Assembly: GCA_027858895.1 (NCBI GenBank)
Contig: JAQIBX010000155.1
Coordinates: forward strand, 1-33,073
Origin: Desulfuromusa sp.
GTDB taxonomy: Bacteria > Desulfobacterota > Desulfuromonadia > Desulfuromonadales > Geopsychrobacteraceae
Length of the DNA: 33,073 bases
Direction: 5' to 3'
Within the stretch, counting starts at the first letter, position 1; the number at the start of each line of letters is the position of its first letter. A model generated the notes under the pieces. That model was not told the DNA's origin, did no database searches, and worked only from the letters and a program-made list of their open reading frames with translations. The translations under genes were made by a program, and so were the position numbers. Shown one piece after another: positions 1 through 33,073 of this stretch.

Positions 1-939
1 AATCATACTGGCGCACATAAGATCAATCATTGTTTGGGCGAAGCACTGCTGGCTAAACATATGGGGAAAACCAAGGTGTTGGCTGAAACGGGTGCGGGAC
101 AGCATGGCGTGGCTCTGGCTACAGCATGTGCACTGCTGGGTATCGAGTGTGAAATTCATATGGGGGAAATCGATATCAAAAAAGAGCATCCCAATGTCAC
201 CAAAATGAAAATCCTGGGTTGTAAGCTGGTTCCTGTCAGTCGTGGCACCAGAACCCTGAAAGATGCTGTTGACAGCGCCTTTGAAGAATACTTGAAAGAT
301 CCAGTTAACTTTTTCTATGCCATCGGTTCGGTGGTTGGACCGCACCCATTTCCAAAAATGGTACGTGATTTCCAGACTGTTGTTGGTATCGAAGCGCGCG
401 AACAGTTTCAGGCCAAAGAGGGACGCCTCCCCGATTATCTGATGGCCTGTGTTGGGGGTGGTTCCAATGCCATGGGTCTGTTCACCGCTTTTCTGGATGA
501 TAAAGACGTTAAAATGATTGGAGTAGAGTCTGCGGGCAAGGGTCTGGATACTCCGGATCATGCCGCAACTCTGACTTTGGGGAGCAAGGGCTCTCTTCAT
601 GGATTTGAATGCTATAATTTGCAGGATAACGAAGGGAATCCGTTACCAGTTTATTCTATTGCCTCTGGTTTGGATTACCCCGGAGTTGGTCCGCAACATT
701 GTTACCTGAAGGACATTGAGCGGGTACAATATGAGACGATCGATGACAAAGAATGCCTGGATGCCTTTATGAAGTTATCCCGCCTGGAAGGGATTATTCC
801 TGCTTTAGAAAGTGCCCACGCTGTTGCTTATGCGATGAAGCTTGCAAAGAAATTGCCAAAAGAGCAGACGATTCTGATCAACCTGTCTGGTCGCGGTGAT
901 AAAGACGCCGATTTTGTCGCCGAATATTTGTCACTTTAA
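1..939 (+). CDS. trpB: Tryptophan synthase beta chain, 3' part (5' end outside window)
   Basis: The frame is open from the first base and reads NHTGAHKIN immediately, so the gene starts left of the window. The lysine of GAHKIN (bases 19-21) is the PLP Schiff-base lysine of TrpB. Further family motifs are [11 protein letters not shown], the phosphate loop [22 protein letters not shown] and the C-terminal LSGRGDKD. About 312 residues are present of a usual ~395-400, so roughly 85 N-terminal residues are missing. The enzyme condenses indole, delivered by TrpA, with serine to give tryptophan in the cytoplasm. No trpA follows; the next gene is a hydrolase 30 bases on. The internal [12 protein letters not shown] region fits ordinary TrpB rather than the TrpB2 branch. 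Identity is secure; any operon membership cannot be judged. Confidence 0.95.
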
Positions 940-969
940 CCTTTTGAGGAACAAATTTGAGGCAGGCTG

Positions 970-1824
970 ATGATGCGTTTTTCCCAGATAGACGTTCGCA
1001 CTGAGGATAACAAAACCATTGTCGGGCGGATGTTCGTTCCAGAAGGTGAGCTGATTGCCGCAGTCTTGATTGTTCCGGGGATGGGGGTGCAGCAGCGCTA
1101 TTACGCAGCTTTTGCCGAATGGCTGAGCGAGCAGGGATATCTGGTTGCCACTTTTGATTATCGCGGTATCGGCTTGTCCCTCTCCGGGCGTTTGCGGGAT
1201 TTTCAAACCAATATAATAGACTGGATGCGGTTTGATAGTGCAGCGATGGTCAAAGCGGTTGTTGATGTTGCGGGTGGAAAACCCCTCTATTGGATTGGGC
1301 ACAGCCTGGGCGGGCAGCTTTTTCCATTTATGCCTGATCAGTCGTATGTGGATAAAATGGTCACTGTGGCATCTGGGAGTGGCTACTGGCGTGACGCTCC
1401 ACCGAGACTTCGACGAGTCTCCTGGTATTTGTGGTACTTGATGGTGCCACTGTCATTGCGACTGTTCGGGTATTTTCCTGGCAAGCGACTGCGCAAGGTC
1501 GGTGATTTGCCACATGATGTCATGACGCAGTGGCGGCGCTGGTGCCTTAATCCTGATTATGTTGTTGGTGTGGAAGGTGAACAGACTCGACAGTTATACT
1601 CCAATGTAACAATTCCGATAACCTCTCTGTCTTTTACTGACGATGAATATATGTCTGCACGCAATATTGAATCTCTGCATGAATTTTATTCGTCAGCTCC
1701 ACGAACGATGAAAAGGATCAGTCCCAGTGAGATCAGTGTAGAAAAGATCGGGCATTTTGGTTTTTTCCGGTCACAATTCAAAGAGACTCTTTGGGAGAAA
1801 TATCTGCTTCCTGAATTGTCTTGA
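970..1824 (+). CDS. Alpha/beta hydrolase (COG4757-like, serine hydrolase)
   Basis: This 284-residue protein has an alpha/beta-hydrolase fold pattern: an oxyanion-type PGMG turn near residue 36, the FDYRGIGLS strand-turn near 62-70, and the nucleophile elbow GHSLGG with Ser112. Asp224 or Asp225 (SFTDDEYM) and His262 (KIGHFGFF) are the likely remaining triad members. No signal peptide is seen, so it is probably cytoplasmic. The overall pattern resembles predicted hydrolases of the COG4757 type; the substrate is unknown, and an esterase or thioesterase role is only an inference. The start has two tandem ATGs at 970 and 973 behind a GAGGCAGG-like ribosome site. It lies 30 bases after trpB and may be co-transcribed with it, but a role in tryptophan synthesis is not implied. 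Confidence 0.85.
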   Translation: MMRFSQIDVRTEDNKTIVGRMFVPEGELIAAVLIVPGMGVQQRYYAAFAEWLSEQGYLVATFDYRGIGLSLSGRLRDFQTNIIDWMRFDSAAMVKAVVDVAGGKPLYWIGHSLGGQLFPFMPDQSYVDKMVTVASGSGYWRDAPPRLRRVSWYLWYLMVPLSLRLFGYFPGKRLRKVGDLPHDVMTQWRRWCLNPDYVVGVEGEQTRQLYSNVTIPITSLSFTDDEYMSARNIESLHEFYSSAPRTMKRISPSEISVEKIGHFGFFRSQFKETLWEKYLLPELS

Positions 1825-1908
1825 TCTGTGTGCTTCATTGGTTTCCGGTCTTGTATTCGATGCGAAACGGACGGAAAATTTAGAAATAAGAGCTCTCTGA
1901 GTATGATA

Positions 1909-4035
1909 TCAGCAAGCCTTGACCACCATCAAGGTGATGTCATCATCCCGGGACTGGTCACCTCTGAAACTGTCCAGCGCTGTGATCAGTTGTTTGGCGA
2001 TGCTGTCAGCACTGGCTTCTGCATGCCGAATCAATAGTTCATGAACCCTTTCGGTGCCGAACATCTCTCCATCCATGTTGCGTGCTTCCCAAATTCCGTC
2101 AGTGCCGATTAACAGGATCTCTCCTGGTATAAACTTTGTGATCGGGCCCATTTCATACGGAGTGCCTTTAATAATCCCCAAAGGAATTCCCGAGCTGTAA
2201 AGTTCTTTCACCTGTCCATCTGTTTGATAGAAAAAAAATGGCGCATGGCCTGCTGATATCCAGGCCAGGGATCGATCTTCTGGATTGAGGACACCATAAA
2301 ACATGGTCATGAAATAGGCATCAGCAGTCCCCCTGCAGAGATAATCATTGAGCTCACTAGTCAGTGTTTCAAGGTTAGATCCGTGACGGTCAACCAGGGA
2401 GTGGAGAACCCCACGGGCAGTCGCCATCACCAGTGCAGTTCCAATGCCGTGGCCGGAAACATCGCCGACCGCTAGACCGAACTTCTGCTGCCCAGAACTT
2501 TTTAATTCAATATAGTCGAAATAATCGCCACCGGTTTCATCACAGTAGAGACTGAGTGCTGCTAGATCAAAGTTGGGACAGATAGGTGCTGAATCGGGTA
2601 GTAGCTGTTGTTGGATCTCTTTGGCTAATGCCAAGGATTGTTTCATCTGCTCTCGTTCTTTCAACCTGCTCCCCAACCCGTTAAAAATATGACCAAGATT
2701 TTCCAACTCGTCGCCGGTGTGAATTTCAACTTTGGCATCAAAGTTTCCTTCAGATAGCTGGTTTGCTGCCGTAGCCAATTGCATAACCGGCTGGGTGACT
2801 TTGCGGGAACGAATAATTGCTAACAAAATGGCAGCAGCGACAACAAAAACTGTCAGTGCTGCACTGATTTTGAGACTTAAGGATATTTGTTGATTGACAT
2901 ATTTTTCTGCAATGACCGCTTGGGTAATAATTTGTTGATAGGGGACAATAACCAGCGGAAATGGTTCATCTGCGATTCGAGAACCGTAGGCCCAAAGAGA
3001 TTCCTCCCCCTGATAGGTAATTTTTCTGACAGCGGAAGTTCCATTAATGAGGTCATGCTGAATTTCTTGCAATTGTGGGTCGGTCATATCCAGATATTCA
3101 TGCTCAACTGGCATCCGCCAATCTAAAGAATAGTCTTCGCTCCGGTTACGGAGTAGGACTTCCAGCTGTTGCATTGGATCAGGTGCGTCTTCATGGTAAA
3201 TAAGAACCATACTTTTAGCGTCATCGACCCATTCAGCCGGGATACTCCAATCAGCAAAGAATTGTCGGTAGTCGATATCCAGGGCTGTGACCCCTGCTAA
3301 TTTGCCATCAGCAGCATAAATTGGTCTTGCCAGGGTCAAGATCAGGGTGCCAGTTGTCAAATCCGTCAGAATCTGTTGGATTGGCTCCCCTTTGGCGACT
3401 GCGTCCTTATACCACTGGCGTTGCCGTGGGTCGTAGGAGTCCGGGTAGCCCCCTTTGCCGGGATAACTGGAGTGGATTCCAGATTCCAGTGCGGTGTATT
3501 GCCAGAGAAACAGGTCGGGTTGGATATTGTGTAAGGTCTTGTAGACGTCAGGCATGCTGCTCATTTGCTTGAGTTCTTCAGCAACCTCGAGCGGCTTTCT
3601 CCCTTGAGCTAGAAAAATAACTTGCTGGGAATAGGACACTGGGATCGGTATCAGCTTCCCACCTTTAGTCAGGCGTTGGCGTTTTTCCGTCTCTATCAGA
3701 TCTTCTGGGCGATTCTGTGGGGAGGCATAGTCAGTAGAAAAAAAGATTGGTTGGGGGTATTCGGGAGCGGCAGAAGATAATCTGCATTCAACCGCCTGTG
3801 CCTGAATCTGCAGAGCCAGCAACCCCATTGCTTTATCCCGCTTAAGGATTCGACCAAAGTCATCGACTAAGGTATGGAGGAGGGTTGTTGCACTACTATT
3901 AAGTAGAACGTGGGTATCGCTGGCAAGTTTGTTGCCAAAATGGAGCATTGAGCCCCGTTGGAAAAGAAAACTTAGACTCAAAGGGAGTAAGGTGATCGTT
4001 AATAGCAGGATCAAAAGCCTGGTGCGAAACTTCAT
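1909..4035 (-). CDS. Membrane-bound SpoIIE/RsbU-type PP2C phosphatase with dCACHE sensor and HAMP
   Basis: The 708 residues divide clearly. A first membrane helix lies at about 7-27. A periplasmic double-CACHE-like sensor spans about 30-380, including YDPRQRQWYKDA at 201-212 and LAGVTALDIDY at 246-256. A second membrane helix lies at about 385-408, followed by HAMP at about 409-462 and a short coiled linker. The C-terminal SpoIIE/PP2C phosphatase spans about 485-708. Its metal-binding acidic residues are visible: Asp504 in TGGDYFDY, Asp525 in GDVSGHG, Asp646 in GTDGIWE, and the DDD at 697-699. Such proteins dephosphorylate anti-sigma-factor antagonists (STAS proteins) in response to a periplasmic ligand. 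No STAS, anti-sigma kinase or sigma gene lies nearby, so the partner is unknown. The start has a GGGAA element upstream. Confidence 0.92.
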   Translation of the reverse strand: MKFRTRLLILLLTITLLPLSLSFLFQRGSMLHFGNKLASDTHVLLNSSATTLLHTLVDDFGRILKRDKAMGLLALQIQAQAVECRLSSAAPEYPQPIFFSTDYASPQNRPEDLIETEKRQRLTKGGKLIPIPVSYSQQVIFLAQGRKPLEVAEELKQMSSMPDVYKTLHNIQPDLFLWQYTALESGIHSSYPGKGGYPDSYDPRQRQWYKDAVAKGEPIQQILTDLTTGTLILTLARPIYAADGKLAGVTALDIDYRQFFADWSIPAEWVDDAKSMVLIYHEDAPDPMQQLEVLLRNRSEDYSLDWRMPVEHEYLDMTDPQLQEIQHDLINGTSAVRKITYQGEESLWAYGSRIADEPFPLVIVPYQQIITQAVIAEKYVNQQISLSLKISAALTVFVVAAAILLAIIRSRKVTQPVMQLATAANQLSEGNFDAKVEIHTGDELENLGHIFNGLGSRLKEREQMKQSLALAKEIQQQLLPDSAPICPNFDLAALSLYCDETGGDYFDYIELKSSGQQKFGLAVGDVSGHGIGTALVMATARGVLHSLVDRHGSNLETLTSELNDYLCRGTADAYFMTMFYGVLNPEDRSLAWISAGHAPFFFYQTDGQVKELYSSGIPLGIIKGTPYEMGPITKFIPGEILLIGTDGIWEARNMDGEMFGTERVHELLIRHAEASADSIAKQLITALDSFRGDQSRDDDITLMVVKAC

Positions 4036-4131
4036 AGGGTTCCCATGGTTTTTTCTTTTCCCACATAAAAAACTATCTTCTGTCTAAGCATAGCAGCTTT
4101 GAAACAGAGTAAAAGTCTAATCAATTATTTT

Positions 4132-5298
4132 CTATTCTTCCAGCCAGCTCAGGATAGCTGCTTGTTCAGTTTTCCATTGGGCATCAAGGCGTAAGTTGAG
4201 AAAAGTTTTCAGCAAACTGTCAAACATCTGTTCGCCTTCTTCAATCGCGGCAAGTTTGGTGAAAAAAGCTGCTTCTGCTTCCGCCAAGGGATCATCGTTT
4301 GGGTCTTTTTCCGGGCGGATCATAGGGGTGCGGTAGCTGCCGAACTGGAAGCGTTCACCCTTTAACGTCAGTTTCCAACCATCATCCTCATTCTGCTGTA
4401 AATGAATTGTCGCTTCTTCAATCAGTTTCCCTTGCCGCAGGGCCGCTCTGACTTCCAGATATTGATCCTGTGGGCCGGCGACGACAATTTTTTGCACCCC
4501 TTCTTGCCCACCACCGATCAACACCAAACGGTTGTCAAGAAAGGCAGTAAAGGGCTGCTTTTCAAGGAGTGGTCCGGAAGTTGTGACTTGATAACGGGAG
4601 TCTGAATTGAGGGTGCGATAAAACAGCCACTGTAGAAAATCAATTCCAAGCCAACGGTTGGCTTCTATTTGTTCCAGGATGTTTTCAGTTTGCGCTTTAT
4701 TCGCTTGCTGTAGTGGTTCTTGTAGTAGTTCAGGAAGGACTTGTGCAGCTCGTGCCAGCGGATGAAACAATTGCAGTCGCAGGTCTGGAAAAGTCTGATG
4801 AAATAATCCCTGGAAACTGTCAATTGTATTCTGACCGAGGGAACAGAAACGAATCAGTTGCCGATCGGTATCCCAGATTACATCATAAAACGATGGTGTC
4901 GGTAATGTCCGTGCCAGAAGTGAGCTGCGTGCCTGATCGCGAATCTGTTCTTTTTCCCCTTTTGGGACGTAGTTCAGGGTCGGCTGTTCTGCCAGGAATT
5001 TTTCGCTCAGTTGAATCACTTGTCGTTTTAGCAGTGCCGCGGGGATTCGGCGACGATCTTGACGTAAACTAAAGTACAAATAGTGGTCGCGCCAACAGCA
5101 GTTTGGAGAGGTGAAATCGCTGCAATCGTAATCATCCAGCTGAACCCAGCCGGTTGATAGTTCATCGGCAGACTGTTCGATGGAACGGAACCCTTCTGTC
5201 GCCAGTTTTTCCTGTAGATCTTGATATTTTTCTTGAGGATTGAGTGAACCAGTCACTTGAAAATAACAAATACTGGCGGATGTAGCCAGAAAGCCCAT
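4132..5298 (-). CDS. rdgC: Recombination-associated protein RdgC-like
   Basis: This 388-residue protein follows the RdgC plan. It has an N-terminal segment with a GWVQLDDYD element, matching the GWVPP region of E. coli RdgC. A block follows with LLKRQVIQLSEKF and KGEKEQIRDQARSSLLARTLP, matching the family's EKDSLKDEVLHSLLPRAF region. Next comes VIWDTDRQLIRFCSLGQNTID, and the C-terminal half is divergent. RdgC of E. coli forms a ring around DNA and restrains RecA; that role is known for the family, not shown here. The length is somewhat above the ~300 residues of E. coli. The start is fixed by AAAGGAGA five bases before the ATG. It is a lone gene about 100 bases from the phosphatase and 60 from the J-domain gene. 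Family assignment is good; function in this lineage is less certain. Confidence 0.8.
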   Translation of the reverse strand: MGFLATSASICYFQVTGSLNPQEKYQDLQEKLATEGFRSIEQSADELSTGWVQLDDYDCSDFTSPNCCWRDHYLYFSLRQDRRRIPAALLKRQVIQLSEKFLAEQPTLNYVPKGEKEQIRDQARSSLLARTLPTPSFYDVIWDTDRQLIRFCSLGQNTIDSFQGLFHQTFPDLRLQLFHPLARAAQVLPELLQEPLQQANKAQTENILEQIEANRWLGIDFLQWLFYRTLNSDSRYQVTTSGPLLEKQPFTAFLDNRLVLIGGGQEGVQKIVVAGPQDQYLEVRAALRQGKLIEEATIHLQQNEDDGWKLTLKGERFQFGSYRTPMIRPEKDPNDDPLAEAEAAFFTKLAAIEEGEQMFDSLLKTFLNLRLDAQWKTEQAAILSWLEE

Positions 5299-5359
5299 GG
5301 GATCTCCTTTAAGACATGTGAGGGTCTGAGAGTCGCGAATTCAGTAAGAAGGTGCCTGT

Positions 5360-6127
5360 TTAGCTGTGGTGAAAATAATAATAATGACTATTGAACCCAT
5401 TGCGGAAGGTTTGGTTGTGTTCGGCGAGTTGCAAGAGTAATTGATTGAGTGTTGCTTCGTTAAAATAACCCTGCTCAACAAAATATTGGCCCATCTGTTT
5501 TTGTTGGCTTCGCTGGTGAAAGAGGAGGGTACGAACCTGTCGTTGGTTGAGTAGCCCAAGGTGTTCTGCACGTTCACCAAACTTACGGAAGCCGCTGCGA
5601 TGGTGAATGATTTGTTGAATGTTTCCTTCATTGAGCCAGCCCCAGCGCCGGGCGATCATACCCAGAGCGGGACGCTGCTGCCTTTGCCAGGTTATTACCG
5701 CGATCATGGCATGAAATGGGATGACTCCCAAATAGTAGAGAAATAGACCGAACTGCAGTGGTCGAGTCGGGAGTGGACCGCGTCGTTGCTGCTGATCGGG
5801 TGGGGCTTGAGGTCGTTGCTTTGCTGGGGTGTATGTAGAATAGCTGCAAGAAAAATTTGCAGAGGAAAACAGATTTCGTTGTTTGAGATAAGTCAGAACC
5901 GTTTGATGTGCCTGATTAAGGTCCTGGAACATGCGATGCTGTTTTGTGCGGGTATCGCCAGAAGAAACTGCAAAGCGATCAGGGTGGGTTGTTTTAGCCC
6001 TCTTACGATAGGCTGAGCGTACACCCGCTGGTTGCAGATAAAACAAGAAGTCCCTGTCTAGCTGAAGTTTAGAGCCAAACAAGGTTCGGCACGCTCGAAA
6101 AACTTCTGTGTCTGTCACCTGTGTCAT
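5360..6127 (-). CDS. J-domain protein with C-terminal GspE-N-like repeats
   Basis: The 255-residue product has an N-terminal J-domain: an SAYRKRAK helix followed by the diagnostic HPD at residues 48-50, then FQDLNQAHQTVLTYL as the last helix. J-domains stimulate the ATPase of DnaK-type Hsp70 proteins. A low-complexity proline/glutamine linker (about 95-120) leads to a C-terminal region (about 125-245). That region contains short units such as IARRWGWLNEGNIQQI, AEHLGLLNQRQVRTLL and MGQYFVEQGYFNEATLNQLL. These resemble the N-terminal domain of type II secretion/pilus ATPases (GspE-N/MshEN-like), but this is only a pattern match. Zinc-finger and peptide-binding domains of DnaJ are absent, so it is not a general DnaJ. 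The start follows AGGAAA. The tail is rich in Tyr and His. Confidence 0.8.
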   Translation of the reverse strand: MTQVTDTEVFRACRTLFGSKLQLDRDFLFYLQPAGVRSAYRKRAKTTHPDRFAVSSGDTRTKQHRMFQDLNQAHQTVLTYLKQRNLFSSANFSCSYSTYTPAKQRPQAPPDQQQRRGPLPTRPLQFGLFLYYLGVIPFHAMIAVITWQRQQRPALGMIARRWGWLNEGNIQQIIHHRSGFRKFGERAEHLGLLNQRQVRTLLFHQRSQQKQMGQYFVEQGYFNEATLNQLLLQLAEHNQTFRNGFNSHYYYFHHS

Positions 6128-6230
6128 TATGTTTTCCTGGCTGATAGCTGGTCGGACGATTATCAGGTTTTATAGCCTAGAATGTGCTTGATGTCTATCC
6201 TGAAACTCTGGATGAATGCGGGTGAATTAC

Positions 6231-6926
6231 TCATTTTCCTTTAGCGATAAACGTGTCAATTCGTTGCTGATCTTCACTCAGGATATTACTAAAACGCATC
6301 CCGGCTGTGAGCACTGATTCGTCCTGCATGCAGATCCAGACAACTTCAGCAATTGCGCAGACTGGGGGGTTTCCATCTTCCAGATTGATAAGAATCAGGC
6401 AGAGTTCCCCTTGGTCAGCTGGTGGTTTGATGGAAAATCGCATTCCTCCAGAACTGATATTAACCCGACACGACTTGAAGCCATCAAAGACAAGCGGGGC
6501 TTCCGGGCTGTGAAGAGCTTCAAGATTTTTCTCCCAGATCTCTCGCATCGTTTGCAGAGTTTTTGCTGCTCGACTGAAGCGGATGGGAAGTTGACAATCG
6601 AAACGCTGGCTGATGCGCCGTTGGAACATTTCTAAATCAGGGTTGAGTTGCAGGGTGAACTTCTCCCCGTCAATTTTTTCTTTAAAGCTTCCGGTGGTTC
6701 GTACTCCTAACCCCATAGCTTCGGTACTGATCTCAAAGGAAAGCCCTTCACTAAAGGGGTATTGGTCAACTGCATTTGCACCATAAGGTAGGGATAGGAG
6801 AAGTGAATCTTCCTCCAGAGAAACAACAAATACCGTCAAAAACTCTGTGCGACCTTTTTGCTCTGTGTCATTCTGTGCTTTGAGCAGAAGCTGCTGACCC
6901 GATTTAAAATAGCGTTGATAGTTCAT
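6231..6926 (-). CDS. PilZ-domain protein (YcgR-like two-domain layout)
   Basis: This 231-residue protein has an N-terminal beta-rich domain (about 1-95) of the kind found before PilZ in YcgR-type proteins, then a PilZ domain. The c-di-GMP-binding signature is intact: the arginine pair in RISQR (Arg104 and Arg108) and N-I-S-S-G-G at 156-161, matching (D/N)xSxxG. It is therefore expected to bind cyclic di-GMP and to act as a cytoplasmic effector, possibly on motility or adhesion. No flagellar, pilus or diguanylate cyclase gene lies nearby to point to the target. It begins 176 bases from the divergent methyltransferase gene, so the two probably have separate promoters in the AT-rich interval. 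Family assignment is strong; the output is unknown. Confidence 0.88.
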   Translation of the reverse strand: MNYQRYFKSGQQLLLKAQNDTEQKGRTEFLTVFVVSLEEDSLLLSLPYGANAVDQYPFSEGLSFEISTEAMGLGVRTTGSFKEKIDGEKFTLQLNPDLEMFQRRISQRFDCQLPIRFSRAAKTLQTMREIWEKNLEALHSPEAPLVFDGFKSCRVNISSGGMRFSIKPPADQGELCLILINLEDGNPPVCAIAEVVWICMQDESVLTAGMRFSNILSEDQQRIDTFIAKGK

Positions 6927-7102
6927 TCTGTTAATCCCATTTTATGTTGTTGATACAGGTTGATCCTGCTTATTTTATAATTTTTCACAGATAAGAACAA
7001 ACCAATAATTTGAAATCGTGAAAATAAATTTAAAATAGAAGAAAAAGTTAAAAATCTTAACAACTTAACGTAAATTTGTTATTTTCTCTTCCGGAGGTAC
7101 TG

Positions 7103-8212
7103 ATGCAGAAACAGAAAAATCTCTATTTTGTGGTGTCCGCGCCCGGGCTTGAAAATATCTGTGCTAAAGAATTAATTAATCTTGGCATTCAACCGATCAA
7201 CATAATCCGTGGCGGTGTTGAATTTGAGGGTGGCCTGCAGGAACTTTATCTTGCCAACTTATGGCTGCGTAGTGCCTCGCGGATCTTGGTTCGCTTGGGA
7301 GAGGTAGCAGCACGCGATTTCCCGATCCTGTTTCAGCGCTTGGCACGGTTGCCATGGGGACGCTTTGTCAAGCCGGGGCAGGCCTATGAAATTCGGGTTG
7401 TCAGTCGCGGGTCTCGATTAATACACACTGGTCGGATTGCGGAAGTGTGCGAGGCCGCTATGACCAAAGTTCTGGGTGAGAAAAATGGGGAATCGGAGCT
7501 GCGGCAGAAGATTTTCCTCCGAATGAATGATAATCGTTGTCAGGTTTCTATCGATAGTTCTGGGGAAAATCTGCATCGTCGTGGTTATCGGCAAGCGAGA
7601 GTTGCGGCACCATTACGGGAAACTCTGGCAGCTGGTTGTTTGTTGGCTTGTAACTATGACGGCTCATCCCCTCTGCTTGATATGATGACAGGCTCGGGAA
7701 CCTTTGCTATAGAGGCGGCATTGATTGCATTACACAGGGCTCCGGGAATGGCGCGTGATTTTGCCTTTATGAATTGGCCTAAATATCGTTCGGGATTATG
7801 GCAGCAGCTGTTGATAGAGGCAAAGCGGGAAGAAAAATCGACAATTCCTGCCCCAATTTTAGCGGTTGACAATAATCCGAAAGCGATTGCGGCGGTACAG
7901 AAAAATTTAGAGGAAATTGGCCTGGATGGGTTGATTCAACTGTCGTGTGGCAATATGCAGCAGCTTCAACCGCAGTTTCCAAACGGGCTGATGATCTGTA
8001 ACCCTCCTTATGGGGAACGCCTCGGTAAAAATGCGAGTTTAAAATCTCTGTACCACGATTTAGGCAGGGTTTATGGAGAAACTTTTGCCGACTGGCAGGG
8101 GGTTATAATTTGCCCGGAGTCCGAACTTATAAAAACAACCGGCATTTCCTTTTCTCCATTACTTCGTTTTGCAAACGGTGGAATTAAGGTCGCTTTGCTT
8201 GAAAAGTCTTGA
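7103..8212 (+). CDS. THUMP-domain class I SAM-dependent RNA methyltransferase (RlmL N-domain / UPF0020 type)
   Basis: The 369-residue protein begins at ATG 7103, chosen because GGAGG lies five bases upstream; a TTG 27 bases earlier has no ribosome site. Residues about 5-165 form the ferredoxin-like plus THUMP RNA-binding part (VSAPGLENICAKEL, YEIRVVSRGSRLIHTGRIAE). Residues 170-369 form the Rossmann methyltransferase with motif I LLDMMTGSGTF at 191-201 and the catalytic NPPYG at 300-304, the signature of N2-guanine methylation. It matches the N-terminal half of E. coli RlmL (23S rRNA m2G2445) and its stand-alone relatives, so an rRNA or tRNA guanine is the likely substrate. It sits directly before rpsU, and the rpsU promoter candidate overlaps its stop codon. 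Confidence 0.88.
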   Translation: MQKQKNLYFVVSAPGLENICAKELINLGIQPINIIRGGVEFEGGLQELYLANLWLRSASRILVRLGEVAARDFPILFQRLARLPWGRFVKPGQAYEIRVVSRGSRLIHTGRIAEVCEAAMTKVLGEKNGESELRQKIFLRMNDNRCQVSIDSSGENLHRRGYRQARVAAPLRETLAAGCLLACNYDGSSPLLDMMTGSGTFAIEAALIALHRAPGMARDFAFMNWPKYRSGLWQQLLIEAKREEKSTIPAPILAVDNNPKAIAAVQKNLEEIGLDGLIQLSCGNMQQLQPQFPNGLMICNPPYGERLGKNASLKSLYHDLGRVYGETFADWQGVIICPESELIKTTGISFSPLLRFANGGIKVALLEKS

Positions 8213-8238
8213 CTTGTCCTGGGGTCAGAAGGTATAAG
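8209..8238 (+). promoter_or_regulatory. Candidate sigma-70 promoter for rpsU
   Basis: TTGACT (8209-8214) and TATAAG (8233-8238) are separated by 18 bases. The -35 element overlaps the stop codon of the methyltransferase gene. The predicted start would lie about 50 bases before the rpsU start codon. This is a pattern match only. Confidence 0.45.
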
Positions 8239-8296
8239 TGCCAGCTCTTGTGGAGGGGACTCCGCAAAGATAGCAAAGAAAGCGGGGTGATTGTCA

Positions 8297-8494
8297 GTGG
8301 AAATCACTGTTATTGATGGTAACGTCGAAAAAGCGATTAAAGTTCTCAAGCGTAAGTTACAGCAAGAAGGTCTTTTTCGTGAAATGAAACAACGTAAATT
8401 TTACGAGAAGCCAAGTATTAAGCGAAAACGTAAAGAGAAAGAAGCCCAGCGTCGTTTACGTAAGAAGCAACGTGCGATGAAGCGGTTTAACTAA
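8297..8494 (+). CDS. rpsU: 30S ribosomal protein S21
   Basis: This small basic protein (65 residues) has the S21 core EKAIKVLKRKLQQEGLFRE followed by MKQRKFYEKPSIKRKRKEK and a lysine/arginine-rich tail. S21 binds the small-subunit platform next to the anti-Shine-Dalgarno region and supports initiation. I place the start at GTG 8297: the ribosome site GGGGTGA (8284-8290) is then six bases away, and the protein begins (M)EITVIDGNVEKA as in relatives. A TTG at 8291 is in frame but would abut the ribosome site. The gene ends at a strong terminator and appears monocistronic or the last gene after the methyltransferase. Confidence 0.93.
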   Translation: MEITVIDGNVEKAIKVLKRKLQQEGLFREMKQRKFYEKPSIKRKRKEKEAQRRLRKKQRAMKRFN

Positions 8495-8530
8495 GCTGCT
8501 TGTATATTAATGATAAAAACAATGAAAAAA

Positions 8531-8562
8531 AGCCGATCCGGGTTCCGGGTCGGCTTTTTTTT
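8531..8562 (+). terminator. Intrinsic terminator after rpsU
   Basis: An 11-base stem (8531-8541 with 8545-8555, one G-T pair) has a three-base loop and is followed by eight T residues. It lies 36 bases after the rpsU stop. Confidence 0.93.
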
Positions 8563-8597
8563 AGGCTATTTTGTTTTGTCCGGAGACCTAACAGGTT

Positions 8598-8978
8598 TTA
8601 TTCCGGATCACAGTGATCAATAAGAGATAAGAGCTGTGCTTCATCAAAGTAGTGATAATGAAACTCAAATTTATAGTTAAGGGCCTTGATATAAACTTCA
8701 TTGCTGATTCGCTTTGCTTTCCAGTTGAATTCTAATAACGCAATTTCTTCAAGCATCTTCTTGTGCTCATCAATATGGATGATCGTCAGAGATTTTCCGA
8801 CTTTCTCCATGGTTCGCTCTTCAAGTTCAAGCTGCCGCGCAATTGCTTCGGCTATTCTTTCAAGCTGTCCGGTAGATTTTTCCCCGACTGTCGTTTCCTT
8901 TAACCCCTCTTTCAAAGAAATAGCCCTGGAATTTAGGATCGCTAGATTGGCATTTGCAGAAGCTGAAATATGAGACAT
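8598..8978 (-). CDS. Small protein with a half-hemerythrin-like C-terminus
   Basis: I start this 126-residue protein at ATG 8978, where a GGTGGGGGAAGG purine-rich ribosome site precedes it; an in-frame ATG at 9053 has no such site. Residues about 1-65 are predicted helical and polar (GQLERIAEAIARQLELEERTMEKV), with no signal peptide. Residues 68-80 (HIDEHKKMLEEIA) and 107-117 (HYHYFDEAQLL) match helices A and B of hemerythrin: His72 aligns with the first iron ligand, and His109 with Glu113 aligns with the H-x3-E of helix B. The second half of the domain (H-x3-H and the final His and Asp) is absent. It may be a degenerate or dimeric di-iron protein, or an unrelated helical protein. It is a single gene downstream of, but convergent with, rpsU. 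Confidence 0.6.
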   Translation of the reverse strand: MSHISASANANLAILNSRAISLKEGLKETTVGEKSTGQLERIAEAIARQLELEERTMEKVGKSLTIIHIDEHKKMLEEIALLEFNWKAKRISNEVYIKALNYKFEFHYHYFDEAQLLSLIDHCDPE

Positions 8979-9280
8979 CGCCTTCCCCCACCTTGTAAAT
9001 GTTGAATGTATTGATTTCTGTTGATCCACTGCTCTGAGCGAAATACATGCCATAAACAGATTGAAGGTCTGTCTGTAAAAATTCTAAAAGTTAATCCGTT
9101 GAAAATAATGAGAAAAATTAGCATTATATTTAATGAAGGAGGGGAGTATAATTAATAAATATTATTATTTTTTGTTGGACGGATGGTCATTTCCCGATGT
9201 CGGGTAGGCAAATGCCCCACAAAAAAAGCGGGCACCCCACAAGGAAAGCCCGCTTTTAATTTAAAAGTGTCGCTGTAAAT
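8979..9280. other. AT-rich intergenic region, about 300 bases, no gene
   Basis: Between the hemerythrin-like gene and gap I see no coding sequence. The left part is the AT-rich leader of the small gene. Around 9138-9145 there is a purine-rich GGAGGGGAG tract without a suitable start codon close behind. A small CCCGA/TCGGG inverted repeat occurs near 9193-9205, and the gap terminator fills 9221-9257. Confidence 0.6.
9221..9257 (-). terminator. Intrinsic terminator after gap
   Basis: On the minus strand a 10-base perfect stem (AAAAGCGGGC with GCCCGCTTTT; 9224-9233 and 9248-9257) ends in a run of seven T residues, 24 bases after the gap stop codon. Confidence 0.88.
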
Positions 9281-10723
9281 TTATTTAGGCCAGTGACCGA
9301 GATTCATTCCAGACACTTTTTCAACAATTCGTACCACTTGATGACTGTAACCATATTCGTTGTCGTACCAGACATAAAGGACACAATGATTGTCTTGAAC
9401 GATAGTGGCCAATGAATCGACGATTCCAGCGTAGAATGAACCAACCATGTCAGTAGAAACTGCCTCAGGCGAATTGGTAAAGTCGATTTGATCTTGTAAC
9501 GGTGAGTCCAGAGACATGTTGCGCAGGTAGTTGTTCAATTCTTCGACGTTGGTTGCTTGAGTCAATGTCAGGTTGAGAATCGCCAGTGAAACGTTCGGTG
9601 TGGGAACCCGGATCGCATTTCCGGTCAGTTTTCCAGCAAGTTCCGGCAAAGTCTTGGCAACTGCTTTAGCTGCACCGGTTTCGGTAATCACCATGTTCAA
9701 CGGGGCACTGCGACCGCGCCGTGCTTTATTATGGTAGTTGTCGATCAAATTCTGGTCATTGGTATAACTGTGGCAAGTTTCAATATGCCCTGATTTGATG
9801 CCGAACTTATCGTTGATTGCCTTCAGCATTGGAACAATCGCGTTGGTAGTACAACTGGCTGCCGACAGGATTCGTTCCTCAGCTTCAAGCAGTTCATTAT
9901 TGACTCCATAAACCACATTGGGAATATCTCCCTTTCCCGGGGCGGTCAACAGAACCTGGGACGCTCCCTTGGTTTTGAGATGCCTTCCCAGCCCTTCGCG
10001 ATCTCGCCATTTTCCGGTGTTGTCGATGACGATCGCATTCTCTATTTCGTATTTGCTGTAATCGACATCCTCGGGGCTATCGGCATAAATAATCCGGATC
10101 ATATTGCCGTTGGCAATAATGGCATTTTCTTCTTTATCGATTCTGATGTTTCCATTGAAATGACCGTGAACCGAGTCTCGGCGGAGTAAGCTGGCACGCT
10201 TAGCCAGATCATCTTCACTTCCTTTGCGGACGACTGCTGCCCGCAGTCGGAGTTTGTTACCGCCACCAACCTGTTCAATAAGAATTCTAGCGACCAGGCG
10301 ACCAATGCGGCCGAAACCGTAAAGAACAACATCACGGGGTTCATTTAATTGGTGGCTTTTCCCCGTATTCAGATCATTAAGTTGTTCGGCAACGAAACTT
10401 TTTATGGAGCCGTTATCTTGTTGTTGATAACGCATGACCAGTTTGGCCAGATCGACTTTGCCGGGAGCAAGATCCATTTCAACCATGGCTTGCAGTATCG
10501 GGTAGGTATCTTTGACCCAGATTTCTTGTTTGATGATTTGCCGGGCAAAGCGGTGTGCCCGTAAAATATCGATGGTTGGTTGGTTGACCAGAGTGCGGTC
10601 AAAGACGGTACAAATCACCTCTTGATCTCGATAAAGTTTTCCTATCAGCGGGGCCATTGCTTCGGCGATAGCTTCGCGCTCTTTCCATTCTTTGAAATAC
10701 TCGTCAGTTTTTGTGTCAACCAT
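9281..10723 (-). CDS. gap: Glyceraldehyde-3-phosphate dehydrogenase, long form with ~130-residue N-terminal extension
   Basis: The 480-residue protein contains a full GAPDH: the NAD-binding start YGFGRIGR at 135-142, the catalytic cysteine Cys291 in SAASCTTN (usually SNASCTTN) and the catalytic histidine His318 in CHSYT. RRGRSAPLNMVITETGAAKAV and the C-terminal WYDNEYGYS follow. It interconverts glyceraldehyde 3-phosphate and 1,3-bisphosphoglycerate. Standard GAPDHs have ~335 residues; this one has a charged, helical extension of about 130 residues (EYFKEWKEREAIAEAMAPLIGKLYR onward), as in a known ~480-residue branch. It is transcribed away from fba, with a candidate promoter at 10804-10832 and a terminator behind it. 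The ribosome site is weak (AAGG well upstream). Enzyme identity is secure; cofactor preference and direction are not determined. Confidence 0.95.
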   Translation of the reverse strand: MVDTKTDEYFKEWKEREAIAEAMAPLIGKLYRDQEVICTVFDRTLVNQPTIDILRAHRFARQIIKQEIWVKDTYPILQAMVEMDLAPGKVDLAKLVMRYQQQDNGSIKSFVAEQLNDLNTGKSHQLNEPRDVVLYGFGRIGRLVARILIEQVGGGNKLRLRAAVVRKGSEDDLAKRASLLRRDSVHGHFNGNIRIDKEENAIIANGNMIRIIYADSPEDVDYSKYEIENAIVIDNTGKWRDREGLGRHLKTKGASQVLLTAPGKGDIPNVVYGVNNELLEAEERILSAASCTTNAIVPMLKAINDKFGIKSGHIETCHSYTNDQNLIDNYHNKARRGRSAPLNMVITETGAAKAVAKTLPELAGKLTGNAIRVPTPNVSLAILNLTLTQATNVEELNNYLRNMSLDSPLQDQIDFTNSPEAVSTDMVGSFYAGIVDSLATIVQDNHCVLYVWYDNEYGYSHQVVRIVEKVSGMNLGHWPK

Positions 10724-10803
10724 ATTGAGCCAACCCTTTCGTAGTATGCCAGTGTAAGCAGAATAACGGGGATTTTATCTTTCCGTGCCCTTGAAACCTG
10801 CGT

Positions 10804-10832
10804 ATACTAATTTAACTCAACTGCTTTTGCAA
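10804..10832 (-). promoter_or_regulatory. Candidate promoter for gap
   Basis: On the minus strand TTGCAA (10827-10832) and TAGTAT (10804-10809) are 17 bases apart, each with four of six consensus positions. It lies about 80 bases upstream of the gap start in the gap/fba divergent interval. No comparably clear element was found for fba. Confidence 0.35.
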
Positions 10833-10989
10833 CTCTCTTTCCGTAGAGAACTAATTGCCATTTTATCCAACAGTTGCTGGACAATTACGGAGTGGGTTGA
10901 TAAAAATAGCTGTCGTATTTAGTTTGAAACGAAAAATTGGCTTATCTGGGTAATGAGTTCTATCCGCAATTATCATGGAGGAATAAACG

Positions 10990-11970
10990 ATGGGTGATGC
11001 AATCAGTTACAAAGATCTGGGGTTGGTAAATTCGCGGGAATTATTTCGCAAGGCGGTTGATGGCGGGTATGCTATCCCGGCCTATAATTTTAATAATCTG
11101 GAACAGCTGCAGGCAATTATTACCGCCTGTGTGGAAACTCGTTCGCCAGTGATTCTACAAATCAGTAAGGGGGCACGTAATTACGCCAACGAAACCATGC
11201 TGCGTTATATGGCCAAGGGCGCGGTCGAAATGGCTAAAGAGATGGGTGGAGATATCCCGATCGTCCTCCATCTGGACCATGGCGATTCTTTTGAGCTGTG
11301 TAAAAATTGTATCGATTCCGGATTTTCATCCATCATGATCGATGGGTCTCATCTCCCCTACGATGAAAATGTTGCTTTGACCCGTCAGGTTGTTGAATAT
11401 GCCCATACTCATGATGTGACTGTTGAGGGTGAGCTTGGTGTACTTGCCGGGATCGAGGATGAGGTGGTTGCAGAAAAATCGACCTATACTCAGCCTGAAG
11501 AGGTGGAAGACTTTGTGAAAAAAACCGGTGTCGACTCTTTGGCAATTTCCATTGGTACCAGTCATGGTGCGTATAAATTTAAACTCAAGGAAGGGGAGTC
11601 GGTGCCACCACTCCGGTTTGATATTCTCGAAGAGTGTGAAAAGCGGATTCCCGGGTTTCCGATTGTGCTGCATGGGGCCTCCAGTGTTATTCCTGAGTAT
11701 GTTGCATTGATCAACCAGTATGGTGGGAAGATGGACGGGGCTGTTGGTGTCCCCGAAGATCAGTTACGTAAGGCTGCAGCCAGTGCCGTTTGTAAGATCA
11801 ATATCGATTCTGATGGCCGCCTCGCAGTCACAGCGAAAATCCGTGAATACCTGGCTAACGATCCTGGTGAATTTGATCCACGCAAGTATCTCGGTGCTGC
11901 CCGTAAGGAACTGATCAGCCTGATTAAACATAAGAATGAGGCTGTTGTCGGGAGTGCCGGTAAGGCTTGA
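10990..11970 (+). CDS. fba: Class II fructose-bisphosphate aldolase
   Basis: This is a complete 326-residue class II, zinc-dependent aldolase. The signature HLDHGDSFE at 94-102 supplies the catalytic Asp96 and the zinc ligand His97. IMIDGSHLPYDEN follows, then VEGELGVLAGIED with family glutamates, AISIGTSHGAYK (zinc ligand region), VLHGASSV and CKINIDSDGR. It splits or forms fructose 1,6-bisphosphate in glycolysis and gluconeogenesis. The start ATG has GGAGGAA close upstream. It is divergent from gap across 266 bases, so the two glycolytic/gluconeogenic genes could share a control region. The gene ends with an intrinsic terminator. Nothing unusual is seen in the sequence. Confidence 0.95.
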   Translation: MGDAISYKDLGLVNSRELFRKAVDGGYAIPAYNFNNLEQLQAIITACVETRSPVILQISKGARNYANETMLRYMAKGAVEMAKEMGGDIPIVLHLDHGDSFELCKNCIDSGFSSIMIDGSHLPYDENVALTRQVVEYAHTHDVTVEGELGVLAGIEDEVVAEKSTYTQPEEVEDFVKKTGVDSLAISIGTSHGAYKFKLKEGESVPPLRFDILEECEKRIPGFPIVLHGASSVIPEYVALINQYGGKMDGAVGVPEDQLRKAAASAVCKINIDSDGRLAVTAKIREYLANDPGEFDPRKYLGAARKELISLIKHKNEAVVGSAGKA

Positions 11971-11992
11971 TCCGTTTTGATCAAAGAACTAA

Positions 11993-12029
11993 AAAAAACG
12001 CTGCCTTCCATTTGTAGCGGTCGTTTTTT
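11993..12029 (+). terminator. Intrinsic terminator after fba
   Basis: An A-rich left arm continuing into CGCTGC pairs with GCGG-(T bulge)-CG and a six-T tract. It begins 23 bases after the fba stop. The stem carries a wobble and a bulge, so it is moderate rather than strong. Confidence 0.6.
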
Positions 12030-12033
12030 AATC

Positions 12034-12066
12034 TGTGGCTGAAGACTGGATAAGTCTTCAGCCACA
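12034..12066. repeat. Perfect 14-base inverted repeat without T-tract
   Basis: TGTGGCTGAAGACT (12034-12047) and its exact complement (12053-12066) flank a five-base loop, GGATA. It sits between the convergent fba and DsrE-like genes. On neither strand is the stem followed by a proper T-tract, so it is not a textbook terminator; it could still stop RNA decay or polymerase. Confidence 0.8.
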
Positions 12067-12070
12067 TGAC

Positions 12071-12388
12071 TTAAAACGTAATAACCTGATAACCATCTTT
12101 GATGAAGTTTGAAATGTAATCGCCGACGTAAACAACATTAGCTCCCTTTTCTATCAACGTAGGGGTAATTCCCATGTCATCAGCCACAAACTTACAGTAA
12201 GCAGTATTGTTGTTCTGCAACAATTCAAATGTTTCCGGGTGCTCCAACATGAGTCGCTCACTTTCACCAAATACGACGAATTGAACATCATCTACCCAGC
12301 CGTGCTTTCTTGCATTTGTGCCGTAAATAATCCCCGGTTGTAATTTTTCAAGATCTCCGGAAGCCAACCAGATGAGAACTTTTGCCAT
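12071..12388 (-). CDS. DsrE/DsrF-like small protein
   Basis: The 105-residue protein begins MAKVLIWLASGDLEKLQPGI and has alternating strands and helices typical of the DsrE/TusD-like sulfur-relay fold. VQFVVFGESERLMLEH is at the second strand, and a late VYVGDYI strand is also present. One cysteine, Cys66 (TAYCKF), lies in the region where some family members carry a reactive residue, but I cannot align it with confidence. Family members bind or transfer sulfur in the cytoplasm; for stand-alone ones the role is often unknown. The start has CAGGAG eight bases upstream. It lies 124 bases downstream of the DUF3047 gene on the same strand and may be a separate unit. Fold assignment is fair; function is unknown. 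Confidence 0.65.
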   Translation of the reverse strand: MAKVLIWLASGDLEKLQPGIIYGTNARKHGWVDDVQFVVFGESERLMLEHPETFELLQNNNTAYCKFVADDMGITPTLIEKGANVVYVGDYISNFIKDGYQVITF

Positions 12389-12512
12389 GATATGCTCCTG
12401 TTATTTGATGGTGATAAAACGTTTCTGCTCAGTGTAGTGCGACCAAATAGAGTCAATGCGAGAAATATCTGCTTTTGCGGCAGTTAATAGCTCAAGCTTG
12501 CGGCGCGGTAGG

Positions 12513-13211
12513 TTAGTCAGCGGTGAAACATATATCACCATAACTGGCTCGGACTGAACCTTTTGAGTTATCACTATCGGTCATAATGGCAATGGCCTGA
12601 ATTTTTTTTATCTCTTCACCAAAGAGTTGCTTTAGATCTTCGTAGATATTTCGTTTTTCTTGATACCAGGTATTTGTGTTGTCCTCAGGCGAGCGAACTG
12701 CCATGAGAATTGCGTTATTTTCGGCAAATGCGCTGGGCCAGGTTGCCCCCTTCTTTTCCGCGGAAGACCAGACATAATTGATCGCTTTGGTTTTCCAGAA
12801 CGCTAGCCCCCCTTTAACAATAATGTAGATACGTGCTGCATAGTCATCACCGTTTTTGGTTCTTTCTGCCAAAGGGGGATGCCCTGTTTCAACTTTCCAT
12901 TGCCAATTGAGGTAGGGATGGGTTGTCAGGTCGACGGACATCTCTTTGAATAGCCCGGAGGCCGCAGCGATTGCTTCTGCGTGGAGCACAGTTTGACCAT
13001 CCTCTGTTATCAGCTGGTAGCTGGTTTGATTGACAAACTCCTTTTCGACCCAGCCATCAAGATTGTTTTCGGAAAAACGTCCTATCTGGATCGGAGCAAG
13101 GGGATTTGTTTGTTCTGCAGCAGCAGCTAGCGGCGAAAAGAACAGGGAGAATATCAATAATAAGGAGGGACCCGAGTGTCTCATTCGCTTTTGACCAATA
13201 ATGGTATTCAT
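12513..13211 (-). CDS. Exported DUF3047 protein
   Basis: The product has 232 residues with an N-terminal signal peptide: after a short basic start, a hydrophobic stretch LLLIFSLFFSPLAAAAE ends with an AAA-A-type cleavage site near residue 32. The mature part matches DUF3047: PYLNWQWKVE, DDYAARIYIIVKGG, INYVWSS and RNIYEDLKQLFGEE, with a C-terminal DICF strand. The function of DUF3047 is not known; its beta-sandwich-like pattern suggests ligand or polymer binding, which is inference. The start ATG overlaps the stop of the upstream glycosyltransferase gene by four bases (ATGA), so translation is probably coupled and the first ATG is preferred over Met10. Likely location is periplasm. Confidence 0.82.
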   Translation of the reverse strand: MNTIIGQKRMRHSGPSLLLIFSLFFSPLAAAAEQTNPLAPIQIGRFSENNLDGWVEKEFVNQTSYQLITEDGQTVLHAEAIAAASGLFKEMSVDLTTHPYLNWQWKVETGHPPLAERTKNGDDYAARIYIIVKGGLAFWKTKAINYVWSSAEKKGATWPSAFAENNAILMAVRSPEDNTNTWYQEKRNIYEDLKQLFGEEIKKIQAIAIMTDSDNSKGSVRASYGDICFTAD

Positions 13212-13876
13212 AGCTTTCGTCCTTTTTCAATAATATCGCAAAAGCGGGGATCGCCTGTGAGCGTACTTAAGTCCTCTGGTCGATCAATATCACTCAACAT
13301 GGGTAGCTCCGCGATTCGGAGACCGAGATGAGTGGCTATCTCCCGGGTTTGTCCATAGACCCGCTCAGTTCCCCAGTCAATGTCGGCAAATAGCTCAGGG
13401 TAGAAGGATTTCAGTCCGATGAGGTAATAGCCACCATCGGCGGCCGGGCCAAGAACAATATCGTGATTGCCAAGGCTTGCATGGGCTTGCTGGAGAATAG
13501 CGGAAGATAGGTCGGGGACGTCGGTACCAAAACCGATGGCGGCTATGGAGTGATCGGCGGCATGTTCAAGGGTTGTTTGAAAGGCATTCTGCATCCGTTG
13601 ACCCAGGTTGCCTGAAGGTTGAGCTTTATACTGTAGATCAGGACCGAGCCAGGCACGAAAATCTCTTAACTGTGCTCCGGTGTAGTGCACCGTGACTCTG
13701 TCTCTATTTTCGGGACTTGCCTCATATGTGGATCGGGCAATGTTTACAACCGACTCGGTCATGCGCCGATGCAGTTGCGCAGCACCTTCAGGCCCCAAAG
13801 CCGGGATGAGCCTGGTCTTGGCCTCTCCAGGAACAGGATATTTGCTAAAAATCAACAGCCTGGAATCTAAGTGCAT
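13208..13876 (-). CDS. TIGR04282-family (DUF2064) glycosyltransferase-like nucleotidyltransferase
   Basis: This 222-residue GT-A-fold protein starts LLIFSKYPVPGEAKTRLIPALG, which is the family's nucleotide-binding signature (FxKxPxPGxxKTRL). It continues with GNLGQRMQNAF, the metal-binding FGTDVPDLS near residue 117 and the GPAADGGYYLIGL block. The family is annotated as TIGR04282, some members being linked to arsenosugar synthesis and others to CofC-like guanylyl transfer. No arsenic or F420 genes occur here, so the substrate is open. It lies 27 bases behind the ChaN-like gene and is coupled by ATGA overlap to the DUF3047 gene, pointing to one transcript. The ribosome site is poor. Confidence 0.85.
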   Translation of the reverse strand: MHLDSRLLIFSKYPVPGEAKTRLIPALGPEGAAQLHRRMTESVVNIARSTYEASPENRDRVTVHYTGAQLRDFRAWLGPDLQYKAQPSGNLGQRMQNAFQTTLEHAADHSIAAIGFGTDVPDLSSAILQQAHASLGNHDIVLGPAADGGYYLIGLKSFYPELFADIDWGTERVYGQTREIATHLGLRIAELPMLSDIDRPEDLSTLTGDPRFCDIIEKGRKL

Positions 13877-13903
13877 GAAATCGCCGTCGTAGTGTTCACC
13901 GAT

Positions 13904-15109
13904 TTAAGGTTGAGAAAAATGAATTGTCTTGGTTAATGACTCATTGTTTCGTTGCAGAGACAGCTCAGCCTTTTCTCCGCTGTTTTTTTGCTGTAACTCA
14001 TAGATCAAATCGAAAGGTTGATCCAGGGGCTGATTGTCAATTTGAGTCAGAATATCCCCTTCCCGTAAATCTTGCTGCTCTGCAATTGATCCGGGAACTA
14101 TTCCTTTGATAAGTAGACCACCCTCTGTTTTATCCAGCATGATGCCCAGTTTAACTCCCGGGTTCGGCAGGTCTTCATACTCAGTAAAGGTGAGAAAGTG
14201 GTAGGGGGGCATCGGATAGTTTGGTTTGATGACGTCCATCAGTCGATCCTGCTTGTCTTCCGGGATGTCCAACTCAGTTGAGCCGACCAGCAGATAGCTG
14301 ACGGGAATGCGGTGGAACAGGCGACGGGGAATGCCAAATCCGTAGCGAACATGATTACCTCCAGCGATAACCAGTATCTGTCGATCTTTTCCGTTGTTGT
14401 TGAGATAATTTGCCAGGTTTTGCGCCATGGTTTCATCCCAGAGGGTCTGGACGCGCTGAAAGCCATCGAGCATGGATTGCCCCATTTTGTGGTCACTGAA
14501 AATGGCTTGAACCATTGCTTCCTGATAGGGGTCGCTATGATTCATCTCGGGGAGTTGTTGCTGCTCTTCATCGGACAGTTCGGCCAGCGGAGTTCGAGCC
14601 ACTTTTTGTTTGAGGCTATTGTCTGCATTGAGAGCCAGGATCGGAATCTTATGCTCGCGGCAGTAGCTGAGCAAGGGGCGATAGAAGGCAAAGTTCATCC
14701 GCCAGTTCTGATACCAGTCTACCCGCTGTAAAAACTCTTTCTCGGACAGTTTGCCACCAATCCAGAGATCCAGAACCGGTTGTTGTGACGGGGTGAACAT
14801 CTCCATTGCCAAGGTAATTTTGCCGGGATTTTGTTCCTGCAAAGCCCTCAGGATATCTTCCTGTAGGCGGTGTGAAGCGGGATTATCATGGGTTTCACCG
14901 ACAAAGACTACCTGCGTATGGCTGGTTTGCTCAAGCATGACTTGTTGATCGACATAAATTCCCGTTGGCAGGTGAAGGATATCTCCGATAACCGGCTTAC
15001 GATCGGGAGGGTAGGGCATCTCTGGATCACCCAGGTATTGTTTGGCCGGTTGACAGCCTATAAGTGGAATCATCATGATCAATAGGATAAAAAAGTATTT
15101 ATTCTTCAT
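13904..15109 (-). CDS. ChaN-family lipoprotein with C-terminal PDZ domain
   Basis: The 401-residue precursor has a lipoprotein signal with lipobox LIGC and modified Cys19, so it should be membrane-anchored in the envelope. Residues about 50-290 match the ChaN/haem-binding-uptake family: VFVGETHDNPASH near 70, LAMEMFTPSQQPVLD, MNHSDPYQEAMVQAIFSDHKMG and ILVIAGGNHVRYGFGIPRRL. A C-terminal PDZ domain follows (about 320-401: GLLIKGIVPGSIAEQQDLREGDIL), a module used for peptide or protein contacts. Campylobacter ChaN binds cofacial haems; haem binding here is an inference from the family. It is the first gene of a likely three-gene operon with the glycosyltransferase-like and DUF3047 genes. GGAAGAT precedes the ATG. 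Confidence 0.87.
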   Translation of the reverse strand: MKNKYFFILLIMMIPLIGCQPAKQYLGDPEMPYPPDRKPVIGDILHLPTGIYVDQQVMLEQTSHTQVVFVGETHDNPASHRLQEDILRALQEQNPGKITLAMEMFTPSQQPVLDLWIGGKLSEKEFLQRVDWYQNWRMNFAFYRPLLSYCREHKIPILALNADNSLKQKVARTPLAELSDEEQQQLPEMNHSDPYQEAMVQAIFSDHKMGQSMLDGFQRVQTLWDETMAQNLANYLNNNGKDRQILVIAGGNHVRYGFGIPRRLFHRIPVSYLLVGSTELDIPEDKQDRLMDVIKPNYPMPPYHFLTFTEYEDLPNPGVKLGIMLDKTEGGLLIKGIVPGSIAEQQDLREGDILTQIDNQPLDQPFDLIYELQQKNSGEKAELSLQRNNESLTKTIHFSQP

Positions 15110-15239
15110 TTTACATCTTCCAATTTTTTAACCATAAAGGCTGAAGAAGAGATTTTAGCCAGATGGTCGAAACTGCGCAGCTTGATTTTAGGTTTGCGCT
15201 AGAGGGTGATTTTTTTGCGCAGAGCAAAAAGACTTTTCT

Positions 15240-15270
15240 GAAAATAGCACCGGGCATGTTGACCCGGTGC
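15240..15270 (-). terminator. Hairpin terminator after thiC
   Basis: On the minus strand a perfect 8-base stem (GCACCGGG with CCCGGTGC; 15247-15254 and 15263-15270) is followed by TATTTTC. It lies 44 bases after the thiC stop. The T-tract is short, so efficiency is uncertain. Confidence 0.55.
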
Positions 15271-15313
15271 GATAAATTATCAGCAATACTTTTTTAGGCA
15301 ACAATAGTTTTGA

Positions 15314-16612
15314 CTATACCGCTTTTTTTTCGTCCCGCTCGTCCATGACTTTGTAAGCGCAGAGTGAGCCGCACATAGTGCAGGCACCATGGGATTCATC
15401 AACCCCTGACTCTGCACGCAACCGCTGAGCTTTTGCTGGATCAAGAGCAACAGAGAACTGTCCCTCCCAATCAAGGTTTTTCCGATAAATGGCCATGGTA
15501 TTGTCTTTTTCCATTGCTCCGGGGATACCTTTTACAATATCGGCAGCGTGGGCAGCAATGCGGACTGCCATAACGCCCTCATGAACATCTTCAATTGTGG
15601 GCAGACGTAAATGTTCACTTGGCGTGACATAGCAGAGGAAATCGGCTCCAGCAGCAGCTGCAATAGCTCCACCAATGGCCGCAGTGATATGGTCATATCC
15701 TGGGGCAATATCGGTCACTAGAGGTCCAAGTACATAGAAAGGGGCTCCGTGGCAGAGACGTTTTTGCAGTTTAATGTTTGCTTCGATTTGATTCAGTGGG
15801 ACGTGGCCGGGCCCTTCAATCATGACCTGAATGCCGGCGTCCTGAGCGCGTTGCGTCAATTCACCAAGGATAATCAATTCTTGAATCTGGGCACGATCGG
15901 TTGCATCAGCCAGGCAGCCGGGGCGAAAACCATCTCCCAGTGAGAGGACTGCATCGTAGGGGCGAACCATCTCCAGCAGGCGATCATAGAATTCGTAGAG
16001 GGGGTTTTCAGCATCGTTGTAGGCCATCCACCCGACAGTAAAGGAACCACCTCGGGAAACAACTTCCAGTAACCGCCCTTCACGATCCATTCTGGCCACA
16101 GTTTCGCGGGTGACACCACAGTGAACAGTGATAAAGTCAACACCGTCGTCCAGATGTTTTTTGACTCCGGCAAAAATATCCTCAACCGTCATATCGACGA
16201 TTGGTTTGCCTTGCGTTATCACTGCATCACAGGCCGCCTGATAGAGCGGGACACTACCGATGCAGAGATCCGTTTCGGCAATAATTGCCGCGCGGATTTC
16301 ATCAATTGGGCCACCGGTTGACAGATCCATCAGCGCATCGGCTCCCGCGGCAGCAGCAACCTTAGCTTTTTCCAGTTCTTTGTCGATACTGGTGTCATCT
16401 TGGCTGGTGCCGAGGTTGGCATTGGTTTTGGTGCGTAAACCCTCGCCAACGGCCAGCGGGCGTCCATTGGTGCGTTTGTTATTGTGGCAAATAACAGCAG
16501 TTCCGGCGGCAATTTTCTGGCGTAGAATTTCCGGGTCAATATTTTCAGCGGTGGCGGCTTGGCGCATTAAATCACTGATCTGTCCCTTACGGGCTATTTC
16601 CAGCTGGGTCAT
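15314..16612 (-). CDS. thiC: Phosphomethylpyrimidine synthase, short form
   Basis: The 432-residue protein is a radical-SAM ThiC without the N-terminal extension of E. coli ThiC. Diagnostic blocks are TKTNANLGTS, ALMDLSTGGPIDEIR, FITVHCGVT, SLGDGFRPGC, MIEGPGHVPLNQIEAN, YVLGPLVTDIAPGYDHI and the C-terminal iron-sulfur motif CTMCGSLC. It converts aminoimidazole ribotide to HMP phosphate, the pyrimidine half of thiamine. The cysteine spacing is C-x2-C-x3-C, one residue shorter in the second gap than the E. coli C-x2-C-x4-C motif. I start at ATG 16612 because GAGGT lies nine bases upstream; the 13-residue longer reading would run into the terminator hairpin. It lies 94 bases behind thiED on the same strand. 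Confidence 0.95.
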   Translation of the reverse strand: MTQLEIARKGQISDLMRQAATAENIDPEILRQKIAAGTAVICHNNKRTNGRPLAVGEGLRTKTNANLGTSQDDTSIDKELEKAKVAAAAGADALMDLSTGGPIDEIRAAIIAETDLCIGSVPLYQAACDAVITQGKPIVDMTVEDIFAGVKKHLDDGVDFITVHCGVTRETVARMDREGRLLEVVSRGGSFTVGWMAYNDAENPLYEFYDRLLEMVRPYDAVLSLGDGFRPGCLADATDRAQIQELIILGELTQRAQDAGIQVMIEGPGHVPLNQIEANIKLQKRLCHGAPFYVLGPLVTDIAPGYDHITAAIGGAIAAAAGADFLCYVTPSEHLRLPTIEDVHEGVMAVRIAAHAADIVKGIPGAMEKDNTMAIYRKNLDWEGQFSVALDPAKAQRLRAESGVDESHGACTMCGSLCAYKVMDERDEKKAV

Positions 16613-16631
16613 GAAGAGATACCTCAAACAG

Positions 16632-16671
16632 AAAAAAGCAGTGCCTGCCACATTTATGGCGGCTGCACTGC
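16632..16671 (-). terminator. Intrinsic terminator/attenuator between thiED and thiC
   Basis: On the minus strand GCAGTGC pairs with GCACTGC (16665-16671 with 16638-16644), an inner GCCA/TGGC extends the hairpin, and six T residues follow at once. The structure ends only about 20 bases before the thiC ATG, leaving no room for a separate thiC promoter. Confidence 0.75.
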
Positions 16672-16706
16672 AGTTGAAAGATATGGAACAATGTAGTTGG
16701 GGTAGT

Positions 16707-18137
16707 CTAAACTAAAGAGGCCTTTTCATGCAAGAGTTGCATGGCAGCTTGGAAATGATTAACTGGACCATGTCCTCGGCCAATCTGGACTGAATGTTCA
16801 ATTGCCAGGGAAACGAAGCGTTTTCCTCGTTCCACAGCGAGCTTCAGAGGGTAGCCCTGGGCGAGGAAAGTTGCAATGGCTGCAGAAAGGGTGCAGCCGG
16901 TGCCATGCGTATTGATGGTGTCAAAGCGCGGCGATGTTAGCTGATATTCGGCATCTCCCAGTAACAGGATATCTGTGGCATCACCGTTTAAGTGCCCACC
17001 TTTAATCAAGACATTACGCGCACCTAGTTCCTGCAGATTGCGCCCCGCGTCAATCATCTCTTCAACGGTGCGCGGATCGATTCCGGTCATCACTTCGACT
17101 TCTGGAAGATTCGGGGTCAACAGGTAGGATTGGGGCAGTAAGCGGGAGATAAGACTGTCGTGAGCTTCTTTGTCGAGCAGTGGTTCGCCTCCTTTGGCAA
17201 TCATCACGGGATCAACAACGGCCAGCAGTGAACGTTCTTCGATAACTCTGGCGACTCGTGAGACGATTCCACCCCAGCTGAGCATCCCGGTTTTGATGGT
17301 GTCCGCGCCAATATCATCCAGAACTGCATCCAATTGTTTGATGACAAAATCGGTATGAACCATGTAAGTGTCGCTAACGCCAAGGGTGTTCTGGGCGGTG
17401 AGGGCGGTCAGAACACTGCTGGCATAACTGCCGAGCAGGGTGATAGTTTTGATGTCGGCCTGAATGCCGGCACCACCACTGGAGTCTGATCCGGCAACTG
17501 TCAAAACTGTCCCGTTGGGAGCGGGTTTGTTTCGGTTAAACAATAGGGAATATTCTTTTGCAGCACGGGCGGGATCTGTATCTGCCATAATTCCGGAAAG
17601 AACCGCAATGGCATCAGCTCCTGCCTCGAGCGCTTCAAATGCGCCGTCGGGCGTCATGCCACCAATGGCAACGACCGGAATGCGAACCGCCTTGCGCACC
17701 ATTCTCAAGGTTTTAAGCCCAACGAGTGTGGTCGTATCTTTACTCTCAGTTGGATAAATACTGCCAATGGCGATGTAATCAGCACCATGTGCTTCAGCCT
17801 TGAGGGCTTCGTCAACACTGTGGGTGGAAATTCCGATTAATTTGTGATGGCCAAGTATCTGGCGAGCCTGGCTAATGGACATGTCATCCTGTCCAAGGTG
17901 AACTCCATCAGCATTAATGTCGTGAGCCAGTTCAGGCAGATCATTAATAATCAAGCGGGCGTCATGCTGGTTGCAGAGGCCTCTCAGGCTTTCCGCCATC
18001 TCCCGGCGTTCATCCGGGCGGATATCTTTGGCACGGTATTGGACAACCTTTGCTCCACCAATCAGCGCTGCTTCCACTTTTGTCAGCAATTTTCCATCGT
18101 GGTTGTTGTCGGTTATTAGATAGAGGCCGGAAAGCAT
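16707..18137 (-). CDS. thiED: Fused thiamine-phosphate synthase / HMP(-P) kinase
   Basis: The 476 residues hold two enzymes. ThiE spans about 1-205, with YLITD, VVQYRAKD at 31-38, LIINDLPELA, DGVHLGQDD, YIAIGSIYPTESK and VVAIGGMT. ThiD spans about 208-470, starting VLTVAGSDSSGGAGIQADIKT, with VVDPVMIAKGGEPLL, TPNLPEVEVMTG and HGTGCTLSAAIATF, whose cysteine closes the active site. ThiD phosphorylates HMP-P to HMP-PP, which ThiE joins to thiazole phosphate, so the fusion links consecutive steps. The upstream interval shows no TPP aptamer motif that I could find. GGGAGA lies six bases before the start. thiC follows. ThiE/ThiD fusions in this order are known in related bacteria. Confidence 0.95.
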   Translation of the reverse strand: MLSGLYLITDNNHDGKLLTKVEAALIGGAKVVQYRAKDIRPDERREMAESLRGLCNQHDARLIINDLPELAHDINADGVHLGQDDMSISQARQILGHHKLIGISTHSVDEALKAEAHGADYIAIGSIYPTESKDTTTLVGLKTLRMVRKAVRIPVVAIGGMTPDGAFEALEAGADAIAVLSGIMADTDPARAAKEYSLLFNRNKPAPNGTVLTVAGSDSSGGAGIQADIKTITLLGSYASSVLTALTAQNTLGVSDTYMVHTDFVIKQLDAVLDDIGADTIKTGMLSWGGIVSRVARVIEERSLLAVVDPVMIAKGGEPLLDKEAHDSLISRLLPQSYLLTPNLPEVEVMTGIDPRTVEEMIDAGRNLQELGARNVLIKGGHLNGDATDILLLGDAEYQLTSPRFDTINTHGTGCTLSAAIATFLAQGYPLKLAVERGKRFVSLAIEHSVQIGRGHGPVNHFQAAMQLLHEKASLV

Positions 18138-18298
18138 TGGCAGTCTCCCTTTAATATTAAGGTGATAAGACTAATGGCTTGTCGTTTATTTTGTGTAAAT
18201 AGCAATTCTAAAAAATTTAGAATGAAAATTCCAAAATGAGTGCAGGATCATAACAGTATAAAATCTTGGTGTCAATTAATCTTTCAGTCTATAGTTCC

Positions 18299-18325
18299 TT
18301 TACAGAACATTTTCGACAGTATAAT
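18299..18325 (+). promoter_or_regulatory. Candidate promoter for alr
   Basis: TTTACA (18299-18304) and a perfect TATAAT (18320-18325) are 15 bases apart, shorter than the usual 17. The interval 18138-18382 is AT-rich and also contains two copies of TATAGTTCC (near 18290 and 18327). The perfect -10 makes it worth recording. Confidence 0.4.
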
Positions 18326-18382
18326 TTATAGTTCCTGATTTACAACGGGTTTCCCTTTTTACCTCCTGGAGAAATTTGAGCG

Positions 18383-19510
18383 ATGATCTATCCTTCCCGG
18401 CCTACCTGGACCGAAATTGATTTGTCGGCATTACGCCATAATTTACAGCAAGTATTAAGTTTATGTTCATTCGGAGAACGTGTATTGGCAGTTGTTAAGG
18501 CCGATGCGTATGGCCATGGTGCCGTTCCCGTGACTCGGGCGTTACAATCCTTTGACATCCATGATTTTGCTGTGGCGACACTGGAAGAAGCTTTGGAACT
18601 GCGGCATGCCGGTATCGCCGATAATTTACTGGTTCTCGGCAGTTGCTACCCCGGTCAGGAAGGTGCTTTTTTACAGTATAATTTAATGCCGACTCTGCTG
18701 GATATGGAGACGGCGTTGCGACTCAATGCAGAGGCGGTACGGCAGCAACAACAGTTGAAAGTACATTTGAAGGTTGATAGCGGTATGGGGCGGGTGGGTT
18801 TTCTGCCGCTGCAGTTGCAGGAATCGCTGTCTCAGTTACGCCAACTAAACGGGCTGGTGATTGAGGGTTTCATGTCTCACCTGGCCTGTGCTGATGATTT
18901 GAATTCCACAGTGACAACAGACCAGCAGACACAATTTCGGATGATGTTGCAAATGGTACGCGAAGCAGGGATTGAGCCGCGTGAAATTCACCTTAATAAC
19001 AGTGCCGGGTTAAGCGGCTGGAAGTCCCCTGAGTGCACCCTGTCGCGGCCTGGAATCATGCTATATGGTGGCTTGCCCGGTCCCGATTTCTCCGCTAAGT
19101 TAGATTTGCAGCCGGTCATGCATCTGCGCAGCTGTATCGCTCAATTGCGACAGTTGCCCGCCGGGAGTGGTGTCTCTTACGGCCACTGTTATCAGGCTCA
19201 GAATGATATGCAGGTTGCTGTTTTGCCGATCGGCTATGCCGATGGCTATAATCGCCTTTTCAGTAATTGTGGGCAGGGAATTTTGCGTGGACAGAAGATC
19301 CCGGTTGTTGGCAGAGTTTGTATGGATTGGATTATGCTGGATGTGAGCCAGATTTCTGGTGTTGCCGTTGGTGATTGTGTCACCTTGCTCGGTTCAGCGG
19401 ACGGTTTATCAATAACCGGGGATATGTGGGCAGAACAATTGGATACTATTTCCTACGAAGTTTTTTGTCGTATCGGAAACCGGGTTCCGCGCCGCTACCA
19501 GCATGAATAA
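18383..19510 (+). CDS. alr: Alanine racemase
   Basis: This complete 375-residue PLP enzyme of the Alr fold has the cofactor lysine Lys39 in VVKADAYGHG and the second catalytic base Tyr266 in GSGVSYGHCY. HLKVDSGMGRVGF, HLNNSAGL, SRPGIMLYG and the C-terminal RVCMDWIMLDV block that completes the partner active site are also present. It makes D-alanine for peptidoglycan in the cytoplasm. The gene diverges from thiED across 245 bases and is followed by a terminator-like hairpin, so it is probably monocistronic. GGAG lies about 11 bases before the ATG, slightly far. No oddity is seen in the sequence. Confidence 0.96.
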   Translation: MIYPSRPTWTEIDLSALRHNLQQVLSLCSFGERVLAVVKADAYGHGAVPVTRALQSFDIHDFAVATLEEALELRHAGIADNLLVLGSCYPGQEGAFLQYNLMPTLLDMETALRLNAEAVRQQQQLKVHLKVDSGMGRVGFLPLQLQESLSQLRQLNGLVIEGFMSHLACADDLNSTVTTDQQTQFRMMLQMVREAGIEPREIHLNNSAGLSGWKSPECTLSRPGIMLYGGLPGPDFSAKLDLQPVMHLRSCIAQLRQLPAGSGVSYGHCYQAQNDMQVAVLPIGYADGYNRLFSNCGQGILRGQKIPVVGRVCMDWIMLDVSQISGVAVGDCVTLLGSADGLSITGDMWAEQLDTISYEVFCRIGNRVPRRYQHE

Positions 19511-19644
19511 TAACGTTAAAAGCGGTTGTCAGCAGGGCTGAATCATGCTAATTAAACACTCACTTTCTGGTCGATCAGGCTAGCTCAACAAACACTCTTC
19601 GTTGCGCACATAAATATCGTACAAACAAATGCATTCAAGGTTTT

Positions 19645-19681
19645 AGGGCAGCGCTGGAAAGTTCGCTGTCCTGCTTTTTTT
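19645..19681 (+). terminator. Intrinsic terminator between alr and purH
   Basis: A nine-base stem (19645-19653 with 19664-19672, one G-T pair) with a ten-base loop is followed by GC and seven T residues. It ends only 42 bases before the purH ATG, so it either ends alr transcripts or acts as a purH leader attenuator. Confidence 0.8.
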
Positions 19682-19723
19682 CTATTGTCAGTGCAAGGTT
19701 ATACTTAAAGGAAAGGAAAATCT

Positions 19724-21289
19724 ATGGCCGCCATCAAGCGTGCTTTGATTTCAGTCTCTGATAAAACGGGTGTTGTCGATTTGGCTCGTGAATTGAAAAA
19801 TTTCGGAGTTGAATTGTTATCAACGGGGGGAACCGCAAAATTGATCCGCGATGCCGGAATTCCGGTGATGGATGTTTCGGACTATACCGGTTTCCCGGAA
19901 ATGATGGACGGACGGGTGAAAACTTTACACCCGAAGGTGCATGGTGCGCTGCTCGGGTTGCGCGACAATCCTGAGCATGTTGCTGCTATGGCGAAGCACG
20001 CTATTGAACCGATCGATATGGTGGTGGTTAATCTCTATCCCTTTGAGGCGACAATAGCTAAGGCAGGGTGCAGCCTGGAAGATGCTATCGAAAATATTGA
20101 TATTGGTGGCCCAACGATGCTGCGGAGTGCGGCGAAAAACAACAAATTTGTCACTGTTCTGGTTAATCCGGCCGATTACGAAGCTGTGATTGCCGAAATG
20201 AAGCAGAGCGGTGGCGAGGTCTCAATGGCAACTAACTTTCAGCTGGGGGTCAAGGTTTATCAACATACGGCGGCTTATGATGGTGCTATTTCTAACTGGT
20301 TGGGTAAGCGCACCAGTGAGGATGCTGTTGATTTTCCCCCGACCCTGAGCCTGCAATTTCAGAAAGCCCAGAGGATGCGTTACGGTGAGAATCCGCACCA
20401 GAAGGCTGCATTTTATGTAGATAAAAATGTGACTGAAGCTTCAATTGCAACTGCACACCAGTTGCAGGGTAAGGAGCTCTCATATAACAATATCGGGGAT
20501 ACCGATGCGGCCCTTGAATGTATCAAACAATTCGGCGAAGCCTCTACCTGTGTCATCGTCAAACATGCCAATCCCTGTGGTGTGGCTACGGGTGCCAATC
20601 TTCTGGAAGCCTATCAAAAAGCTTTTTCCACCGATCCGGAATCCTCTTTTGGCGGTATCATTGCTTTTAATCGGGAACTGGATGCTGAAACAGCCAGGGC
20701 GATTGTCGACAAGCAATTTGTTGAAGTGATTATTGCGCCCAAGGTTGCCGCAGATGTCCCAGAAATTATTGCCCAGAAGAAGAATGTGCGATTGCTCGAA
20801 TGTGGTGAGTGGACAACGGAAACTATTCAGCGACTCGATTATAAGCGAGTGAATGGTGGCCTGCTGGTGCAGGATGCCGATCTGCTACTGAGTGCGGATC
20901 TGAAAGTTGTTACAAAGCGGGCACCGACTGACAAGGAGCGCCAGGATCTTGATTTTGCCTGGAGAGTGGCTAAATTTGTCAAGTCAAATGCCATTGTCTA
21001 TTGTAAGGATGGCATGACTATCGGCGTTGGAGCGGGGCAGATGAGTCGGGTCAATTCAGCACGGATCGCTGCGATCAAAGCTGAACACGCCGGACTGGAT
21101 GTCAAGGGCGCTGCCATGGCTTCTGATGCTTTTTTCCCTTTCCGCGATGGGATTGATAGTGCTGCTGCGGTTGGTATTACTGCGGTTATTCAGCCGGGCG
21201 GATCGATCCGTGATGACGAAGTCATCGCTGCGGCAGATGAGCATGGGATTGCAATGCTGTTTACCGGAATGCGCCATTTCCGGCATTAA
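19724..21289 (+). CDS. purH: Bifunctional AICAR formyltransferase / IMP cyclohydrolase
   Basis: This is a full 521-residue PurH. The N-terminal IMP cyclohydrolase (about 1-200) shows [43 protein letters not shown] and [15 protein letters not shown]. The C-terminal formyltransferase shows [34 protein letters not shown] (catalytic Lys-His pair), [10 protein letters not shown], and the closing [13 protein letters not shown] with [12 protein letters not shown]. It performs the last two steps of IMP synthesis, using 10-formyl-THF. It heads the purH-purD-purE group. The ribosome site is the AAAGGAAAGG run upstream. A terminator-like hairpin immediately before it suggests possible leader control, without proof. 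Confidence 0.97.
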
Positions 21290-21304
21290 TGATTGACGGT
21301 GACT

Positions 21305-21356
21305 GTAGGGGCGATGCTTGTCATCGCCCAAGGGCGAACACGAGGTTCGCCCCTAC
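21305..21356. repeat. Nested palindromic (REP/MITE-like) element between purH and purD
   Basis: Outer arms GTAGGGGCGA (21305-21314) and its exact complement (21347-21356) enclose two adjacent perfect 8-base hairpins: GGGCGATG/CATCGCCC (21309-21316 with 21322-21329) and GGGCGAAC/GTTCGCCC (21332-21339 with 21345-21352). Each has a five-base loop. No coding sequence is involved. From memory, GTAGGGGCGA-type palindromes recur in intergenic DNA of many bacteria, so this is probably one copy of a dispersed family. Confidence 0.88.
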
Positions 21357-21377
21357 GCCGGATAAGGGAGTTTGAAA

Positions 21378-22667
21378 ATGAAAATTCTAGTTGTCGGTGG
21401 CGGTGGTCGTGAACACACCCTGGCCTGGAAGATTGCTCAGTCGCCACTGGTGGAACAAATTTACTGTGCGCCGGGAAATCCCGGAATCGCTGAGCTGGCT
21501 GAATGTGTTCATATTGATGCCGATGAAATTGAGACTTTGCGTGATTTTGCCCTGGCGGAGCAGATTGATCTGACCATTGTTGGGCCAGAGGTCCCATTGA
21601 CCATGGGGATCGTTGATCTCTTTCAGACCGCCGGGTTGGAAATTTTTGGACCAAATAAAGCCGCAGCACAGATTGAGGGGAGCAAGGGATTTTCCAAAGA
21701 TCTGATGGCTCGCCACAATATCCCGACAGCGGCATATCGGAGCTTTACTGATCACGCTGAAGCGGTTGCCTACATCCGCGAGCAAGGCGCCCCGATTGTC
21801 GTCAAAGCGGATGGTTTAGCGGCGGGGAAGGGTGTCGTTGTCGCCATGACCGAAGCGCAAGCGATTGCTGCTGTTGATAACATCATGCTCAATCAGGTTT
21901 TTGGTGCCGCTGGTTCCAGTGTTGTCATTGAAGAGTTCATGGATGGCGAAGAGGCTTCTTTTTTCGCTTTTACCGACGGCAAAAATATTCTGCCGCTCGC
22001 TTCTTCTCAGGATCATAAGCGGGCCAACGATAATGATGAGGGGCCGAATACTGGTGGTATGGGGGCATATTCTCCGGCTCCGGTTGTGACTGATGAGCTT
22101 TACCAGATCATTGTTGATACCATTGTCAAGCCAACAATTAGCGGCATGGCTAAGGATGGTTGCCCGTACAGCGGGATTCTTTATGTCGGACTGATGATCA
22201 AAAATGGTCAGCCCCGCGTGGTGGAATACAATGCTCGTTTCGGTGATCCTGAGGCGCAACCACTACTGATGCGGATGAAATCAGATATTGTCCCGGTGCT
22301 GCAAGCCTGTGCGCGTGGAGAGTTGCAGCAGAATTCTATCGATTGGTACGATAAAGCGGCTGTTTGTGTGGTGATGGCCAGTGGTGGCTATCCAGCTGAT
22401 TATGAAAAAAATCTTCCGATTGATGGGCTGGATAGCGCAGCCGCAATAGAAGGTTTGATGGTTTTTCATGCTGGAACCGCTTTAAAAGATGGTCAGATTG
22501 TCAATCATGGTGGCCGGGTGCTTGGGGTGACCGGGCTTGGGGATACGGTCAGAGCTGCGATTGACAAGGCTTATTCCGGCGTCAAGGTTATCAATTGGGA
22601 TCACGTTCATTATCGTCATGATATTGGTGCCAGAGCATTAAACAGGGAGGCAGGAAAAAATGAGTGA
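21378..22667 (+). CDS. purD: Phosphoribosylamine-glycine ligase
   Basis: The protein starts at ATG 21378 (MKILVVGGGGREHTL), with AAGGGAG seven bases upstream; a TTG six bases earlier is not needed. The 429 residues are typical of PurD, an ATP-grasp ligase joining glycine to phosphoribosylamine in purine synthesis. Motifs are GNPGIA, VGPEVPLTMGIVD, GSKGFSKDLMARHNIPTA, VVKADGLAAGKGVVVA (ATP-binding), EEFMDGEEASFFAFTDG, PNTGGMGAYSPAP and the metal-binding VEYNARFGDPEAQ. It follows purH after 88 bases that hold the palindromic repeat, and its end overlaps purE by eight bases. Confidence 0.97.
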   Translation: MKILVVGGGGREHTLAWKIAQSPLVEQIYCAPGNPGIAELAECVHIDADEIETLRDFALAEQIDLTIVGPEVPLTMGIVDLFQTAGLEIFGPNKAAAQIEGSKGFSKDLMARHNIPTAAYRSFTDHAEAVAYIREQGAPIVVKADGLAAGKGVVVAMTEAQAIAAVDNIMLNQVFGAAGSSVVIEEFMDGEEASFFAFTDGKNILPLASSQDHKRANDNDEGPNTGGMGAYSPAPVVTDELYQIIVDTIVKPTISGMAKDGCPYSGILYVGLMIKNGQPRVVEYNARFGDPEAQPLLMRMKSDIVPVLQACARGELQQNSIDWYDKAAVCVVMASGGYPADYEKNLPIDGLDSAAAIEGLMVFHAGTALKDGQIVNHGGRVLGVTGLGDTVRAAIDKAYSGVKVINWDHVHYRHDIGARALNREAGKNE

Positions 22668-23184
22668 TAAAAAGCCTGTTGTCGGGATTTTGATGGGTAG
22701 CGATAACGACTACGACATTATGGTCGAAGCGGCTAAAATTTTGAAACAGTTTGAAGTCCCCTTTGAAATGATTGTTTCCAGCGCCCACCGTACTCCAGAG
22801 CGGACTATGCAATATGTACGGGGTGCCCGTGCAAAAGGGATCAAGGTGTTGATCGCCGGGGCTGGTGCTGCAGCTCATTTAGCTGGGGTGGTAGCAGCAG
22901 AGACGATGCTGCCGGTGGTAGCTGTTCCGATTGACGCAACCTCCATGCGCGGTCTCGATGCATTATTGGCGATGGTACAGATGCCCGCAGGCATTCCTGT
23001 TGCAACTATGGCTATCGGTATCTCCGGATCACGCAATGCTGGTATTTTTGCGGCACGGATACTGGCAATTGAAGATCTTGATTTAGAAGAAAAGCTACTG
23101 CAATTTAAGCAGGATATGGCTGCAGGGGTGATCAAGAAGTCAGATCTGGTGCAGAAAAAAATGGCAGATGATGGACTGATTTAG
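22660..23184 (+). CDS. purE: N5-carboxyaminoimidazole ribonucleotide mutase (class I PurE)
   Basis: The 174-residue protein has the class I PurE signature: GILMGSDNDYDIM, the substrate-binding SSAHRTPERT with the catalytic histidine, IAGAGAAAHLAGVVAA, the DATSMRGLDALLAMVQMPAGIPVATM stretch (given here as consecutive blocks) and SRNAGIFAARIL. It moves the carboxylate from N5 to C4 to form CAIR. No purK is adjacent; the N5-CAIR-forming partner would be elsewhere. The gene overlaps purD by eight bases and has GGGAGG upstream, so coupled translation is likely. It appears to end the purine cluster, although no terminator was found between it and the cytochrome gene. Confidence 0.96.
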   Translation: MSDKKPVVGILMGSDNDYDIMVEAAKILKQFEVPFEMIVSSAHRTPERTMQYVRGARAKGIKVLIAGAGAAAHLAGVVAAETMLPVVAVPIDATSMRGLDALLAMVQMPAGIPVATMAIGISGSRNAGIFAARILAIEDLDLEEKLLQFKQDMAAGVIKKSDLVQKKMADDGLI

Positions 23185-23195
23185 TCCTCTTTGAG

Positions 23196-23212
23196 TTGTA
23201 TACAATATACAA
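23196..23212. promoter_or_regulatory. GntR-like palindrome upstream of cytochrome gene
   Basis: TTGTATACAA (23196-23205) is a perfect 10-base palindrome, and TTGTATA with TATACAA (23206-23212) forms an overlapping inverted repeat. The TTGTATACAA form resembles operators of GntR-family regulators. It lies eight bases before a TTGACA element. Confidence 0.5.
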
Positions 23213-23220
23213 TTTATAAG

Positions 23221-23248
23221 TTGACATCAGTGTTCTCTTTGATTTAAT
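23221..23248 (+). promoter_or_regulatory. Candidate promoter for the cytochrome gene
   Basis: A perfect TTGACA (23221-23226) and TTTAAT (23243-23248) are 16 bases apart, about 45 bases before the start codon and directly downstream of the palindrome. Confidence 0.5.
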
Positions 23249-23293
23249 TTGGCTCCGGTTGCCAACCATTAATTTAACAAGGAGGAGTTAGAG

Positions 23294-23623
23294 ATGAAAA
23301 AGTTAATCGTACTGCTGATTGTTGCCGCTTTTGTCGGAACAGCATTTATTGCTGTTGCTCAAGACAAGGGACCTGCAGTAATCAAAATGGACAAAGCAAA
23401 AATGGGTGTCATCACTTTTAATCACGCCACGCATCAAGGTAATGTGCCTGATTGTGCAACTTGTCACCACACTGGTGGGTTTGAAACATGTGACAGTTGT
23501 CATGGTGCTAAAGATGATGGGGCAAAGATCAAGTATAAAAGCGCTATCCATGATAACTGCAAGGGCTGCCACAAAGAAATGAAAAAGGGTCCTACCAAGT
23601 GTAGAGAGTGTCACGTTAAGTAA
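23294..23623 (+). CDS. Periplasmic tetrahaem cytochrome c3/c7-type
   Basis: The 109-residue precursor has a signal peptide (hydrophobic 4-20, probable cut after Ala22). The mature part holds four CxxCH haem sites, at 54-58, 66-70, 89-93 and 103-107. His44, His47, His59 and His86 could be the distal ligands, giving eight histidines as in a tetrahaem c3. The end CKGCHKEMKKGPTKCRECH is very like PpcA-type trihaem cytochrome c7 of Geobacter, which lacks the second haem. The protein probably shuttles electrons in the periplasm between inner-membrane and outer-surface carriers. It is a single gene with its own likely promoter, the strong ribosome site AAGGAGGAG and a strong terminator. The assignment is firm; the redox partner is unknown. 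Confidence 0.92.
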   Translation: MKKLIVLLIVAAFVGTAFIAVAQDKGPAVIKMDKAKMGVITFNHATHQGNVPDCATCHHTGGFETCDSCHGAKDDGAKIKYKSAIHDNCKGCHKEMKKGPTKCRECHVK

Positions 23624-23653
23624 CTTCTTTATCCTTATGAATTTATTGAAATG

Positions 23654-23683
23654 CCGGTCTGAGTTGCTCAGGCCGGTTTTTTT
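23654..23683 (+). terminator. Intrinsic terminator after the cytochrome gene
   Basis: A ten-base stem (CCGGTCTGAG with CTCAGGCCGG; 23654-23663 and 23667-23676, one wobble) with a three-base loop is followed by seven T residues, 30 bases after the stop. Confidence 0.93.
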
Positions 23684-23706
23684 ATTTCTGATGGCTTAAT
23701 TGTGAG

Positions 23707-24444
23707 ATGAAAGAAACACTAGATACCTTATCGATCGGCAATCTGCAGTTGTTGCAAGCGGAAAATGGCTATCGTTATTCTCTAGATCCGATTCTGTTAG
23801 CTCGATTTGTTAAGATCAAGAAGGGAACTCGGGTTGTTGATTTGGGCACCGGTGCCGGCATTCTGCCGTTGTTGCTGGCTCGATTGAGTGATGCGGCAGA
23901 ATTTATTGGTGTTGAGCTGCAGACTGAGTTGGCTGCCCGGGCAGAGCGGAATGTCGAGCTCAATTTTTTACAGGGCAGGGTCCGTATCATGCGGGAAGAC
24001 ATCAGAAATATTCGAGATATCTTCCCGGTAAATTGTGTTGATTTGGTTGTCAGTAACCCGCCCTACCGTCAGCCCGATTCCGGGAGGATAGCGTCAAATG
24101 ATGAACGAGCTATTGCCCGGCATGAACTGTCGGGAGGCTTGACAGACTTTGTTGCGGCAGCCAGTTGGTTATTAAAGAATGGTGGTCATTTTGCCGTAAT
24201 CTATCTGGCGGAACGTTTGCCTGAGTTGATGAACGGGATGGTGATCGCTGGGATTGAACCCAAACGGCTGCGGATGATCCATCCCCGGCAGGGTGAAGCG
24301 GCAAAAATGGTGTTGCTGGAGGGGCGCAAGGATGGACGGCCTGGTTTATTGGTAGAAAAACCACTGTATATTTATAAGGATAGCGTGGAAGTGCGTGATT
24401 ATACAGAAGAGGTGCTGCGGATGTATGAGGATTCTCCGGGTTAA
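23707..24444 (+). CDS. trmN: tRNA1(Val) adenine-37-N6 methyltransferase-like (TrmN6/YfiC)
   Basis: This 245-residue Rossmann methyltransferase begins with the family's pattern of a short beta stretch and GYRYSLDPILLARF. Motif I is VVDLGTGAGILPLLLA (about 43-58), followed by IGVELQTELAARAERNV (SAM-binding acidic residue) and the N6-adenine signature VVSNPPYRQPDSG. TrmN6 methylates A37 of tRNA1(Val) in E. coli; the substrate here is inferred by similarity. The stop codon shares the palindrome TTAA with the stop of the convergent dciA gene, a four-base overlap. The ribosome site is weak. The preceding terminator separates it from the cytochrome gene. Confidence 0.85.
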   Translation: MKETLDTLSIGNLQLLQAENGYRYSLDPILLARFVKIKKGTRVVDLGTGAGILPLLLARLSDAAEFIGVELQTELAARAERNVELNFLQGRVRIMREDIRNIRDIFPVNCVDLVVSNPPYRQPDSGRIASNDERAIARHELSGGLTDFVAAASWLLKNGGHFAVIYLAERLPELMNGMVIAGIEPKRLRMIHPRQGEAAKMVLLEGRKDGRPGLLVEKPLYIYKDSVEVRDYTEEVLRMYEDSPG

Positions 24445-24950
24445 TTGCTCCGGTCTTTATCCAACTGCTTCTGCCGGGTGAACAGCTTGCGCATTTCGTC
24501 CTTTAAATCTGAATTATCAACTGGGGATAATCCTTCTTCAATCAATTCTTTTTCAGTGTCAGATAGTTCAATTTGGGTCCATGGTGGTGGTTCTGACGTT
24601 TGCCGGAGTTTTTGTGGTTTATATGTTTGCGAGGTTCGAGTTTGACGCAGATAGATATCGGTGATTCCGGCATTGGGTATTATGGCATTGATTTTTTCCA
24701 GAATTTTTGGTTTTAACATCTGCAGTTGTTGCATCCAGACCGGATGGTCAACCTGGACTTCCAAGACTCCTTTACGGAGTTTGAGCGGTCTGGCTCGTGC
24801 GGCAATCTGTTCCCCGACCAGTTGATCCCATACCAGCCAGGCCTGATGCCGGGTAATTTGTTCCCCGATCCCAGGCTGCCCGAGTATCTGTTTTAACAGC
24901 GAGCCGACCTTTTCAGCTTTTTTCATTGGGGGGCGATTGCTGCGATTCAT
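24441..24950 (-). CDS. dciA: DciA-like DUF721 protein
   Basis: The 169-residue protein has the DUF721/DciA N-terminal domain (about 10-105): VGSLLKQILGQPG, the WLVWDQLVGEQIAARARPLKLRKGVLEVQVDHPVWMQQL region and LKPKILEKINAI. DciA helps load the replicative helicase DnaB in bacteria lacking DnaC/DnaI. The C-terminal third is polar and likely disordered. It is the second gene of a pair: its ATG overlaps the upstream TGA (ATGA) of a small membrane-protein gene, suggesting coupled translation. Its stop overlaps that of the convergent methyltransferase gene. The replication role is inferred from the family. Confidence 0.82.
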   Translation of the reverse strand: MNRSNRPPMKKAEKVGSLLKQILGQPGIGEQITRHQAWLVWDQLVGEQIAARARPLKLRKGVLEVQVDHPVWMQQLQMLKPKILEKINAIIPNAGITDIYLRQTRTSQTYKPQKLRQTSEPPPWTQIELSDTEKELIEEGLSPVDNSDLKDEMRKLFTRQKQLDKDRSN

Positions 24951-25204
24951 TCAAGCTTCCTTCTGCGAATCCGTCCACCGATCAGTTGCCCTGCAACTGC
25001 ACAGAAGAGTGTGGAGGGAATCCAGTGCCAATTGAACCCAAGCAGGATTCGCAGGGCAATAATAAACGGAATCGAGACATGGATGAGAAAGACCCAGCGC
25101 AGAGTAAATTTGCGACTTGCTTCACGCAAATAGCCGAGCGGCAGGTTGCTGCCGAAAGAAAAAAGCAAGAGGATGGCAAGGGGCAGGATCTGATCAGGCT
25201 GCAA
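24947..25204 (-). CDS. Small membrane protein of unknown function
   Basis: The 85-residue protein is mostly hydrophobic, with probable membrane helices at about 5-22, 38-57 and 62-78 and a basic C-terminal tail (GGRIRRRKLE). I do not recognise the family. The only usable start is TTG at 25204, with AAGGAA eight bases upstream; no in-frame ATG exists. Support for the frame comes from its ATGA coupling to dciA and a promoter candidate at 25245-25274. A partly overlapping alternative frame with an ATG was judged a shadow because it is not coupled to dciA. It may be conserved with dciA, but that is untested. Confidence 0.6.
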   Translation of the reverse strand: MQPDQILPLAILLLFSFGSNLPLGYLREASRKFTLRWVFLIHVSIPFIIALRILLGFNWHWIPSTLFCAVAGQLIGGRIRRRKLE

Positions 25205-25244
25205 GAGCTAATTCCTTTTATGACAATAAGATAAAAACTTGACT

Positions 25245-25274
25245 ACTTTACTCTCTAAATAGGGCAACTGTCAA
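25245..25274 (-). promoter_or_regulatory. Candidate promoter for the small membrane protein-dciA pair
   Basis: On the minus strand a perfect TTGACA (25269-25274) and TAAAGT (25245-25250) are 18 bases apart, about 40 bases before the TTG start. Confidence 0.45.
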
Positions 25275-25296
25275 TTTTCACTCTTGTGAATAGCGC

Positions 25297-25325
25297 TTGC
25301 ATGGCATTTATAAACGTGCCATTAT
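25297..25325 (+). promoter_or_regulatory. Candidate promoter for the DUF3343 gene
   Basis: TTGCAT (25297-25302) and CATTAT (25320-25325) are 17 bases apart, about 33 bases before the GTG start. Both hexamers are imperfect. Confidence 0.3.
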
Positions 25326-25358
25326 GCGCGGCTGTACTCTGATGTTAGGATACTGTTA

Positions 25359-25613
25359 GTGGTTAATGACGAGGATTGTGTCGCTATATTCCATTCAGTT
25401 CACCGAGTGATAAAGGCGGAAAAAATTCTCAGGGCTCGGGGTTTGAATGTTCTACTGATTCCTGCTCCCCGGCAATTGAGCGCTGACTGTGGAATGGCGA
25501 TCAGGTACCCCTATGAATTGCATTCTGAGGTCAGGCAAGCCTTGGTTGATTTGTCTTTGTCAGTGACAGAAATTTGGCTGATGCGGGCTGGAAAATATCA
25601 ACCTTTAGCATGA
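25359..25613 (+). CDS. DUF3343 (putative Se/S carrier-like) protein
   Basis: The 84-residue protein matches DUF3343: CVAIFHSVHRVIKAEKILRARGLNVLLIPAPRQLSADCGMAIRY has the family's phenylalanine-serine start, the AEK helix, the IPAPR motif and a CG pair with Cys45 (quoted here only as landmarks). Family members are annotated as putative selenium/sulfur carriers or found near selenium and redox genes, but the biochemistry is not settled. The start is GTG 25359, with TTAGGA eight bases upstream. No sulfur or selenium gene is adjacent; ffh follows 89 bases later under its own strong promoter. Confidence 0.72.
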   Translation: MVNDEDCVAIFHSVHRVIKAEKILRARGLNVLLIPAPRQLSADCGMAIRYPYELHSEVRQALVDLSLSVTEIWLMRAGKYQPLA

Positions 25614-25641
25614 AACATCCTGTATTGTCAGCGCTTTTTGC

Positions 25642-25670
25642 TTGACAGCAGGGAATGCTATTTTTATATT
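25642..25670 (+). promoter_or_regulatory. Strong sigma-70-type promoter for the ffh operon
   Basis: A perfect TTGACA (25642-25647) and TATATT (25665-25670) are exactly 17 bases apart, placing the transcript start about 25 bases before the ffh ATG at 25703. Confidence 0.7.
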
Positions 25671-25702
25671 TACTCTTTCACGGATTTTGTCGATAGAGCG
25701 GT

Positions 25703-27055
25703 ATGTTTGATACACTTTCTGACAAGCTCGACTCAGTTTTTAAAAAGCTGCGTGGACATGGACGTCTGACTGAACAGCATATAAAGGAGACGATGCGGGA
25801 AATCCGTCTGGTGCTTCTTGAGGCTGATGTCAACTTTCGTGTCGTAAAAGATTTTATTGCCAAGGTCGGTGAACGCGCTGTTGGTCAGGATGTCCTTAAA
25901 AGTCTGACCCCAGCTCAGCAGGTGATTAAGGTTGTTCGTGAGGAGCTTGCCGCATTGATGGGTGAGGGGGAAGTCAATTCCCTCAACTTGGCGGTTAAGC
26001 CGCCGGTGCCATTAATGCTCTGTGGTTTACAGGGTGCAGGTAAAACGACAACTTGTGGCAAATTAGCACTAAAATTACGGCGCGAAAAACGTAATCCGCT
26101 GTTAGTTCCGGCTGATGTTTATCGTCCTGCGGCAATTGAACAACTTAAAACTCTGGGACGCCAGCTCGATGTTGAGGTCTTTGACTCTCAAGTTGGACAG
26201 GACCCGGTTGATATTTGTGTTCGCGCTTTAGATTACGCGGCACTCAATGGTTTTGATACAATCATCCTTGATACTGCTGGTCGGTTGCACATCGATTCTG
26301 AGTTGATGGGTGAGCTCAAGCGGATTGTAGATAAAGTTGCACCGCAAGAGATTTTGTTTGTCGCCGATGCGATGACCGGGCAGGATGCGGTCACCGTTGC
26401 TGCCAGTTTTGATGAACAATTACCTTTAACTGGGGTAATTTTGACCAAACTGGATGGCGATGCCCGCGGTGGCGCAGCTCTTTCGATTCGGGCGGTTACC
26501 GGTAAGCCGATCAAGCTTGTTGGTATGGGTGAAAAGCTTGATGCTCTAGAGCAATTTCATCCGGATCGCATGGCTCAGCGTATCCTTGGCATGGGTGATG
26601 TCCTCAGCCTGATCGAAAAGGCTCAGGAAGCAGTTGATGTTGATGACGCTGCAGCGATGGAACAGAAGCTGCGCAAGGGTGGCTTCACGCTCGAAACATT
26701 TCTTGAGCAGATGCAGATGGTCAAGAAAATGGGTTCGATCGATTCTCTTTTGAAAATGATTCCCGGCGCAGGGAAGGCCCTTAAAAAATCTCAGGGGATG
26801 CAGCTTCCAGAAGATGAGTTGAAAAGAGTTGAAGCGATCATTCGTTCCATGACACAGCAGGAACGACTAGACCATAAAATTTTGAACGGTTCGCGGCGTT
26901 TGCGTATTGCCAAGGGTAGTGGAACCCGTGTTCAAGATGTCAATCAACTGCTGAAACGCTTTGTAGAAGCACAAAAAATGATGAAAAAAATGCAAAAAAT
27001 GGGTCCGAAAGGTCTCAAGGGGATGCTTGGCCAAGGTGGTCAGCTTCCATTTTGA
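25703..27055 (+). CDS. ffh: Signal recognition particle protein Ffh
   Basis: This complete 450-residue SRP54 GTPase has an N domain (about 1-85), the G domain with GLQGAGKTTTCGKLA (G1), VPADVYRPAA, DTAGRLHID (G3) and TKLDGDARGGAALS (G4), and the methionine-rich M domain (about 300-450), ending KKMQKMGPKGLKGMLG. It binds 4.5S RNA and signal sequences of nascent membrane proteins and docks with FtsY. It heads the ffh-rpsP-khpA-rimM-trmD-rplS operon, an order conserved in many bacteria. The ribosome site is modest. No unusual residues are seen. Confidence 0.97.
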   Translation: MFDTLSDKLDSVFKKLRGHGRLTEQHIKETMREIRLVLLEADVNFRVVKDFIAKVGERAVGQDVLKSLTPAQQVIKVVREELAALMGEGEVNSLNLAVKPPVPLMLCGLQGAGKTTTCGKLALKLRREKRNPLLVPADVYRPAAIEQLKTLGRQLDVEVFDSQVGQDPVDICVRALDYAALNGFDTIILDTAGRLHIDSELMGELKRIVDKVAPQEILFVADAMTGQDAVTVAASFDEQLPLTGVILTKLDGDARGGAALSIRAVTGKPIKLVGMGEKLDALEQFHPDRMAQRILGMGDVLSLIEKAQEAVDVDDAAAMEQKLRKGGFTLETFLEQMQMVKKMGSIDSLLKMIPGAGKALKKSQGMQLPEDELKRVEAIIRSMTQQERLDHKILNGSRRLRIAKGSGTRVQDVNQLLKRFVEAQKMMKKMQKMGPKGLKGMLGQGGQLPF

Positions 27056-27129
27056 ATTAGCGGATAGTGATAGATCTGTATCCTGTTCGATATCCAGACA
27101 ACAAAAGAAACACCAGGAGGAAAGACAGT

Positions 27130-27405
27130 ATGTCAGTAAAAATCAGACTCGCCCGTGGTGGCGCAAAAAAGAAACCGGTCTATAAGGTCGTTGTGGCCGA
27201 CGCGCGTTGCCCACGGGATGGTCGGTTTATCGAAAATTTGGGGCAGTATGATCCGTTGCAGGAAGATTTTTTGTTGAATTTCAAAGAAGATCGAGCCCTG
27301 GAATGGCTCAATCAAGGTGCTCAGCCGACCGATACGGTACGCCGGCTTTTAAAGCATGCTGGTGTCTGGGCCAAGTTCAAGGCAAAGGCTGCAGTAGAAG
27401 CCTGA
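27130..27405 (+). CDS. rpsP: 30S ribosomal protein S16
   Basis: The start is ATG 27130 ([16 protein letters not shown]), with AGGAGGAAA upstream; the frame remains open for 63 bases earlier but without family similarity. The 91 residues match S16: [25 protein letters not shown], then a [25 protein letters not shown] helix-turn region (listed as landmarks). S16 is an early-binding small-subunit assembly protein. It is the second gene of the ffh operon, 74 bases after ffh. Confidence 0.97.
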
Positions 27406-27462
27406 TCCTTGAATCTGGTCCGAATCCGGGGCAACGGCCCCCAACCACCCGGAGGATGACCT

Positions 27463-27696
27463 ATGAAAGACCTGATCGAGCATATCGCTAAATCCTTGGT
27501 CGAGAAGCCGGACGAAATTGTTATTTCTGAGGAAGTAGCAGCGGACGGTAGTGTGCTGGTCAAACTTGCGGCGGCACAGGAAGATATGGGCCGGATTATT
27601 GGCAAGCAAGGACGCAATGCCAAGGCGATGCGAACTTTGTTGAATGCCAAGGCAACTCGTGAGAAGCGCCACGCTTTATTGCAGATCATGGAGTAA
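27463..27696 (+). CDS. khpA: KH-domain RNA-binding protein KhpA
   Basis: The 77-residue single KH domain has the RNA-binding loop GRIIGKQGRNAKAMRTLL (GxxG type: GKQG). LIEHIAKSLVEKPDEI is the first helix region. In other bacteria KhpA works with KhpB/Jag in RNA binding and cell-envelope control, and the gene typically sits between rpsP and rimM, as here. GGAGG lies eight bases before the ATG. It is cytoplasmic and complete. Confidence 0.93.
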   Translation: MKDLIEHIAKSLVEKPDEIVISEEVAADGSVLVKLAAAQEDMGRIIGKQGRNAKAMRTLLNAKATREKRHALLQIME

Positions 27697-27723
27697 ATGC
27701 TGGGTTTAGGTTGGTTGGAATAG

Positions 27724-28245
27724 ATGGCTGAGGCACTGTTGGAAATTGCGAATATTGTTGGTACCCACGGTTTACGTGGCGACCTCAAGGTTCGGTTGAA
27801 ATCTGGAAACCCTGATCTTCTGCTGTCGTTAAAGAAGATCTGCTTACGTTTGCCGACTGGCGAGATTCTTAATCTGGATATCAGCCGTCAGGTTTTGCAT
27901 AAAGGGCAGGTGTTGTTGCATTTGCGAGGGTATGATTCAATTGAACAGGCAGAGCAGATTGTTGGCAGTCAAGTTTTATTGGCCGAACATTTGTTACCTA
28001 CTCTGAATGATGACGAGTATTACTGGGGGCAACTAGAAGGGTTACAGGTTGTTGACCGAACGCGCGGAAAAATCGGGCAACTTCAGGATTTAATCAGCAC
28101 TGCGGCTCACGATACCTATGTGGTGAAAGGTCGTCTCGGGGAAGTTCTGATTCCGGCAGTTCATCAATTTGTGCTGGACATTGATCTGGAAGCGGGGATC
28201 ATGCAAGTTGATCTTCCTGCAGGATTGATCCAAGAAGAACAATGA
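27724..28245 (+). CDS. rimM: 16S rRNA processing protein RimM
   Basis: The 173 residues form two beta-barrel domains: the N-terminal RimM domain with EIANIVGTHGLRGDLKV, and the C-terminal PRC-barrel with YYWGQLEGLQVVDRTRGKIGQL and DTYVVKGRLGEVLIPAVHQFV segments. RimM helps fold the 16S rRNA head region with S19. Its stop overlaps the trmD start by four bases (ATGA), so translation is coupled. The ribosome site is weak, and the gene follows khpA by 27 bases. Confidence 0.95.
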   Translation: MAEALLEIANIVGTHGLRGDLKVRLKSGNPDLLLSLKKICLRLPTGEILNLDISRQVLHKGQVLLHLRGYDSIEQAEQIVGSQVLLAEHLLPTLNDDEYYWGQLEGLQVVDRTRGKIGQLQDLISTAAHDTYVVKGRLGEVLIPAVHQFVLDIDLEAGIMQVDLPAGLIQEEQ

Positions 28246-28985
28246 TCTTTGATATATTGACTCTGTTTCCCGGCATGTTTGATTCACCGTTGCGAGAGAG
28301 TATCCTCGGGCGGGCAATTAAGCAGGGATTGTTTGAGGTACGGGCGCATAACCTGCGCGATTGGGCCGAAGGTAAACATCTCACGGTTGATGACACTCCT
28401 TACGGAGGTGGTGACGGCATGGTGATGAAGCCGGAGCCGATTGCACGAGCTGTTGCAGATCTGAGACAACAATCACCGGCGGCAAAGGTGTTGTTGATGA
28501 CTCCGCAGGGGGTTCCATTTAAACAACAACATGCTTGTGATTTGGCCCGCGAGGAGAATTTAATTTTTCTCTGCGGTCGCTATGAAGGTTTTGACGAGCG
28601 AGTTCGCCAGACTCTGGTTGACGAAGAATACTCCATCGGGGATTTTGTGTTGACGGGTGGAGAGCTTCCGGCAATGGTGATGATTGATGCGATATCTCGT
28701 CACCTTCCTGGCGTTCTAGGCTCCAGTGATAGCGCCGAGACAGATTCATTTATTGATGGTTTGCTGGAATATCCGCATTATACCCGCCCCGCCGTTTTTG
28801 ACGGGATGCCGGTGCCGGATGTTCTTCTTTCGGGGGATCATGGTCGCATTGCTTGCTGGCGACGGGAACAACAGTTGTTGCGTACTTTACAGCGGCGACC
28901 GGAACTGCTAGAAGAGGTTCTTTTGGACGCTCAAGATAAAAAAGCCCTGGAACGGTTGCGTAAAGAGCTCGTGCCCAAAGAGTAA
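28242..28985 (+). CDS. trmD: tRNA (guanine-37-N1)-methyltransferase
   Basis: The 247-residue protein is a SPOUT-fold TrmD: MIFDILTLFPGMFDSPL, the DDTPYGGGDGMVMKPEPI loop, LCGRYEGFDERV, and the knot region SIGDFVLTGGELPAMVMIDAISR (landmarks). YTRPAVFDGMPVPDVLLSGDH with catalytic Asp and the C-terminal basic helices also match. It makes m1G37, which prevents frameshifting. It overlaps rimM by four bases. rplS follows after 87 bases. Confidence 0.97.
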   Translation: MIFDILTLFPGMFDSPLRESILGRAIKQGLFEVRAHNLRDWAEGKHLTVDDTPYGGGDGMVMKPEPIARAVADLRQQSPAAKVLLMTPQGVPFKQQHACDLAREENLIFLCGRYEGFDERVRQTLVDEEYSIGDFVLTGGELPAMVMIDAISRHLPGVLGSSDSAETDSFIDGLLEYPHYTRPAVFDGMPVPDVLLSGDHGRIACWRREQQLLRTLQRRPELLEEVLLDAQDKKALERLRKELVPKE

Positions 28986-29072
28986 ACTGGATAACTTATA
29001 AAATTGACATATTGTTCGCATAACTTAAAAACGATTGAGAAAAACGGATAGATAAACCGAGGAGGAATAAAG

Positions 29073-29420
29073 ATGAACATTATTGATAAACTGGAACTGG
29101 AACAGATCAAAAAGGATATCCCGCGCTTCAAAGCCGGCGATACTATTAAAGTCTCTGTAAGAATAACTGAAGGTGAAAAGCAGCGGATCCAGATTTATCA
29201 GGGTGTCTGCATTAAGCGGGTTAATAGTGGCCTTGGTTCTTCTTATACCGTGCGTAAGATGTCTGGTGCGATTGGTGTGGAACGGATTTTCCCGCTTCAT
29301 TCACCAAGCATCGAAAAAATTGAAGTTATGCGTGTTGGCCAAGTACGCCGGGCCAAACTTTACTACCTGCGTAATCTGCGTGGTAAAGCTGCACGGATCA
29401 CTGAGAAGCGGATGGTCTGA
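29073..29420 (+). CDS. rplS: 50S ribosomal protein L19
   Basis: This complete 115-residue L19 has [63 protein letters not shown] and the basic end [18 protein letters not shown] (landmarks). L19 lies at the subunit interface. GGAGG precedes the ATG. It is the last gene of the ffh operon and is followed 20 bases later by an intrinsic terminator. Confidence 0.97.
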
Positions 29421-29438
29421 AAAGATTTTTATGGTAGT

Positions 29439-29474
29439 AAAAACCCCGAGCCGTTATTCTGCTCGGGGTTTTTT
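29439..29474. terminator. Bidirectional intrinsic terminator between rplS and the secA-like gene
   Basis: An 11-base stem (29441-29451 with 29461-29471, CCCCGAGC core) has A residues on the left and T residues on the right. It can therefore stop rplS transcripts on the plus strand and secA-like transcripts on the minus strand; the minus-strand stop codon touches it. Confidence 0.93.
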
Positions 29475-31464
29475 ATTGCGTGCCCGTAGTTGATGGTGCG
29501 AACGAGAGAGCATCATTCAGCTGGTTATCCGTTTCAAGAACCGATTTTCGCTGTTGAAACGCTATTTTCTGGGCAGATCTTTCTGCTTGGTTCAGCAGCT
29601 TATTAAAAAACAATCTCCCTTCCCCAGCACAAGCAAGCCTTTTCCCCAGTATTGTCAGTAGTAACCCTGAATCGTTTTTTTGTAGCAGCTCATCGTCAAG
29701 GCTGGCGTAAGTACGTACTGAGCCTGGATCTCCCTGTCGTGCCCCGCGCCCGAGCAGTTGTCGATCGATCCGTTTTGATTCATGCGGTTCGGATAGAATC
29801 ACATGTAATCCCCCCAACTGCGCCACTCCGTGACCCAATTTGATGTCAGCTCCGCGACCAGCCATGTTGGTGGCAATGGTTACCTCTCCTCGTTGTCCGG
29901 CAGTCGCAATGATCTTGGCTTCTTGCCGATGATTGAGTGCGTTGAGTAACTGATAAGACAGTTGTCTCTGATCAAGCATCTCTGCCAGTTTTTTGCTTGC
30001 AGAAAGGCTTCTTGTCCCGACCAGAACCGGTTGACCAGTGGCTTGGCAATTGACGATCTCGGTACAGATTTCCCGCCATTTTTTGTTCTGATCCGAATAG
30101 TAGCGGCTTTTAAATATTTTCCTCTGGCAGGGGCGATGGGTGGGAATCGATACCACCGCTAAACGATAAACATCCCAGAATTCATTTGCCACTTCTCGGG
30201 CGGTCCCGGTTAAGCCAGAGAGGTTTCTGAACAGGCGAAAAAATTGCTGAAAGCTCAGCCGCGCCAAGGTTTCATTCGGGTTGGACAGGGGCAGGTTTTC
30301 ACGTGCTTCAATCGCTTGGTGCAGCCCCTGTTGCCAGCTTCTGCCCGGCATCATGCGACCGGTAAACTCATCAATAATAATCACTTGGTCATCGACTATG
30401 ACGTAATTGTTATCCCGATGATAAAATTCCCTGGCGCGCAGGGTTGTCAGAATCAGTTCATTGCGGTGTGATTCATTCTGAAATAAACCCGATAAAGTTT
30501 CTGACTTCCTCGCAATGACTGTTGCCCCAGCTTTGGTCAGGCTGATTTCACGATAGTGCGAATCAACCCGATAATCTTTCTCTAGCGTCAGTTCTGCGGT
30601 GATCGTTTGTGCCGCTTGAATAGCATCTAGAAAAAAATGATTGGCCTGGGGTTTGGCGATGATTAAAGGGGTTACGGCCTCATCGATCAGGACACTGTCG
30701 GCCTCATCGATGATCGCGGTATCAATGCCGCGCATGACCAGAGTCTCGTTGCTTTGATCACAAGGATCAATCGCTTGCTGGAGCAGCTGTCGTTCAGGGG
30801 TCTGGCAATCGCGCATTTGCAGTCGATCGCGTAAGAAGTCGGCCAACAGTTCTTTACTGGTGGTATAGACGACATCTGTGCTGTAGCTTTGCTTCCGGCT
30901 TGCTGCGGCCATCGTACCGTCGACCCAACTGACTGAAATGCCGCAAAAATTGTACAGGGGGGTCAGCTCTTTGGCATCACGCTCAGCGAGATAATCGTTA
31001 GCGGTGATGACATGGCAGGGGCGTCCCTCCCACGCAGTAAGAATCGCTGGGAAACAGGCAGTGAGGCTTTTTCCTTCACCGGTCGCCATCTCTACCAGGG
31101 AACCATGCAAGAGTGCAATAGCCGCCAGGATTTGGACTTCGTAGGGGCGCATTCCCATGGATCTGAACGCAGCCTCGGTAATCAAGGCAAAGGCTTCTCG
31201 CGGGGAATCTGCTGGTCCCTTTTTGCGTCGTCGATAGATTTTTTTCAGCTGCATTAGTTGCTGTTTCAGTTCTTGATCGGAAAGCTTTTGCAATTGGCTG
31301 GTTTGCTGCAAAACCTCTTCTGCCTGTTTCTGCCAGCTCTGCATCAATCCTTTCCTACGCCGGTAGCGCCCCAACAGTTGATGGATCGATCGATCCAGCC
31401 CTTTATGCAACGGTTCGGGACGCATGGATGAGCTTATTTGATAGTGTAGTGGAAGCCCGCTCAT
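29473..31464 (-). CDS. SecA-like ATPase lacking the canonical C-terminal third
   Basis: The 663-residue protein is homologous to SecA. Motor motifs are intact: Walker A MATGEGKS at 126-133, TANDYLAERDA, Walker B IIDEADS at 251-257, VIIIDEFTGRMMPGR at 361-375, the LTGTA motif at 418-422, TNMAGRGADIKLG at 532-544 and the arginine-finger region GRGARQGDPGS at 572-582. A crosslinking (PPXD-like) domain is present between about 260 and 365. After residue ~650 it stops: the part equivalent to the long scaffold helix (LNQAERSAQKIAFQQRKSVLE) ends the protein. Helical wing, two-helix finger and zinc tail are absent; canonical SecA has ~840-900 residues. The start overlaps the upstream membrane-protein stop (ATGA). 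It is a paralogue-type SecA, not the housekeeping one; its role as motor of an accessory export system is inference. Confidence 0.88.
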   Translation of the reverse strand: MSGLPLHYQISSSMRPEPLHKGLDRSIHQLLGRYRRRKGLMQSWQKQAEEVLQQTSQLQKLSDQELKQQLMQLKKIYRRRKKGPADSPREAFALITEAAFRSMGMRPYEVQILAAIALLHGSLVEMATGEGKSLTACFPAILTAWEGRPCHVITANDYLAERDAKELTPLYNFCGISVSWVDGTMAAASRKQSYSTDVVYTTSKELLADFLRDRLQMRDCQTPERQLLQQAIDPCDQSNETLVMRGIDTAIIDEADSVLIDEAVTPLIIAKPQANHFFLDAIQAAQTITAELTLEKDYRVDSHYREISLTKAGATVIARKSETLSGLFQNESHRNELILTTLRAREFYHRDNNYVIVDDQVIIIDEFTGRMMPGRSWQQGLHQAIEARENLPLSNPNETLARLSFQQFFRLFRNLSGLTGTAREVANEFWDVYRLAVVSIPTHRPCQRKIFKSRYYSDQNKKWREICTEIVNCQATGQPVLVGTRSLSASKKLAEMLDQRQLSYQLLNALNHRQEAKIIATAGQRGEVTIATNMAGRGADIKLGHGVAQLGGLHVILSEPHESKRIDRQLLGRGARQGDPGSVRTYASLDDELLQKNDSGLLLTILGKRLACAGEGRLFFNKLLNQAERSAQKIAFQQRKSVLETDNQLNDALSFAPSTTGTQ

Positions 31465-33073
31465 GTCTGGTACCGTTGTTGTAAAAACTGCCTGGTTTTC
31501 CGATAAAGCTGTTGCAGCAGTGGTTCAGCGGGGAGTTGAAAGCGAATTTTTCCAGAATGTCCGTGCCGCAGCAGTTGCTCTCCAGTATTTTCCAGATGGG
31601 CAGAAATCTGGAAAAATGGTTCAATGGTTTGCAATCCTTGCGCATCCATCCCGCTGACAGGGATGACCCCTCCACCCTTCCAGCCGAGGACTGCAGATGG
31701 CAGCCGCCCTTGCTCAAAAGGGATCACCTGATAGTTTTTGACCTGAAACTCGTTGTTTTCAATTCCCGCCAGCCGGACAATAATCTGTTCGGCAGTCTGA
31801 AGAGAGAAAATGTTTGCTGCCTCCTCCTGACGAACGATCGCAGTGAAGCGAAACGTATCGTTAGAAATAATTTCGCCCAGCTTGACCCCTTTGGGTAGCC
31901 AACTGCCAATCCGTTGCCCTTGCTGCGGAGCAAACCAGGTTCCGCTCTGCGTTGCAGTTATCAGCAAAGACTGTTGCCGCTGCTGCAATTCGGTCAGTTT
32001 ATTGTCCAGGACTTGCAGGCGTTTTTGCAACGCAGCACGCGTTGTACCACCTTGCAGCACTGCCCCTTGTTGCTGCAGGAACAGGACTTCATTGCGCTGG
32101 GCAGTGACCAGTTGCAGTTCAATGAAAAGCTCTGGATTGACCAGCCGAAATAGCGGTTCACCTTTAGCTACCTGGGAACCGTTGGAACAAAGCACCTCAA
32201 GCAGCTGCCCATCTGTTTGATTGGAAACGACCGTATGGTTGGTCGCTTCAAGGATGCCCGGAGCGCGAAACCGGTTGGGGAGTGGAACAGCTAAGATCAG
32301 CGCAGCGATTAATACACCTCCAGTCAAACTACTGATGAGGGCTCTTGGGCGAACCCTGCTCAACTCAGGGCTGGTCATAAGGTAGTTGATGAAACGGCCG
32401 ATCGGCAGGATTCCCCAGATCAGTAGACAAAAAACCGCCATCAATAATCCTGCCAGTAGAAAACGATCAGCGACAAAGAGGATGATGGCTCCATAGACAA
32501 AGAGTCGATAAATGCCGCTGAGAATGCCGTACCCGGTCAACCAGAAAGCCTCTTTGTGACTGTCTGTCGGGCTACTGGATTGTTTCAGGCCGAAAAAATA
32601 GCGCCGTGCCAGATGTTTTAAATGGGCCTGCGAACGAGGCTGCAGGTTCGGGATGTCCAGTAGATCAGAAAGGATGTAATAGCCGTCGTAGCGAAGCAGT
32701 GGATTGGCATTGAACAGCAGGGTTGAAATCGAGGCAACGATCAGGATGTTCAAAGCCAGACTGTGAATAGCTCCGGGACCGGAATTGGCCCAGAGTAAAG
32801 CGGCTCCGGCTGCGGCAAAAAACTCAAATAGCATTCCTGACGTTGCGACCAGAATCCGTTGGCGGCGTTCGCGGAAAGACCAGCTGGCGGTGGCATCCAT
32901 ATACGGCATTGGAGCAAACACAATGAACATGATGCCAACGGTATGAACTTCTCCGCCAAAGCGTTTACAGACCAGCGTATGCCCCATCTCATGTAACGAT
33001 TTGACGATTACCAGCCCGCCATAGAGGAGCAGCCAATTGTCAAAATCGAGCAGGTTTTTCGTTTCGCTGAGCA
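31461..33073 (-). CDS. M50-type zinc metalloprotease / HlyD adaptor fusion (N-terminus outside window)
   Basis: The frame runs to the window edge, so the N-terminus lies beyond 33073; 536 residues are visible. Near the edge it reads VKSLHEMGHTLV, giving the HExxH zinc motif (bases 32979-32993), then FNANPLLRYDGYYILSDLL, the second site-2-protease-like motif with the third zinc ligand Asp. Several membrane helices follow, including LFVYGAIILFVAD and VLIAALILAVPLP. The C-terminal ~280 residues form a periplasmic HlyD-like adaptor: GILEATNHTVVSNQTDGQL (first lipoyl half), a Gln-rich coiled coil (RAALQKRLQVLDNKLTELQQ) and a second lipoyl half with GTWFAPQQGQ. It overlaps the secA-like gene by four bases. 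M50/HlyD fusions occur in some RiPP-like and Planctomycete loci; here the substrate is unknown. Confidence 0.85.
   Translation of the reverse strand, partial: LSETKNLLDFDNWLLLYGGLVIVKSLHEMGHTLVCKRFGGEVHTVGIMFIVFAPMPYMDATASWSFRERRQRILVATSGMLFEFFAAAGAALLWANSGPGAIHSLALNILIVASISTLLFNANPLLRYDGYYILSDLLDIPNLQPRSQAHLKHLARRYFFGLKQSSSPTDSHKEAFWLTGYGILSGIYRLFVYGAIILFVADRFLLAGLLMAVFCLLIWGILPIGRFINYLMTSPELSRVRPRALISSLTGGVLIAALILAVPLPNRFRAPGILEATNHTVVSNQTDGQLLEVLCSNGSQVAKGEPLFRLVNPELFIELQLVTAQRNEVLFLQQQGAVLQGGTTRAALQKRLQVLDNKLTELQQRQQSLLITATQSGTWFAPQQGQRIGSWLPKGVKLGEIISNDTFRFTAIVRQEEAANIFSLQTAEQIIVRLAGIENNEFQVKNYQVIPFEQGRLPSAVLGWKGGGVIPVSGMDAQGLQTIEPFFQISAHLENTGEQLLRHGHSGKIRFQLPAEPLLQQLYRKTRQFLQQRYQT

Follow-up and report, generated by a model that had tools for sequence, protein, structure and literature searches.

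A short SecA-like ATPase paired with an M50 protease-HlyD fusion, a candidate export module associated with LEPR-XLL proteins

The window is the whole stretch of DNA analysed, 33,073 nucleotides of a Desulfuromusa sp. contig. At its end lie two minus-strand genes joined by an ATGA overlap, one coding for a short SecA-like ATPase and the other for an M50 protease fused to an HlyD-type adaptor. The features identified, all on the minus strand, are the following.

29473..31464, minus strand: short SecA-like ATPase gene, 663 amino acids (open reading frame and profile matches)
30175..31362, minus strand: SecA_DEAD match, the first nucleotide-binding fold with the preprotein cross-linking domain nested inside (Pfam)
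31066..31080, minus strand: Walker A GEGKS, residues 129-133 (motif reading)
30697..30708, minus strand: Walker B-type DEAD, residues 253-256 (motif reading)
30307..30621, minus strand: SecA preprotein cross-linking domain match, residues 282-386 (Pfam)
29833..30132, minus strand: SecA P-loop domain match, the second nucleotide-binding fold, residues 445-544 (Pfam)
31461..33071, minus strand: M50 protease-HlyD fusion, 536 amino acids visible, 5' end open, N-terminus lost at the contig end (open reading frame, Pfam and alignment)
31461..31464, minus strand: ATGA in which the M50-HlyD stop and the SecA start overlap (junction sequence)
32979..32993, minus strand: HEMGH metalloprotease motif (H, E and H invariant in a 62-row alignment)
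32682..32705, minus strand: NPLLRYDG motif (Asp invariant in the same alignment)
31791..32267, minus strand: HlyD/lipoyl-hairpin adaptor region, residues 269-427 (Pfam match under the gathering score)

A first-pass annotation had described these two overlapping genes, one with HExxH and NPLLRYDG fused to a lipoyl/HlyD adaptor and the other a SecA-type motor with intact Walker motifs. Both frames, their junction and all of these motifs were confirmed. The annotation also had the locus continue past 33073; the contig ends there, and about 190 N-terminal residues of the M50-HlyD protein are missing together with all upstream genes. This protein does not start at the ATG at 32987, and the rest of it was not found elsewhere in the window assembly, which is 98.66% complete.

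The window SecA keeps the canonical SecA helicase motifs (GEGKS, DEAD, FTGR, NMAGRG and LLGRGARQGD were all found) and the preprotein cross-linking domain, with Pfam E-values of 4.6e-94 for SecA_DEAD, 5.2e-51 for P-loop_SecA and 3.2e-28 for SecA_PP_bind. SecA_SW was absent among the Pfam matches listed at E <= 1. The protein aligns to Bacillus subtilis SecA only as far as residue 606 of 783, and thus has no counterpart of the C-terminal region in which the helical wing and two-helix finger lie. It scored 595.3 bits with the canonical SecA model TIGR00963, under the cut-off of 800, and did not reach the cut-offs of the NCBIfam SecA2 models (533.9 bits against 1085, 500.4 against 930, 435.2 against 725 and 416.9 against 1100).

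The M50-HlyD protein scored under the Pfam gathering thresholds, with 25.8 bits for Peptidase_M50 (E 7.7e-6, threshold 27.2) and 22.7 bits for HlyD_D23 (E 6.8e-5, threshold 30). Despite these scores, alignment with relatives supports both assignments. The protein has the signature of M50 site-2 proteases, HExxH and a distal NPxxxxD, and is predicted to carry out intramembrane proteolysis. The adaptor region of a relative (L024), as modelled by AlphaFold2, matches the adaptors MexA, MacA and AcrA.

Full-length relatives begin with a PqqD-type (RiPP-recognition) domain, and the window copy is cut before that part. The profile scores are weak for single members (the first had an E-value of 0.0063 for PF05402, under the cut-off). 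At E <= 1, PF05402 matched 17 of 23 members (best 5.6e-8) and TIGR03859 matched 13 of 23 (best 4.8e-7). The PqqD structure 5sxy in PDB was matched with E 0.035, and four of 13 plasmid copies (H2, H6, H9 and H12) are annotated as PqqD family in the public table. In the AlphaFold2 model of a relative, residues 27-99 form three strands followed by three helices (pLDDT 91). Both the sequence matches and this predicted order of strands and helices are those of a PqqD-type RiPP recognition element (RRE), which would bind leader peptides.

Comparison with other genomes showed that the two genes belong to a module made of a GAF-HlyD protein, the RRE-M50-HlyD protein and the short SecA, to which another HlyD protein and DUF3467 are often added, and sometimes TolC. 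These counts were anchored on M50-HlyD rather than on SecA, and the limit that defines class I loci (E <= 1e-200 in the window's phylum and <= 1e-195 in a second phylum) was chosen after the E-values had been seen. A short SecA adjoins M50-HlyD in 10 of the 11 class I loci examined in the window's phylum, 19 of the 20 loci examined in the second phylum, where the exception (L216) sits at a contig end, and 12 of 13 plasmid loci; its orientation is inverted in L233 and L234. The first-pass annotation had named recurrence of the pair across phyla as support for a joint function, and rare adjacency as evidence against it. The pair does recur, with a second adaptor and often with a LEPR-XLL gene nearby. 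A TolC-like channel, a second adaptor or a large secreted protein had also been named as possible beyond 33073, and all three kinds of gene were seen in relatives: GAF-HlyD in both phyla and in plasmids, LEPR-XLL genes often and a TolC-family gene in some loci (for example L006, L184, L217, L298 and L307). On the window contig a TolC-family gene was not seen; the contig stops before the expected place of GAF-HlyD, and elsewhere in the assembly only weak HlyD hits were found. A giant RTX-repeat protein adjoins L024. As for DUF3467, an alignment suggested a SecB-like chaperone, a reading that was dropped after structure comparisons. Foldseek returned nothing at E <= 0.001 for its AlphaFold2 model (pLDDT 80), no PDB sequence matched its profile, and the best VIA-align rows were COMMD, Pur-alpha and PC4 with Z about 4-5, SecB not being among the rows shown.

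The paired SecAs form one clade (FastTree support 1.0) and are short, 55 of 57 frames having 627-741 amino acids, while 51 of 58 unpaired frames have at least 784. Distance trees of M50-HlyD and SecA correlate with r 0.64, whereas permutations reached at most 0.32 (56 of 57 pairs, uncorrected for shared ancestry). An extra SecA was present in 10/10 class I genomes and in none of the 14 genomes tested (of 17) with a weaker M50-HlyD. A motif scan limited to the loci detected an ABC-ATPase-like frame in 0/57 paired loci and 6/58 controls; the annotation had remarked that no ABC ATPase is visible in the two genes, and the complete ABC exporter that would have spoken against its proposal was not encountered in the paired loci. 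That proposal, that a SecA motor may serve a protease-adaptor complex, is supported by the comparative data, with limits: among 92 loci with an M50-HlyD frame, 35 lack a SecA frame (one contig end and some distant paralogues being counted in), and since there is a second class (class II) without SecA, the motor is not universal. One locus (L072) has OEP, a short SecA and HlyD and no M50, in a genome without LEPR-XLL.

LEPR-XLL is a motif, LExR-x-L-L-[S/D]-[A/G], found near the N-terminus of long proteins (NF012209). Comparison showed that LEPR-XLL genes co-occur with the module and frequently adjoin it. Matches over the cut-off were present in 23/25 genomes with the pair (the exceptions being G001 and G010) and in 0/25 SecA control genomes. 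In the window's phylum they were found in 9/10 strong-match genomes and in 13/368 without a catalytic M50-HlyD, and the second phylum gave 26/74 and 1/220 genomes; these associations were tested with Fisher's test on counts into which genome size was not factored. In all 13 close plasmid loci, which represent ten named genera, all Alphaproteobacteria, a giant gene lies upstream whose N-terminus is of the LEPR-XLL type or differs from it by one letter. Class II loci, among them the plasmid locus of Azospirillum brasilense Sp7, and a Thalassospira locus also have LEPR-XLL or LEPR-like giants beside M50-HlyD, with no SecA. The linked proteins range from hundreds to 15,000 amino acids; many LEPR-XLL frames of the second phylum fall short of giant size, at between a few hundred and about 2,500. 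In the window genome nothing passed the LEPR-XLL cut-off; no long frame of L087 shows the motif, and the genome's two hits of 14.7 and 11.3 bits, the first in a frame of 17 amino acids, were taken as chance. In the second phylum, four class I genomes out of 20 (G573, G521, G525 and G615) likewise gave no match over the cut-off, and a looser pattern applied to 14 loci without a hit matched two, both previously known. Conversely, G132 and G185 have LEPR-XLL genes and no M50-HlyD hit, and G132 has a short SecA with DUF3467 and HlyD. A correspondence of the S form with class I and the D form with class II was apparent in the first phylum and failed in the second, whose class I genomes carry either form and in which LLSA occurs in class II genomes as well. 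Our literature search found no described export route for LEPR-XLL proteins, the term being mentioned only in passing.

Co-occurrence of the module and LEPR-XLL is not proof of transport. Nonetheless, these sequence comparisons make it probable that the two genes form the conserved half of an exporter dedicated to proteins, frequently giant ones, with an N-terminal LEPR-XLL signal. The most likely arrangement is an ABC-less, type-I-like system in which the RRE-M50-HlyD protein serves as receptor and conduit for LEPR-XLL proteins and probably also cleaves them, with the short SecA as the energy source. The cytosolic PqqD-type domain would bind the basic N-terminus and the LEPR-XLL motif, and the M50 active site would cut near the conserved [S/D][A/G]. 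The short SecA, devoid of some parts that normally engage SecYEG, would use ATP to push the chain into or through the M50-HlyD membrane part, and the HlyD domains and TolC would carry it across the envelope with no ABC transporter. We tentatively hypothesize that export occurs in one step through both membranes. The truncated SecA would dock on the RRE-bearing protease instead of SecYEG and thread up to about 15,000 residues, with RRE-M50-HlyD as receptor, signal peptidase, conduit and periplasmic adaptor, and LEPR-XLL as the secretion signal. If so, a motor of the SecA type would be able to drive export with no need of SecYEG, and a reader of leader peptides known from peptide biosynthesis would double as a secretion-signal receptor.

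Export could instead proceed in two steps, with the short or the housekeeping SecA acting via SecYEG and M50-HlyD/TolC only processing the proteins and moving them across the outer membrane. The class II genomes tested and the Thalassospira locus have no extra SecA, so the M50-HlyD part can apparently work without one, and the short SecA retains the preprotein cross-linking domain, both in favour of two steps. However, a Sec-like hydrophobic stretch was found in one of 71 LEPR-XLL N-termini compared with 23 of 28 HlyD adaptors, and the short SecA is without the region of the helical wing and two-helix finger; we consider two-step export rather unlikely. It is quite unlikely that module and LEPR-XLL genes merely share mobile regions or large-genome lifestyles with no functional dependence. 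The module is patchy and also carried on plasmids, and neither the counts were adjusted for genome size nor the tree correlation for shared ancestry; but the giant gene accompanies it in every plasmid examined, two phyla give the same result, and the association persists where LEPR-XLL genes are scattered (over 18 places in G663).

Maturation and export of small RiPP-like peptides, with M50-HlyD trimming leader peptides in the manner of daptide or epipeptide clusters, is disfavoured as very improbable. PqqD-type domains are typical of RiPP enzymes, the nearest named protease model is that of the daptide HExxH protease (NF041824), and in Rhizobium johnstonii genes for a lantibiotic dehydratase and a LanC-like protein are found at a distance of some kilobases, upstream of the giant gene. 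Yet the linked genes encode proteins of hundreds to 15,000 amino acids, and the NF041824 cut-off of 300 bits was missed by both the window protein (120.1 bits) and L024 (139.5 bits). M50 proteases commonly act in signalling, and with the GAF domains of the partner protein this is what could be said for a regulatory site-2 protease accompanied by a decayed SecA paralogue with no motor role, as could the last SecA motif, which fitted its search pattern in just 27 of 57 paired copies but in 46 of the 58 unpaired ones. We give this reading hardly any credence: Walker A is kept in 55/57 paired SecAs and NMAGRG in 48/57, the catalytic M50 residues are invariant in 62 alignment rows, and the adaptor and TolC partners indicate transport.

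The core of the preferred export reading is not new. Kamneva, Poudel and Ward described in 2015 a secondary SecA_DEAD/type-I-related locus, the broader role of which they called "completely unknown", and proposed that SecA_DEAD replaces the ABC ATPase and the M50 protein is the membrane pore of a type-I-like system (PMC4452313). Their locus, in overlapping phyla, has SecA_DEAD without all or most of SecA_SW, Peptidase_M50 with HlyD, GAF-HlyD, HlyD and sometimes OEP; the window agrees, having a SecA_DEAD protein without SecA_SW next to M50-HlyD. In Methylobacterium extorquens AM1 they name the operon META1p2402-2399. A word-start search of the main text of that article did not find LEPR, PqqD or DUF3467. 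The present analysis adds the candidate substrate, the PqqD-type recognition domain, DUF3467 and the class without SecA, and it joins two orphans, a SecA-containing locus of unassigned role and a tag of some very large bacterial proteins.

Other known systems share parts of this design. Type I secretion (HlyB-HlyD-TolC) has in common the HlyD adaptors, the TolC-family channel of some loci and the giant RTX-repeat protein beside L024, but in the module no ABC transporter was seen in the loci, the tag is N-terminal and the protease is fused to the adaptor. As in SecA2 accessory Sec systems, an extra SecA paralogue stands alongside the housekeeping SecA, whereas its scores are far under the SecA2 cut-offs, its C-terminal region is missing and its partners are of the HlyD type. 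The daptide HExxH intramembrane protease and PqqD-type RREs offer the combination of a PqqD-like domain and an M50 membrane protease; the HlyD fusion and the link to large proteins, besides the missed cut-off, set the module apart. The LEPR-XLL domain model NF012209 shares its motif with the module-linked proteins, but it is a signature of the candidate substrate.

The first-pass annotation had described two joined frames at the end of the window, and both frames, their ATGA overlap, the SecA motifs and the HExxH and NPLLRYDG motifs were confirmed as real in the window sequence; the observation was correct. The pair consists of:

29473-31464, minus strand, short SecA-like ATPase
31461-33071, minus strand, M50 protease-HlyD fusion

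The alignment of the SecA-like protein covers residues 16-606 of the 783-residue SecA chain 3jv2 and then ends, and SecA_SW was absent from its Pfam matches. Window and contig coincide (33,073 bases), and the M50-HlyD frame is open at the contig end. Aligned to the 722-residue frame of a relative (L006), it covers residues 191-721, so that about 190 N-terminal residues are missing. The housekeeping SecA of the genome, a 927-aa frame, is found on a separate contig (C3). Downstream of the short SecA are ordinary core genes, including SRP54/Ffh and the rpsP-rimM-trmD-rplS group (named from translations). A weak SecA_DEAD match (28.6 bits) lies within a 720-aa frame elsewhere in this genome (G000:C40:2689-2892).

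A scan anchored on the short SecA, from which the best 80 of 585 relatives were kept, found M50-HlyD in 25 of these 80 loci. It was directly upstream of SecA in 24 of the 25 and a few kilobases downstream in L065. These pair loci came from Verrucomicrobiota, Planctomycetota and several proteobacterial groups; the pair recurs across phyla. Because this search was anchored on SecA, it was redone from the M50-HlyD side. The resulting M50-HlyD genome counts are lower bounds, since scoring was limited to two or three candidates in each genome: in the window's phylum at least 37 of 395 genomes had a match and at least 10, including the window's, were class I (E ≤ 1e-200, our own definition), and in a second phylum (294 genomes around the Planctomycetota record L009) the figures were at least 74 and, with class I set at E ≤ 1e-195, at least 20. 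In the window's phylum, 11 class I loci were retrieved from the nine other class I genomes, and the short SecA adjoined M50-HlyD in 10 of them; the remaining one, L183, belongs to a genome with another M50-HlyD copy that has an adjoining short SecA. In the second phylum it was present in 19 of 20 class I loci from 19 genomes, the one miss being L216 (contig end), and in 5 of 20 loci of the weaker tier (L236, L241, L250, L251, L255). Among the class I loci of this phylum, the SecA of L226 is divergent (E 8e-25) and the M50 gene of L228 is interrupted. Genome-wide at E ≤ 1e-20, an extra SecA was detected in all 10 class I genomes of the window's phylum and in none of the 14 weaker M50-HlyD genomes tested, of 17.

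The M50-HlyD proteins of relatives carry a domain of about 100 residues ahead of the membrane part. PF05402 (PqqD) matched 17 of 23 members (best 5.6e-8) and TIGR03859 matched 13 of 23 (best 4.8e-7), both at E ≤ 1, with many single-member scores below cut-offs. PqqD 5sxy ranked first in a PDB profile search, with an E value of 0.035 that is weak by itself. In the AlphaFold2 model of L024 (pLDDT 91), residues 27-99 form three strands followed by three helices, which is the PqqD order. "PqqD family" is also the public-table name of 4 of 13 plasmid copies. Taken from these profiles and the model, the fusion is predicted to start with a leader-peptide reader, this PqqD-type domain, as seen in relatives; no part of it lies within the window frame. 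The His, Glu, His and distal Asp of M50 were invariant across 62 aligned rows, and the adaptor part had fold matches to MexA, MacA and AcrA.

Paired SecA frames were 627-741 aa long in 55 of 57 cases (two were longer), and 51 of 58 unpaired frames had at least 784 aa. The seven short unpaired SecAs were:

L007 and L228, with a fragmentary or interrupted M50
L021, L256 and L070
L044, GAF-HlyD adjoining
L072, OEP and HlyD adjoining

A tree built from 104 sequences (540 columns) separated the short SecAs (the paired ones, the window's and those of L007, L021, L256, L228, L044 and L072; L070 excluded) with FastTree support 1.0 from 40 longer SecAs, which were the first of the list and not all. Motifs were found in paired versus unpaired SecAs as follows: Walker A, 55/57 versus 58/58; DEAD-type, 47/57 versus 57/58; NMAGRG, 48/57 versus 57/58; last SecA motif, 27/57 versus 46/58. 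SecA and M50-HlyD distances over 56 loci, L231 having been removed by hand, had a correlation of 0.64, against a highest value of 0.32 among 2000 permutations; the 0.64 still includes shared organism history. Public tables name the short SecAs at L298:20225-22141 and L297:20139-22124 "prepilin peptidase" and "DEAD/DEAH box helicase".

LEPR-XLL (NF012209), an N-terminal motif of large, often giant proteins, is the proposed substrate signal of a module composed of GAF-HlyD, M50-HlyD and short SecA. Genes adjoining the module scored over the cut-off in L013, L016, L019 and L063. Among the best 80 of 585 relatives, a motif scan found LEPR-XLL in 5 of 25 pair loci versus 0 of 55 others, and genome-wide it occurred in 23 of 25 pair genomes versus 0 of 25 controls (Fisher 5.6e-12), hand-picked from the 55 loci without M50-HlyD and including one genome (that of L072) with a short SecA and no M50 in that locus. 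In the window's phylum, 28 of 395 genomes were over the cut-off: 9 of 10 class I genomes, the window's being the sole one without, and 6 of 17 weaker M50-HlyD genomes versus 13 of 368 others. Among these 13, the matches of G190, G265 and G299 are in frames of just 12-26 aa; those of G132 and G185 look genuine. The eight top matches of the phylum were all from class I genomes. In the second phylum (E ≤ 0.01) the motif was present in 26 of 74 M50-HlyD genomes, 16 of 20 for class I, versus 1 of 220 others (G608). Of the nine class I genomes of the window's phylum with a match, seven have the LEPR gene adjoining the module (G437, G435, G412, G138, G383, G203, G302), and in G258 and G253 it is on a different contig. 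Frame lengths ranged from a few hundred to 15,080 aa (G203). Within a set of 14 named control genomes, that of Deinobacterium chartae was also over the cut-off.

Other arrangements were also observed. L072:7072-12657 combines OEP, short SecA and HlyD and lacks M50-HlyD, and its genome gave no LEPR-XLL hit; the short SecA may be used differently there. L256:242-3392 (G132:C261) contains DUF3467, short SecA and HlyD; G132 had no M50-HlyD hit in its genome, and its LEPRLLLDA/G giants are on other contigs (L214, L215). At L013:11947-12888, the short SecA is followed by an uncharacterised protein of some 300 aa that had no match in Pfam or NCBIfam; similar ones exist in L014, L016 and L019, and in L013, L016 and L019 the LEPR-XLL gene comes next.

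A tblastn search with the L024 M50-HlyD returned 29 records, of which all 13 plasmids with at least 35% identity (coverage 99-100%) and one of 16 weaker were examined. The 13 hosts are all Alphaproteobacteria and include near-alike plasmids (three Rhizobium, an Ensifer/Sinorhizobium pair and an Alisedimentitalea/M382 pair). All 13 have GAF-HlyD and, upstream of the module, a giant gene with a tagged N-terminus; 12 have the short SecA (the match of H2 was split in two pieces) and 8 have DUF3467. The tags were LEPRLLLSAD, LEPRFLLSAD, LEPRVLLNAD, LEPRYLLSAD and LEPRLLLAAD, with the variants MEPRVLLSAD (H9), YEPRLLLSAD (H12) and IEPRILLSAD (H13). Public tables label the giants of H5, H9, H11 and H13 LEPR-XLL, and NF012209 scans of those of H4, H6 and H13 were all over the cut-off. 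H1 and H11 have an interrupted giant frame, and in H10 (L310, minus strand) the in-frame tag lies upstream of QEZ52_RS00715, missed by the annotated start of this giant calcium-binding protein. An ABC peptide importer about 8 kb downstream in Alisedimentitalea and M382 is apparently unrelated to the module. In the Rhizobium johnstonii plasmid (L313:4495-12407), the LEPR-XLL giant has lantibiotic dehydratase and LanC-like genes upstream of it, at a distance of a few kilobases.

LEPR-XLL N-termini were mostly basic, with a positive net charge in 54 of 71 (median +5), and a hydrophobic stretch (15-residue mean at least 1.8) was found in 1 of 71 versus 23 of 28 HlyD adaptors, a count made with guessed start sites after five rows were removed by hand. 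The Arg in the motif was imposed by our search pattern. No ABC ATPase had been seen in the two window genes, and a separate motif scan extended this to the pair loci: an ABC-ATPase-like frame occurred in 0 of 57 versus 6 of 58 controls. From the basic N-termini without a hydrophobic stretch and the lack of such a frame, we infer a mechanism in which the PqqD-type domain would recognise the LEPR-XLL protein, M50 would cleave it, the short SecA would provide energy and the protein would pass through HlyD and TolC.

At the comparative level, the first-pass interpretation of a candidate export machine holds; part of it had been published earlier. The main text of Kamneva, Poudel and Ward 2015 (PMC4452313) already described SecA_DEAD proteins without SecA_SW, with M50/HlyD, GAF/HlyD and OEP neighbours, proposed the ABC-replacement idea and termed the broader role completely unknown; its Fig 3 legend mentions neighbours above 1,000 aa. 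LEPR, PqqD and DUF3467 were absent from that main text in a word-start search. LEPR-XLL had passing mentions in two papers, in a search that reached few subscription papers and no preprints. The additions of this comparative analysis are a probable substrate class and a probable signal receptor of the module.

Azospirillum brasilense Sp7 represents class II, M50-HlyD without SecA, with a DUF4347 giant, TolC, HlyD, HlyD and M50-HlyD; the giant begins MALEPRFMFDAAG and scored 13.2 bits with NF012209, under the cut-off. Since class II has no extra SecA, SecA may be an add-on, or the housekeeping SecA may stand in there. A Thalassospira marina plasmid (L307:543-19508) has LEPR-XLL giant, DUF3467, GAF-HlyD, M50-HlyD, HlyD and TolC genes consecutively, and no SecA. 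DUF3467 (PF11950), of about 105 aa, is immediately upstream of GAF-HlyD in many loci (e.g., L182:3384-3710); it is also common outside the module, over the cut-off in 81 of 395 genomes of the window's phylum, and a fold search gave no clear structural relative. SapC-family genes repeatedly adjoin the module (L024:4597-5415, L231:10227-10925, L299:20260-21081, L310:658-1455).
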